A DNA stretch of 64,000 bases from an uncultured bacterium (GTDB taxonomy: Bacteria; Hydrogenedentota; Hydrogenedentia; Hydrogenedentales; CAILVY01). The translations under genes were made by a program, and so were the position numbers. The DNA is taken from contig CALEDJ010000051.1 of NCBI GenBank assembly GCA_937951485.1, positions 72,517 through 136,516 on the forward strand. The letters are read 5' to 3'. Shown in pieces: positions 1 through 64,000 of this stretch; within the stretch, counting starts at the first letter, position 1; each line of letters begins with the position of its first letter. The notes beneath the pieces are model-generated. The model saw only the letters and a list, made by a program, of their open reading frames with translations. It had not been told where the DNA came from and ran no database searches.

Positions 1-2283
1 CGCTGTTTCGCCGGCACCGCCTCGCGCATCGAGGGCATCGGCATGGCGGAGATCGCCCGGGAAACGCTGATGCGCCACGCCATGGCCTATCCCCCGCGCC
101 GATCGCGCGCGCCGGAACCCGACATTGGCGGCGCGTATCGCTGGAGACGGCGCGGCGAGTTTCACCAGTGGAACCCGGAAACGGTCGCGAAACTCCAGCA
201 CGCCGCCCGCAGCGGCGATGAAAAAACCTATGAGGAATTCGCGCGAGAGGTGAACGACCGCAACCGCACGCTGGCAACACCGCGCGGATTGCTCCGCTTC
301 AAGCCGGGGAGTCCCATCCCGTTGGAAGAGGTGGAGCCGGCATCTGAGATTGTGAAACGTTTCTGCACGGGCGCGATGTCTTACGGTTCGATCAGCAAGG
401 AGGCGCACGAAAACCTCGCCATCGCGATGAACCGCATCGGCGGCCGCAGCAATACCGGCGAAGGCGGCGAGGACCCCAAACGCTTCGCGCCGGACCCCGA
501 CGGTAATTTCCGGCGCAGCGCCATCAAGCAGGTTGCGTCGGGCCGCTTCGGCGTCACCAATGAATACCTCGTGAACGCCGACGAATTGCAGATCAAGATC
601 GCACAGGGCGCCAAACCCGGCGAGGGCGGCCAGTTGCCCGGCCACAAAGTCTTCGACGAAATCGCCAGGGTCCGCTATTCCACCCCCGGCGTCGAACTGA
701 TCTCCCCGCCGCCGCACCACGACATCTATTCCATCGAGGACCTCGCGCAACTCATCCACGATCTCAAGAACGCCAACATTTACGCCAAGGTTTCCGTGAA
801 ACTGGTCTCCGCCGTGGGCGTCGGAACCATCGCGGCGGGGGTGTCGAAAGGCAAGGCCGATCTCGTGCTCATCAGCGGACACGACGGCGGCACCGGCGCG
901 TCGCCCCTGACCTCCATCAAATACGCCGGATTGCCGTGGGAACTCGGCCTTTCCGAAACGCACCAGGTGCTGGTCGAAAATGATCTGCGCGACCGCATCC
1001 GCGTGCAGGTGGACGGTCAACTGAAGACGGGGCGCGATGTGGCGATTGCCGCCATGCTCGGCGCGGACGAATTCGGCTTCGCCACGGCACCGTTGATTGT
1101 CAGCGGCTGCATCATGATGCGCAAATGCCACCTGAACACCTGTCCCGTGGGCATTGCGACACAGGACCCCGAACTGCGCAAAAAATTCACCGGCAAACCG
1201 GAATACGTGGTGAATTACTTCTTCTTCGTGGCGGAGGAATGCCGACGCATCATGGCGTCGCTCGGTTTGCGCACGATGAATGAGATGATCGGTCGGGCGG
1301 ACATGTTGGAATTCGACCCGCTGCCCGACCACTGGAAAGCGGCGGGACTGGACTTCTCGCGCATCCTCCACATGCCGAAACCGTGGGAGGGGTCCACGCG
1401 CTATTGCAGCAAACAGCAGGACCACGGCATGGACAAGGCGCTGGACCACGAACTCATGCGGAAGGCCGCGCCCGCCCTGGAACGTAAGGAACCGGTGCGC
1501 TTCGCGCAGAAAATCCGCAATATCCACCGCACGGTCGGCACGATGCTCTCCAGCGAACTGACCCGCCGCCACCGGCTCGGCATGTACACGGGGTCGTTGC
1601 CGGAAGATACGATCTGGATTGACTGCGAGGGCCAGGCAGGCCAGAGTTTCGGCGCGTTCGCGATTCGCGGCGTCACCCTGAACGTGGTCGGCGAAACAAA
1701 CGACTATGTCGGCAAGGGGCTTTCCGGCGGCAAAATCATTGTGACTCCCCCGCAAGCGTTTCTGGACGCGCTGGAACGCACGGGCGGCAAACCCGAAGAC
1801 CAGATCATCGTCGGCAATGTGGCGCTCTACGGCGCGACCGGCGGCGAAGCCTATTTCCGCGGGCTGGCGGGCGAACGCTTCTGCGTGCGCAACAGCGGGG
1901 CATGGGCCGTCGTGGAGGGCGTGGGCGACCACGGCTGCGAATACATGACCGGCGGCCGCGCCGCCATCCTCGGCCGCACCGGACGCAACTTCGCCGCGGG
2001 CATGAGCGGCGGCATCGCGTTTGTGTACGACCCGGACAGCACGTTCGCCGCCCGGTGCAATACGGGCATGGTGGACCTGAAGCCGTTGCACGCGAAAAGC
2101 CTCCCGGAACTGCGCGGCATGCTTGAACGCCACGCGCAATACACCGGCAGCCCCGTCGCCCGGCGCATTCTTGACGACTGGCAGAACGCGGTGACGCGCT
2201 TCGTCCGCGTCATGCCCCGCGATTATGCCCGCGTCCTGCGCCAACAGGAACAAGCCCGACAGGAGACCGTTCATGCTTCCTGA
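1..2283 (+). CDS. gltB: Glutamate synthase large (alpha) subunit, C-terminal part, 5' end outside the window
   Basis: This is the synthase half of the GOGAT large subunit, which makes glutamate from 2-oxoglutarate and glutamine-derived ammonia. The frame is open from base 1 and the first residues (TASRIEGIG) match the interior of GltB, so the ATG at 43 is internal and the amidotransferase domain lies to the left. Seen: the FMN/2-oxoglutarate barrel with the 3Fe-4S motif C370-x5-C376-x4-C381 in [13 protein letters not shown], then the GXGXG beta-helix domain from about residue 520 (repeated GG/G-rich turns such as GKGLSGGKI and [13 protein letters not shown]). Its stop overlaps the next gene, gltD, by 11 bases, as expected for translational coupling of two subunits of one enzyme. 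The part present shows no frameshift or missing motif. Confidence 0.97.
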
Positions 2284-3751
2284 AAAACCCAGAGGATTCA
2301 TGGCCTTCACCCGCGAACTCGCGCCGGACGAGGCGCCCGAGTCGCGCATCACGCATTACAAAGAATTCGTGCGGTCGCTGCCGCCGGAGAAAATCCGCGA
2401 GCAGGCATACCGCTGTATGAACTGCGGCATTCCCTTCTGCCATTCCGGGTGCCCGCTCGGCAACCAGATTCCCGATTTCAACGAACTGGTGAAGGACGAC
2501 GACTGGCGCGAGGCGCTGCGCGTGCTCCATTCCACCAACAATTTCCCGGAATTCACCGGGCGCGTCTGCCCCGCCCCCTGCGAAGGTTCCTGCGTGCTCG
2601 GCATCAACGAGCCGCCCGTCGCCATTGAGATGATCGAACGCGAAATCGGCGACCGTGGCTGGGCCGAGGGCTGGATTGCACCCGAACCGCCCGATCACCG
2701 CACCGGCAAGAGAGTGGCCATTGTGGGGTCCGGCCCGGCGGGCCTGGCGGCCGCACAGCAACTCAACCGCGCCGGGCACCATGTCGTGGTCTATGAGCGG
2801 GCAGACACTCCCGGCGGCCTGCTCACCTACGGTATCCCCGCGTTCAAACTCGACAAGGCCATCGTGTTCCGGCGCATTGACCAGATGAAGGCCGAGGGCG
2901 TCGAATTCCGCTGCAACGCCGAGGTCGGCGTGAACGTGCCCATCTCCGAACTTGACCCATACGACGCCGTGTTAATCGCCATCGGGTCCACCCGTTCCCG
3001 CGAGATGGACGTGCCCGGACGTGACCTCCGGGGCATTCATCGCGCCATGGAATTCCTGCCGCAGCAGACCGCGCGCCTGCTCGGCAAGCCGGTCCAGGGA
3101 CCGGAAATCCTCGCCACCGGCAAGAACGTCGTTGTCATCGGCGGCGGCGACACCGGCTCCGACTGCATCGGCACAAGCATTCGGCAAGGGTGCAAGTCAC
3201 TGGTCAACCTCGAACTGCTGCCGCGCCCGCCACTCGAACGCGCGGCGGACAACCCCTGGCCGCAGTGGCCGATGATCCTGCGCGTCTCATCCAGCCTCAA
3301 GGAGGGCGGCGAACGCATGTTCTGCGTGCTCACCAAACGCTTCGAGGACGACGGCGCGGGGCATGTCGCCGCGCTGCACGCCGTCAAGGTCGAGTGGGCC
3401 GCCGACGGCAACGGACGCCGCGCCATGCGCGAAGTGCCCGGCAGCGAGATGCGCATCCCCTGCGAACTCGTCCTGCTCGCCATGGGCTTTGTCGCGCCCG
3501 AAGCCGACGCCTTCATCGCCGAACTCGGCCTCGAATGGGACAAGAACCGCTTCGGCCAGGCCATCAAAGCCGACGACCGCTTCCAGACCGCGCGCCCCGG
3601 CGTCTTCGTCGCCGGCGACGCCCGCCGCGGCCAGTCCCTTGTCGTCTGGGCCATCCACGAAGGCCGCGAAGCCGCCCGTGCCATAGACCTCTACCTCATG
3701 GGCCGCTCCGACCTCCCCGCCGCCAACGCACACGGTTATGCGGAAATCTGA
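2273..3751 (+). CDS. gltD: Glutamate synthase small (beta) subunit, NADPH-dependent
   Basis: GltD takes electrons from NADPH through FAD and its Fe-S centres to GltB. The 492-residue product is normal length. Seen: N-terminal cysteine clusters [13 protein letters not shown] and CPAPCEGSC for the 4Fe-4S centres, the FAD motif [12 protein letters not shown], the second Rossmann motif GGGDTGSDC for NADPH, and a C-terminal [20 protein letters not shown]-closing motif. I chose the ATG at 2273 because it follows AGGAG at about 8 bases and gives the family start (MLPEKPRGF); an upstream ATG at 2225 would add 16 unlikely residues. It overlaps the end of gltB. Downstream lies a large inverted repeat and then a convergent gene. 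Confidence 0.97.
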
Positions 3752-3752
3752 T

Positions 3753-3841
3753 GTATGTTGTTCACGCTTCAGCAAGCCGGGGTGAGTCACTGAGCCGAGG
3801 TGTGCCGGCTACCCCGGCACGCCAAAGCGTGAACAACGTAC
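3753..3841. repeat. Nested inverted repeat between convergent genes, possible bidirectional terminator
   Basis: Outer arms 3753-3769 and 3825-3841 are complementary over about 17 bp with one mismatch (core GTTGTTCACGCTT / AAGCGTGAACAAC). Inside them a second perfect 8-bp pair, GCCGGGGT (3776-3783) and ACCCCGGC (3811-3818), stacks as an inner stem. The element fills almost the whole gap between gltD and the convergent reductase gene. No T-tract follows either arm, so it is not a textbook terminator; it could also be a small dispersed palindromic element. Confidence 0.7.
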
Positions 3842-3857
3842 GGCACGCAGTCTGGAA

Positions 3858-6800
3858 TCATTTCTGTGCGACAGGGCAATTTTCAGTGACGCGGTCGCAT
3901 TTGCGGAGCGAGATGGCGTCTGTTGGACAGACATTGATGCAGTTGCCGCAGCGGATGCAGTTGTCGCTGTTGATCCAGATGTAGGTGGCTTCATGGGCCG
4001 CCGTGGCGGGGACTTCGGTCCAGGACAGCGGCGCGCCGTCGGCGTCGCGTTCGAGATGGCTGAGCCGCAGGATGCAGTCGCGCGGCGACACGCGGATGCA
4101 CCAGTCGCAGTGGATGCACTTGTCCTGGTCGATCTCGAACTTGTGGTTGCAGAGGTAGCAGCGCCAGGCGTGTTCCTGTGCGGCGTCGGGTCCATAGCCC
4201 AATTCCACCTCCGCATCGCCGCCGCGCTGTTCAAGCGGCAGGACGGGCATTTCCGGCGGAAAGACGAGGTCATGGTCGCGGGTGCGGCCGGTAAGCCCAG
4301 CGGGCAGTATGTTGGTATATGTCCTGCGGCGGGGAGCGCCCATGAGGAAGGCGTCAATGGCGTCGGCTGCGGATTTGCCGCTTGCGGCGGAATGGATGAT
4401 GTCGCCGCTGCCGGAGGCGAAGTCGCCCGCAATGAAGAGGCCCGGCATGCTGGTGGCGTGGGAATCGGGGAGCATTGTCACGCCTTTGGGCAGCAGTTCC
4501 GCTTCGCGGGTCTGGCCGATGGCGAAGACAAGCGTATCACAGGGCGCGTCGAACTCGCTGCCCGGGATGGGAATGAACGCGGGCTTGCCGCTTTCATCGG
4601 GTTCGCCCAGCAGCGTGCGGCGGAAGGTCACCGCTTTCAGTGATCCCTTTTCCACCTGTGCGGCCAACGGTGTGACCAGCGTTTCCACACGGATTTTTTC
4701 TGCGCGCAATTCATGCAATTCCGCCGGGCTGGCGGCCATCTGCGCCTCGCCGCGCCGGTACATGATGGCGACGTCGCCGGTGTCGCCGAGCAGGCGGCGC
4801 GCGGCGCGTGCGCAGTCCACCGCGGTGAAACCGCCGCCGATGACCAGCACATGGCCGCTGACCGGCGGCGGGTCGCCGGCCACGTAGCGCATCATGAAAT
4901 TCAATCCTTCAATGGCCAGTCCGGCCGGCAGGCCGGGCAGGTCGAGGCCATAGGGCCGATTCGTTCCGGTGGCAATGAGAATAGCGTCGTGTGCATCGCG
5001 CAGGCGCAGCACGTCCGCCGCGTCCAGCGATTCGCCCAGTCGCACCGTGATGCCGCTGTCCACGATGGCTGCGATATCTTCATCCACCGCGTCGGGCGGC
5101 AACCGAAAGGCTGGGATGGCGCGCATCTGTCCGCCCAGCCGCTGCTGTCGCTCGTACACGGTAACCTCATGGCCATATCGCTTGAGGTCACGCGCTGCCG
5201 CCAATCCCGCCGGACCGCCGCCAACGACAGCGACTTTCTTGCCCGTTGCGCCGAACCATGCGGGCAGCGGCGCGCTCTTTTGCGGTTTGTTGTCCGCCGC
5301 CACGCGCTTGAGGTGACAGATTTGCACTGCGCCCCGCGTGCTGGTCCACTGATAGCGGCATCGCGCTTCGCAGGGCCGCGTGCAGACGCGGCCCAGCACG
5401 TTGGGAAACACGTTGTCTTCCTGGTTGATAAGGTGCGCCGCTTCGGGATCGCCATGGGCGATGTGGCGGATATAGTCCGGCACGTTGGTCTTCGCCGGGC
5501 AGGCTTCCTGGCATGGGATATCACGGGCCACGGTTTTCAGGTCCAGCGCCGTCCCGCCTTCGCCCGTAAACAATGAGCATTCCAGCGGATTCGGCGCTTT
5601 CTCATACGTGATCCCCAGCGCGGCGACTGCGTCGCGGTAGGGCAGCATGCCCACGCGCCGCACATGCTCCGCAAGCGTTTCATCGGTTTTCGCCGCAAGC
5701 AGGGTGTCCAGCACCGCACGGACGACCCGAATGCAGTCCGGCGTCTTGAATTCGCCCAGCGGTTCGGCATACCGGGATTCCGTGCCGCCGATGACGACGA
5801 GATAACCTTCGGCGGACCCTTGCATTTCCCGGATGCGCATCCCCCGCAAACCGATGTCGGCAATTTGGTATTGGCCGCAGGAGTTGGGGCATCCGGAGAG
5901 GTGGATGATGACCCTCTCGCGGATGGGGGCGTAGCGCGGGTCATTCACCACATCCTGCAAGAGATCGAAGGTGTCGTGCGTGCAGGACACCGCCAAGGGG
6001 CAATAGGTGGTCCCCACGCAGGTCACAACATCCTGTAATTGGAAGAAGCCCTCTGTGCGGAAGCCAAGCGCCTCGATTTCCCTGCGCAGTTCCGGAAGGC
6101 GCTCCGGCTTTACGCCATGGATTTCCAGATTCTGCCGGTTGGTGCTGTACACATGCTTGTCGCCGTAAATGTCGGCGAGGTCCGCGATGCGCGCCAGCGC
6201 CGCCGACGCCATTTCCCCCTTGGGGATCATGATCCGCTGAATCGCGAGGCCGTCGGTGCCTGTGGGGTCCTTTTCCATCAGGGGCCGGTCGGGCACGGCG
6301 GGTCCGCAATCCTCGACCGGACCGCTTTCGATGCGGCTGCGGTCCACGCCTTCCTGGTCGAGAATCGCATCCACCAGTTCGCGGCACCGGTCAATGCCCA
6401 GGCGATGAACGACGAATTTCAGGCGCGAATACATGCGAATGCAGCGGTCGCCATGATCGCGGAAGAGAATGCCGATGGCCCGGCATACGCGCGCGATCTG
6501 CTCCGGCGGCACGAAGGTATAAAGCGTCTGCGCCACAAATGCCTTCCAGCCCAGCCCGCCGCCGATATTCACGCGAAACCCGGTTTCCTCCGTTCCGTCG
6601 GGACGACGGCGAACGATGGCGACCACGCCGATGCAGTTCATATGGGGTTGGCCGCAGCCGCCGCAACAGCCGGAAAAAGTGATTTTGAACTTGCGCGGCA
6701 GGTTGTCCAGGTCGCGGCTGGCGCTCAGCAGGCGCGCCGTCTCCTTGGCATACGGCAGCACATCAATGCGCCGGTGCCGGCAGATAGACGCCCAGGGGCA

Positions 6801-7196
6801 GGCCGCCACATTGCGTGTCACGTCGCCACAGCCATGGAAGGTCGTCAACTCCACGGCATTCAGGTCGCGCAGCAATTGAGGCAGTTCCGTGCATTTCAGG
6901 CAGTGTAACTGCGCCGACTGGCGCGTCGTGAACGAGATGCGGTTGGGGGAATACTTCGCCGAAAGCCGCGCCAGCGCGCGCGCCTGCACCGATGTCAATT
7001 GCCCGCCCGGAATCACCACCCGCGCCATGTGGTTGCCCGGTTGCCGCGAATGATAGATACCCTGCCATTTGGCGATGGCGATTTCTTCGCGGGTCATCGA
7101 GCCTTTGCGGGCGATCTCATCAAAATCAAGAATCAGCCCGGATTCCTTGATGATTTCCTCATCGCTTCTGAGAATCTTGTCCAGTTTCCGTTGCAC
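3858..7196 (-). CDS. Siroheme nitrite/sulfite reductase fused to GltD-type oxidoreductase and ferredoxin domain
   Basis: A 1112-residue three-part protein. Residues 1-535 resemble ferredoxin-dependent nitrite/sulfite reductases (NirA/CysI): two half-repeats and the siroheme/4Fe-4S cysteines C393-x5-C399 and C436-x3-C440 (SGCPNSCGQ). Residues about 560-955 are a GltD-like NAD(P)H:FAD module with Fe-S cysteines CQEAC and [21 protein letters not shown] and IGGGFTAVDCA. Residues 1010-1112 hold a two-cluster ferredoxin; the second motif is complete (C1080, C1083, C1086, C1090), while the first has Ser1037 where the fourth cysteine should be (CIHCDWCIRVSP). It probably reduces nitrite or sulfite with NAD(P)H in one polypeptide; nearby gltBD favours nitrite. 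I prefer the GTG at 7196, preceded by GGAGATGGAGG, over the GTG at 7241, which lies within about 10 bases of the predicted transcription start. Confidence 0.88.
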   Translation of the reverse strand: MQRKLDKILRSDEEIIKESGLILDFDEIARKGSMTREEIAIAKWQGIYHSRQPGNHMARVVIPGGQLTSVQARALARLSAKYSPNRISFTTRQSAQLHCLKCTELPQLLRDLNAVELTTFHGCGDVTRNVAACPWASICRHRRIDVLPYAKETARLLSASRDLDNLPRKFKITFSGCCGGCGQPHMNCIGVVAIVRRRPDGTEETGFRVNIGGGLGWKAFVAQTLYTFVPPEQIARVCRAIGILFRDHGDRCIRMYSRLKFVVHRLGIDRCRELVDAILDQEGVDRSRIESGPVEDCGPAVPDRPLMEKDPTGTDGLAIQRIMIPKGEMASAALARIADLADIYGDKHVYSTNRQNLEIHGVKPERLPELRREIEALGFRTEGFFQLQDVVTCVGTTYCPLAVSCTHDTFDLLQDVVNDPRYAPIRERVIIHLSGCPNSCGQYQIADIGLRGMRIREMQGSAEGYLVVIGGTESRYAEPLGEFKTPDCIRVVRAVLDTLLAAKTDETLAEHVRRVGMLPYRDAVAALGITYEKAPNPLECSLFTGEGGTALDLKTVARDIPCQEACPAKTNVPDYIRHIAHGDPEAAHLINQEDNVFPNVLGRVCTRPCEARCRYQWTSTRGAVQICHLKRVAADNKPQKSAPLPAWFGATGKKVAVVGGGPAGLAAARDLKRYGHEVTVYERQQRLGGQMRAIPAFRLPPDAVDEDIAAIVDSGITVRLGESLDAADVLRLRDAHDAILIATGTNRPYGLDLPGLPAGLAIEGLNFMMRYVAGDPPPVSGHVLVIGGGFTAVDCARAARRLLGDTGDVAIMYRRGEAQMAASPAELHELRAEKIRVETLVTPLAAQVEKGSLKAVTFRRTLLGEPDESGKPAFIPIPGSEFDAPCDTLVFAIGQTREAELLPKGVTMLPDSHATSMPGLFIAGDFASGSGDIIHSAASGKSAADAIDAFLMGAPRRRTYTNILPAGLTGRTRDHDLVFPPEMPVLPLEQRGGDAEVELGYGPDAAQEHAWRCYLCNHKFEIDQDKCIHCDWCIRVSPRDCILRLSHLERDADGAPLSWTEVPATAAHEATYIWINSDNCIRCGNCINVCPTDAISLRKCDRVTENCPVAQK

Positions 7197-7255
7197 AGAA
7201 AAGCCTCCATCTCCCCACAGCGTATTAAGTGAATCCCCCACCTGGATTCTAAGAA

Positions 7256-7284
7256 ATCATAGCACCTTGAGACGTCATGAACAA
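7256..7284 (-). promoter_or_regulatory. Sigma-70-type promoter for the reductase fusion gene
   Basis: On the minus strand TTGTTC (7279-7284), a 17-bp spacer and TATGAT (7256-7261) lie just upstream of the gene. The implied start of transcription near 7249 leaves room for the Shine-Dalgarno GGAGATGGAGG before the GTG at 7196. Confidence 0.55.
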
Positions 7285-7332
7285 AAGGCGAATATCGGTT
7301 GCGTTTCTTGCGGATGACGGATTTTATCATTC

Positions 7333-7362
7333 TTGACATGGCGCCGGCAATGCGTGTACCAT
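7333..7362 (+). promoter_or_regulatory. Candidate promoter for the mgtE leader
   Basis: A perfect TTGACA (7333-7338), an 18-bp spacer and TACCAT (7357-7362). Transcription from near 7369 would give a leader of about 255 nt before mgtE, carrying a small ORF and a structure over the mgtE ribosome site. Confidence 0.5.
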
Positions 7363-7426
7363 ATGCCGTGACGTGTTCTTTATGCGCAGTTCGCGCGCAT
7401 TTTTCCGTATATCAGGAGGAAACGCA

Positions 7427-7564
7427 ATGTGTGACTCGGATGGCAGTCCAAGTCGCCACAACATGACGCAGGCGTTGACGCCCGAAGACCTTGAGGACCC
7501 TGGCCCGCGACGGACGGCGTTCGCGGCGCGTGTGGGGATCGGTCGGCGCACCTTCCGAGTGTAG
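7427..7564 (+). CDS. Small ORF (45 residues) in the mgtE leader, possible leader peptide
   Basis: ATG at 7427 is preceded by a strong ribosome site (AGGAGG, 7414-7419) at 7 bases, and the frame closes at 7564, 60 bases before mgtE. The product is hydrophilic, with a run of acidic and proline residues (LTPEDLEDPGPRR) and an Arg-rich end (VGIGRRTFRV). I recognise no domain. Its place in a Mg2+-transporter leader recalls proline-rich leader peptides such as MgtL of Salmonella, but there is no sequence similarity that I can see. It could be a regulatory ORF or chance. Confidence 0.4.
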   Translation: MCDSDGSPSRHNMTQALTPEDLEDPGPRRTAFAARVGIGRRTFRV

Positions 7565-7570
7565 CCTTCC

Positions 7571-7624
7571 GGTTCGCCCCCGGGCTGCGCAATCCTCCGG
7601 CGCGGCCGCATAAGGAGGCGAACC
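7571..7624 (+). promoter_or_regulatory. Leader structure pairing with the mgtE ribosome-binding site
   Basis: GGTTCGCC (7571-7578) is an exact reverse complement of GGCGAACC (7617-7624), which overlaps the 3' half of the mgtE Shine-Dalgarno AAGGAGG and reaches the base before the ATG at 7625. A second stretch, CCTCC (7594-7598), can also pair with GGAGG (7614-7618). Either pairing would hide the ribosome site. It does not match the M-box Mg2+ riboswitch as I remember it. Confidence 0.45.
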
Positions 7625-8980
7625 ATGCAGACCAGGAATCCGCTGCTGGTGCCGGAAATCCGCGAGTTCATCGCGGAAGGCAATGCGGCCCCCCTTCATG
7701 AACTGTGCGCATCGGTGCATCCCGCCGCCGTCGCCGAACTCATTGCCGCCTTGGAACCGCCGGAAATCTGGCAGGTGCTCCGGCATGCCCCCGCGGCGGC
7801 GCGGGTCGAGATTTTCAGCCATCTGGAACCGGAACTCCAGGTCGAGACGGCTGCGGCCATCCCCTTGGACGATCTGGCGTGTCTCGTGGACGACATGCCG
7901 GCGGACGACCGGGTGGACCTGCTGAAACTGTTGCCGGAAGACCTGCGCGAAGCGGTGCTCCCCCGCCTGTCGCAGGCCGAGCGCGACGACATCCGGAAAC
8001 TGTCCGCTTACGAGGAAAAGACCGCCGGCGCGATCATGACGTCGGACCATGCGACGCTGCGCGAGGAATGGACGGCCGCGCAGGCGATTGACGCGTTGCG
8101 GCGCGAAGCGCCGAACAAAGAAACGATTTATTACGCCTATGTGGTGGACGCCGCCGGAAAACTACTGGGGTTCGTCTCGCTGCGCAACCTGATTCTCGCC
8201 AACCCGGACGCCTTGATCCGCGACATCATGAAGACAAACGTGCTCTTTGTCCGCACCGATGAGGACCAGGAAGAGGCGCTGCACATGATGCAGAAGTACG
8301 ACCTGATCGCCCTGCCCGTGGTCAACGGCGACAATCGTCTCGTCGGGATCATCACGGTGGACGACATCATGGACGTCGGCGAGGAGGAAGCCACGACGGA
8401 CTTCCACCGCATGGCGACGGTCGGCGCAGTGGCAACCGGCATGAAAGAAGCGGGACTATGGACGCTTTACCGCGCGCGCACGCCGTGGCTGATGATCCTG
8501 GTCTTCGTGAACATCTTTTCCGGCGCGGGCATTGCCTACTTCGAGCATACCATCGAGACCGTGGTCGCGCTGGTCTTTTTCCTGCCGCTGCTCATTGATT
8601 CCGCGGGCAATGCCGGCGCACAGGCGGCCACGCTCATCGTGCGCGCCATGGCCACCGGCGATGTGGCCATGCGTGACTGGTTTCGAATCGTGATGCGTGA
8701 CGTCGTCACCTGCCTGTTAATCGGCCTGACGATGGCGCTTGCCGTTTCGTCCATCGCCGCTGTGCGCGCGCCCGATGTTATGGTCCCCGTCGCCCTGTCC
8801 ATGTGGTGTATTGTCATGTTCGGATCGCTCGTCGGCACGGTATTGCCCTTCCTGCTGACCCGGCTGCGATTGGACCCTGCGGCCGCCAGCGGCCCGCTTG
8901 TCACTTCGCTCGCGGACATCGGCGGCGTAATCATCTATTTCAGCATCGCGACGTGGTACCTGGGATTGGGAACGGTTTAA
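7625..8980 (+). CDS. mgtE: Magnesium transporter MgtE
   Basis: An inner-membrane Mg2+ channel gated by its cytosolic domains. The 451-residue product has the family order: helical MgtE_N domain (1-125, ending near the KTAGAIM motif), two CBS domains (about 130-255, with MKTNVLFVRTDEDQEEAL and VVNGDNRLVGIITVDDI), the plug helix, then five membrane helices from about residue 280, including the PLLIDSAGNAGAQAATL segment typical of the pore. The start follows AAGGAGG at 5 bases. It is transcribed alone and meets a convergent operon 78 bases downstream. Regulation is probably through the preceding leader. Confidence 0.95.
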   Translation: MQTRNPLLVPEIREFIAEGNAAPLHELCASVHPAAVAELIAALEPPEIWQVLRHAPAAARVEIFSHLEPELQVETAAAIPLDDLACLVDDMPADDRVDLLKLLPEDLREAVLPRLSQAERDDIRKLSAYEEKTAGAIMTSDHATLREEWTAAQAIDALRREAPNKETIYYAYVVDAAGKLLGFVSLRNLILANPDALIRDIMKTNVLFVRTDEDQEEALHMMQKYDLIALPVVNGDNRLVGIITVDDIMDVGEEEATTDFHRMATVGAVATGMKEAGLWTLYRARTPWLMILVFVNIFSGAGIAYFEHTIETVVALVFFLPLLIDSAGNAGAQAATLIVRAMATGDVAMRDWFRIVMRDVVTCLLIGLTMALAVSSIAAVRAPDVMVPVALSMWCIVMFGSLVGTVLPFLLTRLRLDPAAASGPLVTSLADIGGVIIYFSIATWYLGLGTV

Positions 8981-9058
8981 CGGCGTTGGATGAGTGGGGC
9001 GATCCGGACAAACCGACGGGGACACGGCGACAATCCCATGCCGCCGCTGCGCGCGCAC

Positions 9059-9730
9059 CTACGGTCGGCAATGCGCGGCGAGCAGCGGTATGATTTGATC
9101 GGGGTAGGCGCGGATGAGGATTTGGTTGCCGGCCTGGTTGAGGTGGCAGCGGTCATTGAACAGGGTTTCACCGGGGACGCCGTGGGGTTCGGCGGCGATA
9201 ACAGCAGCCTCCACATCGGCGATTGGGATGCGATAGCGCTCGGCCAATGTGCGGATGATCCCGTTTTCCGTGTCGGATGCCTGATGGCGGCCGTGGTCGC
9301 GGAGCAGTTCCCGCGCAAACGCCATCCCTTCGGCATGACGTCCCTGCGCATACAGCATTTGCACCTGTTCCCGCATGGCTTCCGTGGCCAGTCCGGGTTT
9401 CCATAAATTAGACGCCATCGTGCCGATGATGACGGGGACGCCGTGATCGCGGCACAGCGAAAGAATGATGGAGATATTGCGTTCATATTGCCGCATGCGG
9501 TCGGCCACTTCTTCGGGGGTATGGACATGCCGCGCGCCGGACATGTAGTCCGCTTCCGGGTTTTCCAGGATGCGGCGGTTGCGCTCGCGCTGCGCGGCGG
9601 CAATCCGCCACAGCGCCGCCAGCAGCAGCGCGAGGGGCAGCAGCGAAAACAGGACGGTCTTCCGCCATCCGATGCGCCGCGCCAGCGCATCCGCGGCGGC
9701 GCGCGCCTCTTCATGCGTCGGGGGCGTCAT
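9059..9730 (-). CDS. Membrane-anchored SGNH-hydrolase-like protein lacking the N-terminal GDS block
   Basis: A 223-residue protein with one membrane helix near the N-terminus (about 27-47, KTVLFSLLPLALLLAALW) and an outside domain. The C-terminal NDRCHLNQAG gives the Asp-x-x-His pair (block V) of SGNH/GDSL esterases, and VIIGTMASNLW matches the Gly/Asn blocks. The GDS block with the nucleophilic serine is not visible, so it may be inactive or a truncated relative. The ATG at 9730 lies inside the end of the DUF2007 gene (20-base overlap), with AGGAG upstream; longer starts in this frame would run through that gene. Last gene of the IIA-DUF2007-SGNH unit. Confidence 0.65.
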   Translation of the reverse strand: MTPPTHEEARAAADALARRIGWRKTVLFSLLPLALLLAALWRIAAAQRERNRRILENPEADYMSGARHVHTPEEVADRMRQYERNISIILSLCRDHGVPVIIGTMASNLWKPGLATEAMREQVQMLYAQGRHAEGMAFARELLRDHGRHQASDTENGIIRTLAERYRIPIADVEAAVIAAEPHGVPGETLFNDRCHLNQAGNQILIRAYPDQIIPLLAAHCRP

Positions 9731-10202
9731 CCTTTTCGGGTGCTCCTGCGGCAGATCGCGTGGAATCCCAATCGCAATCACGACATACCCACGCGCGTTT
9801 TCGCGCCACCAACAGCGGCAATCCCAAGAGCAAGACGGTCGCAAGAACACGGATGATGGGCGAGATCGCGACTTCCTCCACGTTGTCTGAACCGCAATTG
9901 GGGCAGCGCAACAGATTGCCGCGCACATCGAAGATCGGCGCGGCAGGTTCCACAACGCCGTATGCAGCGAATCCCAACGGCGCCTCCGGCGGACGCTCCA
10001 GCAGTTTTCGGGCGCGCGCCGCATCTTCTGGCCGCACCTGCACGCGACAGCCGCGCGACAACAGGCCATAACGTCCCGTAAAAGCGCGCAGTTCCGCACC
10101 CGTGTCCCGCGCCGGAATACCGTTGCGCTCCAGGTAATCCTTCAGAAACGCCGATTCAAATGGATTTGTGCATTGCTTAACCGTCACCAATCCGGACTTC
10201 AT
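9711..10202 (-). CDS. DUF2007-family putative signal-transducing protein with zinc ribbon and membrane segment
   Basis: 163 residues. The first ~70 look like the DUF2007 fold (conserved pattern around NPFESAFLKDYLERNGIPA). The rest has two cysteine pairs, CPNCG and CRDC, likely one zinc ribbon, interrupted by a hydrophobic stretch (IIRVLATVLLLGLPLLVA) that could be a membrane helix. Function in this family is not established. Its ATG overlaps the stop of the upstream PTS-IIA gene (ATGA) and its end overlaps the SGNH-like gene, so all three are likely co-translated. Confidence 0.7.
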   Translation of the reverse strand: MKSGLVTVKQCTNPFESAFLKDYLERNGIPARDTGAELRAFTGRYGLLSRGCRVQVRPEDAARARKLLERPPEAPLGFAAYGVVEPAAPIFDVRGNLLRCPNCGSDNVEEVAISPIIRVLATVLLLGLPLLVARKRAWVCRDCDWDSTRSAAGAPEKDDAPDA

Positions 10203-10711
10203 CGCCGCGCTCCCTTCGCCGCGTCCTGGGCGGCGCGCTGCGCAAGCGCTGCCGCTTGCTTCCGGAAACAGGCATAGAGTCCGGCATCCGTCGTTTCGCG
10301 CAGCAGTTCCGCCACCGCTTCGGGGTTCTGTACAATTTCCGCGATGTCCCCCATCAGCCGGTTGTGTTCCTCGAAACGCTCCTCTTCCGGGGAGATCACA
10401 AAGACGAACAGCCGCGTCTTGCGCCCATCCAGTGACTTGAACGGCACGCCGTCGGGGGCCGTCAAAAGTCCCGCAGCAAAGGCGTCGAAACCCGGCAGGC
10501 GGCAGTGCGGCAGCGCAATGCCCCGTGTAAATCCTGTCGATCCCAATGCCTCGCGATCGGTCAGCGCAGCGTCAATCGCCGCTTCATCAAAATCGCGCAG
10601 CGCGGGGTGCCGCTTCGCGAGCCGCGCGATTTCGGCCAGCGCTTCCGTCTTGTTCGCTATATTACGTCCCGCGCATACACATTCCGCCGCCAACGCTTTC
10701 AGCAAATCCAT
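10199..10711 (-). CDS. PTS EIIA type-2 (PtsN-like) domain protein
   Basis: A 170-residue single-domain phosphocarrier of the fructose/mannitol IIA or nitrogen-regulatory PtsN class. The phospho-accepting histidine is H69 in GIALPHCRL, with the usual preceding GSTGFTRG. I chose the ATG at 10711 (MDLLKALAAEC) because it has GGGAG at a good distance; a start at 10762 would add 17 residues without support. No EIIB, EIIC, HPr or EI gene is nearby, which argues for a regulatory role over sugar import. First gene of a three-gene overlapping unit. Confidence 0.85.
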   Translation of the reverse strand: MDLLKALAAECVCAGRNIANKTEALAEIARLAKRHPALRDFDEAAIDAALTDREALGSTGFTRGIALPHCRLPGFDAFAAGLLTAPDGVPFKSLDGRKTRLFVFVISPEEERFEEHNRLMGDIAEIVQNPEAVAELLRETTDAGLYACFRKQAAALAQRAAQDAAKGARR

Positions 10712-10882
10712 GACATCCACTCCCGAACTGCATCCGTGCAGCGTTTCAGCCGACTGAAGCAACCACTGCGCATAACTTCGTCATTGCGAGTCCCCCACCG
10801 CCTTCGGCGGCGATTCGCTGGAGATGGGAAACGCGCTTTCTTGGCAATACAACAATTTCAGCCTACCCGACAACCCGGAATC

Positions 10883-10987
10883 CTCGTCATTGCGGGCGAA
10901 GCGAAGCAATCTCGGACATCATGCAGTCGCCGTTGTTTCAGATTGCTTCGCCTGGCGGCGCGGCGCGCCGCACCGCTCGCAATGAGG
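10883..10987. repeat. Palindromic intergenic element with CGTCATTGCG / CGCAATGA ends
   Basis: The left end CTCGTCATTGCGGGCGAAGC and the right end CGCTCGCAATGAG are inverted relative to each other, and inside them GCGAAGCAATCT (10901-10912) pairs exactly with AGATTGCTTCGC (10940-10951). Another CGTCATTGCGAG end lies at about 10779, so a second, damaged copy may adjoin it. Similar TCATTGCGAG...GAAGCAAT palindromes are common dispersed elements in many bacterial genomes. The stretch 10712-10882 shows no gene. Confidence 0.75.
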
Positions 10988-10998
10988 AAAAAAATGTC

Positions 10999-11102
10999 AT
11001 GAGGCATTTGCAAAGCAGGTGTCAGGGGCCTGAGCCCCGGCTAAAAACCGGGATTTTTCGTGTTCTTATGCCCGGAAACAGTCCATTTCGCAAATGCCTC
11101 AT
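10999..11102. repeat. MITE-like element, copy A
   Basis: Terminal inverted repeats ATGAGGCATTTGCAAA / TTTCGCAAATGCCTCAT bound about 104 bp. The interior shares AAACCGGGATTTTTCGTGT and AAACAGTCCATTTCGCAA with a second copy at 23350-23448 in the same orientation. There is no coding capacity. The remaining 11103-11219 shows no gene or clear signal. Confidence 0.8.
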
Positions 11103-11219
11103 CATGTGTGTTGATTCCAAGGGTTACGCCAGTCGGATGAAATGTTGCGCATACTTCAGAAGATGGCATTCTACGTCCGCGACGGATGAAAAATCACACA
11201 AATACGAAATGGGGGTGCT

Positions 11220-12416
11220 TTATTGCGAAGGGAGCGGGGCCGATTCGATGAATTTCAGGCTCTTTTCGATGAGGATTTCCCCCATCATTTCGTGCAGGCA
11301 GGTGGCGGAAATGTACTCATAGACCTTGAAACTATCGTAATCCACCTTGGTGAGGATATAACCCAAGGCGTCATTGGTGAGGCCGAAGATCAGGTTGTGG
11401 CGGCCGCGCATCTTGCGTTTCAGATAGAAACCGATGGCGGGCAGCGCCTCGCCGGGGATGGTGAGAATTTGCGCGTTGCCGATGTTTACCAGGTTCTGCA
11501 TGGCCGGGATTTCGGTTCTGGGGGAATCGTCGCCATCGCGACTTTCCGGGTGCAACATGGTGAGCATCTGCCCCATGATCTCATTCACTGGAAACACGAT
11601 GGTCTGTGCGCCGCACCACAGCACCGGCGATTCTTGCACGGGGACATCGCCCACAATACGCATCGCCTCTTCCGCGAGCAGGTGGCCGATGCGCTCACAT
11701 TCCGGCCACTCCTCCTTGTCGCCCTCGGGCGAGCGAATGTCCGCGGTGACCATGCCGCCTTGGGCGCTGTTCATAAACACGGCGGTCCCGCCGCCGAGTT
11801 CCTCCACCCGCGCACACAGCGGGCCGATGAGGTCCGGGCTGCAAACATTCTGCTGAAGCAGGATTTCCGGATGAATCGCGTAGTTCACGAGCGTGGCGAT
11901 GACGCCATTGCCGGGGCGCACCGCCTGGATGACATGGCATCGGGGGTCATACAGGTCCGGCGCATAGTAATTGTAGGCGATCTTGCCCTGCGCTTCACCC
12001 GTGGCGACCTTCAATACTGCGGGCTCCAGCCCTGCCACTGCCTCATTGATCGCGTCCGCCGTTGCGTCGCACACGCCATAGAGATAATTGAAATCAATGT
12101 CGTAGCCGCCATCGCTGTTCGGAAAGCCATAGGGATCGGGCGCGCTGTGGCAATGCGTGGCGCCAATGAGGATGTTTTCCCGGGGAACGCCGCGCACCTT
12201 CGCCCGCACCCGCTCGCACAGGCGCGCCGGAAAGCCCAGAAACGGCTCGCTTGCAACCGCCACCCGCACCGGCCCGGATTCCCAGACCACCACCCGCACT
12301 TCCAAATCCATGAGCAGCGTCTCTGCGGGGCGGCAGGCATCCGCCCCCCGGGTCACCGGCAGCAAAGGATTCGGCGTGACCACGCGCCGCGCCGCCCCTG
12401 CACGAAATCCTGACAT
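11220..12416 (-). CDS. Neutral/alkaline ceramidase-like hydrolase
   Basis: 398 residues resembling the N-terminal catalytic domain of neutral/alkaline non-lysosomal ceramidases, a zinc amidase fold also used by many bacterial proteins of unknown substrate. Seen: early metal-ligand motif IGATHCHSAPD, the later NYAIHPEILL histidine, and the NSAQGGM loop close to the family's serine-containing active-site loop. No signal peptide is visible, so the protein may be cytosolic. The start at 12416 follows GGAGGAGGAT; an upstream start at 12482 lacks one. It lies 79 bases downstream of the ATPase subunit D gene on the same strand and could be read through from it. The true substrate is unknown. Confidence 0.7.
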   Translation of the reverse strand: MSGFRAGAARRVVTPNPLLPVTRGADACRPAETLLMDLEVRVVVWESGPVRVAVASEPFLGFPARLCERVRAKVRGVPRENILIGATHCHSAPDPYGFPNSDGGYDIDFNYLYGVCDATADAINEAVAGLEPAVLKVATGEAQGKIAYNYYAPDLYDPRCHVIQAVRPGNGVIATLVNYAIHPEILLQQNVCSPDLIGPLCARVEELGGGTAVFMNSAQGGMVTADIRSPEGDKEEWPECERIGHLLAEEAMRIVGDVPVQESPVLWCGAQTIVFPVNEIMGQMLTMLHPESRDGDDSPRTEIPAMQNLVNIGNAQILTIPGEALPAIGFYLKRKMRGRHNLIFGLTNDALGYILTKVDYDSFKVYEYISATCLHEMMGEILIEKSLKFIESAPLPSQ

Positions 12417-12495
12417 GACTGATCCTCCTCCTATGTCTTCCGTTGCGGCGACAGCATAGGAAAATCCCCGGCATCTCTGCAATTTGAAAAAGGGA

Positions 12496-13122
12496 TCAGG
12501 CTTCCTGGGCGAGGCGTTGGGCCTTGATCTTCATGAGGCGGCTGGTGGTGGATCGTTCCATCTCGTCGAGTTTGCTCTTGATGTACTTGATGGTTTCTTC
12601 CATGCGGGGGATGATGGTGTGCTCGAGCGCGTTGACGCGGCGGCGGGTCTTCTCGATTTCCAGGCTGAGCAGGCGGATGGTCTGTTCGAGTTCGGCCATT
12701 TTGAGGAGTCTGGGCAGGAACGCCTTGAGTCCGGCAATGGCCTTGTCGAGTTCGGAGGAGGTATGGATGAGCGAGTAGCCGCCGGTGCTTTCGCCGAAGG
12801 TGATTTCGAGATGCGGGACGACGACGCTCATGATGCGGCGCGGCTTTTCAACAATATGGAGGTCCTGCCGGGTGAGTTCGAGCGCATCTTCGGTGATGAG
12901 GCGCGAGGAAGTGGCTTCGGCGAGCACGAAGAACTTGAGCACGCGCGGCAATTCCTCATCCACGGCGAGGCGGGCTTCGCGATAGACCTTGGCGTAGTTG
13001 CCGAAATCCTTCATTAAACCGTCGAGTTTGTCTTTGAGCAGTTTATGGCCGCGCTTCGCGACGACATGCCGCTTGCGCAGCCGGAGCAGTTCCATGCGTG
13101 TCGGGTTGACCGCCAGGCGCAT
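12496..13122 (-). CDS. atpD: V/A-type ATPase subunit D (central rotor shaft)
   Basis: 208 residues, long coiled coils at both ends as in subunit D, the axle that turns inside the A3B3 head. The start MRLAVNPTRMELLRLRKR is diagnostic, and the C-terminal helix (LEHTIIPRMEETIKYI) matches the family. Ribosome site GGAAGG. It is the last gene of the nine-gene ATPase operon, 32 bases after subunit B. Confidence 0.95.
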   Translation of the reverse strand: MRLAVNPTRMELLRLRKRHVVAKRGHKLLKDKLDGLMKDFGNYAKVYREARLAVDEELPRVLKFFVLAEATSSRLITEDALELTRQDLHIVEKPRRIMSVVVPHLEITFGESTGGYSLIHTSSELDKAIAGLKAFLPRLLKMAELEQTIRLLSLEIEKTRRRVNALEHTIIPRMEETIKYIKSKLDEMERSTTSRLMKIKAQRLAQEA

Positions 13123-13154
13123 TGTGTTGCCTTCCTTATCGCGTTAAAAGGCGT

Positions 13155-14534
13155 TCAGTCCTTCTTCGGGTAATACTTCTCAATGTAGGCATCGCGCACG
13201 CGCTTGAGTTCGGACTTCGGAATCATGGCGAGCAGATCCCAGCCGATGGCGAGGCTCTCCTCGATGGTCCGGTTTTCGTCTTCCCCCTGCCGGATGAAGC
13301 GGTCCTCGAAGGCGTCTGCAAACTTCACCATGAGGATGTCGGATTCGCTCAGAGCGGATTCGCCGAGCACGACCGCGAGTTCCTTGGCGTTCTTGCCGCG
13401 CGCGTAGGCCGCGTACAACTGGTTCATCACGTCGGCGTGGTCTTCACGGGTCTTGCCCGCGCCGACACCCTTGTCCTTGAGGCGGGACAGCGAGGGCAGC
13501 ACGTCCACCGGCGGGTAGATGCCCTGCGCGTGCAGGGGCCGGCTGATGATGATTTGGCCCTCGGTGATGTACCCGGTCAGGTCGGGGATGGGGTGCGTCT
13601 TGTCGTCTTCGGGCATGGTGAGCACGGGAAATTGGGTGATGGATCCGCTCTTGCCCTTGATGCGTCCGGCGCGTTCGTAGATGGTGGACAGGTCGGTGTA
13701 GAGGTAGCCGGGATAGCCGCGGCGGCCGGGCACTTCTTTGCGGGCGGCGGAGATTTCGCGCAGCGCCTCGCAGTAGTTCGTCAGGTCGGTCAGGATGACG
13801 AGGACGTGCATGTCTTTCTCATAGGCGAGGAATTCGGCGGCGGTGAGGGCCATGCGCGGCACGGCGATGCGCTCGATGGCGGGATCGTCGGCCAGGTTCA
13901 TGAAGAGCACGGCGCGCTCGATGGCGCCGGTGCGCCTGAAGTCGGCGATGAAGAACTCCGATTCCTCGAAGGTGATGCCCATGGCGGCGAAGACCACGGC
14001 GAATTTCTCGCCGGTCTTGAGCACACGGGCCTGGCGCGCGATTTGCGCCGCCATGCGCGAGTGCGGCAGCCCGGAGCCGGAGAAGATCGGCAGTTTCTGC
14101 CCGCGCACAAGTGTATTGAGCAGGTCAATGGTCGAGATGCCGGTCTGGATGAACTCGTTCGGATAGTCGCGCGCGTAGGGGTTCATCGGGTTGCCGTTGA
14201 TGTTGAGCCATTTCTCCGGGATAATGGCCGGGCCGTCGTCAATCGGCCGGCCAAAGCCGTCGAAGACGCGGCCGAGCATGTCCTGGGACACGCCCAACTC
14301 GATGCCCTTCGCCAAAAACTTGACCGTGAGGTCTCGAGGCGAAAGGCCGGCAGTGCCTTCGAAGACCTGGACAATCGCCCGGTCTCCATTCACTTCCAGC
14401 ACGCTTCCCCGACGTGTGCTCCCGTCCGCCAATTTGATGTCGGTCAGTTCGCCGTAGGTGATGCCTTCCACGCCCTCGACCATAATCAGCGGGCCGATGA
14501 TTTCTTTTGTTGTGCTGTATTCTCTCGTAACCAC
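13155..14534 (-). CDS. atpB: V/A-type ATPase subunit B (non-catalytic head subunit)
   Basis: 459 residues, the normal length. The opening [20 protein letters not shown] and the segments [18 protein letters not shown] (degenerate P-loop) and [14 protein letters not shown] are typical of subunit B, which alternates with A in the head but does not hydrolyse ATP. GTG start with a purine-rich GGGG upstream. It sits between A and D as in other A-type operons. Confidence 0.96.
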
Positions 14535-14584
14535 TTTCTTACCCCATCCGGTTTTCAGGTGTCGCCGTGTCCGGGCGCGCGGCC

Positions 14585-16342
14585 TCAGCGCGGCAACGCC
14601 TGTATGGCTTCCGTGATGCGTTTTTTCAACGATTCAAACGCCTCGGTGTCGTCTTCGGGGATCAACTTCGCCCGCGAGACGTCCTCCAGCGGTTCAATGC
14701 TCAGCAGTCTCGACAGGGGCGCGCCCTCCGCCAGCGCGGGGCGGGCCTCGTCGTAATAGTGCAGGATGACCGAGAGCAGGCGGAACTGCTTGGGCAGCGA
14801 GGTATAGGTGTCGCGGTCATCAAAGGCGTTCTGGTGCAGGAAGTCCTCACGGATCATCTTGGCGGCCTGCATGAGCAGGCGGTCTTCGGAGGGCAGGGCG
14901 TCCATGCCGACCAGCCGCACCAGTTCCTCGAGTTCCGCCTCGCGCTGCAGGATGGCCATGGCGCGGCTGCGTCGTTCCTGCCATTTCGGGTCGAGGTTCT
15001 CGTTGGCCCATTTGTCCACCACATCCAGATAGAGCGAATATGAAGTCAGCCAGTTGATGGCGGGGAAGTGGCGGGCGAAGGCCAGTTTGTCGTCCAACCC
15101 CCAGAAGACCTTGACGACGCGCAGCGTGGCCTGCACGACCGGCTCCGAGAAGTCGCCGCCCGGCGGCGAAACCGCGCCGATGATCGACAGCGAGCCGGGG
15201 CGTTCTTCCGAACCCTGGCAGATGACGCTGCCGGAGCGTTCATAGAAACTGGCGATCCGCGAACCCAGGTACGCGGGATAGCCTTCTTCGCCGGGCATTT
15301 CCTCGAGACGGCCCGACATCTCGCGCATGGCTTCCGCCCAGCGGCTGGTCGAGTCGGCCATCAATGCCACGGAATAGCCCATGTCGCGGAAGTATTCGGC
15401 GATGGTGATGCCGGTGAACACGCTGGCTTCGCGCGCCGCCACAGGCATGTTCGAGGTGTTGGCGATGAGCACGGTGCGCTCCATCAGCGGCTCGCCGGAC
15501 TGCGGGTCTTTGAGTTCGGGGAACTCCATGAGCACGTCGGTCATTTCGTTGCCGCGTTCTCCACAACCGACATAGACCACGATGTTCGCGTCGGCCCACT
15601 TGGCCAACTGGTGCTGCACCACCGTCTTGCCGCTGCCGAAGGGGCCGGGCACGCAGGCGGTGCCGCCTTTGGCCATGGGGAAGAACATGTCGAGCACGCG
15701 CTGGCCGGTGACCAGCGGGACATTCGGGGGGAGTTTGCGCCGCACGGGGCGCGGCTGTCGCACGGGCCAGCGCTGCACCATGCTCACGTTCAGCGGCCCC
15801 TTGTCCGTCTCGATGACGGCGACGGTCGTGTCCACATTGCCGGTGACGGGAGCGATTTTCGTGACTTTGCCCGACACATTGGGCGGCGTCATGATCTTGT
15901 GCACCACCAGTTTGCTTTCCTGCACCGTGCCAAGCACGTCGCCCCCCTGCACGACATCGCCCACTTTCGCCACAGGATCAAAAACCCATTCCACGGAACG
16001 GTCGAGCGCCGCGCTTTCCGCGCCGCGCACGATGAAATCGCCATATTCGGCGTTCAATTTGTCGAGCGGGCGCTGCACCCCGTCATAAATGGAGCGGATA
16101 AGGCCGGGGCCGAGTTCAACGCTGAGGGCTTCGCCCGTGCGCTTGACGGGCTGGCCCGGGCCGATGCCTTCGGTTTCCTCATACACCTGGATCGAGTAGT
16201 CGTCGCCGCGGATTTCAATGATTTCCCCGAAAAGGCCGTGATTGCCGACGCGGACCATTTCGTACATGCGCGCGCCGGACAGCCCCCGCGCCACTACCAG
16301 CGGCCCGGACACCTTGACGACTACACCCTCATTATTGCTCAT
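14585..16342 (-). CDS. atpA: V/A-type ATPase subunit A (catalytic)
   Basis: 585 residues. The catalytic P-loop [13 protein letters not shown], the non-homologous bulge region that distinguishes A from F-type beta (about residues 115-190, [17 protein letters not shown]), the arginine/glutamate stretch [13 protein letters not shown] and the [17 protein letters not shown] motif are all present. It makes the three ATP sites of the head. ATG with AGG about 6 bases upstream. Fifty bases separate it from subunit B and about 50 from subunit F. Confidence 0.97.
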
Positions 16343-16392
16343 AACCTGGACCCTTGTTTCCCGCGTTATCGGGCAACCGCGTTGCCGCGCCC

Positions 16393-16713
16393 TTATTCCT
16401 TACCCAACATATCCACGCCGATGGAGCGCTCCACCATTTTCCGCATCTCTTTGAATCCGAGATGGCTGCTGCCCAAATGTGTCGGAATCGTGGTGAGAAT
16501 GGCCTGGGAACTCTCGCGGAATTGCCGGATCGCTTCCGGGTTCTCCGCCGCCGCGCTTTCCGTCACCAGGACCAGGCTGGTTTCCGGATCGCGCGCGAGC
16601 CGGTTCAGCGCCGTCAGCACGGTCTCCGCGCTGTCCGCATGAACTATCTCGAAGCCCACGCCTTTGAACCCCTGAATCAGGGGCTTCTCTCCCACAACAA
16701 ACGCCTTAGACAT
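16393..16713 (-). CDS. atpF: V/A-type ATPase subunit F (rotor)
   Basis: 106 residues with the Rossmann-like fold of subunit F: a start reading FVVGEKPLIQGFKGVG, a middle strand SLVLVTESAA, and a C-terminal helix. It binds D at the base of the rotor. Its ATG at 16713 overlaps the end of subunit C by 8 bases. Confidence 0.9.
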   Translation of the reverse strand: MSKAFVVGEKPLIQGFKGVGFEIVHADSAETVLTALNRLARDPETSLVLVTESAAAENPEAIRQFRESSQAILTTIPTHLGSSHLGFKEMRKMVERSIGVDMLGKE

Positions 16714-17695
16714 AACACGCTCTTACTCTGCTCTTGAGAATATCGGGATCAATTTTGTTGAGCCGGCCGCTGATGACCAGTTTCAGGTTGAACGCCTCGA
16801 TCCACAGGCCCCACAGGAAACCCGCGACGCGCTCCGGCCCCATGGTCTGCATCTTGACGCGGCGCGCCAGATCGGTCAGATAATCCGAGGTGATCTGCTC
16901 GAAGCGCACCACCTGCTCCTCTTCCGGCGCTTCCAGCGCCTCCTGGTACAGGTCGCCCAGCCGGCCCGGGATCAGCGCGCCCCAGCCGCGCGGGTCGCCC
17001 GCCGCGATCATCTCGCCCAATACGCCGTTGAACGGTCCCAGCGGCAGGAAGTGTTGCTGGTACATCTTGAGCGGATGGCCGGACCGCGCCGCGCGCCACA
17101 ACACCACCACCGCCCGCGCCAGCACGCGCTCGCGCACCCAGTATTCGATGAACGGCGCTTCCAGGGAGGATCCAAGCGCCAGGTAGTGCCGGAGATACGC
17201 GCCGTCCAGCGTCATATCCACCACCATCGGATTGGCCGCTTCCGCGCCGGCCGCGAGTTGCGCCATCGTCGCCCGGATCACATCCGGCAGCAGGCTGACA
17301 TTCCCGGCGGCGACGTCGTTCAGCCGGTCTTCTGAAAATACATTGCTCAGGAACGGATACGCCCCCCGATGCTGCACGGCCCGCTTGAGGTTGAGATAGT
17401 CGTCGGACAGCGTGAAGAGGTCCGCCACCGCCGTTCGTGGGCTGTCGCGCCGCAGGGAGAGCACGAGATTGTGCACATAGGCGTCAATGATCGTGCTCCA
17501 ATCCTCCCATGTCACCGCGCCGGGATTCATGTGTTCACGCAGGGAGGTGTCCTGGAGCCGCTGAAAAAGGTCTTCGATGCGTTCCAGTCCCGCCAGGGAC
17601 AGGAAAAAATCCTGCCCCATCAGCCGCCCTTCCAGGGCGCTGATACGGCCGCAGGCGAAACCCCATTGATGCCTGTTTTTCGTTAAAGCCAGCAC
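16706..17695 (-). CDS. atpC: V/A-type ATPase subunit C (rotor-ring socket, V0 d-like)
   Basis: 329 residues, mostly helical, resembling the AC39/subunit C family that joins the membrane ring to the rotor shaft. Helpful stretches are CGRISALEGRLMGQDFF near the start and FLWGLWIEAFNLKLVISGRL at the end. GTG start preceded by GGATAAGG. Nested between E and F, with an 8-base overlap with F. Confidence 0.88.
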   Translation of the reverse strand: MLALTKNRHQWGFACGRISALEGRLMGQDFFLSLAGLERIEDLFQRLQDTSLREHMNPGAVTWEDWSTIIDAYVHNLVLSLRRDSPRTAVADLFTLSDDYLNLKRAVQHRGAYPFLSNVFSEDRLNDVAAGNVSLLPDVIRATMAQLAAGAEAANPMVVDMTLDGAYLRHYLALGSSLEAPFIEYWVRERVLARAVVVLWRAARSGHPLKMYQQHFLPLGPFNGVLGEMIAAGDPRGWGALIPGRLGDLYQEALEAPEEEQVVRFEQITSDYLTDLARRVKMQTMGPERVAGFLWGLWIEAFNLKLVISGRLNKIDPDILKSRVRACYV

Positions 17696-17698
17696 GCC

Positions 17699-18319
17699 TT
17701 ATCCCTGTTCTTTCGCTTTGCCGAATATCTGCGCGGCAATCCGCGGGGCGTGTTCCCGTTCCAGGTCGCCCAGCAGGGTGCGCAGGGTTTGGTCAATCTG
17801 GAAATTCTCGGCCACATAGATGAAGCCGCCGGGTTCCGGCAGCGGATTCGCCGCGTCCAGAGTCAACGCTTGATCTTCGGAACGCCCCGCATTGTATTGG
17901 CGCAGAATGGCCTCAAAGCGCCCCTTTTCGTCCGGATGCACCCGGATGCGGCCGCCGCGAATGCGGCCGTCCTTGTCCTGCGCGGCCCGGTCCAGCAATT
18001 GCCGCATTATCGCCGCGTATTCCTCTTCCGGCAGTTTCAGGAGCCGCTCATATGCGGCGTCAAATATCTGCCGCAGGCACGCATTCTTCCGCCCCAGCAA
18101 CTCCTTGTTCGCCACGCCGCTGAACTGAATCAGTTTGCGCGCAAATTCCTCTTCGATGGCCCGCACGGCCTGCTGATAGCGGCGTTCTCCCTCGGCTTCC
18201 GCCGCGCGGCGCGCCTGCTCCTCCTGCTCCGCGGCCGCCAGTTCCGCCGCCTTCAGGATCAGGTCCGCTTCCTTCTGGGCCGATTCGCGCACGGCCCGGC
18301 TGATCTGCTCAAGCGCCAT
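17699..18319 (-). CDS. atpE: V/A-type ATPase subunit E (peripheral stalk)
   Basis: 206 residues: a long charged N-terminal helix rich in Ala, Glu and Lys/Arg (about 5-75) and a compact C-terminal domain (GGRIRVHPDEKGRFE...GGFIYVAENFQIDQTLRTLL), the layout of the stator subunit E. I chose ATG 18319 (MALEQIS) because AGGAAGGA precedes it; an upstream start at 18355 would add 12 residues without a site. It pairs with the coiled-coil H subunit encoded at the operon head. Confidence 0.9.
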   Translation of the reverse strand: MALEQISRAVRESAQKEADLILKAAELAAAEQEEQARRAAEAEGERRYQQAVRAIEEEFARKLIQFSGVANKELLGRKNACLRQIFDAAYERLLKLPEEEYAAIMRQLLDRAAQDKDGRIRGGRIRVHPDEKGRFEAILRQYNAGRSEDQALTLDAANPLPEPGGFIYVAENFQIDQTLRTLLGDLEREHAPRIAAQIFGKAKEQG

Positions 18320-18373
18320 AGTGCTGCATCCTTCCTGCATTCCGGCGGCGGGCATCGCCGCCGGAATGGGTGA

Positions 18374-18889
18374 TTATTGCCGGAGGAACGCCGTTACCGC
18401 GTCGGACGTCAGCCAGTTAATGGCCAGAATGCCCACCAGCAGCGCCACCACCGCATAGGTCTCCACCATCGCCGGCAAAATGATCGAACGGCCAAAGGCC
18501 TCCGGTCGCCGCGCCACCAGTCCGATACTCGACGCGGATGCCTCGCCCTGCCAGTTGGCGGAGAAAAACAGCGCAATGCCAACGCCCAACCCGAGAATCA
18601 TCAGCGCCAGGCCGGTGCCCGGCGTCACGTTCAACGCGCCCGTAATCAGGCCCGTGTTCACGAAGATGAGAATCGCCGTGATAAACCCATAGAAGCCCTG
18701 CGTACCGGGAAGCGCCAGCAGCACCAGTAATCGCCCGAACAGGTCCGGCTTTTCGCTGAGCACGCCGCCGACCGCCTGCGACGCTATGCCAATGCCTTTG
18801 GCCGACCCTGCGCATCCCAGCCCCACCGCCAGGCCCGCGCCCGCCATCGCCATTCCCCGTCCCAGTTCGATTGCAAGTTGATGGTCCAT
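18374..18889 (-). CDS. atpK: V/A-type ATPase membrane rotor subunit K (duplicated, 4 helices, Na+-type residues)
   Basis: 171 residues forming two fused hairpins. The first carries PGTQGFYGF with Gln64 where H+-type c-subunits have an acid; the second carries the ion-binding Glu143 in PAMVETYAV. Residues matching the Na+ ligands of Enterococcus hirae NtpK (Leu61, Thr64, Gln65, Gln110, Glu139, and Tyr68) are here L60, T63, Q64, Q114, E143 and Y67, so a Na+-coupled ring is likely. The start at 18889 (MDHQLAIELGRG) follows GGAGAGCG; a longer frame from 18976 has no support. Confidence 0.95.
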   Translation of the reverse strand: MDHQLAIELGRGMAMAGAGLAVGLGCAGSAKGIGIASQAVGGVLSEKPDLFGRLLVLLALPGTQGFYGFITAILIFVNTGLITGALNVTPGTGLALMILGLGVGIALFFSANWQGEASASSIGLVARRPEAFGRSIILPAMVETYAVVALLVGILAINWLTSDAVTAFLRQ

Positions 18890-18998
18890 GTTCGCTCTCC
18901 GTTGCCGATTCCAGGCCCGGCGCCACGCTGTCCGGCTGCAACGCCATGCCTCAATCCTGGTTAACCCCCGCCCCATTTGCCCGGGGCGCGGCGTGTTA

Positions 18999-21068
18999 TC
19001 AATACTCCGTTTTCCTCAAAATCGCGGCTTCCGAATCAAAACCCAACGGCCTGAACGGCCGGGATCCGCCTTCGTAAAAACGACCAAAAAACTCCACCAT
19101 GATCAGACGCATCGAGTGCACGAATGCGCCCATCACGCTGATGAAGAAATTGAATGCATGCCCCACGACCAGCGCGCCGACAAAGAGCACTATGCCCACG
19201 TACGGCACCGGACGCAACAAATCCGCCATCATGTTGAAGGACATCGCCACGATGGAGGTGGTCAACCCCAGCGCCAGCAGGCGGCAGTAGGACATCGTGT
19301 CGCCGATGAATGATGTGATGCCGTAACTTCCCACGATGCCGTACAGGCTCACAACCCCGGCCATCAGACGCGCGATGGGATTCTTGTTCTCCCGGCCCTG
19401 GGTCAGCACCAGTCCCAGCGCGCCCACGGCGAAAAGCGCCCACCCTGCGTTCATCACGGCGGGAGGCGGCGACACAAACATCTTGCTCACGAGGATGATA
19501 AAACCCGGCAGGGTGATCAGCCACAGAATGCCGTCAAAAACCGCTCCCATCTTGTCGCCCTGCTGCACCATGCCGTACATGCGCAGGCCGAGCGCCCAGA
19601 ATTGGTTCAACACGCCGATGGCCAGCGCCGCGAGCAGCATAATCACCGGTTGATCCATCGGGTCCAATATCTGCGTGAAGGAGATCAGGCGATACAGCGG
19701 ATTGCCCTCGCCCAGGTATTGCGGCTTGTACAGATCGCCGAAACAGGACCCCAGAATCAGCCCGAAAAACACCGTCGGGAAACCCGCCATAAACAACAGT
19801 TTGGCGAAGTTATAGACGCCTTCGTAGGCGCGCGTGCGCCGCATGATATAGTAGCCCAGCAGGATCAGCATTGTTCCGTAGGCCACATCGCCGAAGCAGA
19901 TGCCGAAAAACAGGAAGAAACTGAACCAGAGGGCGGGCGAGGGGTCGAAGGCTTCGTATTTCGGCAGGCCGTACATGTTCACCAGCAACTGCACCGGCCG
20001 CACCAGCGGCGGCAGGCTCAGGCTCACGGGAACATCCTCACCGGGCGCGGGGTCTGTTGTACTGACGGATACGTTTGGGAATTCCTTGTCAATCGCCGCA
20101 TGGAGCGCCGGCAGGTCTTTCTCGCGGATGTATCCCGACACCACCTGCACCCATCGGCCATGCGCGCTGTTGGCGCGCGCCAGCGCGAGGTTCTTGCAAC
20201 TGTCCCAGAAAGCCTTGAGCACCAGCAGCGACCGGCGATGCACCGCCAATTGCTTGACCTTTTTCTCAATTTCTGCGACTTGGGCCTTCAGTTCCGCCAG
20301 ATCGCCTTGCATTTCCCGGATATGATCCCGCACCGTGCCCGTGAGCGGCGGCAGCGCGATTTCTTCGAATCCATACGCCCCCAGAATCTTCCGCGCCGCC
20401 TCTTCATCTCCGATGGTGCAGGCGAACACTACGCGCACGAGGGCGGTGGGTTTGGGGGCGGGCGGCGGCGCGCCGGCGCTGCCGTCCTTGCGGTGATACT
20501 TGCCTTCGACCACCGTACCCCATGCCAGGACCTTGGAAGCCGTCTCGTCTTCGGACAATGCTTCCAGTTGCTTCGCCTGGATTTGGCCGAACTGGAGTCG
20601 GATCCGCGTCGGTTTCGTCAAGTCCCCCACACGGAACGGCAAATGTTCGAGCGGTTTCAACTCCGCGATGCGGGTTTCGATGTCGCTGATGGAGCGCTCG
20701 GCCTTGCGGTAGGCCATGTCCAGTTCCTGCGCCGTTTCGTAATGCGCGTCCAGCGGAAAATGCTGGAGCGCTTCGTCCAGTTCCCTCGGGTCCACCACCA
20801 TCGGGGTGGGCGCCAAGCCTGCGATGAATCCCTGGACTTCCGGCGCAAAGATGTCAATCAACCCCAGCATCAGATTGATTTTCTGGAGTTCCCGGTCGCA
20901 GTCCTCGGTGGACACGTCCTGCCGCTGGAGCCGGTCCCTGGCCTCGTCGTACTGATCAAAAACGTCCGAAATCTCGACCGCACCCAAACCGTGCAGCGTC
21001 TTCATCAGCCGCTGCGCGGCATTCACCGGACAAAGAATTGTAAGTTTTTTGATCCGGTCAATCGCCAT
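18999..21068 (-). CDS. atpI: V/A-type ATPase subunit I (membrane stator, a-subunit)
   Basis: 689 residues. The first ~360 are a soluble, largely coiled-coil domain (DRIKKLTILCPVNAAQRL at the start; EIEKKVKQLAVHRRSL). The second half holds about seven membrane helices, beginning near FSFFLFFGICFGDVAYG, a subunit-I hallmark, and ending with SYCRLLALGLTTSIVAMSFN and the GHAFNFFISVMGAFVHSMRL segment that contains the stator arginine helix. The ATG at 21068 (MAIDRIKK) follows GGGAGAG and overlaps the H gene by 11 bases. Confidence 0.95.
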   Translation of the reverse strand: MAIDRIKKLTILCPVNAAQRLMKTLHGLGAVEISDVFDQYDEARDRLQRQDVSTEDCDRELQKINLMLGLIDIFAPEVQGFIAGLAPTPMVVDPRELDEALQHFPLDAHYETAQELDMAYRKAERSISDIETRIAELKPLEHLPFRVGDLTKPTRIRLQFGQIQAKQLEALSEDETASKVLAWGTVVEGKYHRKDGSAGAPPPAPKPTALVRVVFACTIGDEEAARKILGAYGFEEIALPPLTGTVRDHIREMQGDLAELKAQVAEIEKKVKQLAVHRRSLLVLKAFWDSCKNLALARANSAHGRWVQVVSGYIREKDLPALHAAIDKEFPNVSVSTTDPAPGEDVPVSLSLPPLVRPVQLLVNMYGLPKYEAFDPSPALWFSFFLFFGICFGDVAYGTMLILLGYYIMRRTRAYEGVYNFAKLLFMAGFPTVFFGLILGSCFGDLYKPQYLGEGNPLYRLISFTQILDPMDQPVIMLLAALAIGVLNQFWALGLRMYGMVQQGDKMGAVFDGILWLITLPGFIILVSKMFVSPPPAVMNAGWALFAVGALGLVLTQGRENKNPIARLMAGVVSLYGIVGSYGITSFIGDTMSYCRLLALGLTTSIVAMSFNMMADLLRPVPYVGIVLFVGALVVGHAFNFFISVMGAFVHSMRLIMVEFFGRFYEGGSRPFRPLGFDSEAAILRKTEY

Positions 21069-21384
21069 GGACCAGACTCTCCCGGAATTGCGCCACCAAC
21101 GCATCCGCCTGATCGGCAATCACACCGTCCACAATCTGATCCAGCGCAGCCAGCGCGGCCTCGTGTTCCGCCTTGGCGCGGGCGATGTCCTCCTGGTGCT
21201 TCCGCTCCGCCTCCTCCCGGAAGACCGCCACGCGACGCTCCACATCGGCCATGATTTCCTCCCGGATGGCCGCCTGCTTCGCCGTCGAGGCCTTCTCGAT
21301 CTCCTTGGCCTTCGCGCGCGCCTCTTCCAATAATCCATTCGCTTCGTTTTCCAGCGTCAAGATGTCGTCAATAAGCGATTTCAT
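21058..21384 (-). CDS. atpH: V/A-type ATPase subunit H/G-like coiled-coil stator protein
   Basis: 108 residues, almost entirely a charged coiled coil (NGLLEEARAKAKEIEKAS, EEAERKHQEDIARAKAEH), as in the stator partner of subunit E. It opens the ATPase operon. The ATG at 21384 (MKSLIDDIL) follows GGAAGG; a frame reaching 21600 runs through the promoter region and is not used. Identification rests on the coiled coil and the operon position. Confidence 0.8.
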   Translation of the reverse strand: MKSLIDDILTLENEANGLLEEARAKAKEIEKASTAKQAAIREEIMADVERRVAVFREEAERKHQEDIARAKAEHEAALAALDQIVDGVIADQADALVAQFRESLVHGD

Positions 21385-21510
21385 AATGGCCTTCCGCGTT
21401 CCCGGCGCACCGCATGCCAACCGGAGAAAATAACCGCCCGCGTTTTCACGCGCATCCCAGTCAAAATGAACGGACGTTGCAACCCTTCCCAACCTTGCAC
21501 AACAGCGGGG

Positions 21511-21540
21511 AATATAGCCCATAAAGGGGGTGGCGTGCAA
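21511..21540 (-). promoter_or_regulatory. Promoter of the V-type ATPase operon
   Basis: On the minus strand TTGCAC (21535-21540), an 18-bp spacer and TATATT (21511-21516). Transcription from near 21504 gives a leader of about 120 nt before subunit H. Confidence 0.55.
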
Positions 21541-21623
21541 GTTTTTCACAAGGCCTGTTTGTGACCGTTTTTTTCTTTGACGCAGGGATTCAGGTGCCAC
21601 TCATAAGAGCGCATACCAAAGAG

Positions 21624-21642
21624 GTTAGGTTGTTGACCTAAC
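21624..21642. promoter_or_regulatory. Palindrome upstream of the ATPase promoter, possible operator
   Basis: GTTAGGT-TGTTG-ACCTAAC is a perfect 7-bp inverted repeat with a 5-base centre, followed 3 bases later by TTAGGTAGG, a further half-site. It lies about 85 bp upstream of the -35 box. It could be a binding site for a dimeric regulator; no regulator gene is adjacent. Confidence 0.35.
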
Positions 21643-21798
21643 ATTAGGTAGGATATATGCGGGAATGCAAAGAACACCAGAAAAACCCTGAATTCAAGGG
21701 TGACGATCACACCGGGGATCGGCCCTGGTGAAAAAGGCGAGCCGGGCGCCAGGAAAGACAACAAAGACTCCAAGGGCTGCAAGCACGGGAGGGGCAAC

Positions 21799-21993
21799 AG
21801 GGACGACAAGGACGGAAAACACGGAAGGGACGGAAGGGACGGAAGGGACAACAAGGACAGCGAGAACGGAAAGCAGGGAAGGGAGGAAAAGGATGGAAGA
21901 GAGACCGGAGACGGCACGCACTCTTGTAAAAAGCGATCTTGCCCCGATTCGTCCGACGGGTCCGACCCGTCCGACGGTTCTGCGTGGTCCGAC
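21799..21993. repeat. 9-bp GGAC-core repeat arrays, two flavours
   Basis: RGGAC units (AGGGAC/AAGGAC) recur at 21799, 21808, 21826, 21835, 21844 and 21853, all on one exact 9-bp register (21817 decayed). Then GTCCGAC occurs at 21951, 21960, 21969 and 21987, again in 9-bp steps and on the other strand orientation (GTCGGAC). The block sits just 3' of the TauE-type gene. The rest of 21643-22010 shows no convincing gene; an open frame of Lys/Asp/Gly tripeptides here follows from the 9-bp period. Confidence 0.75.
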
Positions 21994-22010
21994 TGGGCAC
22001 AACGCTCCTC

Positions 22011-22772
22011 CTAAAAAACAATCAACGCCATACCCAGGACCAGAATCATGCCAAGCACCAGGCGCCGGAAGCGCCTGGCGTCCAGGCGGCGGTCCACGAC
22101 AAAGCCCAGCCCCATCCCCATCAACACAGCGGGCATGGAATAAGTGCAATGCCACAGCACAGGCGTGGTGATAAGCCCGGCCGCGGCATGCCCGGCGACG
22201 ATGAAAAGTCCATTGACGATGAAGAAACTCTGGAGCATGGATTTGAAGCGATCCTTGGGCCATCTGCGGATGGCGCCATAAACGATGAGCGGCGGGCCGT
22301 TGGCGTTGTATGCGCCGCCCAACACCCCTGCTGTCAGCGCAGCCAGCGCACCGCCCCAACGCACCCGCCGGGAGTCGCTCTCATAGCGCTGCGCCGCCGC
22401 GTCGGCGCGGCGTGCGTTGAGGCGCGGTTCCAAGAGGCTGGCGTAGCCCGCGTAGCCGATAAGCACGACGCCGAGCAGACCGGTGATAAGCGCCTCATTG
22501 CCGTATCTCAGCAGCGCCAATCCCGCCGGGATGCCCAGGACGGAAATTGCACTGAGCCGTGCAGCCTCGCGGAAATGCAGCGCACGCCAGTATTGGCACA
22601 GCACGGCGAAGTTGACGACCTGGCTGGAGATCGCCAACACCGGCGCAGCGGTGGCCGTCCCGAGCGCCATCGCCAGCAACGGCATGCCCACAAGCGCCGA
22701 GCCAAAACCCGTCGCGCTGTGCACAAATCCCGCCAGCGCGAGGGCCACCATGACGATGATGGACTCATGCAC
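22011..22772 (-). CDS. TauE/SafE-family membrane transporter (sulfite/sulfonate export type)
   Basis: 253 residues with about eight membrane helices. Family marks: GFGSALVGMPLL in the first repeat and GVLGGAYNANGPPLIVYG in the second, the paired repeats of TauE/SafE permeases. Substrates in the family include sulfite, sulfoacetate and other anions; the one here cannot be read from sequence. Start is GTG at 22772 with AAAGGA upstream; 45 bases after purE, so the two may be co-transcribed. Confidence 0.85.
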   Translation of the reverse strand: MHESIIVMVALALAGFVHSATGFGSALVGMPLLAMALGTATAAPVLAISSQVVNFAVLCQYWRALHFREAARLSAISVLGIPAGLALLRYGNEALITGLLGVVLIGYAGYASLLEPRLNARRADAAAQRYESDSRRVRWGGALAALTAGVLGGAYNANGPPLIVYGAIRRWPKDRFKSMLQSFFIVNGLFIVAGHAAAGLITTPVLWHCTYSMPAVLMGMGLGFVVDRRLDARRFRRLVLGMILVLGMALIVF

Positions 22773-22817
22773 CGTGACGGGTCCTTTCCGTCGCGGCGCG
22801 CCGCTTTGCCACGCCGG

Positions 22818-23321
22818 TCAGGTGTCGCACGGCAGCGACGTCTCCACGATTTTTTTCGCCTGCGTCTCGCGGTAAGCGGCCAGTTTCTCCCGGTACTCCG
22901 GGTGGTTGTTCGCGAGAATGGCCACGGCCAGCAGCGCGGCGTTGGTCGCTCCTGGTTTGCCGATGGCCAATGCGCCGACCGGCACCCCCGGCGGCATCTG
23001 CACGATGGCGTACAACGCATCCACGCCGTTCAACGCCCCGCCCGACAGCGGCACGCCCAGAACGGGCCGCGTGGTCTGCGCCGCCACGACGCCCGGCAAC
23101 GCCGCCGCAAGTCCGGCCCCCGCGATAAACACTTCCACGCCCGATGCCTCGCAGGATTGGATAAACGCCGAGAGCGCATCCGGCGTGCGGTGCGCCGACA
23201 AGACCCGGCAGACGTGCGGCACGCCGAATTGTTGCAGGGTTTCATGCACGGCGGACATCACGTCCCAATCGGATTTGCTGCCCATCACAACGGCGACTTG
23301 TGTGTTGGTTGTTGTGGTCAT
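22818..23321 (-). CDS. purE: N5-carboxyaminoimidazole ribonucleotide mutase (PurE)
   Basis: Purine biosynthesis, moving the carboxyl group of N5-CAIR to give CAIR. The 167-residue length is standard for bacterial PurE class I. Active-site stretches are visible: MGSKSDWD near the start, SAHRTPD in the middle, GAGLAAALPGVVA, and the nucleotide loop GKPGATNAALLA. Strong ribosome site AAGGAG. No purK is in the window. Upstream is the MITE-like copy B, so transcription must start in or beyond it. Confidence 0.96.
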   Translation of the reverse strand: MTTTTNTQVAVVMGSKSDWDVMSAVHETLQQFGVPHVCRVLSAHRTPDALSAFIQSCEASGVEVFIAGAGLAAALPGVVAAQTTRPVLGVPLSGGALNGVDALYAIVQMPPGVPVGALAIGKPGATNAALLAVAILANNHPEYREKLAAYRETQAKKIVETSLPCDT

Positions 23322-23349
23322 GGTTTCTCCTTTCGTCCTTGCCGTTCTC

Positions 23350-23448
23350 AGGCATTTGCGAAATGGGCGCTTCGGACCTCAGTTCCATTAAAAATCCCGG
23401 ATATTTCGTGTGCTTAAACGCAAAAACAGTCCATTTCGCAAATGCCTC
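23350..23448. repeat. MITE-like element, copy B
   Basis: About 99 bp bounded by AGGCATTTGCGAAATG and CATTTCGCAAATGCCT, inverted to each other. It shares ATTTCGTGTGCTTA and AAACAGTCCATTTCGCAA with copy A at 10999-11102, same orientation, while the left-interior third differs. It lies between the carbonic anhydrase gene and purE. Confidence 0.8.
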
Positions 23449-23479
23449 TTCTTGCTGTCTCTTGCCCAGGAACCGCCCT

Positions 23480-24211
23480 TTACTCCGCTTTTTCCCCCAG
23501 GGCTTCCGCCGCCGCCAATATCTCCAGGGGCCGTTCTTCGGGCAACCAGTCCACGCGGCCTGTGCCGATGTCGTAAATAGCGCCCACCGCCTTTACTGCG
23601 CCCCGCTTTACGAGGTCCCGCACCGCAGGGCTTTCCACAAACAACGTTTCCATGGACAGCCACACATTCTCTTCGACGGCGCGCGTCACGAGCGTATCAA
23701 CATCCGCATCCGGGGCATCGGCGCGCGCCCGTGCGACCGCCGGGCCGATGCGTCGCAGGATTGCCGGGATATTGCGTTCCAGCCCGCCGTCCTCGTAATC
23801 GGCTTGTTGCACCGCTGCCGTCACCGCGCCACACTGCGTATGGCCCAGCACCACCAACACGGGCGTATGCACATGCGCCAGGCCATATTCGATGCTGCCC
23901 GCCTCGCAGGGGCCGCAGATATTGCCCGCCACCCGCACGACGAAGAGGTCCATCACGCCCTCGTCGAAAATGAGTTCCACCGGCACGCGGGAATCGGAGC
24001 AACTCAGCACAGTGGCAAAGGCATGACGATCCTGGCTCTCCACCCCCGCCTGGCGCAACCGCGCCACATTCTGGTGCGGATGCTGCGGCGTTCCCGCCGC
24101 AAAGCGGGCATTGCCCTCCTTCAACAGCGCCAGCGCCGCCGCCGCGTCCGGTTTTCCGGTCCCCGCCATCCCGCCATGACAGCACAGTAATGCCGGTATT
24201 TCCAGCATCAT
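23480..24211 (-). CDS. Beta-class carbonic anhydrase
   Basis: 243 residues; interconverts CO2 and bicarbonate with zinc held by C71, H124 and C127, and the catalytic dyad D73-R75 (CSDSRVP and GHTQCGAV). The start is a double ATG after GGAAAGGAAG. It follows the deoxyribosyltransferase-like gene by 15 bases. Bicarbonate supply next to PurE is biochemically sensible (N5-CAIR is made from bicarbonate), but the intervening repeat makes a shared transcript uncertain. Confidence 0.94.
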   Translation of the reverse strand: MMLEIPALLCCHGGMAGTGKPDAAAALALLKEGNARFAAGTPQHPHQNVARLRQAGVESQDRHAFATVLSCSDSRVPVELIFDEGVMDLFVVRVAGNICGPCEAGSIEYGLAHVHTPVLVVLGHTQCGAVTAAVQQADYEDGGLERNIPAILRRIGPAVARARADAPDADVDTLVTRAVEENVWLSMETLFVESPAVRDLVKRGAVKAVGAIYDIGTGRVDWLPEERPLEILAAAEALGEKAE

Positions 24212-24226
24212 GCTTCCTTTCCTGCT

Positions 24227-24634
24227 TTAGAAATGCCGTTCAATATAGGCCAGCGCCGCCTCCAAGTCGGGCAGCACCTTGGTGCAATACTTCACCATCC
24301 AGGGCGACATGTCCTGGAAGGGCAGCGGACTGAACGCAATCACAAAACGACCCAGATCATGCGCCGCATAGAACACTTCCATCGCGGTGCCGATGGACGG
24401 CTTGCTGTAATTCACCAGCAGGATGTCTGCATCGCGCACGTCCTGCAAGTCGAATTCCACGATCTCGTTCGCGCTGTCAATTTCCCGGTCGCGGAAATCG
24501 CGCCGCATCGGGTCCAGCACAATGAAGCGCCCCGCGAGCCGTTCCTTCGCCCGCTGTCGCCACGTCTTGCCCTCATCGCCCGAACAGTCCATGATCGGAC
24601 CGCAGAGGTAGATTTTCTTCGGACCGTTCTTCAT
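24227..24634 (-). CDS. Nucleoside 2-deoxyribosyltransferase-like protein
   Basis: 135 residues with the family start KIYLCGPIMDC, the DPMRRDFRD stretch, the IVEFDLQDVRDADILLV helix-strand, and SIGTAMEVFYAAHDLG, in which the glutamate corresponds to the nucleophile of deoxyribosyltransferases. The fold also occurs in nucleotide hydrolases, so the reaction (base exchange or hydrolysis of deoxynucleosides) is not settled. The ribosome site AGGAAT is moderate. First gene of a pair with the carbonic anhydrase. Confidence 0.75.
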   Translation of the reverse strand: MKNGPKKIYLCGPIMDCSGDEGKTWRQRAKERLAGRFIVLDPMRRDFRDREIDSANEIVEFDLQDVRDADILLVNYSKPSIGTAMEVFYAAHDLGRFVIAFSPLPFQDMSPWMVKYCTKVLPDLEAALAYIERHF

Positions 24635-24760
24635 ATCGCATATTCCTGCATATATCCATCATGTGCGCAACGCCCCGATGCGCGGCCAGTATCCCCCGCA
24701 GCGCGGCATTGTACCTGATGGCGCATCACAAATCGAGGTTTCTCCGGCTGAAAAGCAGAA

Positions 24761-24795
24761 CGCCCGGCCGCGGGAAGGCGGTGGGCGGCCGGGCG
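24761..24795 (-). terminator. Terminator hairpin of the hydrogenase operon
   Basis: CGCCCGGCCGC (24761-24771) pairs exactly with GCGGCCGGGCG (24785-24795), an 11-bp GC-rich stem with a 13-base loop, 22 bases after the hndD stop. On the minus strand it is followed by TTCTGCTTTTC, a short T-rich run. Confidence 0.6.
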
Positions 24796-24816
24796 CATGA
24801 TGCTGACCGGGACCGG

Positions 24817-26589
24817 TCAGACTTTGACCCGGGGTTTGTAATGCGTGTGCAGGAGATGGTGCGAGACTTCACCCAGCGGATGCCCCAGAAACTCCTCGTA
24901 GAGTTTCTTGATGTCGGGGTTTTCATGGGACTTGCGCAGTTGCTTGCCCTCGTCTTCCTTGTAAATGGCGCCGATGCGCGCCTTGCGCACTTCGTTCGTC
25001 GTCAGGCGCGGCTGGCCGCCGCCGCCGATGCAACCGCCGGGGCAGGTCATCACTTCGATGAAATGATACTGCGCCTCGCCGGAACGCACCCGCTCGATGA
25101 TGCTGCGGGCGTTGCCCAGCCCGTGCGCCACCGCCACCCTGGCTGTCACTCCCTTGAGGAAAGACCATTCCGGGACGGTTTCCTCGAAGGTAATCGCCGC
25201 TTCCTTGACGCCTTCAAGCCCTCCGATCGGTTCGACGTGCAGGTTATTGAAGGGGAAGGGTTTTCCGGTGACAAGTTCGTACACCGTGCGCAGGGCGGCT
25301 TCCATTACCCCGCCGGTGTTGGCGAAGATGTCCGCCGCGCCGCTCGAAAGGCCGATCGGCGAATCCATCTTGTCGTCGGGCAGGCTGTGAAAATCAATAC
25401 CCGCCTGCTTGATCATCCGCCCGAGTTCGCGCGTGGTCAGCACAATGTCCACGTCCCGCACGCCGCTGTCGTGCATCTCCGGCCGCTGGCTCTCGAATTT
25501 CTTCGCGGTGCAGGGCATGATGGACACCACGACCATGTCTTCGGGTTTCTTGCCGATTTTCCTTGCGTAGTAGGTCTTGGCAATCGCGCCGAACATCTGC
25601 TGCGGCGATTTACAGGTGGAGACATTGTCGAGCATATCGGGATAGAAGTATTCAATGTACTTGATCCATCCCGGGGAACAACTGGTGAACATCGGCAAGG
25701 CGACGGGTTCCTTGTCCACCAGCGCTTTCTTCAGGCGGGACAGCAATTCATTGCCTTCTTCGATAATGGTCAGGTCGGCGGTGAAGTTGGTGTCGAAGAC
25801 CGCGTCAAAGCCGAGGCGGCGCAGGGCGGACACCATTTTTCCGGTTACCAGCGTTCCCGGCGGATAGCCGAAGCATTCGCCGAGCGCGGCGCGGATGGCC
25901 GGGGCGGTCTGCACCACAACGGTCTTGGTGGGGTCTTCGAGCGCCGCGAACGCCTCGTCAATCTGGTCGCGTTCGCTGATCGCGCCCACGGGGCAGACCG
26001 CGCCGCACTGACCGCACTGCACGCAGACAACATCATCCAGATCACTGCAGAATGCCGGCCCGATGACGGTGTCAAAGCCCCGGTTCTGCGGGAACAGGCC
26101 GCCCACGCCCTGCGTCTCGTTGCACACGGTGACGCAGCGGCGACACAGCACGCATTTTGCGGTGTCGCGCACCAGCGCGGGCGTGCTCTCATCCACCATC
26201 TGACGGCTCTTCGCGCCGGTATAGTGGATTTCCCGGATGCCCAGCGTGCGCGCAAGGTCCTGCAACTCGCAGTCCTCGTTGCGCTCGCAGGTCTGGCAGT
26301 CGCCGCAGTGGTCGGACAAGATGAGTTCCACCACGGTCTTGCGCGCACTGCGCGCCCTTTTGGAGTTGGTGTGCACTTTCATGCCTTCGGCGACAGGGGT
26401 CACACAGGAGGCGACGAGGGCGCGGGCGCCCTCGACCTCCACCAGGCAAACCCGGCATGCGCCGATGGCCTGCACGTCTTCCAGGTAACACAAGGTCGGG
26501 ATTTTCACCCCGGCCTTTTCAGCCGCCTTCAAAACGGATGTTCCCTCGGGAACCTCCACGTGTACATTGTCAATGGTCAGCGTTGGCAT
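24817..26589 (-). CDS. hndD: [FeFe]-hydrogenase catalytic subunit, HndD/HydA type
   Basis: 590 residues, matching HndD-like subunits of multimeric [FeFe]-hydrogenases. N-terminal [2Fe-2S] domain (C34, C45, C48, C62), His-liganded 4Fe-4S site (H94, C98, C101, C107), two ferredoxin 4Fe-4S clusters (C146/149/152/156 and C189/192/195/199), then the H-cluster domain with C304 in TSCSPGW, C360 in MPCTAKKFE, and C516/C520 in EVMTCPGGCIGGGGQP. The position after C304, cysteine in many enzymes (TSCCP) and used in proton transfer, is serine. The ATG at 26589 follows GGAGATATC; a longer frame to 26721 overlaps hndC and is rejected. The HydE, HydF and HydG maturases are not in the window. Confidence 0.97.
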   Translation of the reverse strand: MPTLTIDNVHVEVPEGTSVLKAAEKAGVKIPTLCYLEDVQAIGACRVCLVEVEGARALVASCVTPVAEGMKVHTNSKRARSARKTVVELILSDHCGDCQTCERNEDCELQDLARTLGIREIHYTGAKSRQMVDESTPALVRDTAKCVLCRRCVTVCNETQGVGGLFPQNRGFDTVIGPAFCSDLDDVVCVQCGQCGAVCPVGAISERDQIDEAFAALEDPTKTVVVQTAPAIRAALGECFGYPPGTLVTGKMVSALRRLGFDAVFDTNFTADLTIIEEGNELLSRLKKALVDKEPVALPMFTSCSPGWIKYIEYFYPDMLDNVSTCKSPQQMFGAIAKTYYARKIGKKPEDMVVVSIMPCTAKKFESQRPEMHDSGVRDVDIVLTTRELGRMIKQAGIDFHSLPDDKMDSPIGLSSGAADIFANTGGVMEAALRTVYELVTGKPFPFNNLHVEPIGGLEGVKEAAITFEETVPEWSFLKGVTARVAVAHGLGNARSIIERVRSGEAQYHFIEVMTCPGGCIGGGGQPRLTTNEVRKARIGAIYKEDEGKQLRKSHENPDIKKLYEEFLGHPLGEVSHHLLHTHYKPRVKV

Positions 26590-26620
26590 CGCTTGATATC
26601 TCCTTTTCCTGTGCCCACGA

Positions 26621-29600
26621 TCATTTCGACTGACAGGCGGCTGTTTCCCGGTAATCGCAGCGCAGGCAACGCCGCGCCTCCCGCACCGCAACCGTTTCCG
26701 TAAACGGAATTTCCACTTCATTGAAATTGTGTACCCGCTTGGAGACGGGGAGCAGTTTCATCTTGGCGCGCGGCGCGTCCACCGGGTCGGCGTCCGGATC
26801 AAAGTCGGTGTCCACATCATACGGCTCCCGCCAGAAAGCATGCTCTTCGCCGGTCAGGTACTTGTCAATACCGACGGCGGCGCGCTCGCCCGCGCCGATG
26901 GCGTCCGCCACCGAGGACGGCCCGACAGCGGCATCACCGCCCGCGAAAAGCCATTCCACCGACGTCTGCCCGTAAATCGGGTCCGCCCAGATAAATTTGG
27001 ACGGCGTCAACTTGAGGTCCAGTCCATCCACCAGCGGTTTGACATCGAGCGACTGCCCGATCGCGGCGATGACCTGGTCCGCCTCTTCGATGAACGGATC
27101 TTCGTCCGCGCGGGCTTCCGGACGGCGGCGTCCGCTGCGGTCGTACTCGCCCAGCCACATGTGCTGGCATTTCACGCCGGCCACGCGCCCGTCTTTCACC
27201 ACGATTTCCTGCGGGGCGACGAGCATCTTGAGCAGCACGCCCTCGTTGACCGCTTCCTCGATTTCTTCCTTATATGCAGGCATTTCATCACGTGTCCGCC
27301 GATAGACGATGGTGACGCGCTCCGCGCCCAGCCGGATGGCCGTGCGGGCCGCGTCCACGGCGGCATTGCCGCCGCCGACAACCACGACCTTCTTGCCGAC
27401 CGGAACCGATCCGCGCAGGTTGTATTCGCGCAGAAACTGAATCGCTTCCGTCACGCCTTCGGCATCGTCATTGGGGATGCCCAGCCGCGCGCCCTTGGGC
27501 GCGCCCACGCCGAGGAAGACCGCTTCGTACCCTTCGTCGCGCAGTCCCTGGAGTGTGAAGTCGCGGCCCAGCGCCTTGTTCGTCTCGATGGTGACGCCCA
27601 TGCGCTCGATCATGCGGATTTCGCGCGCCAGTTCCTCGCGCGGCAGGCGGTAGGCCGGAATGGTCTGCACCAGCATGCCGCCCGGACGCGGCGCCGCTTC
27701 GAAGACCCTCGGCTGGTAACCCATGCGGGCGAGGAAGAAAGCGCAGGTCAGGCCGGCCGGGCCGGCGCCGACAATCGCCACCTTGCGCGCGGCGTTCTGT
27801 TCATTCTCGCGCATTTCCGGAATCTGCACCGTGACTTCCTGCTCCACCATGTAGCGCTTCAGCGCGCGAATCGAGACTGCGTCGTCCAGATTGGCGCGGC
27901 GGCACTTGTCTTCACAGGTGTGGAAGCAGACCCGCGCACAGACCGATGCAAAGGGGTTCTGGTCGCGGTGCACGCGCAATGCTTCGGCGTAGCGCTTTTC
28001 ACCGATGAGTGAAACAAAGCCCGGAATATACACGTTCGCCGGGCACGCGCTCATGCAAGGGGCGCGCACCAGCGCCGGGCAGACGCCCGCCGGGCACCGC
28101 TTCTCGCGGATGTGCATGTCGAACTCGCCGCGGAAATGGCGGATGGCCGACAGCACCGGGTTCGGCGCGGTCTGACCGAGGCCGCACAGGGAGGCGTCCT
28201 TGATTTGCTCGCCGAGCGCGATGAGTTTCTCGACATCGCCTTCCTCGCCTTCACCGTTGCAGATGCGGTCCACGATTTCCAGCATGCGTTTCGTGCCGAT
28301 GCGGCACGGCACGCATTTGCCGCAGGACTCATCCTGCACGAAGTCCAGGAAAAAGCGGGCCATGTCCACCATGCAGGTGTCTTCGTCCATGACGATGAGG
28401 CCGCCCGATCCCATGATCGCGCCGAGTTCCTGCAATGACTCGTAGTCCACCGGCACGTTCAGGTGCTGCTTCGGGATGCAGCCGCCCGACGGCCCGCCGA
28501 TCTGCGCTGCCTTGAACGCCTTGCCGCGCGGGATGCCGCCGCCGATGTCATAGATGATTTCACCCAGCGGCGTGCCGACCGGCACTTCCACGAGGCCCGT
28601 GTTGTTCACCGCGCCGGCCAGCGCAAAGACCTTCGTGCCCTTGCTCTTCTCCGTGCCGATTGAGGCGAACCACTGCGCGCCCTTGAGAATAATGACGGGA
28701 ATATTCGCATACGTTTCCACATTGTTCAGCAGCGTGGGCTTTTCCCACAGTCCCGCGATGGCCGGGAAGGGCGGGCGCGGGCGCGGCTCGCCGCGCTTGC
28801 CTTCAATTGAACGCATCAGCGCGGTTTCCTCGCCGCACACAAACGCGCCGGAACCCATCCGGATTTCCAGATCGAAACTGAAATCCGTGCCCATGATGTT
28901 CTTTCCGAGCAGTCCCAGTTCGCGCGCCTGTCTGATGGCCCCGTCGAGACGTTCCACCGCCAGCGGATATTCCGCGCGCACATACACATAGCCCTCGTCG
29001 GAGCCAATCGCATAGCCTGCGATGATCATCGCCTCAATCACGCTGTGCGGATCGCCTTCCAATACGCTGCGGTCCATGAATGCGCCGGGGTCGCCTTCGT
29101 CCGCGTTGCAGAGCACGTATTTCTTGTCGCCCGGCGCCTTGCGGGTGAAAGACCACTTCATGCCCGTGGAGAATCCCGCGCCGCCACGGCCGCGCAGACC
29201 GGATTTTTTGACCTCCTCCACGACCTGATCGGGCGTCATCTCGGTCAGCGCCTTGGCCAGCGCCTGGTAGCCGTCCCGCGCGATGTATTCATGGATGTTG
29301 GTGGGATCAATGCTGCCGCAATTGCGCAGCACGATCTTCTGCTGCTGCTGGAAAAAGCCGATTTCCTGCAGCGCGGGAATGATCTGCGCCGTCGCGGCCG
29401 CCTTGAAATTCAGGCGTTGCACGGGGCGGCCCTTGAGCAGGTGCTCCGTGACGATATCGTCCGCGTCGGCGGGCTTGAGTCCCTGGTAAAACACGCCGTC
29501 CGGATACACCACGGCCACCGGCCCGATGGCGCATGGACCCAGGCAGCCGGTCTGCACCACGCTGATTTCCTTGTCCAGCCCCTGTTTTTTCAGCGCCGCT

Positions 29601-29686
29601 TCCAGGGCCGCGCTGACTTCCAGTGCGCCCGAGGCCACGCATCCCGCCCCGGCGCACACCAACACGTGAGATCGAACTCCGTTCAT
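26621..29686 (-). CDS. hndC: NuoF-like hydrogenase subunit (HndC/HydB) fused to a GltD-type NAD(P)H module
   Basis: 1021 residues. Order: thioredoxin-like [2Fe-2S] domain (C11, C16, C48, C52); NuoF core with the FMN loop GRGGAGFSTGMKW (166-178), NADH motif NADEGDPGAF and 4Fe-4S cysteines C455, C458, C461, C501; then, after CPAGVC (531-536) where HndC proteins normally continue into a two-cluster ferredoxin, a full GltD-like module: Fe-S cysteines C544, C548, C583, C587, C591, C595, FAD motif GAGPAGLTCA (640-649) and second Rossmann motif GGGNAAVD (771-778). This would give the complex two pyridine-nucleotide sites, one on FMN and one on FAD. AGGAGA ribosome site. 31 bases before hndD. Confidence 0.94.
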   Translation of the reverse strand: MNGVRSHVLVCAGAGCVASGALEVSAALEAALKKQGLDKEISVVQTGCLGPCAIGPVAVVYPDGVFYQGLKPADADDIVTEHLLKGRPVQRLNFKAAATAQIIPALQEIGFFQQQQKIVLRNCGSIDPTNIHEYIARDGYQALAKALTEMTPDQVVEEVKKSGLRGRGGAGFSTGMKWSFTRKAPGDKKYVLCNADEGDPGAFMDRSVLEGDPHSVIEAMIIAGYAIGSDEGYVYVRAEYPLAVERLDGAIRQARELGLLGKNIMGTDFSFDLEIRMGSGAFVCGEETALMRSIEGKRGEPRPRPPFPAIAGLWEKPTLLNNVETYANIPVIILKGAQWFASIGTEKSKGTKVFALAGAVNNTGLVEVPVGTPLGEIIYDIGGGIPRGKAFKAAQIGGPSGGCIPKQHLNVPVDYESLQELGAIMGSGGLIVMDEDTCMVDMARFFLDFVQDESCGKCVPCRIGTKRMLEIVDRICNGEGEEGDVEKLIALGEQIKDASLCGLGQTAPNPVLSAIRHFRGEFDMHIREKRCPAGVCPALVRAPCMSACPANVYIPGFVSLIGEKRYAEALRVHRDQNPFASVCARVCFHTCEDKCRRANLDDAVSIRALKRYMVEQEVTVQIPEMRENEQNAARKVAIVGAGPAGLTCAFFLARMGYQPRVFEAAPRPGGMLVQTIPAYRLPREELAREIRMIERMGVTIETNKALGRDFTLQGLRDEGYEAVFLGVGAPKGARLGIPNDDAEGVTEAIQFLREYNLRGSVPVGKKVVVVGGGNAAVDAARTAIRLGAERVTIVYRRTRDEMPAYKEEIEEAVNEGVLLKMLVAPQEIVVKDGRVAGVKCQHMWLGEYDRSGRRRPEARADEDPFIEEADQVIAAIGQSLDVKPLVDGLDLKLTPSKFIWADPIYGQTSVEWLFAGGDAAVGPSSVADAIGAGERAAVGIDKYLTGEEHAFWREPYDVDTDFDPDADPVDAPRAKMKLLPVSKRVHNFNEVEIPFTETVAVREARRCLRCDYRETAACQSK

Positions 29687-29734
29687 TGTGTCCCGTTCTC
29701 CTGTTTATTGCGATGCCAGTCAGGCGCGCGCCCG

Positions 29735-30106
29735 TTACGTGGCAATCAAATAATCCATCACCGGTTTGCCGTTGAGCACATGGTCCAGCACGATCGCGCG
29801 CACGCGCTCCGCGTCCAATTTCCCGTAGCGGTATTCCTTGCCGGCCTTGTCGCACAAGGTCAGCATCGGCTCGCGGTCGCACAGCCCCACGCAGCCGGAC
29901 TGCCGCAGCGTGACGTTTGTCGCCCCCGCGCGTTCGATTTCCAGCGCGAGGCTTTTCAGCACGTCGCGCGCGCCGGCGGCGATCCCGCAGGTGCCCATGT
30001 GCACCGTGATCTGGATTTCCTTGGGGCCGGTGCGCAGGTCTATTTCCGCCTTGGCCCGCTCGCGCAGCGCCAGCAAATCCTTCGGACTTGTAATCTTCTC
30101 TGCCAT
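29735..30106 (-). CDS. hndB: Thioredoxin-like [2Fe-2S] ferredoxin subunit, HndB type
   Basis: 123 residues. Cluster cysteines are in HMGTCGIAAGA and SGCVGLCDREP, the spacing of HndB of the Desulfovibrio Hnd hydrogenase. It sits between the NuoE-like and NuoF-like genes, exactly the hndA-hndB-hndC order. I chose ATG 30106 (MAEKITS) because AAGGAG is 8 bases away; an in-frame ATG at 30112 is only 2 bases from that site. It likely passes electrons inside the hydrogenase complex. Confidence 0.88.
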   Translation of the reverse strand: MAEKITSPKDLLALRERAKAEIDLRTGPKEIQITVHMGTCGIAAGARDVLKSLALEIERAGATNVTLRQSGCVGLCDREPMLTLCDKAGKEYRYGKLDAERVRAIVLDHVLNGKPVMDYLIAT

Positions 30107-30131
30107 TGCCATTTCTCCTTGACCCCGCGGC

Positions 30132-30668
30132 TCAGCGGCCGGCATTCGCAGCAGCCGCCGCGTCTTTGTCCAGATACTGATCCAGCACCGCCTGAATCCG
30201 CGCGGGCTTCACCCGCTGGTGCACATCGTTGTCCACCATGATCGCGGGCGCCAGACCGCACGCGCCGAAACAACGCGCCACATCCAGCGAGAAAACCCTG
30301 TCTTCGGTCGTCTCGCCCACATCAATCCCCAGTTTTTCCTTCAACGCCTCCAGCACCTGCTTGCCGCCGCGCACATAGCACGCCGTGCCCAGGCACACCC
30401 GGATCATGTGCCTGCCGCGGGGAACGGTCGAAAAGAACGAGTAGAAACTCACCACCCCCGCCACCTCGCTGTACGACTTGTTCAGGCCGAGACTGATCTT
30501 CTTCATCGCGCTTTCCGGCAGATAGCCGAACATCGCCTGGGCGATTTGCAGCACCGGAATCAGCGCGCCCGGCTTCACCCGGTACTCCGCGATCACATCA
30601 TCCAAGCGGGCGAGCAGTTCCTCCTCGCTCACCTCTTCCATGCATTGACAGGCCGACTTTTCCGTCAT
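30132..30668 (-). CDS. hndA: NuoE-like [2Fe-2S] hydrogenase subunit, HndA/HydC type
   Basis: 178 residues, NuoE fold: N-terminal helical bundle (QIAQAMFGYLPESAMKKIS), then the thioredoxin-like domain with [2Fe-2S] cysteines in CLGTACYVRG and RCFGACGLAPA. It pairs with the NuoF-like subunit. The ATG at 30668 follows AGGAGGG; a frame continuing to 30929 would run into rex. The gap to rex is 95 bases with no obvious terminator, so rex is likely on the same transcript. Confidence 0.94.
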   Translation of the reverse strand: MTEKSACQCMEEVSEEELLARLDDVIAEYRVKPGALIPVLQIAQAMFGYLPESAMKKISLGLNKSYSEVAGVVSFYSFFSTVPRGRHMIRVCLGTACYVRGGKQVLEALKEKLGIDVGETTEDRVFSLDVARCFGACGLAPAIMVDNDVHQRVKPARIQAVLDQYLDKDAAAAANAGR

Positions 30669-30763
30669 ACGCCCTCCTGTTCCTTTCCCTTTGCGGTCCC
30701 GGGGACCGCGTCCAAGTTCATCAAGCCCAAAACGCTCCGCCGGAGCGCCCTGTCCGCTTCCAT

Positions 30764-31411
30764 TCACACCGCCGTGTTCGCCTGATGCCGCGCCGACACG
30801 CGCTGCCGCGCGAAATACGCCACCTTCTCCAACGACATGGTCAAATCCACGGTATCCACATACACCGTGTCCGGCAGACGCAGGCGCACCGGCGCAAAAT
30901 TCAGAATCCCCGAAATGCCCGCCCTGCACAACGCCTCCGCCACGCCCTGCGCCTGCTCCGCAGGAACCGCAATCACCCCGATGTCTATGTTCTGCTCCCG
31001 AACCACCGGCGCCAAATCATCCATCGCATAGCACCGGCATCCGTGGTGCGTCCGGTTCACCTTCGCCGGATCCGTATCGAATGCCGCCCGAATCGCCAAC
31101 TGCCGCCAGCGCCCGGAGAAATGCGACAGGATCGCAAGCCCCAAATGCCCCAACCCCACCAGCGCCGCGCCCTGCATCCGAGGACTGTCCAGCAGATCGC
31201 TGATGCTCTCAATCAACCGCCGCACGTTGTAGCCGCTGTTCGGCACCCCCGAATACCCCAACTGCATGAAATCCCGACGCACCTGCGCCGCCTTCCCATG
31301 CAACAGCGCCGCCAACTCGTGCGACAAAATGGACTCCCGGCCCTCCGCGCGCAACTGACACAGTATGCGCCGGTACAGACTCAGTCGCTCCACTGTCTTC
31401 TCCGAAATCAT
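30764..31411 (-). CDS. rex: Redox-sensing transcriptional repressor Rex
   Basis: 215 residues: N-terminal winged helix (1-80, with SHELAALLHGKAAQVRRDFMQLG) and a Rossmann domain with GLGHLG (87-92) that senses the NADH/NAD+ ratio. The C-terminal swapped helix region (VDLTMSLEKVAYFARQR) is present. Rex proteins release DNA when NADH is high and typically control fermentative and hydrogenase genes; here it leads the hnd operon and has a candidate operator in its own promoter. GAGGAAGAG ribosome site. Confidence 0.95.
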   Translation of the reverse strand: MISEKTVERLSLYRRILCQLRAEGRESILSHELAALLHGKAAQVRRDFMQLGYSGVPNSGYNVRRLIESISDLLDSPRMQGAALVGLGHLGLAILSHFSGRWRQLAIRAAFDTDPAKVNRTHHGCRCYAMDDLAPVVREQNIDIGVIAVPAEQAQGVAEALCRAGISGILNFAPVRLRLPDTVYVDTVDLTMSLEKVAYFARQRVSARHQANTAV

Positions 31412-31564
31412 CCGCTCTTCCTCAATCAGGCGTTGTGGCGCGCTCTGTCATTCCGGATTGTGAATTCCAGAACGAATTCGGTGGATTACACGGTGCCGCC
31501 GGAATCGCTTTTTTTATGGATATACCGACCGGTACATAAAATCGTGAACCAAAGGAACAAATCA

Positions 31565-31593
31565 AGCATAACACAATTTTTCTGGAATTGCAA
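31565..31593 (-). promoter_or_regulatory. Promoter of the rex-hnd operon
   Basis: On the minus strand TTGCAA (31588-31593), a 17-bp spacer and TATGCT (31565-31570). The leader to rex would be about 150 nt. The -35 box lies inside the candidate Rex site. Confidence 0.55.
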
Positions 31594-31606
31594 GCCCCTT
31601 TCACAA
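31588..31606 (-). promoter_or_regulatory. Candidate Rex operator over the rex promoter -35 box
   Basis: Minus strand reads TTGTGAAAGGGGCTTGCAA. The left half is a perfect TTGTGAAA half-site of the known Rex consensus (TTGTGAAA, 4-base centre, TTTCACAA); the right half keeps only the terminal CAA. A further isolated TTGTGAA lies at about 31449 on the plus strand. Autoregulation of rex is usual in the family. Confidence 0.45.
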
Positions 31607-31850
31607 ATTTCAACACAAAATCAAGAAATGTCATAAATTACTGTAAACAAATGATTTATGAATTCCATGCCTCCTCCAAATGCCACATTATCCAATCATC
31701 CCACTATCCAGGCCTTGCCAAGAAACAAGAAAAAGACCGGCTCCATCCCCGGTTTTCAGAATCGCTGACAAAGCCACGCTGCTATACGCGACGAGGACTC
31801 CCATGCGCTTGGGTTGCCATAAGCATCGCCGATGATTCGCTGAAAGGCGC
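31607..31850. other. Gene-free, relatively AT-rich gap between rex and the sugar ABC operon
   Basis: This stretch is poorer in GC than the rest of the window, and I see no coding frame with a ribosome site, RNA gene or hairpin. It lies downstream of the ABC operon end and upstream of the rex promoter. Confidence 0.5.
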
Positions 31851-32792
31851 CTACGCCTTGAACGCGCCGGAGGTGACCCCCTGGATGAAGGGACGGGTGG
31901 CGTAGATGAACAGGATCAGCAGGGGGATGCTGGAGAGCACGTAAGCGGCGAAGAGGGTGCTGAGGTTGGAGGCGTAGGCTGAGGTGGCCAGCACATACAG
32001 GCCCGACGCGACGACGTGGTGCTTGCCCTCGGTGTTCACGATGAACGGCCACAGGAAATTGTTCCACGTGCCCAGGATGTTCATGACGAGCACGACGCTG
32101 ATCACGGGTTTGGAAAGCGGCAGCACGATGTGCCGGTAGGATTGCAGGTGGCCCGCGCCGTCAATGCGGGCCGCCTCGAAGAGGTCTTCGGGCAGGCCGT
32201 CGAAGAAACTTTTCAGCACGAAGATGGCGAAGACCTGTCCCCCCGCCATATAGGGCAGCACCATCGCCCAGTAACTGTTGAGCAGGCCGAGTTGCTTCAC
32301 CAGCAGGAAACCGGGCACCAGCGTCAGCACGCCGGGGAACATCATGGTGCTGATGATGAACAGGAACAGCAGGCGCGACCCGAAAAAACGGTAGCGCGAG
32401 AGCACAAACGCGGTCATCGTGGCCAGAAGCAGCACCCCCGCCGCCGTGCTCAGGCTCACAACCAGCGAATTGACCATGTAGGGGCGGATCACCGCCCACG
32501 CGCGGGTGTAACTGAGCACGGCCAGCCGCGCGTGGTGTCCCAGCGCTTCGCGCGGCGGCACGGCGCGCGCCTCGCCCTCGGAATTCTCGATAGTCATGGC
32601 GCGCGCGTCGCCGCGCGCGACTTGCATCGCGGCCGCGCCCATCCCGCGAAAGGCGCGCGGCACGCCGAAATAGCCGTGGTACAATTCGACATTGTCGCGG
32701 AAACTGCTGTTGATCACGAACGCGAAAGGCCCCATCGTAAGCACGAGGAACACCATCAGCGCGGCGTACAGGATCAGCGTCTTGATCTTCAT
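31851..32792 (-). CDS. Sugar ABC transporter permease, MalG/UgpE type
   Basis: 313 residues, six membrane helices, with the EAA loop EAARIDGAGHLQSYRHIVLP that contacts the ATPase. Between helix 1 and helix 2 an outside loop of roughly 80 residues (about 30-110) is longer and more charged than in ordinary MalG proteins. The start at 32792 (MKIKTLILY) overlaps the preceding permease by 4 bases (ATGA); an upstream frame start at 32933 is a shadow. Last gene of the SBP-permease-permease operon. Confidence 0.88.
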   Translation of the reverse strand: MKIKTLILYAALMVFLVLTMGPFAFVINSSFRDNVELYHGYFGVPRAFRGMGAAAMQVARGDARAMTIENSEGEARAVPPREALGHHARLAVLSYTRAWAVIRPYMVNSLVVSLSTAAGVLLLATMTAFVLSRYRFFGSRLLFLFIISTMMFPGVLTLVPGFLLVKQLGLLNSYWAMVLPYMAGGQVFAIFVLKSFFDGLPEDLFEAARIDGAGHLQSYRHIVLPLSKPVISVVLVMNILGTWNNFLWPFIVNTEGKHHVVASGLYVLATSAYASNLSTLFAAYVLSSIPLLILFIYATRPFIQGVTSGAFKA

Positions 32793-33712
32793 CGCACGCC
32801 CTCCAGTTCCTCGGTGGACCTGAAGTAGCGGATGTTGAGCAGCGTCAGCGTGAAGATGATCAGGAACAGGCACACGCCGATGGCGCAGGCGTAGCCCATG
32901 CGCTGGAAACTGAAGGCGTTGAAGTACATCCACAGGCCGGGCACCATCGTGCGGAATCCGGGGCCGCCCCGGGTGAGAATGAACAGCGCCTCAAAGCCCT
33001 GCACCCCGCCGATGATGGTCAGGATCAGAATGAGTTTCAACTGGCTCATGATCATCGGGACGTCAATCATGAAGAATTTGCGCACGCCGGTGCAGCCTTC
33101 CAGCAGCGCCGCCTCGTTGACGCTCTGCGGGATGTTTGCCAGGCCCGCGTAGTAGATCAGCACTTCGAAACCGCCCACGAAGGGGAACCCCACCATCGCG
33201 CACGCAATCAGGGCGGTGCGTGGATCGCTCAGCCAGCCGTGGGCCAGTTGCGGCAGGCCGACGCGCTGGAGCAGTTCGTTCAGCAGGCCCTGGTCCGCGT
33301 AGATCAGGCCGCCCCAGATCAACTGCACCGCGACGCCCGGCACCACGATCGGCGTGAGGAACGCGAGCCGGAAGTAATAGCGCCCGCGCTCTGTGGGCAG
33401 CGAATAAATCAACTTCGCCACCACGACGGGAATGGACAGGCGGATGCACACCGCGATCACCGTGAAGATCGCCATGTTCAACAGCGACGGCCAGATGATG
33501 GGGTCGCGCCAGAGAATTTCGCCAAAATTGCGCAGGCCGATAAACTCCGACTCGCCGCCGACCTCGAACTGGTACAGCGATTTGGAAAACGCCCACAACA
33601 CCGGTATATAGACGAAGATGGACAACAACAGCACGCTCGGCAGCAGCAGCGCATAGCAACTCAGCGTGAAACGCATGCGTTCGCTCAGGATGCTTCCCGC
33701 TTTAGTCCCCAT
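32789..33712 (-). CDS. Sugar ABC transporter permease, MalF/UgpA type
   Basis: 307 residues with six membrane helices, the first at LSCYALLLPSVLLLSIFVY, and an EAA loop NEAALLEGCTGVRKFFMIDVP. The start at 33712 (MGTKAGSIL) overlaps the end of the binding-protein gene by 11 bases. Partner of the MalG-type permease. No ATPase gene is in the operon, so a shared MsiK-like ATPase encoded elsewhere is likely. Confidence 0.88.
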   Translation of the reverse strand: MGTKAGSILSERMRFTLSCYALLLPSVLLLSIFVYIPVLWAFSKSLYQFEVGGESEFIGLRNFGEILWRDPIIWPSLLNMAIFTVIAVCIRLSIPVVVAKLIYSLPTERGRYYFRLAFLTPIVVPGVAVQLIWGGLIYADQGLLNELLQRVGLPQLAHGWLSDPRTALIACAMVGFPFVGGFEVLIYYAGLANIPQSVNEAALLEGCTGVRKFFMIDVPMIMSQLKLILILTIIGGVQGFEALFILTRGGPGFRTMVPGLWMYFNAFSFQRMGYACAIGVCLFLIIFTLTLLNIRYFRSTEELEGVR

Positions 33713-35309
33713 GCGGCAACCCCTCCATGCCCGCACGGAGAGGCGATTTCTCCTCCCATGCCCGCTGCAACTGGTCCACGTCGAATTTCTTGCGGAAAAA
33801 CAGATTGTCCACCCCGTAGGCGATGTTGCCGGTCTGCCAGTCCATGAACCCATCGAGGCTGATCCCGCCGTTAAGATACAACTCGATGAGCCGCCGCTGA
33901 ATTTCCGCGAATTTCAGGTCGAAGGTGAAGACCCACTTGGTGGTGGTATAGCGCCGTTCCAGGATTTCCTCGAAGGGTTTCAGCGCCGGGGCGACCGGCA
34001 CCCCCACGATATTCGGCAGGAAACACTCGTACTCGTTGACAATGCGCGCATATTGTTCCGGCACACACAGGAACTGCAGAAACTGGATCACGCGCTTGAG
34101 CCGCTCCGAAGTCGCCATGCGCTCCTCGAAGGGCATGTCCGGCGGCGTGTCGCTCACCGCGCTGTTGGTCACTTCAAACTGCACTGCCGCGCCGCCGATG
34201 ACACACATCGGCGTCTCCGACGCGTAGGGGCTCGTGTTTTTCGTGAACTGCGGCAGGTAGAACACGCCCCAGTCGAAACCGAGGTGGCGGTCCGCCTTGA
34301 GCCGGTACAGGAACCAACTGCCGTTCCAGACCATGGCCGCCTTGCGTGTGACAAATTCCCGCACGAGGTCCACCGTCGCGATGTTCTGGTTGGTGTACTG
34401 GCGCAGTTCCTTCATGATGCGCCACACCTCCATGTAGCGGGGATCATCTTTCGTGAAGAAACCCTGCCGGAACAAAAAGGAGATTTCAAAGTCGTCGAGG
34501 TAGCCCTGCAGATAGGGTTCGCGCGAAGGGTCCTGATACAGGTCAATGCCCGGAAGAATCGCATAATAGAGTTGATCAAAGAAGAGGTCGGTGCACCAGT
34601 CATTGAACAACTCCGAGTGCATCAACAGCGGCGTGTGCCCGGCATCCTTGAGTTTCTTCAGCATCACCATAAACTCATCCCAGTCCTTTGGCACATCCAC
34701 CCCCGCCTCCTGGAAAATGGTTTTGTTGTAGAAAACGCCCGTTTCCACCATGTCATAACTCAGGCAGTAATTCTTGCCGTCCGGCGCGGCCTTGCCCCGG
34801 CTGATCGCCTGATACTTGAACATGTCCCACCACTGGTGATAGCCGGGCGCGTCGGGGGCGCCCTGTTCGCGGATGAATTCGTTGGGCGCTTCCAGGAAAG
34901 GGTCCAGGGGCACGTACCAGTTCTTCTGCACGTCAATCCAGACATCCTCGACGTTGACGTTGATGATGTCCGGGGCCTGCCCGCTGCTCAGCAGTGAGAC
35001 CAGGTATTCGCGCACGCCGGGCACCGTCAGCACTTCGATGCGCGTGTCGGGGAATCGCCGCTCGAAATCCTCGATGACATCGCTCAGCCCGCGCAGCGGG
35101 TCGCCGATGCCGAACGGCACCGAACCCGGCATGTACTGCTGCCCCGGGCTGACTCTAATCACGAAGCGCACCTCGTCGCCATAGGTGCGCCGCCCGGAAC
35201 CCGGCGTCTCGCGGTCCGACGCCGGGGGCAACAAGGCCCAGCCGGACACGGCGAGAATCACCGCCAGTGACGCCGCCCGCAGGACCGACCGAAAAGAGAC
35301 ATGTTTCAC
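33702..35309 (-). CDS. Sugar ABC transporter substrate-binding protein
   Basis: 535 residues with an N-terminal signal segment (VLRAASLAVILAVSGWALLPPA) and the family-1 solute-binding layout: VIEDFERRFPDTRIEVLTVPG at the start of lobe 1, GQAPDIINVN, YDMVETGVFYNKTIFQEAGV, and FVTRKAAMVWNGSWFLYR. It is about 100 residues longer than many sugar-binding proteins. No lipobox cysteine is clear. It heads the import operon, divergent from a sulfatase, so a sulfated or desulfated saccharide is a reasonable but unproved substrate. GGGTGA ribosome site. Confidence 0.86.
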   Translation of the reverse strand: MKHVSFRSVLRAASLAVILAVSGWALLPPASDRETPGSGRRTYGDEVRFVIRVSPGQQYMPGSVPFGIGDPLRGLSDVIEDFERRFPDTRIEVLTVPGVREYLVSLLSSGQAPDIINVNVEDVWIDVQKNWYVPLDPFLEAPNEFIREQGAPDAPGYHQWWDMFKYQAISRGKAAPDGKNYCLSYDMVETGVFYNKTIFQEAGVDVPKDWDEFMVMLKKLKDAGHTPLLMHSELFNDWCTDLFFDQLYYAILPGIDLYQDPSREPYLQGYLDDFEISFLFRQGFFTKDDPRYMEVWRIMKELRQYTNQNIATVDLVREFVTRKAAMVWNGSWFLYRLKADRHLGFDWGVFYLPQFTKNTSPYASETPMCVIGGAAVQFEVTNSAVSDTPPDMPFEERMATSERLKRVIQFLQFLCVPEQYARIVNEYECFLPNIVGVPVAPALKPFEEILERRYTTTKWVFTFDLKFAEIQRRLIELYLNGGISLDGFMDWQTGNIAYGVDNLFFRKKFDVDQLQRAWEEKSPLRAGMEGLPHGD

Positions 35310-35371
35310 CCGTCTGTTCCCTGGGATCCTTCGCCACCCCCGGCATGGCCAGCGCCGCCGGGGATGCGTCT

Positions 35372-35400
35372 ACTCTACTGCGAATAGCCCCCTGAATCAA
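35372..35400 (-). promoter_or_regulatory. Candidate promoter of the sugar ABC operon
   Basis: On the minus strand TTGATT (35395-35400), a 17-bp spacer and TAGAGT (35372-35377), about 60 bases upstream of the binding-protein start. Confidence 0.4.
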
Positions 35401-35653
35401 ACCTGCCGCAACAGCGGCCGTTACGGCGACAGAACGTCAAAGAACGCCAAAAATGACAACGCACGAAAAAGCCCCGCGAATACATCACTGAAAGAAAGTA
35501 TGCGCAATGGAGACCACGCAGGAAAGCGCCAGGGAACTCATCTTGTCACAATGGGGTTGAACTGCCCGGAAGGGACGGCGCATTGTAAACGCCGCAAGGC
35601 GTTTGACCATTTCTATCGAAGTCGGCGCATTATAACTATGGAGATTTTTTGAA
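35401..35653. other. Intergenic region between divergent ABC operon and sulfatase
   Basis: No convincing gene, hairpin or repeat. A possible but poorly spaced promoter for the sulfatase (TTGACC near 35604, CATTAT/TATAAC near 35630) is the only signal I see. Part of 35310-35400 carries the ABC promoter. Confidence 0.45.
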
Positions 35654-37138
35654 ATGCGGGTAAATCGCCGTAAGTTTCTGGCCTGGGGCGCGGGCAGCGT
35701 GGTGGGCATGTCGGCGCTGGGTGCGTTGCGCGGGAATGCCTCGGAAGGCGGCGGGACGGCCAAGCCGCCGAATTTCATCGTCATCATGGCGGACGACATC
35801 GGCGCGAAGGAACTCTCCTGCTACGGCCACCCCGCGCACCGGACGCCGCATCTGGATGCACTGGCGGCGGGAGGCGTGCAATTCAACACGGGCTACGCCA
35901 CGCCCATCTGTCATCCGACGCGGGTGATGATCATGACGGGCCAATACGGCTGCCATAACGGGGTGTACAATTTTGCGGGGCGGCGGGGCGGTCCGGACCC
36001 GGATTCGCCGGTCGAGGATATCGGCGCGAACCACGTGACCTTCGCGGAGGTGCTGAAGCAGCGCGGATACAAAACAGCGCTTGCGGGAAAATGGCAACTG
36101 TCGGGAAGGTTGCCGAACATGATCTACGAGTGCGGTTTTGACGAGTACCTCATCTGGGCGTATCTGAATTATCTCCCCAAGGACGCCGTCCACACCGGAG
36201 GATTCGAGAACGAATCGAAACCGTCACGCTATTGGCATCCCTGTATTTTGAAGAACGGGGAATATCTGCCGACAAAACCAGACGATTACGGGCCGGACCT
36301 CTACACGAATTTTCTGATGGATTTCATGAAGCGCCACCGGGAGGAGCCTTTTCTCCTGTATTACCCGATGTGCCTGACCCACGATCCGCATGTGCCTACG
36401 CCGGATACAATCACCGAAGGGGAGGAACGGTTCAAAAGCGACAAGCGGCATTTCAAAGGGGCCGTAGAATACATGGACAAACTCGTGGGGCGCATCGTGG
36501 CGGCGCTGGAGGAACTCGGCCTGCGCGAAAACACCATCATCCTCTTTACAGGCGACAATGGCACCGGCGGCGACGGCAAAGGCCAGGCCACGGAACTGGG
36601 CGCGCGCGTCCCGATGATCTACAACGGGCCGGGCATCGTGAAACGGCGCGGCCTCAGCCCGGAACTGACCGACCTTTCGGATGTGCTGCCGACGCTGGCG
36701 GATTTCGCAGGCGCACCGCTGCCGGAAAGGGTAATTGACGGCCATTCGCTTGCGCCGTTCCTCCGGGGCGAATCCGAAACAACGCGGGAGTGGATTTTCT
36801 CGTTTATTGCCGACCGGCGCATCCTGCGCACCAAACGATGGCTGCTTGAAGACAACTCCCCGCTGCGCCCAGGAAGACTGTACGATTGCGGCGATTCGCG
36901 CGACGGCACGGGTTATCGCGATGTGACGGACAGCGAGGACCCCGAAGTGGCGGCGGCGCGGGATTATTTCAAGGGACTGCTCGCGGGATTGCCTGCGCCC
37001 ATATTGCCCGAGGACGGCGATCCGACTGCGATCAAGCCGGAGCGCGCGGCGACCCGCGAACAACGGCAAATCCGAAGGGAATCGAGACCGCCAAGGGCAA
37101 ACCGGAGAAAAGCAGGGGGTGAATCCGCGCCCGAGTGA
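35654..37138 (+). CDS. Tat-exported arylsulfatase-type sulfatase
   Basis: 494 residues. The N-terminus has a twin-arginine signal (NRRKFLAWGAGSVVGMSALG). The sulfatase core starts at FIVIMADDIGAKELSCYGH with metal-binding DD, and the active-site motif C86-H-P-T-R-x6-TGQYG has the cysteine that is converted to formylglycine. Later metal residues are in ILFTGDNGTGGDGKG. The C-terminal ~40 residues are charged and unlike the family. Export as a folded protein and the neighbouring importer suggest desulfation of an external saccharide before uptake. A sulfatase-maturing enzyme is not in this window. Ribosome site GGAG, somewhat distant. Confidence 0.92.
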   Translation: MRVNRRKFLAWGAGSVVGMSALGALRGNASEGGGTAKPPNFIVIMADDIGAKELSCYGHPAHRTPHLDALAAGGVQFNTGYATPICHPTRVMIMTGQYGCHNGVYNFAGRRGGPDPDSPVEDIGANHVTFAEVLKQRGYKTALAGKWQLSGRLPNMIYECGFDEYLIWAYLNYLPKDAVHTGGFENESKPSRYWHPCILKNGEYLPTKPDDYGPDLYTNFLMDFMKRHREEPFLLYYPMCLTHDPHVPTPDTITEGEERFKSDKRHFKGAVEYMDKLVGRIVAALEELGLRENTIILFTGDNGTGGDGKGQATELGARVPMIYNGPGIVKRRGLSPELTDLSDVLPTLADFAGAPLPERVIDGHSLAPFLRGESETTREWIFSFIADRRILRTKRWLLEDNSPLRPGRLYDCGDSRDGTGYRDVTDSEDPEVAAARDYFKGLLAGLPAPILPEDGDPTAIKPERAATREQRQIRRESRPPRANRRKAGGESAPE

Positions 37139-37150
37139 GTCATGGATTTT

Positions 37151-37184
37151 GTCGGACAGGCCGGACGAGTCGGACGAGTCGGAC
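37151..37184. repeat. 9-bp GTCGGAC array after the sulfatase gene
   Basis: GTCGGAC (or one-mismatch GCCGGAC) begins at 37151, 37160, 37169 and 37178, an exact 9-bp period starting 12 bases after the stop codon. The following 37185-37300 is a G-rich tract with loose repeats of GGCGGG. Confidence 0.8.
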
Positions 37185-37390
37185 GGGGCAGGCGGGTTGG
37201 GCGACGCAGGCGGGGGGCGGGCCACATAGACAGGACGGGTGGCGCCGGCGGGGCGGGCGGCGCAGGCAGAACGAAGATCGCAGTCTGCCGGGGAATGGGT
37301 GGCGCGGCAAAGCGCCTTCCTGCTACACTTTTCGCGATTTCAAACCCAGTAATGGCCTGCTTTCGCCAGGCTAATGCCAGGGGATTCTTC

Positions 37391-38320
37391 ATGAACCATC
37401 CGCGCATCGTGGTCATCGGCAGCGCCAACATTGACCTGGTCACCCGCGTGCCGCGCGCCCCGAAACCGGGCGAATCGCTGATTGGCCGTTCCTTCGCCAC
37501 CATCACCGGCGGGAAGGGCGCGAACCAGGCGGTGGCCGCGGCGCGGTTGGGCGCAAAAACGCTGTTTGCGGGCTGCGTCGGCGCGGACGCCTTCGGCGCG
37601 ATGCAGCGGCAGAGCATGTCGGAAGCCGGGGTGGACGTGTCGCGGCTGAAGATGCACCCCTCCGAGCCGACCGGCACGGCGGTCATCCTGGTGGCGGACA
37701 CGGGCGAAAATGTGATTGTGATCACGCCCGCCGCGAATTACGGCCTGACGCCAGAAGACATTGCCGCCTTGGAGCCGGACTTGGACGGCGCGGACGCGGT
37801 GCTGCTGCAACTGGAGATTCCGCTGGAAACGGTGGAGGCGGCCCTGGCCGCCGCGCGGCGCCGGGGCGTGGTGAGTATCCTGGATGCCGGACCCGCCCAG
37901 CAGGTTCCGGAACGTTTGGTGGCATGGGCGGACATCGTGTCGCCGAATGAGACCGAGGCGGAGGCAATGACCGGTATCCGCGTGGAAACACTGGCCGATG
38001 CCAGGCGCGCCGCCAGTGCGCTGCGCGCCATGGGCGCGGCGCATGTCGTGCTGAAACTCGGCGCGCGCGGCGCGTATTATCTCGGCGACCGGGAAATGCA
38101 CGCGCCCCCGTTTCGCGTGAAGCCGGTGGACACCACCGCGGCCGGAGACGCGTTCACGGCGGCGCTGGCCGCCGCGTGGGGGCGCATGCCGGTGGAGGCT
38201 GCGCTGCGCTTCGCCAATGCCGCGGGCGCGCTCGCGACCACGGTCGCCGGCGCGCAGCCGTCCATGCCGACGCGCGCTGCCGTCGAAGCGATGCTGCGCG
38301 ATGGACCGCAGGAAACTTGA
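37391..38320 (+). CDS. rbsK: Ribokinase-family sugar kinase
   Basis: 309 residues, normal length. PfkB motifs: IVVIGSANIDLVTRVPR, GGKGANQAVAAARLGA (substrate binding), and DTTAAGDAF with the catalytic Asp. All fit ribokinase, which phosphorylates ribose at O5. The ATG at 37391 follows AGGGG; a frame start at 37142 would read through the GTCGGAC array into Gly/Arg-rich sequence. 15 bases before rpe, so phosphorylated pentose could feed the epimerase step. Confidence 0.92.
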   Translation: MNHPRIVVIGSANIDLVTRVPRAPKPGESLIGRSFATITGGKGANQAVAAARLGAKTLFAGCVGADAFGAMQRQSMSEAGVDVSRLKMHPSEPTGTAVILVADTGENVIVITPAANYGLTPEDIAALEPDLDGADAVLLQLEIPLETVEAALAAARRRGVVSILDAGPAQQVPERLVAWADIVSPNETEAEAMTGIRVETLADARRAASALRAMGAAHVVLKLGARGAYYLGDREMHAPPFRVKPVDTTAAGDAFTAALAAAWGRMPVEAALRFANAAGALATTVAGAQPSMPTRAAVEAMLRDGPQET

Positions 38321-38335
38321 GAGGAACAAAAGGTC

Positions 38336-39043
38336 GTGAAGAAATTCATCGCCGCACCGTCCGTCATGTGCGCGGACCTCGGTAAATTGGAATCGGAATT
38401 CCAGGCGCTGGAGGCGGCCGGCGCGGATGAACTGCATTTCGACATCATGGACGGGCACTTCGTGCCGAACATCACGCTGGGTTTCGATTTCATCCGCCTG
38501 GCGCGGCGCTGCTGTTCCCTGCCGTGCACCGCGCATCTCATGGTATTGCACCCCGAGCGCTACATCGAACGTTTTGTGGAAGCCGGCAGCGCCGTGGTCG
38601 TGGTGCATGTCGAGGCATGCCGCCATCCCCACCGGGTGCTGGGGCAAATCCGCGACGCCGGCGCGTCGCCCGGCATCGCCATCAACCCCGCCACGCCCCT
38701 GACCAAACTGAATCACCTGCTCCCGGAGGTGGACCGCGTGCTGCTCATGACGGTGGACCCGGGCTACGCGGGCCAGACGATTCTCCCCATAGCCTTCGAG
38801 CGCGTGCGCATCCTGCACGAAAATGTCCGCTATCACCGTTACGACCTGAAGATCGAGGTGGACGGCAACGTCAACGTTGAAAACGCGGCGCGGTTGGCGC
38901 GCTTCGGCGCGGAAATCTTCGTGCTGGGCAGCGCCTCCATCTTCAGAACGCCCGGTACGGATTACACGGAGGCGCTCCCCGCCTTCCGGGAAGCGGTTGC
39001 CCGTGAAAAAACGGGAATCCAGCAATACGAAGCACCGTGTTAG
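38336..39043 (+). CDS. rpe: Ribulose-phosphate 3-epimerase
   Basis: 235 residues, TIM barrel. Family motifs: APSVMCADLGKLE, HFDIMDGHFVPNITLG with metal-binding His and Asp, HLMVLHPERYI, MTVDPGYAGQ, and the phosphate loop VLGSASIF. Interconverts ribulose-5-phosphate and xylulose-5-phosphate. Other sugar-phosphate epimerases (allulose-6-phosphate) share these motifs. Start is GTG with GAGGAA 10 bases upstream. Second gene of the rbsK-rpe-oxidase unit. Confidence 0.92.
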   Translation: MKKFIAAPSVMCADLGKLESEFQALEAAGADELHFDIMDGHFVPNITLGFDFIRLARRCCSLPCTAHLMVLHPERYIERFVEAGSAVVVVHVEACRHPHRVLGQIRDAGASPGIAINPATPLTKLNHLLPEVDRVLLMTVDPGYAGQTILPIAFERVRILHENVRYHRYDLKIEVDGNVNVENAARLARFGAEIFVLGSASIFRTPGTDYTEALPAFREAVAREKTGIQQYEAPC

Positions 39044-39063
39044 CCGATCACGAAAGTAGTCCG

Positions 39064-41895
39064 ATGTCTGCGCTTAATTCGGAAAAACTTCGGCGGGCCA
39101 CGCAGTGCGAGGTCCGCTGTGATGATCTGACGCGCGTTCTTTACGGAACGGACGCCTCCATCCACCAGATCATGCCGGCGGCGGTGGCGTTTCCAAAAAC
39201 GGCGGAGGAGGCGGCGTCGGCGATTGCCGCCGCCATCGGCGAGGGCGTGCCGGTGACGCCGCGCGGCGCGGGCACGGGCCTGTGCGGCGGTGCAATTGGT
39301 TCGGGGCTGGTGGTGGATTTTGCGCGGCACAACCGGCGCATTTGGGACCTGAACGTCGAGGCGCGGACCGTGCGCGTCGGGGCGGGGGTTGTGCTGGACC
39401 AGTTGAACGATTTTCTCCAGCCGCACGGATTGATCTTCGGCCCGGACGTGGCCACAAGTTCCCGCGCGAGCATCGGCGGCATGATCGCCAGCGATTCCTC
39501 CGGCGCGCGCGCCCCCATCTACGGCACAACGATCATGCACGTGCAATCGCTCGAACTGGTGATGGCCGACGGGCGGGTGGCGGAAGTCGGCGCGGAAAAG
39601 CCGGGGCTTTCAGAAATCACCGACACGGTCCACCCGCTGATCATGGAACACGCCGACGAAATCCGCGAACGCTTCCATGACCGCATCTGCAAGCGGTGGC
39701 CGGGCTATGGCCTTGACCGCTATCTGCGCGCACCGCGCGACCTCAGCCGGATTCTCGGCGGCAGTGAGGGCACCCTCGCCGGCATCTTTTCCGCCGAACT
39801 GAATCTCGTGCCGCTGGTGCGCGAAAAGGGACTGGGGCTGATCTTTTTTGATTCGGTGGACGCCGCCATGCAGGCCACGGTGGCCCTGCAGGAACTCGGC
39901 CCGGCGGCGATAGAGCATATTGACGACGTGCTCTTTGACCAGACGCGCGGCCAGATGGCCTTCCGCGCGGCGCGCGATCTGCTCGAACTGGACGCCAAAC
40001 CCTGCAAGGCGATCCTGGTCGTCGAGTTCTACGGGCCGGACTACCGGGACAAACTGGCGGCGATGGAACGCCTGCGGCTGGGCATGCGCAGCCACATCTG
40101 TCGGAACGCGGCGCAAATGCTCCACGTCTGGAACCTGCGCAAGGCGGGACTGTCGCTGCTGACGGGCTGCAAGGGCGCGGCGAAGCCGGTGGCGGGCGTG
40201 GAGGATGTGGCTGTGCCGCCGGAACGGCTGCCGGACTATGTGCGCGGCCTGCGCGAACTGATGCGGCCTTTGGGACTGGAGGCGTCGTTCTATGGCCACG
40301 CCGGGTCGGGCCTGCTGCATGTGCGCCCGGTGATCGATCTGCACCGGGCGGAGGACATCGCGCGCTTCCGCGCGATGGCGGAGGGCGTGGCGGCGTTGAC
40401 GCGGGAGTTCAAGGGGTCCTTTACGGCGGAGCACGGCGTGGGCATCGCGCACACGGAATTCGTCGAAGGACAAATCGGCCCGCGCCTGCTCGGCGTGATG
40501 CGGCGCATCAAGGCATGCTTCGATCCCCGGAATGGGATGAATCCCGGGAAAATTTTCGACGATGGGACCTACAAGATTGACAGCCACCTGCGCCAGGGCG
40601 CGGGATCGGCCATTCCGCTGCCCTTCGATCCGGTGATCGCCTTCGCCGCCAAAGACGAGTCTTTCGTGGGGCACCTCGAACAGTGCAACGGCTGCGGCGG
40701 CTGCCGCAAGGACGCACCGACCATGTGCCCGACCTTCATCGCCACCGGCGATGAACTCATGTCCACGCGCGGCCGCGCGAACATCATCCGCGCCGTGCTG
40801 GAGCGACGCATTGACGCGAACGCGCAGCCGGTCCTCTCCCCAGCGCTCGACGCCGCAATCAGCAATTGCCTTTCCTGCAAAGCGTGCGCGACGGAATGCC
40901 CGTCGAACGTCAACATGGCGCTGTTGAAGGCGGAACTGCTCCACGCGCGCCACCGCTCGCACGGCACGCCGCTCGCGGCGCGCATCATCAGCCGCGTGGA
41001 CCTGCTGGGCGCGCTGGCCTGCCTGACACCACGCCTCGCCAATGCGGGTCTGAAATGGAGATGGCTCCGTTGGCTGATGGAGAAAACGCTGGGCATCGCC
41101 GCGCAGCGGCCCCTGCCGCCCTATGCGCGGGAACGCTTCGACGTGTGGTTCCGGCGGCGGCCCAAGCCGAAGCCGGGCGGACGGGGACGGGTGCTCCTGT
41201 GGGATGACTGCTTTGTACGCTATAACGAGCCGGAAATCGGCATCGCGGCGGTGCGCGTGCTGGAAGCGGCGGGCTATGAAGTGCGCCTGCCGGAAGGACG
41301 CGCCTGTTGCGGGCGGCCAGCATTCAGTATGGGGCGACTGGACGTTGCCTCGGCGATGGGAAAGCGTAACATGGCCGCGCTGAAAGACAACCGCGATCCC
41401 ATCGTGTTTCTCGAACCCTCCTGCTATTCCATGTTCCACGAGGATTACCGCGAACTGCGCGTGCCCGGCGCGGAAGACGCCGCCGCGCATGCCGTGCTTT
41501 TCGAGACCTTCATGGACCGTGCGCTGGCGGAAACGCCCGACGCGCCGGCCTTCTCCGAAATGCCGGGGCTGACCGCCATCCACGCGCATTGCCACGTCAA
41601 GGCGCTGCTGGATGTATCCGTCTTGAAACGGCTGGCCGATCGCATCCCGAACAATACGGCGCGCCTCCTCGACACCGGCTGCTGCGGCATGGCGGGCGCC
41701 TTCGGCGCGACGGCGTCGAAGTACGACCTGTCGTTGCAGGTGGCGCAGCCGTTGATCGAAAAAATTGATGCGTTGCCGCACGGCGCGCGGCTGGTGGCGT
41801 CGGGGACCAGTTGCCGCCACCAGATCGAGCACCTTACCGCGGCGAGGCCGCTGCACATGGCGGAGTTGCTGGCCCAGGCGCTGGAAGGAAAATGA
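39064..41895 (+). CDS. Fused FAD-linked oxidase / Fe-S 2-hydroxyacid dehydrogenase (GlcD-GlcF, YdiJ type)
   Basis: 943 residues. The first ~480 are a VAO-type FAD domain (PRGAGTGLCGGAIGSG, SSRASIGGMIASDSSGA, GHAGSGLLHVRP, EHGVGIAHTEF). Then comes a two-cluster 4Fe-4S domain (CNGCGGCRKDAPTMCP; CLSCKACATECP) and two CCG-type domains with CCGRPAFSMG and CCGMAGAFG, as in GlcF. Proteins of this fusion oxidise D-lactate, D-2-hydroxyglutarate or glycolate and pass electrons to the membrane; which one cannot be told here. I use ATG 39064; an earlier GTG at 39037 overlapping the rpe stop is also possible. The stop overlaps the next gene (ATGA). Confidence 0.9.
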   Translation: MSALNSEKLRRATQCEVRCDDLTRVLYGTDASIHQIMPAAVAFPKTAEEAASAIAAAIGEGVPVTPRGAGTGLCGGAIGSGLVVDFARHNRRIWDLNVEARTVRVGAGVVLDQLNDFLQPHGLIFGPDVATSSRASIGGMIASDSSGARAPIYGTTIMHVQSLELVMADGRVAEVGAEKPGLSEITDTVHPLIMEHADEIRERFHDRICKRWPGYGLDRYLRAPRDLSRILGGSEGTLAGIFSAELNLVPLVREKGLGLIFFDSVDAAMQATVALQELGPAAIEHIDDVLFDQTRGQMAFRAARDLLELDAKPCKAILVVEFYGPDYRDKLAAMERLRLGMRSHICRNAAQMLHVWNLRKAGLSLLTGCKGAAKPVAGVEDVAVPPERLPDYVRGLRELMRPLGLEASFYGHAGSGLLHVRPVIDLHRAEDIARFRAMAEGVAALTREFKGSFTAEHGVGIAHTEFVEGQIGPRLLGVMRRIKACFDPRNGMNPGKIFDDGTYKIDSHLRQGAGSAIPLPFDPVIAFAAKDESFVGHLEQCNGCGGCRKDAPTMCPTFIATGDELMSTRGRANIIRAVLERRIDANAQPVLSPALDAAISNCLSCKACATECPSNVNMALLKAELLHARHRSHGTPLAARIISRVDLLGALACLTPRLANAGLKWRWLRWLMEKTLGIAAQRPLPPYARERFDVWFRRRPKPKPGGRGRVLLWDDCFVRYNEPEIGIAAVRVLEAAGYEVRLPEGRACCGRPAFSMGRLDVASAMGKRNMAALKDNRDPIVFLEPSCYSMFHEDYRELRVPGAEDAAAHAVLFETFMDRALAETPDAPAFSEMPGLTAIHAHCHVKALLDVSVLKRLADRIPNNTARLLDTGCCGMAGAFGATASKYDLSLQVAQPLIEKIDALPHGARLVASGTSCRHQIEHLTAARPLHMAELLAQALEGK

Positions 41896-42929
41896 CCGGC
41901 ATGAAAGGCTGCCTCAGGAGGATCGCCGTGGGATTTCTTGTATTGCTGTTCGGTCCGCCGCTGGCGCTGGCGGTCTTTGTATGCGTCATGGCGCTGTTCA
42001 ATGCGCGCACAGGCGCGCCCACGGACTACGCGCGCAGCGCCGCGCTGGCGAACCCGCCGCCGCCCCTCGCGGAACCGGTCACGATCAAGGTGGTGACCTG
42101 GAACATCGCCGATGCCTATCTCTTCACGGGGAACCGCCGCGAACGCATGGTCGGCGTGGCGGAAAAACTGATCGAACTCGACCCGGATATCGTCGGCATT
42201 CAGGAAGCGTTCATCCAAAAAGACCGCGAGTTGCTCATCGAGCGGTTGAAACCCTCGAGATTGCATCACCACGCGATTTATCCGGCGGCGACAGTGGGCA
42301 ACGGCCTGCTCATTCTCAGCGCCCACCCCATCCGCGAGGTTTTCTTTCACCGCTTTGAGCAGAGCAATCCCTGGTATAAATTGTGGGAGGGCGACTGGTG
42401 GGCGGGCAAGGGCGTCGGCCTGGCGCGCGTCGAATGGCCCTGCGGCGCACTGGTGGATTTTTACAACACACATGCGCAGGCCGGACGCGGCCACCCCACG
42501 GGATACCGCGGGGTGCGTTCCGTGCAGATGGCCGGTTTGGCACGGTTCGTGAATGAAACGAGAAGCGCGTCCGGCCTGGCTTTTGTGGTCGGCGACTTCA
42601 ACACCCGCCTCGGGCATCCCGACATGCAGATCGCAATCGAACAGGCGCACCTCGAACGCCTGATGACCATTGATTCCGACATTGACCATATCTTCGGCGC
42701 GAGAGACCCACGTTACCGCTTTGAAACCCTGGAGACCGTGGTCATCGAGGGAACTGTGCAGGGTTCGCGGCCTGTGTTCTTCCTCAGCCGCGCGCCCACG
42801 CCGCGCGAAATCCTCGGCCAGGTCATCGGTCCGGCTGAAGTGACCCCGTTGAGCGACCACACTGGCTACATGTCCATCATCCGGGTGTCGCCGGTGACGG
42901 CGCCCGAACAGGAAAAAGACGGGGCGTGA
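41892..42929 (+). CDS. Membrane-anchored endonuclease/exonuclease/phosphatase-fold protein, paralog 1
   Basis: 345 residues. An N-terminal helix (about 12-37, GFLVLLFGPPLALAVFVCVMAL) anchors the domain outside. EEP motifs are complete: VTWNIADA (Asn), DIVGIQEAF (Glu), GDFNTR (Asp/Asn), and LSDHTGY (Asp-His). DHIFG before the last block recalls neutral-sphingomyelinase-like members. It shares long stretches with the gene at 43139 (AGKGVGLAR; DFYNTHAQAG). The C-terminal ~60 residues contain an insertion not in the paralog. The start overlaps the oxidase stop and is preceded by GGAAGG. Confidence 0.85.
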   Translation: MTGMKGCLRRIAVGFLVLLFGPPLALAVFVCVMALFNARTGAPTDYARSAALANPPPPLAEPVTIKVVTWNIADAYLFTGNRRERMVGVAEKLIELDPDIVGIQEAFIQKDRELLIERLKPSRLHHHAIYPAATVGNGLLILSAHPIREVFFHRFEQSNPWYKLWEGDWWAGKGVGLARVEWPCGALVDFYNTHAQAGRGHPTGYRGVRSVQMAGLARFVNETRSASGLAFVVGDFNTRLGHPDMQIAIEQAHLERLMTIDSDIDHIFGARDPRYRFETLETVVIEGTVQGSRPVFFLSRAPTPREILGQVIGPAEVTPLSDHTGYMSIIRVSPVTAPEQEKDGA

Positions 42930-43018
42930 TGGTAAGATTTCAACGGAATCGCATAGATGGTCGGGCGTATTATGTGGTCTTTTACATCCCCCGGAGCGTC
43001 TTCCGCCCAGTACGTGGC

Positions 43019-43069
43019 GGCGCGAAGCGCCGGGGATATCCCCCTTGGAAGGGGGTGGCGCGAAGCGCC
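43019..43069. repeat. Tandem 13-bp palindromes GGCGCGAAGCGCC flanking a hairpin
   Basis: GGCGCGAAGCGCC at 43019-43031 and again at 43057-43069, exactly 38 bp apart; between them CCCCC-TTGGAA-GGGGG forms another hairpin. The block is in the 209-base gap between the two EEP paralogs. Purely structural; no coding frame. Confidence 0.75.
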
Positions 43070-43138
43070 GGGGGATGTTTGGCCCTCGTTGCACCGCTCC
43101 TGCAGCGCAACGCAGCATGTTGAAAAAAGGAGAACACG

Positions 43139-44068
43139 ATGCGATATGTACTGATCGGATGCGGCGTGGGGCTTGGCGGACTGGCCGGGGTCATCGGCGG
43201 GCTGTTCCTCATTCTGTTCGTGGCGTCGTTTTTCAACGGGCGCGTGGATGCGCCCACGGACTATGCGCAGAGCGCGCTCCTGGCCAACCCTCCGGAACGC
43301 CTTGATCGCGAGGTGCTGCTGAAGGTGGTCACGTACAACGTGCAGGCGCTGTGGGTGGTGGGCCGGAACCGGCCTGCGCGCATGCGCGAAATCGGGCGCA
43401 TACTCACCGATCTCGACCCCGACATCGTGGGCTTTCAGGAGGTTTTCGTTGCAAAAGACCGCGCCGTGCTCATTGACGCGCTGAAATACTCGCGTCTGAA
43501 ATACCACCAATATTTCCGCAGCGCGACGGTCGGCAGCGGCCTGCTCGTCATGAGCGCGTTCCCCATCAAGGAGCACTACTTTCACCGCTATTCCGCGTCC
43601 AATCCGTGGCACAAGGTGTGGGAAGGCGACTGGTGGGCGGGCAAGGGCGTATGCCTGGCGCGCATCGCGTTGCCCGGCGGCGGCTTCGTTGACTTCTACA
43701 ACACCCACGCCCAGGCCGGATACGGCAACCCGGCGTACAGAGACCTCCGCGTCATCCAGATGGCCGAACTGGCGACCTTCATCAACAACACCCGCACCCC
43801 TGCCGCACCCGCATTCCTCACCGGCGACATGAACTGCCGGCCCGGCGCGGTGGATTTTGAGACCGCCGTCTCAGGCGCGGGGCTGACCCGCGCCATGACC
43901 ATTGACACCGGCATTGACCACATTTTTTCGGTGGATGATCCGGGGTATGTGTTCGAGACCATTGAGACAATCACAATTCCGACGCGCATCCAGAAGGACG
44001 GAGAATCCTTCCAACTCAGCGACCATCCGGGGTACCTGAGTCTGGTCCGCATCAAACCGGCGGAATGA
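43139..44068 (+). CDS. Membrane-anchored endonuclease/exonuclease/phosphatase-fold protein, paralog 2
   Basis: 309 residues with an N-terminal helix (GVGLGGLAGVIGGLFLILFV). EEP catalytic residues are retained in VTYNVQAL, DIVGFQEVF, GDMNCRPG and LSDHPGY. Collinear with the gene at 41892 apart from a shorter C-terminus: ANPP near the anchor, then WEGDWWAGKGV and DFYNTHAQAG in both. So this is a tandem duplication whose spacer now carries palindromic repeats. Ribosome site AAGGAG. Confidence 0.85.
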   Translation: MRYVLIGCGVGLGGLAGVIGGLFLILFVASFFNGRVDAPTDYAQSALLANPPERLDREVLLKVVTYNVQALWVVGRNRPARMREIGRILTDLDPDIVGFQEVFVAKDRAVLIDALKYSRLKYHQYFRSATVGSGLLVMSAFPIKEHYFHRYSASNPWHKVWEGDWWAGKGVCLARIALPGGGFVDFYNTHAQAGYGNPAYRDLRVIQMAELATFINNTRTPAAPAFLTGDMNCRPGAVDFETAVSGAGLTRAMTIDTGIDHIFSVDDPGYVFETIETITIPTRIQKDGESFQLSDHPGYLSLVRIKPAE

Positions 44069-44069
44069 T

Positions 44070-44102
44070 AAGGACAACAAGGACAGCAAGGACAACAGGG
44101 AC
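44070..44102. repeat. 9-bp AAGGAC array after EEP paralog 2
   Basis: AAGGAC begins at 44070, 44079 and 44088, and AGGGAC at 44097: an exact 9-bp period that begins 2 bases after the stop codon. Confidence 0.8.
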
Positions 44103-44144
44103 TGGAAGGTCAAGAGAGATACAAAGAGGCAGGGGACTGTCGGC

Positions 44145-44229
44145 AAAGCAGCCGATTGACAACTGTGCGGCCAGGCCACGGCGTTGCGTAGCGGATATGG
44201 GACTGGCAGAAAAGCAGCCGATTGACAAC
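44145..44229. repeat. 19-bp direct repeat pair
   Basis: AAAGCAGCCGATTGACAAC occurs at 44145-44163 and 44211-44229 (66-bp spacing). Each is preceded by a GGGACTG-like stretch. No gene is visible between 44103 and 44294. Confidence 0.7.
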
Positions 44230-44294
44230 GCTGGCGGGTTCCGCTCCGCTTCACCACCCAGAACCGAATCCGTTGAGGGCGCCGCATAAAAGTC

Positions 44295-47144
44295 TCAGCG
44301 CGGGTCGCCGTAGAGGCGGAAGGCGGTCCAGTCGAGCGAATCGGCGGCGCTTTCGATGAGTCCGCGCCTGGCGGCGGCGCAGGCGCGCGCGGCGTCCATG
44401 TCTTTCAGATTCTTATAGAAGGCCTCAAGGAATGCGTGGCCGTTTTCCGGATCGGGCGTCCAGGAATTGATGAGCACCGCGTGTGCGCCGGCGTGATACA
44501 AGGCTTCGGCAAAGGCGTCCAAGACGGCGCCCTGATCGGCGGAAAGGCCGTCGAGGTCAAGCGTGATTATCGCGGCGGGGATTGCGGCGGCCAGCGCCTC
44601 AGCGGCATGGAGGCGGCCATCGTTGGCGGTGTCCTTCCGGAGCATCAGCGCGCCCAGCATGGGATCGCGTTGGGTGAATGCGGCCGTCGCGGCGATATGC
44701 AACACGTCCGTCGCCGCCACCCCGCGCGTCGCCGCCGTTTCCGTGGCGTCTTCGTTTTCCAGCCGTTCCGACGCGGCAAATCCGCCCATAACGGCGTGGA
44801 ACCACGGCGCGGGCCGCGCGTCGGCGGCCAGCAGCCGGAGGCGCTCCCGTTCCGGCGCGGCGCGCCGCAACACGCGGACGAGGTGACTCGCGCTGGCGGC
44901 GTAAAACACGGCGTGGTCCTGAACGAAAAAGCGTCCGTCGTCATGCAGCGCCTCGAAGGGCAATCCCGTCAGCACAGGATTGGGGACAATGCAGACGCGG
45001 TCCGTGGCGATGAGCGGGCGCGCGGGCGCGATCAGCAGTTGATAGAGCCGCGCCAACGTCGCGCGCGCCGTCTCATCCCGCGCGGCGAGTTGGGCGCGCA
45101 ACGCGGTCATTTCCCGCAACACATCGTCCTCGCGCGCTTCCGTCAGCGGCGCGCCTTGCAGCGCCTCGCGGGTCAACGCGATTACCGCACCGCCCCAGGG
45201 ATCGAAAGTGAAATACAGGACAGTGACGTCCTCGGGGAGGGCGGCCTGAAGTTCTCCCAGCGGCAGCGCAGGCGCCTGCAGGTAACTCAGGGTGGACGGC
45301 GCGGCGAAGCGAATGCCCCGTTCCAGCCATTCCAGGCGACTGCGGTCCGCCACGAGACGCATCTCCAGGCGCAGTGTTTCCACCGCATCATCATCCTGTT
45401 CGCGGGCGCGCGTGTAATCCGCTTCCAGCAGCGGCAGGCGGCGGCGGATAAGTTCGGTTTCCGTGGGCAGATCGGTAAAGCGGGCTTCGTCGCGGACCGT
45501 GCTGCCGAGAAGGTCCAGGCGCGCCTGGATGTGATACTGTTCGGCCTCTTCGAGCGCGCGTTCGGCATTGTCCAGTTTCAGGGCGGCGCGGGCCGCGATG
45601 GCCGCCGCCTGCCGGAGGATGCGGCCGTATGCCCCGCGATTGAAAGCGTCGGTATCAAGAAAGCGGCGCGCACCGTGGGTGAATGTCGCCGCGTTTGCGG
45701 CGCGTTCCAACGCCTTGTCAAGATGTCCCTGATGGCAGTACACCTGCGCGAGGACCAGCGAGATGCGCGCGCTGCGCTCGCCATCGGCGAGGTACTGCGA
45801 ATTTTCGTAATACGGCAGCGCCATTTCCAGCAGGATGCGCGCGCCCGCGTAGTCTTCTTCGTGGGCGCGGCACTGCGCTTCGGCCACGGCCGCTTCCGCC
45901 GTGGCGAAGTCGTCAATGGGACCTCGGCGGGGCAGTTCCGGCGCGATGTCCCCGCGCAGAGACGCGACGCCCGCATCCCCGACGTCTTTCACTGCGAGCA
46001 GCGCACAGAGCAGGCCGCCCATGGCGTAGCGCGTGTATTCGATGTCGCCCGATTCGCGGGCGATTTTCAGTGTCTTCTCCCAATGTGCGACGGCGCGCTC
46101 CCCAAAGAGGACCCGATGCGCGGGATGCATTTCCGCCACGAGTCCGTAAGCAAGGCCGAGGTTCTGCTCGTTGCGCATGATGTCGGGCGCCCGCCCGGCC
46201 GCCGCAAAACATACGGCGGCGGCCTGGAAATAGTGCGTCGCCACATCGGGTTCCTGCAGGTATTTGTAGTATATACCGATTTGGTTGTACACGCCCCCGA
46301 TGCGCAGGGCGCCCTCCGCGTCTTCCAGGGCATTCTCCGGCGCGAGGTCCAGCGCGGTGAGGCATTCGGCGAGATAGCGCCGGAACCGGCGCAGGCGCTC
46401 ATGCCGCCCGGCGAAATCCATGTGGATGAAGAAATTGGTCCAGTCCCGCGTTTTGTCGCCCAACGTCTGGGTGTAATCCACGTAATGCTGGAGTTCCTCG
46501 ACCTGGTCCGCCGGAGCGAGATTGCGCGCGATGACCATGCTTTCCACGGCCTCGGCGTACTGGCCGAGCAGGCGCTGCGTGTCGCTCAGCCACCACCACA
46601 CGTAGTAGTTCGTCTCATCGTGGATGGTCGCCAGAAAAAGCCGGTCCAGCGCCCGCTCGTAATCGCCGGTCTCCTTGAGCGCGAAACCGAGCCGACCCAT
46701 CAATTCCACATGATCAGGCAGATAGTCATAGGCGGCGATCAGCAACGGCGCGGCGACTTCATAATTCTCCTCTTCATACGCCAGCATACCACTGATGCGG
46801 TATGCTTCGCCCAGGGCCGGGTCCATCCCCAGAAATCCGCGCCAGGCCTTTGCCGAATCCTTGCCCAACAGCGCCGCCGCCGTCTGATGCGCCAGCATCA
46901 CATAATCGCCGGCCGCCATCGCCAGGGGCGGAATCCCGTGCATCGCCGAAGGCGGCGGGACAGGCGATCGCGGGTCGGCCGCAGACGGCGCGACCGGTTC
47001 ATGCGACAGCCGCGCCGGCATTACGGGCGTAACCGGCGCTTCGGCGACGCCGATGCCCGAGGCCAGCGCCGCGACCAGCGCCATGGCGCCAAACCGGCGG
47101 ACCCTTTTCATAACACGCCGCAGACACAATGAATAAGCCGGCAT
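44295..47144 (-). CDS. TPR-CHAT protein with replaced catalytic residues
   Basis: 949 residues. A signal peptide (MKRVRRFGAMALVAALASGIGVAEA follows the start), a Pro/Ala-rich linker, then tetratricopeptide-like helical repeats over about 70-570 (for example GDYERALDRLFLATIHDETN, GQYAEAVESMVIARNLAPAD). The last ~290 residues are a CHAT (caspase-like) domain. The usual catalytic LHIATHG reads LHIAATA and the cysteine strand LSAC reads TLDL, so neither His nor Cys is kept, yet the fold-defining blocks (AGAHAVLINSW, FLEAFYKNL, WTAFRLYGDP) are. I chose ATG 47144, which has GGAAAG upstream; 47111 is an alternative. A secreted pseudo-protease or scaffold is likely. Confidence 0.82.
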   Translation of the reverse strand: MPAYSLCLRRVMKRVRRFGAMALVAALASGIGVAEAPVTPVMPARLSHEPVAPSAADPRSPVPPPSAMHGIPPLAMAAGDYVMLAHQTAAALLGKDSAKAWRGFLGMDPALGEAYRISGMLAYEEENYEVAAPLLIAAYDYLPDHVELMGRLGFALKETGDYERALDRLFLATIHDETNYYVWWWLSDTQRLLGQYAEAVESMVIARNLAPADQVEELQHYVDYTQTLGDKTRDWTNFFIHMDFAGRHERLRRFRRYLAECLTALDLAPENALEDAEGALRIGGVYNQIGIYYKYLQEPDVATHYFQAAAVCFAAAGRAPDIMRNEQNLGLAYGLVAEMHPAHRVLFGERAVAHWEKTLKIARESGDIEYTRYAMGGLLCALLAVKDVGDAGVASLRGDIAPELPRRGPIDDFATAEAAVAEAQCRAHEEDYAGARILLEMALPYYENSQYLADGERSARISLVLAQVYCHQGHLDKALERAANAATFTHGARRFLDTDAFNRGAYGRILRQAAAIAARAALKLDNAERALEEAEQYHIQARLDLLGSTVRDEARFTDLPTETELIRRRLPLLEADYTRAREQDDDAVETLRLEMRLVADRSRLEWLERGIRFAAPSTLSYLQAPALPLGELQAALPEDVTVLYFTFDPWGGAVIALTREALQGAPLTEAREDDVLREMTALRAQLAARDETARATLARLYQLLIAPARPLIATDRVCIVPNPVLTGLPFEALHDDGRFFVQDHAVFYAASASHLVRVLRRAAPERERLRLLAADARPAPWFHAVMGGFAASERLENEDATETAATRGVAATDVLHIAATAAFTQRDPMLGALMLRKDTANDGRLHAAEALAAAIPAAIITLDLDGLSADQGAVLDAFAEALYHAGAHAVLINSWTPDPENGHAFLEAFYKNLKDMDAARACAAARRGLIESAADSLDWTAFRLYGDPR

Positions 47145-47265
47145 ACCTCGCTTTCCTTTCCCTGGTTTCATCGGCGGGATACCGGGAGTATGGCGCATCG
47201 CCCACGCCGGGTCAAACGTCGTGCGCTTTGTCTCATGGAACAACACCTGGTTGTCCTGCCCCCAT

Positions 47266-47295
47266 GTCCTTGGGGTCCTTATCGTCCTTGTCGTC
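47266..47295. repeat. 9-bp GTCCTT (AAGGAC) array between divergent genes
   Basis: GTCCTT begins at 47266, 47275 and 47284, with a partial GTCGTC continuing; the reverse complement is the AAGGAC unit seen at 44070 and 21808. It lies about 120 bases upstream of both flanking genes. A TATACT box at 47360 may be the -10 of the gene at 47415, but its -35 is poor. Confidence 0.7.
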
Positions 47296-47414
47296 TTTTT
47301 TTAACTGGCCTGCGTTTTGCACCTGATGCCCATGACCGCGACAGCGGCCGTGGCCGTGGTATACTTTTAACGGATGAAATCACGCGGCATTTCGCGGGAA
47401 AGGAATCGGCGGTT

Positions 47415-48077
47415 ATGCGTTTCGGGACAAAACGGACGGATTTGCACGGGGTTCTTGGCCGGGGGCTGGGTTTGGGGCTGACACTGGCATGTCTGCCGGC
47501 GCTGATGGCGGCGGCGAACCTGGGTTTTTCCCGTCAAATCAGCAACAACGCGGGCTATGTTCCGGGGGCATCGCTGGATGTCACGGTGACCTTGACCTAT
47601 TCAGGGGCGGACAATGTACTGGCCCTGGGGCTGGTGGAAACCCTGCCTGCAGGCTGGGGCTATGTCTCGACGTCAGGCGCCGGCGCGCCTTCCATCACCA
47701 ACTTCAATGCGAGCACCGGGCGCTTGGAGTTCGGATGGATCAGTGTTCCAGCATTTCCATTCTCATTCGTCTATCGGGTGAGCGTGCCGTTGGAGGAAAC
47801 AGGCGACAAGGAATTGCAGGGATATGCGCTATACCGGACCACAGGACCGGAATTGCGCACACCAGATGTGATCTCCGTCATTTCCCCGGAAGCGGGCGAG
47901 GGAGAAGGCGAGGGCGAGGGCGAGGGCGAAGGGGAAGGGGAAACACCGCCGCCACTGTCCTGCAATTGCCTGCGCCCGGATTATGATCTGGATTTCCGAT
48001 GCCGGGCCGCCGATCTTTTCGTGGTTGGCCTGAGCATGATGATCCTGCTTGCGGCGGGCATGTTCTGGCGGCCGTAA
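47415..48077 (+). CDS. Secreted surface protein with Gly-Glu linker and C-terminal anchoring tail
   Basis: 220 residues. N-terminal signal segment (GLGLGLTLACLPALMAAA); a DUF11-like beta-sandwich domain (about 35-150, with SLDVTVTLTYSG and ALGLVETLPAGWGY); a linker of alternating Gly and Glu (about 162-178); then a tail with a Cys-x-Cys pair (SCNCLRP), a short charged stretch, and a final hydrophobic helix ADLFVVGLSMMILLAAG ending FWRP. The layout (linker, Cys pair, helix, short basic end) looks like a C-terminal sorting signal of the CTERM kind. No enzyme is recognised. Ribosome site AAAGGAA about 11 bases upstream. Monocistronic. Confidence 0.7.
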   Translation: MRFGTKRTDLHGVLGRGLGLGLTLACLPALMAAANLGFSRQISNNAGYVPGASLDVTVTLTYSGADNVLALGLVETLPAGWGYVSTSGAGAPSITNFNASTGRLEFGWISVPAFPFSFVYRVSVPLEETGDKELQGYALYRTTGPELRTPDVISVISPEAGEGEGEGEGEGEGEGETPPPLSCNCLRPDYDLDFRCRAADLFVVGLSMMILLAAGMFWRP

Positions 48078-48095
48078 ATTTTTACGGGCGCAGCG

Positions 48096-49775
48096 TCAAT
48101 CCAGGGTGATCACCAGTTCCTCCGCCTCATCAGGCGTTATTCGCAGGGGTGCTTCGCGGATTGTTCCGTCATGGCGAACCACCACCCGGTATTCGCCGTG
48201 AAATCCCGTGAAATAGAACGCGCCCGTTGCATCGGTCCTTCCTTCGACGCGGGTGGTCCATTCTTCGTGGATGAGCCGGCGCAGTTTTTCATAGACGGGT
48301 TTTGGTGAGAGGTCGGCACGGAGCATGCCGCCGCCTTCCACCCACGCGCCGACATCGCAGAAATCCCACCAACTGATCGCGGTGACGGCGGGGTGCGCGA
48401 AGCAGACGCGATAGAACTTTTCGGCGTAATCCGCCTGCTGTTCCTCGGTCCAGCGCCCGCGCCAGGGGGATCCGGCGACGGGCTTCAAGTTCGACGCCGG
48501 CGTGAATTCGGTGATATGGATGGACTTGCCGAGGCGGGCATAGTGGTCCAAGATCATCTGCACGCGGTCCAGCGGGAAGGCCATGTCCGTCGGCGCGTGC
48601 GCCTGGATGCCGATGACATCAAACGGCACGTTGCGTTCGATGGCGGCCTGCAGGAATTGGTGAAAATCGGGATGCCCTTCATAGAAGATGCCGTATTCAT
48701 TGACGACGATCTTCGCATCGGGATCGAGTTCCCGCGCCCAGCGGTGCGGCGCGTCAATGGCGATGCCGGGCCGGTTGACCGGCTCGTTGACCACATCCCA
48801 GAATCCGATTTTTCCCAGGAACCGCGTCATCACTTCGGTCATGTAGCGTTTCTGGTCGGCTTCGGCGGGTTGTCCCGAACTCCAGGGCGGCACGCCCGCC
48901 TTATCCGCCCAGAGCAGGGGATGCCCCTTCATCTGAATGCCGCGTTCCAGGCACCACGCCACCACGGGGTCCGACTCATCGAATGTCAGGCGGCCTTTCA
49001 CCGGCTCATAGAGATGCCAGTAGAACGGCAGGGTGGCATAGTTGAAAAGCGCCGCAAACTGCCGTCGGTAGGATTCGTTCTTCGCGGGGGTGGAAAACTG
49101 CGCGAAACCGCAGAGGTTTGCGCCGAAAAGAAACGCATGTCGGACTTGCCGCACTTCCACCGCCGCATCGTTCACGCCCACCCCCGCCCGGTCCTGCACC
49201 CGGATGGCGGCCCCGCCCATGCGATGACGCGGCATCGTCTGCGCCGCGTGGCGCAAGGCCGTCTCTTCCCGCGCCGGGCCGTCCGCAGCCCACGCCGCCG
49301 CGTCCGTCCCCACGGGCGAGCGCGCCCCCGACGGCGCGCGGATGGTTATCGTGTCCAAGTAGAGGTTGCGGTCTTCGGTCAGGCGCCAGGCATCGTTCAG
49401 AAATGCCACGCCTATTTGATGAACATGCGCAGAAAGGCCGACTACAAAACGAAAGTCGCGGTATTCCGCGCTGTTTACCGACACCGTCTCCAGATTGGCC
49501 TCATTGATGCTGACCGCCATCAGCGGCCATACGCCGCCCAACGGGCTGCCGGAGGCACGCACGATGATTTCGTAGTCGCCCCCGTCGAATACGCGCACAT
49601 GATCGGCGATGCGGCCGTTTGACGTCAGATGTCCCCGACTGAGAAACGGCTTCACCGCCGCGTCCGCTGTCTTGAAGGAATACTCCGCGCCCAAGGCGAT
49701 GCCGTGACACCCCAGAAACACTGCAAAGGCAAAAAGCACCCCCGTCGGCGCACCGCGATGTGTCAACGGCGTCAC
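48096..49775 (-). CDS. Secreted glycoside hydrolase family 10 (endo-beta-1,4-xylanase type)
   Basis: 559 residues. A signal peptide ([17 protein letters not shown]), then an N-terminal beta-sandwich carbohydrate-binding-like domain (about 30-190), then the GH10 barrel: [18 protein letters not shown], the acid/base E331 in WDVVNEPVN, and the nucleophile E423 in HITEFTP; SWWDFCD closes the barrel. The last ~50 residues ([17 protein letters not shown]) look like a small carboxypeptidase-regulatory-like sandwich. It should cut xylan or a related beta-1,4 glycan. Start is GTG, overlapping the stop of the upstream bTHX gene (GTGA), so translation may be coupled. Confidence 0.9.
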
Positions 49776-49873
49776 GTTTTCTTCTTCGCGGCTTTACGCC
49801 TCTTCGGACGGCTTTTCCCGAATGTGCCCATATAGAGTTTTCCGCGTTTGGTTTTCCGGTCGCCCTTGCCCAT
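49772..49873 (-). CDS. thx: 30S ribosomal protein bTHX
   Basis: 33 residues, strongly basic, with the whole family pattern: [20 protein letters not shown] followed by [13 protein letters not shown]. Its length and sequence match Thx, a small 30S-head protein known from Thermus. Start ATG 49873 has GGGAGA at 7 bases. Its stop overlaps the GH10 start by 4 bases, an unexpected partner for a ribosomal protein. Confidence 0.9.
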
Positions 49874-49942
49874 GTCGTATCTCCCGATTTTCCCGGCGCA
49901 TCCTTGCCCGATCCACCACCGCGCCGGTCCAACAATGGCTTC

Positions 49943-49972
49943 TTTATATCTCCCGGAAACAACGGCATTCAA
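49943..49972 (-). promoter_or_regulatory. Promoter for thx and the GH10 gene
   Basis: On the minus strand TTGAAT (49967-49972), an 18-bp spacer and TATAAA (49943-49948), giving a leader of about 63 nt before thx. The rest of 49874-50113 shows no gene. Confidence 0.5.
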
Positions 49973-50113
49973 GCGCAACAGGTCCTGGAGTACAGGCTTC
50001 AGCATGCTAAAGACGGAAAACATAACAGGCTCAAGTCTGCACTCCAGAACCTTTGCCTGTCCTCCCGAACTTATGGCGTTCCCGCGCAGAGGTGGCGCTG
50101 CCGTCGCAGGCAG

Positions 50114-50142
50114 TTGACAGGAACACGCGGTTTTGGTATTAT
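50114..50142 (+). promoter_or_regulatory. Strong sigma-70-type promoter of the prepilin gene
   Basis: Perfect TTGACA (50114-50119), a 17-bp spacer and TATTAT (50137-50142), the best consensus promoter in the window. Transcription from near 50149 leaves a leader of about 45 nt with AAAGGA before the ATG. Confidence 0.7.
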
Positions 50143-50194
50143 GATTTTGCAATTCGTAATACCGTTTCCGAAAACAACCCAGAAAGGACAGATC

Positions 50195-51163
50195 ATGAAA
50201 CGCTCCGGATTCACTCTTATCGAACTCCTGGTGGTCATTGCGATCATCGGCATTCTTGCGGCGATCCTGTTGCCGGCGCTGGCGCGCGCGCGGGAAGCGG
50301 CGCGGCGCTCGAGTTGCCAGAACAACCTGAAACAGTTCGGGCTGGTGATGAAGATGTACGCGAACGAGGCCGGCGGGAACAAATTCCCGCCGCTGGCGCC
50401 CTTCGCCAATCCCGGCGGGGTGCCGGTTTTTGCCGCGATGGACCCGGAGGCGGTGTACCCGGAATATCTGACGGACATGGGGGTGACTTTATGCCCCTCG
50501 GATACGCAGGCGGATGGCGCGGGGCAGATGGTCGCGGCGCGGTTGCCGGACGGCACAATCGAGGACCACATCGCGGCGGCTGAGGCGAACAATGACCGCG
50601 TGAGTCTTCAGTATTTCCGCGCGGCACAGATCGGACGTTCGTACTGGTACCATGGATTCGCCATGCGCAACGCGCCGGAATTTTACGGGATGTGGAACGG
50701 CACGGGCACGCGCCCGGTAATTGTGACCTATCCGCCGGGAACCATCATCGGCGCGAATCCGGTGACTATGCCGGTCAACATCAAAAACTGGGACAACGAT
50801 ATGAAACTCACCACTAAACTTGCCTGGACCGCCATCCTCGGCGAAGGGTTCGGCGGCGGCGACACTGTCATGCGCCTGCGGGAAGGCATCGAACGCTTCG
50901 CGATCACCGACATCAACAATCCCGCTGCTTCCGCCATGGCGCAGAGTGAAATGGTGGTGATGTTCGACACCTACGGCGCCAGCGAACATGCAACCCACAC
51001 CGCAGGCAGCGTCATTTTCAATCACATTCCCGGCGGCAGCAATGTGCTTTACATGGATGGACATGTCGAATTTATCCGTTATCCCAACCGATTCCCGATT
51101 ATTACAGACCAGGAAAACAACTACGGCATTCCGCGCCAGGTGGGACACTACGGGTTGAATTGA
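50195..51163 (+). CDS. DUF1559-type prepilin-like protein (type II/IV secretion pseudopilin)
   Basis: 322 residues. N-terminal cleavage/methylation signal [20 protein letters not shown], cut after the Gly before Phe, followed by the helix ending in [18 protein letters not shown]. The C-terminal domain ends with a [14 protein letters not shown] stretch typical of the H-X9-DG prepilin proteins abundant in planctomycetes, Lentisphaerae and relatives. Such proteins exist in many copies per genome and their role is unclear. Driven by a near-consensus promoter and followed by a row of hairpins. Confidence 0.88.
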
Positions 51164-51178
51164 ACGCGTTCGTGCCTC

Positions 51179-51366
51179 GTGACACCGCTTCTGCGGTGTC
51201 ACGGCCATGCGCCGGCGCGGTGTTTCTCCTTGGGCGGGTACGCTGCACCGCAGGAGCGGTGCACCGAGGGAAATGGGCAAGACCCGTCTCACCCCCGCCA
51301 AAGCGGGGGGCCGGAAAATCCGAAGGTATCCCCTGCGTGATGGCTGGTTTCCCGCTTGCGCGGGAA
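51179..51366. repeat. Cluster of four tetraloop hairpins
   Basis: Four perfect stems with 4-base loops: GTGACACCGC-TTCT-GCGGTGTCAC (51179-51202), GCACCGC-AGGA-GCGGTGC (51245-51262), CCCCCGC-CAAA-GCGGGGG (51292-51309) and TTCCCGC-TTGC-GCGGGAA (51349-51366). All share a C-C-G-C / G-C-G-G type loop-closing end. The last resembles REP-type elements (next bases TGACG). They start 15 bases after the prepilin stop. No T-tract follows. The remaining bases up to 51503 show no gene. Confidence 0.8.
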
Positions 51367-51503
51367 TGACGATAGCGTGAATTTCACATCCTGCTCTTTC
51401 GTATGAACTTTTCGGAAGAAGTATTACTGTTTGCTTCGCAGTGTGGCGGCAGGGTAGGATGTCGGGCGAATATGAAGCGTCCCCGCAAGATGGAAGCCCA
51501 ATC

Positions 51504-52346
51504 ATGAAGAATGCTCACAAAATGATCCTGATGATCGCTTTGTTTGCGGCGCTTGCGGCGCGTGGCGAAGCCGCGCCGGAAATTGTCGCGAGCACGGCGC
51601 ATATTCAGGAGATTGTAGAACGTCTCACCGGCGGCGGACCAATCAAGACGCTGATTCCCCCGGCGATGTGCCCGGGCCATTTCGATGTGCGCCCCGGAGA
51701 CATCGCCGGGTTGCGTCGCGGCGGGGTATTGATCATCCACGACTGGCAGCGGGAGATGCAGAACATCCGATCGGTCATCACCGCGGCGGAGTTGCCCGAT
51801 GCGCGGTTGCGGGTGGTGTCCGTGCCGCAGAATTGGATGATTCCGTCGGGGCGCGAGGCCGCTTCCTCGGCGCTGGCGCGCATATTGACAGAACTCATTC
51901 CGGAGCAGGCGGAGCAAATCGCGATCCGGGACGAGGGTTACCGGGAATCCATTCGCGCGCACGATGAGGCCATGCGGGAGCGGCTGCAATCGGCGGGCGC
52001 GGCGGGTATCAGCGTGATGTGCGAGGCGATACTTGAGGAGTTGCTGGCGTGGATGGGTTTCCAAGTGGTCGCGACTTTTGGCCGCTCCGAGGATATGGGC
52101 GCGGCGTCCATGGCCGCACTGGTGCGCATGGGCCGGGAAAAACAGGTCGCGCTGGTGGCGGACAACCTGCAGAGCAGCGGCGCGCGGCTGGGACCGGCGA
52201 TTGCGCGCGACATCGGCGCGGAATACGTGGTGATCTCCAATTTTCCCGGCGGTTTTGACGGCGCGCCGACCTGGGAGGCGACATCGGACCGCAATGTGCA
52301 ACTGCTGATCGAGGCGGTGGACCGGTGGCGGCGCAGCCATGAATGA
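51504..52346 (+). CDS. Metal-type ABC transporter substrate-binding protein (TroA/ZnuA-like)
   Basis: 280 residues with a signal peptide (MILMIALFAALAARGEA) and the two-lobed TroA fold: EIVASTAHIQEIVERLTGG at the start, possible ligands in PPAMCPGHFDV, and the long linker helix around residues 140-165. The usual ZnuA His-rich loop is absent, and the mid-protein ligands (CEAILEELL) differ from classic Zn/Mn proteins, so the metal is uncertain and another substrate is possible. GGAAG ribosome site. Its end overlaps the ATPase gene by 8 bases. Confidence 0.75.
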   Translation: MKNAHKMILMIALFAALAARGEAAPEIVASTAHIQEIVERLTGGGPIKTLIPPAMCPGHFDVRPGDIAGLRRGGVLIIHDWQREMQNIRSVITAAELPDARLRVVSVPQNWMIPSGREAASSALARILTELIPEQAEQIAIRDEGYRESIRAHDEAMRERLQSAGAAGISVMCEAILEELLAWMGFQVVATFGRSEDMGAASMAALVRMGREKQVALVADNLQSSGARLGPAIARDIGAEYVVISNFPGGFDGAPTWEATSDRNVQLLIEAVDRWRRSHE

Positions 52347-53100
52347 CGTCGTCATACAGATTCAGGATGCGGTCGTGTCCTACCGTGAAGACGTGGCGCT
52401 GGAAGGCGTGTCGCTGTCCGTGGGGCGCGGCGAATTCGTCGGGGTGATCGGCCCGAACGGCGCGGGGAAGACGACGTTGCTCAGCGTCATCAACGGCCTG
52501 GGCCGCCTGACGCATGGCCGGGTACACGTGCTCGGCAAAACACCGCACCGGCGCGATGGCTATCTGCTGCGGCGGCGCGTCGGCTATGTCGCGCAGGTGG
52601 AACCGGTGGACCCCCGCCTGCCCATCTCCGTGCGCGAATCGGTCATGGTTGGACTGTACGGGCGCTTGGGTTGGCTGCGACGGCCAGGACGTTCGGAGTG
52701 GGCGCGCGTGGATGCCGCGCTGGAACAGGTGGGCATGACCCATCTCGCGGCGCGGCCCATCGGGCATCTCTCCGGCGGCGAGTATCAGCGCGTGGCGATT
52801 GCGCGCGCCTTGGCGCAGGCCCCGGAGATTTTCCTGTTCGACGAGCCGACCGCCTCCATTGACCCGCAGGCGCAACACGAGATTCTGGACCTCATCCAGG
52901 ACATTCACCGCCGCAACCATGCGACAACGCTGTATGTAACGCATGCCTTGGACACCCTGCCGCGGGCCTGCGATCGGCTCGTGCTGCTGAAGGGCGGGCG
53001 GCTCTGGCGCGAAGGGCCGACGGCGGCCATGCTCGACCCGGCGCTGCTGCGCGCGCTCTACAACGGCGCGGACGCGCCGCCCGCGTTACGCGGCGGCTGA
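52339..53100 (+). CDS. ABC transporter ATPase of the metal-importer class
   Basis: 253 residues. Walker A GPNGAGKTTLL, Q-loop GYVAQVEPVDPRLPISVRE, signature LSGGEYQRVAIARAL, Walker B IFLFDEPTASIDPQAQ, H-loop YVTHALD. Closest to ZnuC/MntB-type proteins, energising the permease encoded 10 bases downstream. Overlaps the binding-protein gene. Confidence 0.9.
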   Translation: MNDVVIQIQDAVVSYREDVALEGVSLSVGRGEFVGVIGPNGAGKTTLLSVINGLGRLTHGRVHVLGKTPHRRDGYLLRRRVGYVAQVEPVDPRLPISVRESVMVGLYGRLGWLRRPGRSEWARVDAALEQVGMTHLAARPIGHLSGGEYQRVAIARALAQAPEIFLFDEPTASIDPQAQHEILDLIQDIHRRNHATTLYVTHALDTLPRACDRLVLLKGGRLWREGPTAAMLDPALLRALYNGADAPPALRGG

Positions 53101-53110
53101 GGGCGCAACG

Positions 53111-53950
53111 ATGGATTTCTCGTTTCTCCAACACACCTATGCGTGGCACGCGCTGATCGCGGGATGCTGCGCGGGGGTGACCTGCGCCCTCGCGGGCGTC
53201 TTCGTGGTCACCATGCACCTGGCGTTTCTCGGCGTGTGCATCGCGCATGCGGCGTTCGCGGGCGGGTTGATGGGCGTATGGTTGGGATTTGACCCATTGG
53301 TCGGCGCACTGGCCTTCAGCCTCGGCGTGGCAGCCATGGTCGGGCCGATGGCCGACCGGGGCGACATCACCCCGGACGCATCCATCGGCATCCTGTTCTC
53401 CCTGATGATCGGGCTGGCCTTCCTGTTCATCGGTCTGGTGCCAGGCTCCCGCAGCGAAGCGCTGAACCTGTTCTGGGGAAGCATCCTCACGGTCAGCCGC
53501 GCCGATCTCGCCGTGCTCATCGCCGCCGCCGTCATCATGGCGGGCGGCGTAACACTGTTCTACAAGGAGGTTCAGGCCGTGCTGTGCCACCGCCACGTGG
53601 CAATGGCGGTGGGTATCCCCGCGACGCTGGTCTTCTACGGCATGCTCTTCGCCACGGGACTGACCATCGCCGTCTCGTTGCGGATCATCGGCGGACTCCT
53701 GATTTACAGCCTGATCATCAATCCGGCGGCGGCGGCCTTTCAACTGACCTACAGCCTCAAGCGCATGATGCTGCTCGCGTGCCTTTTCGGCGTCCTGTCG
53801 TGCTGGACCGGCCTGGCCGCGTCCTTCCTCTGGGACCTGCCCGCAGGCGCGTCCATCGTGATCGCCTCCTGCATCATTTTTGCCGTCGCCGCGGCCTGCT
53901 CCCCCAAGAAACGGGTAAAAGCATGGAAACGAGCGCATACCGCCGGATAA
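53111..53950 (+). CDS. ABC-3 family metal permease (ZnuB-like)
   Basis: 279 residues, about eight membrane helices. Family marks: AFLGVCIAHAAFAGGLMG in the first third, SLRIIGGLLIYSLIINPAAAA near the coupling region, and the final helices ending LPAGASIVIASCIIFAVAA. It transports the substrate of the preceding binding protein. Its 3' end overlaps the methyltransferase gene by 28 bases. Confidence 0.9.
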   Translation: MDFSFLQHTYAWHALIAGCCAGVTCALAGVFVVTMHLAFLGVCIAHAAFAGGLMGVWLGFDPLVGALAFSLGVAAMVGPMADRGDITPDASIGILFSLMIGLAFLFIGLVPGSRSEALNLFWGSILTVSRADLAVLIAAAVIMAGGVTLFYKEVQAVLCHRHVAMAVGIPATLVFYGMLFATGLTIAVSLRIIGGLLIYSLIINPAAAAFQLTYSLKRMMLLACLFGVLSCWTGLAASFLWDLPAGASIVIASCIIFAVAAACSPKKRVKAWKRAHTAG

Positions 53951-54561
53951 ACCGCCAAGTCGCCCGATTCTTCGACGAACGCGCCGAAGGCTGGGACGCC
54001 TGCGTCTGCCCGCAACACGCGGAACGCCTCGCCGGTATCGTGGCGGAACTGGAGATCCCGCGCGGAGGCTGCGTGGTGGATGTCGGGAGCGGCACCGGCG
54101 TGCTGGCGCCGCTCCTGCGGGAAAAGGTCGGTCCAGAGGGCCGCATCATCGTGATGGACCTCTCCCCCGCCATGCTCCGCGCCGCGAAAAACAGGCACGC
54201 CGCCTGCCGCCCCTGGCCGCTGGTCGCGGATGCGCTCGACCTGCCCCTCTCCGCCGCCTGTGCCGACTGGATTTGCTGCAACAGCGTCTTCCCGCATTTT
54301 CAGGACCAGCAGCGCGCCGTGTGCGAACTTGCGCGGGCCTTGCGGCCCGGTGGACACCTGCTGGTCTGCCACACCCAGAGCCGCGCCGCCATCAACGCCC
54401 ACCACCATGAAGTCGGCGGCGTGGTCGGCGGCGATGAACTGCCCGACGAAGACGCGATGCGCCGTCTCATGCGCGCCGCCGGCCTCCATGTAACCCGCCT
54501 GGAAGATCACGATGACCGGTACGTGATGATCGCGATGACCGCGGAAACGATGCCAGGTTGA
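53923..54561 (+). CDS. Class I SAM-dependent methyltransferase
   Basis: 212 residues. N-terminal segment NRQVARFFDERAEGWDA, SAM motif I VVDVGSGTGVLAPLL, MDLSPAMLRAAK, motif IV-like SAACADWICCNSVFPHF, and LARALRPGGHLLVCHT. Small-molecule methyltransferase of the UbiE/COQ5-like class; the substrate is unknown. The 28-base overlap with the metal permease gene suggests co-translation and a link to a metal or metallophore, which remains inference. Confidence 0.82.
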   Translation: METSAYRRINRQVARFFDERAEGWDACVCPQHAERLAGIVAELEIPRGGCVVDVGSGTGVLAPLLREKVGPEGRIIVMDLSPAMLRAAKNRHAACRPWPLVADALDLPLSAACADWICCNSVFPHFQDQQRAVCELARALRPGGHLLVCHTQSRAAINAHHHEVGGVVGGDELPDEDAMRRLMRAAGLHVTRLEDHDDRYVMIAMTAETMPG

Positions 54562-54595
54562 TCGTTTCGGTTCAATTGCAGGATAAGTTGCCGGG

Positions 54596-54625
54596 TTGAC
54601 TGCAAGCCGACAGGGGGCATAGAGT
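54596..54625 (+). promoter_or_regulatory. Candidate promoter of the GT-C gene
   Basis: TTGACT (54596-54601), an 18-bp spacer and TAGAGT (54620-54625), about 95 bases upstream of the chosen ATG. Confidence 0.45.
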
Positions 54626-54720
54626 AACGGAATGCTCTGCAGGTGCGCGAGGCGATGTGGATTGCTGCGCGGCCGCAAATCCCAGACACCCACCATGAGG
54701 AAGCCCTGGAAACACACATC

Positions 54721-56679
54721 ATGTCGTATCAACACAATGAAGCACATAAAAAAGATGCATGGATCGTAACAGGACTGGCCATCGCGCTGGCGGCTGTGTT
54801 TGTGACCGGCTTTGCGATAACGCTACTGAGAACGGCATGGGCCTGCGATGACGCTTTCATTTCCTTCCGGACGGTGGACAATTTTGTGAACGGCTATGGT
54901 CTGCGCTGGAATGTGAATGAGCGGGTGCAGGCGTTTACGAACCCCCTCTGGGTGTTCGTGATGACGGGGGCTTATTTTTTCACCCGGGAGATGTTCTTTA
55001 CCCCCATTGTTATTTCGATGGCGGTGACCCTGGCGGCGATCGGAATCATGCTGGCGGGCGTGGCCCGTTCGCAGACGCTGGGCCTGCTGGGGCTGACCGT
55101 GCTGCTGTTTTCCAGGGGCTTCATGGATTATTCCACCTCCGGGCTGGAAAACCCACTCACGCACCTGCTGCTCGCCGTGTTCATGGTGGTCTTCTTTCAG
55201 ACCCAGCGCAATCACGTCGTGCTTTTCCTGATGTCCCTCATTGCCGCGCTGGCGGCGCTGAACAGACTGGATACCATCCTCTTCTATGTGCCCGCACTGG
55301 CCTACGGATGGCTGGGCATGCGTTCCTGGAAAGCGACGGCGGTGATGGCATTGGGATTCCTCCCGCTGATCGCCTGGGAGGTGTTTTCCGTTATTTACTA
55401 TGGTTTCCCGTTCCCGAATACGGCCTACGCCAAATTAGGGAATGGCATCACGCAGGACGAACTGGTGGCAAGGGGATTGCGATATTTCCAGCACACGCTG
55501 ATCAAGGACCCCATAACGCTGCCGGCAATCGCGTTGGGGATGGCGCTGCCCCCGCTGCTGCGCCGCGATGGCCGATATCTCGCCCTGTCCTTCGGCATCG
55601 CGCTCTACCTGATCTACATTGTGCGCATCGGCGGTGACTTCATGGCCGGACGCTTCTTTGCGGCGCCGCTCTTTCTCGCCGTGCTTGCGTTTGTGCGCAT
55701 GCCCTTGCGCGGGCATCCGGTGTTGTGGGCGCCGGCCTTCGCGCTGGCGGCGCTGGTGAGCCTGTCACAACCCAACGCCCCAATCACAACAGGAAAGGAT
55801 TTCGGCAAGAGTACAGCGGGCTTCAAAGACGCATATGGCGTGTCTGATGAACGCCGATGGTACTACCAGGCGGCGGGGCTGCAGATGTGGACGCCCGAAA
55901 GGCCGCTGCCACATAACAAATACGCCAACCAGGGCCGACAGTATCACGCCTCGGGCCAGCCAGTCACCGCCGTACATGGCAGCATCGGTTTTCGCGCTTT
56001 TCTGGCAGGGCCCAAAGCGCACATCATTGACTACTATGCACTTTCCGATCCTCTGCTGGCACGCCTGCCCGCTCAATATGACCCGCAGTGGCGATATGGT
56101 CATTTCCGTCGTTACATCCCCGACAAATACCCGGAATCGTCCGCCTCCGGCGTCAACACGCTTACCGACAAGAACCTGGCAGCGTATTATGACCAACTCC
56201 TGCTGATCACGCGCGGCCCGATCTGGAGTCGGGATCGCTGGGCGGCAATCTGGCGTATGAACCTGGGCCGATTTGATCACCTGATTGATCGGGACCGCTA
56301 TCGTTTTCCGGCCATGCGGCGTGTGCGCGCCGAGCAGATCGCGCAGCCGATGCCAGCGGGTTTGCCGTGGGATGCCGAGGGCGTGACGCGGATTCCAACC
56401 CGGGGGCTGCATATTGATCTGGATGGCACATGGACCGCGCCGCGTCTGGAATTGTCACTGGAAGGGCACAATCGCTATGAAGTGTTGTTCATGCGCGGCA
56501 CGGATATCGTCGCAAAAACACTGCTGGGACCGGAAACCGTCGGCCAGGCGGCGCTGACCCTGTATGCGGTCACAACGCCCGACGCTGCGCGCCACGGCGG
56601 CTATAGCGCCCTCCGCATCATGCCCCTGCGGGGCGACAATAGGCGCAGCCTGGGGCACTTGCGGGTGCTGGGGCAATAG
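54721..56679 (+). CDS. GT-C fold membrane glycosyltransferase (AftB/PMT-like)
   Basis: 652 residues. The first ~380 hold about 9-10 membrane helices; the first outside loop has D43-D44 in ACDDAFISFRTVDNF followed by GYGLRWNVNERVQAFTNPLW, the pattern of lipid-phosphosugar-dependent GT-C enzymes such as mycobacterial AftB. The C-terminal ~270 residues are a soluble outside domain. It probably moves a sugar from a polyprenyl phosphate to a cell-envelope acceptor; donor and acceptor are unknown. I chose ATG 54721; a GTG at 54643 is possible but adds 26 residues that look non-coding. Confidence 0.78.
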   Translation: MSYQHNEAHKKDAWIVTGLAIALAAVFVTGFAITLLRTAWACDDAFISFRTVDNFVNGYGLRWNVNERVQAFTNPLWVFVMTGAYFFTREMFFTPIVISMAVTLAAIGIMLAGVARSQTLGLLGLTVLLFSRGFMDYSTSGLENPLTHLLLAVFMVVFFQTQRNHVVLFLMSLIAALAALNRLDTILFYVPALAYGWLGMRSWKATAVMALGFLPLIAWEVFSVIYYGFPFPNTAYAKLGNGITQDELVARGLRYFQHTLIKDPITLPAIALGMALPPLLRRDGRYLALSFGIALYLIYIVRIGGDFMAGRFFAAPLFLAVLAFVRMPLRGHPVLWAPAFALAALVSLSQPNAPITTGKDFGKSTAGFKDAYGVSDERRWYYQAAGLQMWTPERPLPHNKYANQGRQYHASGQPVTAVHGSIGFRAFLAGPKAHIIDYYALSDPLLARLPAQYDPQWRYGHFRRYIPDKYPESSASGVNTLTDKNLAAYYDQLLLITRGPIWSRDRWAAIWRMNLGRFDHLIDRDRYRFPAMRRVRAEQIAQPMPAGLPWDAEGVTRIPTRGLHIDLDGTWTAPRLELSLEGHNRYEVLFMRGTDIVAKTLLGPETVGQAALTLYAVTTPDAARHGGYSALRIMPLRGDNRRSLGHLRVLGQ

Positions 56680-56912
56680 TGATACGCGGCACGGTGCAGA
56701 AGGACACGGATTGGCGCAGGCGGACGCCGACAGACACGGGTTTATCAGATATATCGATACTTTGCAGCGCGTGTGGTATTATCTGAAACTTGACGTCCCG
56801 TTGCATAGGTCAAAGTACAGTCAATGGGGTTTTCACAGAGGCGCCCCAGCGTTTATCCGTCGCATGGGAAATGACGGAACAATTCGCTCCCCCTATCCAG
56901 GAGGCCATCAAA

Positions 56913-59558
56913 ATGCGTGTACCCGCCATGATTGCCGTGTTGTCCATGATTGTCTGTGTCTTGTCCGTACCGGCTGCCGCCCAGCCGGAACAGTTGCTGC
57001 TGCGGGACGGCTGGCACATCCAAAGCGCGGCGAAAGTCGCCGTGCCCAGCGAAGCGATTGCCGCCGTCAGTTGCGCCATGGAGGGCTGGTACCCGGCCCG
57101 TGTGCCGACAACGGTGTTGGCGGCACTGGTGGATAACGGCGTCTATCCCGACCCCTACCATGGCCTGAACCTGAAGTCCATTCCGGGCTATCAGGACGGC
57201 GCGTGGCTGGTGATGAAAAAAGACAGTCCTTTCCGCGACCCGTGGTGGTACCGCACAGAATTTGACGCGCCCGCCGCGTGGAAGGACCGTCATGTCTCAC
57301 TGCATTTCGACGGCATCAATTACAGGGCGAACATCTGGCTGAACGGCGTGCAGGTCGCCGATAGCGAGTCGGTGCAGGGCATGTTTCGGCGATTCGAGTT
57401 TCCCGTGACCGCACTGCTCCGTTACGGGGGCCGCAATGCGCTGGCCGTGAAAATCATCCCGCCGGGGCTGATCCCGGAAAAGAATTATCGCACCAAGCAA
57501 ATCGAGGCGACCACCGGCTGGGACGACCATAACCCGCAGCCGCCAGACGGCAACATGGGCATCTGGCGCGATGTCTATCTGCGCGCCACCGGCCCTGTCG
57601 CCCTCCGGCACCCCTACGTCGCCACCGAACTGAACGTGCCCGCCCTGGACGCGGCGCGGCTCACAGTCTCGGCGTTCCTGCGCAACAATACCGCCGCCGC
57701 GGTGACGGGAACGCTCTCCGGGAAGATTGACGATGTGACGTTCTCGCAGGAGGTCCGCCTTGATCCCGACGAAACCCGGGAAATCTTTTTCACGCCGGAA
57801 GAATATCCGCAACTGGTGTTCCGGAATCCCCGCGTATGGTGGCCGCATCCCCACGGCCCGCAGGCGCTCTATGACCTCGATCTGTCCATCACCGTGGAGG
57901 ACGCGGTGTCCGACACCGCCCACACGCGCTTCGGCATCCGCGACATCACCACCAGCATCAATGACGAGGACTGGCGCGTGTACATGGTCAACGGCAAGCG
58001 CATCCTCATTCGGGGCGGCGCCTGGATGACCAACGACATGCTGCTGCGCCTGGACCGGCCGCGCTATGAAGCGATGGTCCGCTATGCCCGCGAGGCCCAC
58101 CTGAACATGCTGCGCTCGGAGGGCTTCTCCATCCGCGAGACGGAGGATTTTTACAATCTCTGCGACGAATACGGCGTCATGGTGACGCAGCAGATTTTCG
58201 GGCGGAGCATCCCGGACGAAGCGCTCGCCGTCGCCTGTATCGAGGACATGATGCTCCGCATCCGCAACCATCCCAGCCTCGCCCATTTCCTCGGCCACGA
58301 CGAGACCTTCCCCACCGACACGCTCGACAAGGCGTACCGCGACCTCATCGAGAAACACCGCGTGCGGCGCACCTACCAGCCGCATTCCGGCACCTTCTAC
58401 GTGGGCACCCGCAAGGACACCGGCGGCACGCGCACCGGCACGCGCGAATTGTGGACCTATGCCGGGCCGTCGCACTATTATCTGCGCAAACATGACGGCG
58501 CCTGGGGCTTCGCGCAGTCCGGCGGCATCGGCGGCATTGTCGCGCCGCTGGACTCCATCCGCCAGATGATGCCCGAAGACCAATTGTGGCCCGCGCTCGG
58601 CACAGAAGCGTGGTCCTTCCATTCGGTCACCCAGGGCGCGGAATACTTCGACGCCTTCCGCAAGGAGATGCAGGCGGGATACGGCGCGCCGGCGGACCTC
58701 GAAGACTTCTGCCGGAAAGCCTGCGCCATGAACTACAACAGCGCGCGCGGCATGTTCGAGGCCTACGGGCGCAACAAGTACTACGCCTCCGGCATCACCA
58801 CCTGGAAATACAACGTCGCATGGCCCGCCGCCATCACATGGCAGTATGTGGACTGGTACCTGCGCGCCACCGCCGCCTACCACGGCGCGAAAAAGGCGTG
58901 CACACCGGTCCATGTCCAATACGCCTATGACGACGAGTGCGTGTATGTGGTCAACAGCCGTTATCAGCCACTGACCGGCCTGAAAGTGTCCGCAACGGTC
59001 TATGATTTCGCGCTCAACATCCGCCATGAAGAACAGGCCACGGTGGATGTGGACGCGGATGGCGTGGTCAAGGCCTTCGCAATCCCCAAGATGGAAGGCC
59101 TGAGCAAGACCTATTTCCTGAAACTCAATCTGGAATACTCGAACGGTGCGCCCCTGTCCGATAATTTCTACTGGCTGTCCACCTCTCCCGATATTCCCGG
59201 AATCAACGGCCACAGCCTGAAGGGCCTGTTCTATGTCAAGCCGAAATCCCGCGCCGATTTCACCGCATTAAATACATTACCGCCCGCCGAAGTGGCCATG
59301 GACTATGCCGTCGAACCGGGGGAAACGGCGTGCCATATCGGGGTAACTTTGAAAAACACCGGCGCGCACCTGGCTTTTATGCTGCAACTCGCCGCCGTGC
59401 CGGACGGGATCGGCCCGGAAATCGGCCCGGCCTACTGGAGCGAAAACTGCTTCAGTCTGCTGCCCGGCGAATCCCGGTCCGTCACTGTGGTCATTCCCAA
59501 CGACGCGCTGCCGGCGGGCGCGCCGAAGATCCGTCTGACCGGCTGGAATCTGCGATAG
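56913..59558 (+). CDS. Secreted GH2-family glycosidase (exo-beta-D-glucosaminidase type)
   Basis: 881 residues. Signal peptide (AMIAVLSMIVCVLSVPAAA), GH2 sugar-binding domain with WWYRTEFDAP and GINYRANIWLNG, an Ig-like domain, the catalytic barrel with the acid/base E464 in FLGHDETFP and nucleophile E565 in LGTEAWSFH, and C-terminal sandwich domains. The domain order and GHDE motif resemble exo-beta-glucosaminidases (CsxA) more than galactosidases, so a chitosan-derived or mannosidic end is likely. AGGAGG precedes the ATG. Followed by a hairpin and GTCGGAC array, then a DUF4838 gene on the same strand. Confidence 0.85.
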   Translation: MRVPAMIAVLSMIVCVLSVPAAAQPEQLLLRDGWHIQSAAKVAVPSEAIAAVSCAMEGWYPARVPTTVLAALVDNGVYPDPYHGLNLKSIPGYQDGAWLVMKKDSPFRDPWWYRTEFDAPAAWKDRHVSLHFDGINYRANIWLNGVQVADSESVQGMFRRFEFPVTALLRYGGRNALAVKIIPPGLIPEKNYRTKQIEATTGWDDHNPQPPDGNMGIWRDVYLRATGPVALRHPYVATELNVPALDAARLTVSAFLRNNTAAAVTGTLSGKIDDVTFSQEVRLDPDETREIFFTPEEYPQLVFRNPRVWWPHPHGPQALYDLDLSITVEDAVSDTAHTRFGIRDITTSINDEDWRVYMVNGKRILIRGGAWMTNDMLLRLDRPRYEAMVRYAREAHLNMLRSEGFSIRETEDFYNLCDEYGVMVTQQIFGRSIPDEALAVACIEDMMLRIRNHPSLAHFLGHDETFPTDTLDKAYRDLIEKHRVRRTYQPHSGTFYVGTRKDTGGTRTGTRELWTYAGPSHYYLRKHDGAWGFAQSGGIGGIVAPLDSIRQMMPEDQLWPALGTEAWSFHSVTQGAEYFDAFRKEMQAGYGAPADLEDFCRKACAMNYNSARGMFEAYGRNKYYASGITTWKYNVAWPAAITWQYVDWYLRATAAYHGAKKACTPVHVQYAYDDECVYVVNSRYQPLTGLKVSATVYDFALNIRHEEQATVDVDADGVVKAFAIPKMEGLSKTYFLKLNLEYSNGAPLSDNFYWLSTSPDIPGINGHSLKGLFYVKPKSRADFTALNTLPPAEVAMDYAVEPGETACHIGVTLKNTGAHLAFMLQLAAVPDGIGPEIGPAYWSENCFSLLPGESRSVTVVIPNDALPAGAPKIRLTGWNLR

Positions 59559-59573
59559 TCGCTGTGGTCGGTC

Positions 59574-59624
59574 GCGCAGGCGGGCGCCTGCGCCACAATG
59601 TCGGACAGGTCGGACGGTTCGGAC
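59574..59624. repeat. 9-bp-stem hairpin followed by GTCGGAC array
   Basis: GCGCAGGCG-GG-CGCCTGCGC (59574-59593) starts 15 bases after the GH2 stop. Then GTCGGAC begins at 59600 and 59609, with TTCGGAC at 59618: the 9-bp period again. No gene lies in 59559-59782. Confidence 0.75.
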
Positions 59625-59782
59625 AGATTACATGGCCCAACCGCAGGTCTCAACTCTCTTGCAATCGCGGAGGTGCATCCGCCCGGGGTGGACCCTGCGC
59701 CGGAAGTATTTGCCTGCCGCAATCTCTGCCCGTATGATAGGCGCGGGAACCCAAGGACCAATAGAGTGTGGGAGGCGCATCC

Positions 59783-62314
59783 ATGGAAATCAGGCCTTTT
59801 TTGTCCGTTGCCGTATTGGCATTGGCCTCGTTTTTTCTCGCCTGTGCCGCCGGCGGGGAAGACTGGCTGGTGGAGAATGCGACCAGCGACTATGTCATTG
59901 TGCTGCGGGAGAACGCCAGCCCCTCCGAGCATCATGCCGCAAAAGAATTGCAGCAGCATTTTGAGGGATGCACCGGAATTTCCCTGCATATTTCCACCCA
60001 ACGTCCGGACGATGCGCCACCGATGATCGTATTGGGCCTGGGCGAGGTGGCGCGTTCGCTCGGCGTGGACCCTTCCCCCGATGATCTGGGCGAACAAGGT
60101 TATGTGCTGCGCGCCGTGCCGCCGCATCTGGTGATTGCGGGCACGCAGGAGGCCGGAACCCTTTACGGCGTCCATGACTTCTGCCAGCGGGTGCTGGGCG
60201 TGCGCTGGTATGCGCCCGGCGTCACCAGGCTCCCGCTGCACGAAGACATTGCCCTGCCGCATCTCGACGCGCTGGTGCGCCCGGCCTTTCCATTCCGAGA
60301 TATAAGTTATGCGTGGCCGGGCGGCGACGCCGATTTCCGCGCGCGCATGCGCGAGAACGCCGGCGGCGGCGGGCCGGATCATCCCCAGGGCATCCAGCAC
60401 GCCCACGACGGCCGCTGTCACACGTACTTCCGCTTCATCAGCCCCGGCGAGTTTTTCGACGAACACCCCGAGTACTTCTCCGAAATCGGCGGCGTCCGCC
60501 GCCGGGAGGAGACGCAACTGTGCCTGAGCAACCCCGAAGTGCTGGAAATCGTCACGGAACGCATGCTCAAGCGCATGGCCGACGCGCCCCATGTGCGCCA
60601 GCATGATTTCTCGCAGATGGACTACTATAACTACTGCCAGTGCGCGAAGTGCAACGAAATGAATGAACGCTACGGCACGACGGGCGGCACGCAGTTCTGG
60701 TTTGTCAACCAACTGGCCGAGCGTACGGCGAAAATTTACCCGGACAAGCGCATCAGCACGCTGGCCTACATGTACACCGAAGAACCCCCGAAGGGCATGA
60801 CCATGCATCCGAATGTGGCGGTGTGGCTCTGTCACATGTTTCCGTCCTGCGACAGCCATCCCATTGCCACATGCCCGCTGAACGCCGATTTCAAGCGGCG
60901 CGCCGAGGCGTGGTCGAAAATCTGCTCGCACCTCTACATGTGGCACTACATCGTTGACTTTGCACATTATTACAATCCCTTCCCCAATTTCCGCGCGATG
61001 GCCTCCGACATGCGGTTCTACAGAGACATCGGCGCGGAGGGCATCTATCTTCAGGGCATGGGACACGGCGGGGGCGGCGGCGAGTTCAGTCTGCTCCGCC
61101 CGTACTACGGCATGCAGTTGTTGTGGAATCCGGACGCCGACGCCGACGCGGTTATCCGCGATTTTCTGGAGGGGTATTACGGCGCCGCCTGGGAATCCAT
61201 CTACAAGTACATCATCCTGTTGCACGACAAGGTGGAACAGGAAAACATCCACATGCACCTCTATACCAACCCCGCGCAGGGCTATCTGCCCGACGCGATC
61301 ATCGCGCAATCCGAAGCGCTCTTCGACGGGGCGGAGGCCGCCGTGCGCGACGACGCGGAATTGCTGGAGCGCGTGCGCGTTGCGCGGATGCCGCTGGTCT
61401 ACGCACGGCTCTTCCCGCGCAACGGCTACGGGATTGAGGGCCGCCTGCTGCGCTTTGCAGGCCCGATCGCCACGCTGGGCGAGGCGCAGGAATTCCTGGC
61501 GCGCATGCAGCGGCACGGATTCGCCGCCATCCGCGAGATGATGGGCGACCCGAACCAGGTCATGCTGCTGGCGCTGGCCTTCAACACGCCGCAGGAGGTG
61601 ATCACACTCCGGAATCCCGCGTTGTCAGTGGATGTCGTGCCGTTTCTGGGGGGGCGCGCATTGCGCGTCATCCACCGCGAGAGCGGCGCGTGCATCACCG
61701 CGCACAACACCACCCGCAACCTTTTCTTCCCCTTCTGCGGCGGCGAGGAAACGAAGATGGGGAGTTTCTACAGCGGCCTCGGCGCAGGCCATACGGAGCA
61801 ATACAGCATTGTCGAACGCGGCGACCAGCGCGTGGTCGTTGCAACCAAAACCGCCGGCGTAACCCTGCGGCGCATCCTCACCCTGGCGCCGGGCGAGCCG
61901 GTGCTGCACATCGCAGCCGTGGCCGAAAATGAAAGCGACGCGCCGGTCGAGGTGATCGTGCGCAGTCATCTCGAACTCGATCTCGGCGATTTGCGCGCCT
62001 CGCGGGTCGCGTTCGTCAACCGGGCGGGAGAGAACCAGTCGCGGCAAACGCCGCCAATCATCGCGAACTTGCGAGAGGGCGAGCATTTCCTGGATCAGAA
62101 CGCGCCGAAATCCTCGTGGACGTTTACAGGTTCGAAAGGATTGGATGTGACCCAGCGCTTCGACGACGAACTGCTTGATTTTGCCTGGCTTTACGCTTAT
62201 CCCGAAGACCTTGGCGCGCTGGATGTGGAACTGTGGGCGAAACCGCTGCTCCTGCCGCCCGGCGAACGGTTCACTTTCGCGCATTCGTTGGAAATCCGCG
62301 AATCATCCCGATAG
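59783..62314 (+). CDS. DUF4838-domain secreted protein (putative glycoside-hydrolase-like)
   Basis: 843 residues. N-terminal signal (FLSVAVLALASFFLACA); the cysteine there is not in a good lipobox. Residues about 25-130 form the alpha/beta domain seen N-terminal to hexosaminidases and glucuronidases (SEHHAAKELQQHFEGCTG, GTLYGVHDFCQRVLGVRWYAPG). The centre (about 180-480) is a DUF4838 barrel with YYNYCQCAKCNEMNERYG and GAEGIYLQG. The last ~250 residues form a beta-sandwich (GGRALRVIHRESG). No catalytic pair is established for this family. It directly follows the GH2 gene, pointing to polysaccharide breakdown. GGGAGG ribosome site. Confidence 0.8.
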   Translation: MEIRPFLSVAVLALASFFLACAAGGEDWLVENATSDYVIVLRENASPSEHHAAKELQQHFEGCTGISLHISTQRPDDAPPMIVLGLGEVARSLGVDPSPDDLGEQGYVLRAVPPHLVIAGTQEAGTLYGVHDFCQRVLGVRWYAPGVTRLPLHEDIALPHLDALVRPAFPFRDISYAWPGGDADFRARMRENAGGGGPDHPQGIQHAHDGRCHTYFRFISPGEFFDEHPEYFSEIGGVRRREETQLCLSNPEVLEIVTERMLKRMADAPHVRQHDFSQMDYYNYCQCAKCNEMNERYGTTGGTQFWFVNQLAERTAKIYPDKRISTLAYMYTEEPPKGMTMHPNVAVWLCHMFPSCDSHPIATCPLNADFKRRAEAWSKICSHLYMWHYIVDFAHYYNPFPNFRAMASDMRFYRDIGAEGIYLQGMGHGGGGGEFSLLRPYYGMQLLWNPDADADAVIRDFLEGYYGAAWESIYKYIILLHDKVEQENIHMHLYTNPAQGYLPDAIIAQSEALFDGAEAAVRDDAELLERVRVARMPLVYARLFPRNGYGIEGRLLRFAGPIATLGEAQEFLARMQRHGFAAIREMMGDPNQVMLLALAFNTPQEVITLRNPALSVDVVPFLGGRALRVIHRESGACITAHNTTRNLFFPFCGGEETKMGSFYSGLGAGHTEQYSIVERGDQRVVVATKTAGVTLRRILTLAPGEPVLHIAAVAENESDAPVEVIVRSHLELDLGDLRASRVAFVNRAGENQSRQTPPIIANLREGEHFLDQNAPKSSWTFTGSKGLDVTQRFDDELLDFAWLYAYPEDLGALDVELWAKPLLLPPGERFTFAHSLEIRESSR

Positions 62315-62408
62315 AATCACCTCCTGCGCAAAACCGGGGCTGACCCAATCGAGTCCGCCTGCGGCGGAGGAGGTGGGTCTGTCTCAAGTTTTTCCGGAAG
62401 GAGCATCT

Positions 62409-63356
62409 ATGCGGGCACTGGTGTTTGATGGGGAAGTGCGGGTGTGCGACACGCCCATGCCGCGTCCGGCCCCCGGCGAGGCGCTCATCAAGGTGCTTTC
62501 CGCCGGCATCTGCCGTACGGATATCGAACTGACCCGAGGGTACATGAATTTCCGGGGCATCCTCGGCCACGAGTTCACCGGCATCGTGGAGCAGGCGCCC
62601 AACACGAATCTCGTCGGCAAGCGCGTCGTGGGCGAAATCAACTGCGTATGTCACACCTGCCACTATTGCCTGCTCGAAATGCCCCATCATTGCCTGAACC
62701 GCACCGTGCTCGGCATCCATAACCGCCCCGGCGTCTTCGCCGAATATGCGACCCTGCCGGAGGAGAACCTGCATCTGGCGCCCGGCACGGTGCGGGATGA
62801 CGTGCTCGTCTTTGCCGAACCGGCCGCCGCAGCATTCCGCATCCCGGAACAAGTGCCCATTCACCCCACGGACCGGGTCGTGGTGCTGGGCGACGGCAAA
62901 CTGGGCCAACTCGTTGCGCAAGTGCTGTGGTTGCACACGAAAAACCTCGTATGCGTGGGCAAGCATGAGTGGAAACTGGCGCTTTTGCGGAAACTTGGCA
63001 TCGGCATCGCGCACGCCAACGATCCCATCGAGCACGGCGCGGACATCGTGGTCGAAGCCACCGGCTCGCATGAGGGATTGGCGCGCGCGTTGGAACTGGT
63101 GCGCCCGGAGGGCGTTGTCATTCTCAAGACCACCACCACGCATCCGACGGCGCTGGAACTCAGCCGGCCCGTCATCAATGAGGTGACGATTATCGGGTCG
63201 CGTTGCGGTCCCTTCCGGCCCGCGCTCGAGGCCCTGAGCATGGGCACCGTCGAAGTGCGCCCCATGATCTCCGAAACCTACGAACTGCGCGACGGCGAGC
63301 ACGCCTTCCGCCGCGCGCAGTCATCTGAAGTGATCAAAGTGGTCCTGCACATTTAG
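62409..63356 (+). CDS. Zinc-dependent alcohol/polyol dehydrogenase (MDR family)
   Basis: 315 residues. Catalytic zinc ligands in AGICRTDIELT (Cys) and GHEFTG (His, Glu); structural zinc cysteines in CHTCHYCLLEMPHHC (spacing C-x2-C-x2-C-x7-C); the nucleotide fold with VVVLGDGKLGQLVAQ, a variant of GxGxxG. It is shorter than most (~340) and acts likely on an alcohol or sugar alcohol with NAD(P). AGGAG precedes the ATG. Ninety-four bases after the DUF4838 gene, so sugar metabolism is plausible. Confidence 0.87.
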   Translation: MRALVFDGEVRVCDTPMPRPAPGEALIKVLSAGICRTDIELTRGYMNFRGILGHEFTGIVEQAPNTNLVGKRVVGEINCVCHTCHYCLLEMPHHCLNRTVLGIHNRPGVFAEYATLPEENLHLAPGTVRDDVLVFAEPAAAAFRIPEQVPIHPTDRVVVLGDGKLGQLVAQVLWLHTKNLVCVGKHEWKLALLRKLGIGIAHANDPIEHGADIVVEATGSHEGLARALELVRPEGVVILKTTTTHPTALELSRPVINEVTIIGSRCGPFRPALEALSMGTVEVRPMISETYELRDGEHAFRRAQSSEVIKVVLHI

Positions 63357-63368
63357 GCGGGAAAAAAG

Positions 63369-63523
63369 TTGCCGTTACAGGGTGGGTGCAGCGTAACGAA
63401 ACCCACCATTGCCATCCGCACGTGCATACTCTCCAAGGCCAACGCGGCGGTGTTCCATCTCTTCAGTACCGCGGTGGGTTCCATTCCGCTCCGCGCCGTT
63501 ACACCCGCCCTGCAGACCTGCAA
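63369..63523. repeat. Degenerate inverted-repeat element with GGTGGGT / ACCCACC arms
   Basis: The left part contains GGGTGGGTGCAGCGTAACG and AAACCCACCATTGCC; the right part repeats the theme inverted (GGTGGGTTCCATTCCG and CGCCGTTACACCCGCC). CCGTTACA occurs at both ends. It resembles the GGGTGGGT-type intergenic elements found in many bacteria. No coding frame. Confidence 0.5.
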
Positions 63524-63542
63524 GGAGCCATTGCCGGGGATA

Positions 63543-64000
63543 TCAGGGAGCCCCCGCACAATAGCCGTCTTCTGTGCCGAGATCGGGGCAATAGTAATAG
63601 CCGACCCTGTAAAACTGTATCAGCCGAAGCAACTCGGACAAATTAATGGTCCAGTCTGCCGGATTGTAATCGCTGGCGTGATGCGGACAACTCTGGTCTC
63701 CAGGTCCCGGCCGATAGCCGTCCTCCGTCGAGGAATCACAATTATATGTGTGGCTGTTATAGAACTGAATCACGCGCAGCAGTTCGCTCAGACTGATGCG
63801 GTTGTCCCGATTCACATCAGCGGAATGAAATTCTCGTGTTTCCCCTTCCCCTTCGCCTTCCCCTTCGCCGTCGCCTTCCCCTTCCCCTTCGCCTTCCCCT
63901 TCCCCTTCGCCTTCGCCCTCGCCTTCGCCCTCGCCCTCGCCCTCGCCTTCGCCTTCCCCTTCGCCTTCGCCCTCGCCTTCGTCTTCCCCTTCGCCTTCGC
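63543..64000 (-). CDS. C-terminal part of a Gly-Glu-linker / paired EF-hand (dockerin-like) protein, 5' end outside the window
   Basis: The frame is open to the right edge; about 152 codons are visible. From the edge inward: a Gly-Glu (with few Asp) linker of about 53 residues, then HSADVNRDNRISLSELL, a full EF-hand calcium loop (Asp1, Asn3, Asp5, Ser9, Glu12), RVIQFYNS, a Cys/TEDGY/CPHH spacer, a second, 13-residue loop (DYNPADWTINLSE), RLIQFY, and a closing TEDGYC. The module pair resembles dockerins and matches a C-terminal module I associate with Hydrogenedentota. The upstream domain is not visible. Confidence 0.8.
   Translation of the reverse strand, partial: EGEGEDEGEGEGEGEGEGEGEGEGEGEGEGEGEGEGEGEGEGDGEGEGEGEGETREFHSADVNRDNRISLSELLRVIQFYNSHTYNCDSSTEDGYRPGPGDQSCPHHASDYNPADWTINLSELLRLIQFYRVGYYYCPDLGTEDGYCAGAP
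63837..64000. repeat. Low-complexity (GGCGAR/GGGGAR)n tract encoding the Gly-Glu linker
   Basis: On the plus strand CCTTCG/CCCTCG/CCTTCC 6-mers repeat without interruption from about 63837 to the edge. The shorter tract at 47898-47942 in the gene at 47415 is built from the same 6-mers, so the linkers share a nucleotide-level repeat mechanism. Confidence 0.85.

Follow-up and report, generated by a model that had tools for sequence, protein, structure and literature searches.

The window analysed here, a 64,000-nucleotide stretch from a contig of an uncultured Hydrogenedentota bacterium, encodes a protein in which the HydB/HndC-type (NuoF) subunit of an [FeFe]-hydrogenase is fused to a GltD-type flavoprotein module in place of the usual ferredoxin tail. 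We propose, with a probability of roughly 55%, that it forms the beta subunit of an [FeFe]-hydrogenase encoded by four genes, in which a StnC-type NADPH/FAD module would replace the ferredoxin tail, and H2 would be coupled reversibly to NAD+ at the FMN and to NADP+ at the FAD. The architecture, the operon, the cofactor ligands and the kinship of the modules are directly supported by sequence; from these we infer the electron routes.

Architecture of the fusion protein

The initial annotation had read this gene, with its strand left unsaid, as an HndC-GltD fusion joined at CPAGVC, with a GltD-like part of about 480 residues taking the place of the ferredoxin tail, and each of these points held up. 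The fusion is a single unbroken ORF of 1021 residues on the minus strand, with Pfam matches to both halves: 2Fe-2S_thioredx (residues 6-81), Complex1_51K (159-330), SLBB (354-402) and NADH_4Fe-4S (441-525) on the NuoF side, and Fer4_20, equivalent to DPD domain II (536-618), and Pyr_redox_2 (635-933) on the GltD side. The NuoF part is complete up to CPAGVC (531-536), and a complete GltD-type module then spans about residues 541-1011. Pfam detects no Fer4-type ferredoxin domain anywhere in the 1021-residue chain. As a control we took the ordinary HydB that this genome also encodes (L013), and it does end with a Fer4 two-cluster tail. The two pyridine-nucleotide sites claimed earlier, one at FMN and one at FAD, are likewise predicted from the domains and motifs.

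Over residues 4-541 the alignment to 7t2r_B, the NiFe-HydB of Acetomicrobium mobile, is free of gaps (E 6e-251), and HydB of A. woodii and T. kivui also align closely, while residues 541-1019 match the GltD domain of the StnC-type chains 9bov_A (E 1.8e-120) and 8oh5_C (E 1.9e-107). The predicted structure of the whole fusion has a pLDDT of 88.9 and a pTM of 0.84. In two rows of the structural comparison, A. woodii HydB is aligned as far as its residue 598, in the ferredoxin tail, and the model as far as its residue 1011. This hints at a position of the GltD module's end close to that of the B3/B4 clusters; given that this comparison provides end points only, we attach no weight to it. An assembly chimera or frameshift is ruled out by the many full-length single-ORF fusions in independent assemblies from many phyla, and by orthologs with 82-85% identity in related genomes.

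Table 1. Features of the hydrogenase operon and of the fusion protein (window coordinates)
Feature	Position	Strand	Details
rex, NAD(H)-sensing repressor	30764..31411	minus	probable operon regulator
nuoE/hndA (BfuC), [2Fe-2S] subunit	30132..30668	minus	178 aa
BfuD/HndB-like small thioredoxin-like [2Fe-2S] protein	29735..30112	minus	start codon uncertain
Fusion protein (BfuB, sub-type I)	26621..29686	minus	1021 aa
N-terminal thioredoxin-like [2Fe-2S] domain	29444..29671	minus	aa 6-81; Pfam PF01257; ligands C11, C16, C48, C52; numbered B5 by Feng et al.
NuoF core	28112..29308	minus	aa 127-525; FMN site, SLBB, [4Fe-4S] B1 (C455, C458, C461, C501)
Hinge	28079..28114	minus	H525...C531-PAGV-C536; together with C438 (and C476) corresponds to the B2 site of bifurcating HydB (pentacoordinate, [2Fe-2S] or Zn)
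DPD domain II	27833..28066	minus	aa 541-618; Pfam PF14691; two [4Fe-4S] sites, assigned by homology
FAD and NADP(H) Rossmann domains	26852..27790	minus	aa 633-945; R680 (= StnC R239), YRR 795-797
C-terminal segment EARRCLRCD	26654..26770	minus	aa 973-1011; C1007 and C1010, the putative remaining ligands of the distal [4Fe-4S] site
hydA/hndD (BfuA), [FeFe]-hydrogenase	24817..26589	minus	590 aa; motifs TSCSPGW, MPCTAKK, EVMTCPGGCIGGGGQ

Operon and genomic context

The gene order on the minus strand is rex, nuoE, the small thioredoxin-like [2Fe-2S] gene, the fusion and hydA (Table 1), and rex is also found upstream of orthologous operons. The hydA gene most likely starts at 26589 rather than at the first ATG of its ORF at 26721. 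Its product belongs to [FeFe]-hydrogenase group A, with the H-cluster motifs P1, P2 and P3 intact, and scores 901 bits against NF040763 (cut-off 765) and 524 against TIGR02512 (cut-off 406). Among 60 related genomes examined, the same operon was recovered at 82-85% and at 65-70% identity, the closer orthologs being identical at this level over nearly their full length; hydA follows directly downstream in every case where the stored flank is long enough to show it.

The 4.55 Mb genome, which is 94% complete, also encodes HydG and an ordinary HydABC (at C68). A gltB with its own gltD lies near the start of the window, about 25 kb from the fusion; given this separate gltB/gltD pair, we rejected a role of the fusion's GltD module as the small subunit of glutamate synthase. 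Two further loci deserve mention as observations in their own right. At 3861-7256 of the window, on the minus strand, a 1132-residue protein joins a siroheme nitrite/sulfite reductase (NIR_SIR) to a GltD-type NADPH module and a ferredoxin domain. Elsewhere in the genome (C18; L014, 5113-10914), NuoE, a ferredoxin-tailed NuoF, a NuoG-like chain and a 147-residue MvhD-like protein are encoded together, and an HdrC-like gene lies close by; the HydBC core may here be connected to proteins of the heterodisulfide reductase type.

Cofactor ligands of the NuoF half and the hinge

Across 32 aligned fusions the ligands for FMN, B1 and the B2/Zn hinge are retained with single exceptions only, those of B1 being intact in all but one. 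The N-terminal [2Fe-2S] ligands are more variable: C48 and C52 are universal, while 25 of the 32 sequences have C11 and 26 have C16, such that the full set of four, which the window fusion possesses, is seen in about 25. At the hinge, C438, H525, C531 and C536 are invariant (32/32). In A. mobile HydB, where the residue numbering is identical to that of the fusion, the pentacoordinate B2 cluster is held by these same residues and C476 (PMC8880783), and the equivalent site of T. maritima was modelled as a hinge with Zn that lets the ferredoxin tail swing (PMC9499530). This invariance indicates that the bifurcation-specific hinge has been kept and that the new module begins right behind it. Judged by its ligands, then, the protein has had the B3/B4 ferredoxin tail alone replaced, with the FMN part, B1 and the B2/Zn hinge retained.

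These ligands also bear on a different reading of the enzyme, namely that it does not bifurcate but equilibrates both nucleotide pools with H2 as an uncoupled H2:NAD+:NADP+ oxidoreductase, comparable to the ferredoxin-independent Syntrophomonas/Syntrophus enzymes with a second nucleotide site added. The fusion lacks B3 and B4, and enzymes without them have been reported to be non-bifurcating (PMC11406978, PMC7311640). However, unlike those enzymes it still has its N-terminal cluster and the B2/hinge site, along with two clusters that stand in for the missing pair, and the genome already has an ordinary HydABC with a ferredoxin tail. We consider this reading unlikely, though one that deserves serious weight beside the proposed coupling of H2 to both nucleotides.

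Affinities of the GltD-type module

By its motifs the module is complete, with those for both FAD and NADP. In DPD domain II, C544, C548, C587, C591, C595 and K610 are invariant among the aligned fusions. From homology to dihydropyrimidine dehydrogenase and NfnB, we take C548, C587, C591 and K610 to be the ligands of the FAD-proximal cluster and C544, C595, C1007 and C1010 those of the distal one. The YRR at 795-797 and the kinship to NADPH enzymes suggest NADP(H) as the nucleotide at the FAD site, its preference over NAD being read from motifs only. The GltD-typical GGMLxYGIP is seen as GGMLVQTIP in the window fusion, and these two positions vary widely among fusions.

The likeness to the Stn transhydrogenase recorded in the initial annotation proved closer than was claimed there, given that the module groups with StnC by tree, fold, cluster ligand and circular permutation. 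K610 aligns with K170 of StnC, and lysine is present here in 38/38 fusions and in 28 of 30 StnC-type domains (histidine in the other two), as against glutamate in 14 NfnB proteins of other loci; the latter comparison group also contains two rows for other GltD-like proteins encoded in the window. The RCLxC motif follows the FAD motif in protein order in all 32 fusions with both motifs and in 14/14 StnC-type proteins, whereas it precedes it, at the N-terminus, in 6/6 NfnB or GltD proteins. In the tree, the modules of all 38 fusions group together as a single clade (SH-aLRT 98), which a branch with a support of 100 places with StnC and separates from NfnB. A single origin of the fusion is probable rather than proven, as this was a quick tree without bootstraps, built on rows from a junction-seeded scan. 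The module was also folded alone, because a fold search with the whole chain returned mainly the NuoF half; the isolated model (pLDDT 92.5) is best matched, over its whole length, by the StnC-type chains 9bov_A (Z 48.2) and 8oh5_C (Z 46.0), while NfnL is matched with Z 38.5 over residues 1-410 only. By residues, tree and predicted fold, the module is thus StnC-like and not NfnB-like. An identity as NfnB was rejected on the lysine found where its proximal cluster has a glutamate ligand, and no NfnA partner is encoded in the window operon.

Zheng and Huang suggested in 2024 that the FAD of this module forms a second bifurcating center (PMC11406978), which would be NfnB-like and stand beside the FMN-FeS center. 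The GltD fold is indeed common to NfnB, and the arginine touching FAD in NfnB is conserved as R680. Nevertheless, the proximal-cluster residue is glutamate in NfnB and lysine in StnC, where the GltD domain carries NADPH electrons through an FAD shown to be non-bifurcating (PMC10482914). The lysine and the kinship to StnC are therefore evidence against this suggestion, as is the absence of an NfnA-like partner from the operon, and we hold it to be improbable. Little credence, too, can be given to a scheme in which ferredoxin still docks, at the distal DPD-II cluster, and the complex handles ferredoxin along with H2, NAD(H) and NADP(H): NfnB takes ferredoxin via its two [4Fe-4S] clusters (PMC10482914), but if the distal cluster is what connects the module to the NuoF core, it would lie buried on that side, and the operon has no ferredoxin gene.

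Proposed electron flow

In the bifurcating scheme with NADP+ that we favor, electrons from H2 would leave the H-cluster and travel by way of HydA to B1 and the FMN; the FMN would make NADH and act as the bifurcating center, as in other HydB proteins. A second, low-potential branch would lead via C1 of NuoE and B2 at the hinge to the two DPD-II clusters, the FAD and NADP+. As it is NADP+ that this branch would reduce, NADP+ would take the role of ferredoxin: 2 H2 + NAD+ + NADP+ = NADH + NADPH + 2 H+ (protons balanced). The reaction would be reversible, and hence H2 could be formed from NADH plus NADPH.

In favor of this scheme are the complete StnC-like module, the intact hydA, the presence of HydG in the genome and the retained FMN, B1 and hinge ligands, which set the fusion apart from the S. 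wolfei-type non-bifurcating enzymes, described as being without the extra clusters (PMC11406978). Against it, the canonical HydB tail swings between states, which a 480-residue module may not do, and the GltD domain of Stn sends electrons into the core by way of a NuoG-like chain, which is another entry point.

Relatives and exchange of partners

We used the junction sequence from two paralogues as the seed of a scan, which yielded 80 loci, many of them with single-ORF NuoF-GltD fusions; given this seeding, the counts are not a census. We analyzed the GltD module in 38 fusions, three of them from the genome itself. The search for NuoF-GltD proteins next to hydA proposed in the initial annotation was productive: in the nearest relatives, from Hydrogenedentota (83%), Phycisphaerae, Lentisphaeria and Opitutae, hydA lies directly downstream in all. 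In Atribacterota a second NuoE, a NuoF lacking the tail and HydA come after the fusion. In other cases the partner is FdhA, as in Chloroflexota and others, or a NuoG-NfnA chain, as at L050 and the paralogous locus C5. The genome has three fusion copies of three kinds: that of the window with HydA, that of C5 (L009) with NuoG-NfnA and NfnB, and that of C15 (L011) with FdhA. On the tree of full-length fusions, the partner state (hydrogenase or other) needs at least three changes, and the core has therefore swapped partners. More tentatively, and short of even odds, NuoF-GltD plus NuoE might constitute a general ferredoxin-free bifurcating core with NADP+ as its low-potential partner, combined in different systems with no fewer than three kinds of third subunit (hydrogenase, formate dehydrogenase and an NfnA-like chain).

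Some of these loci show additional features. Five from Atribacterota (L030, L032, L033, L034, L035) have two NuoF copies, one GltD-fused and one ending about 15 residues past CPxxxC, with HydA next, and may specify a larger complex with two FMN sites and one FAD site. At L009 (4319-12075), L050 and L121, NuoE and NuoF-GltD are followed by an 837-residue chain, with a NuoG-type Fe-S part, a molybdopterin remnant and an NfnA-like C-terminal part, and then by NfnB; this arrangement resembles a NuoF-GltD core merged with an entire NfnAB transhydrogenase. At L011 (880-9307), NuoE, NuoF-GltD and a 902-residue FdhA lie beside MetF-like and CODH/ACS-type genes of a Wood-Ljungdahl cluster; this set, built on the same core, is a candidate for an NAD(P)-linked formate dehydrogenase of that pathway.

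Relationship to known systems

The novelty implied by the initial annotation did not survive, for the architecture was published in 2024 as sub-type I BfuABDC, a group A3 [FeFe]-hydrogenase of Hydrogenedentota and relatives (Zheng and Huang, PMC11406978). The window operon shares with it a BfuB in which B3/B4 have given way to DPD_II and a C-terminal FAD/NAD(P) domain, the order C-D-B-A (an A-B-D-C cluster on one strand) and a serine in motif P1, with no difference in layout. The window fusion clusters with L018-L020 (support of 100 on the full-length tree and 99 on the GltD-module tree), L018 being the exemplar genome CSSed162cmA_463 of that study, whose ortholog is 83% identical and has the same gene order. 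That study covers hydrogenases only, whereas the NuoF-GltD core is found here also with FdhA and NfnA-like partners.

With bifurcating HydABC/HndABCD and the Bfu family (PMC9304861) the system shares HydA, the NuoE partner and a NuoF core with the FMN site, B1, the His/Cys ligands of B2 and the N-terminal [2Fe-2S] site. Its BfuB has no B3/B4 ferredoxin-type [4Fe-4S] domain, which Schut et al. (2022, PMC9304861) require, and the NuoF-GltD fusions therefore fall outside their definition. Stn (StnABC, PMC10482914) is similar in its HydBC-like core and GltD domain, the lysine at the proximal cluster (K170, matched by K610), the C-terminal RCLxC and an expected NADPH site. However, its GltD domain resides in the NuoG-like StnC chain and StnB retains the ferredoxin tail, whereas the window system has GltD in the NuoF chain, no Fer4 tail, and a hydrogenase with an H-cluster as the third, NuoG-like chain. 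NfnAB and the GltD of glutamate synthase share the GltD fold, DPD domain II and the FAD and NADP(H) domains, but differ in the N-terminal RCLxC and, for NfnB, in the glutamate at the cluster; the fusion has neither NfnA nor GltB adjacent to it.

A long-known, characterized NuoF-GltD hydrogenase subunit, which would have spoken against the initial annotation, was not found in the open-access literature, to which the search was confined and which provided only the 2024 genomic description and no biochemistry. Papers on Pelobacter, Dehalobacteriia and deep-sea Chloroflexi and an Nfn review do not describe such a hydrogenase. HydDB has a label 'group A2, glutamate synthase-linked', of which we made no use.

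Energetic and biological implications

Using potentials of -280 mV for NADH, -380 mV for NADPH and -500 mV for ferredoxin (Schut et al., Table 1 of PMC9304861), we computed the H2 pressures at balance as about 3 Pa with NADH, about 150 Pa with NADH plus NADPH and about 15 kPa with NADH plus ferredoxin. To the 2024 description, the present analysis adds the replacement of B3/B4 only, the StnC-like nature of the GltD module, the formate dehydrogenase and NfnA-like partners, and the three copies in a single genome; the residue evidence makes the published question, whether the extra FAD bifurcates, directly testable. The interest of the system lies in the proposed reaction and in the swapping of partners. 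If the inferred reaction is true, this would be a bifurcating hydrogenase that needs no ferredoxin, is balanced at about 150 Pa H2, a range met in syntrophic sediments, and ties biosynthetic NADPH directly to H2.
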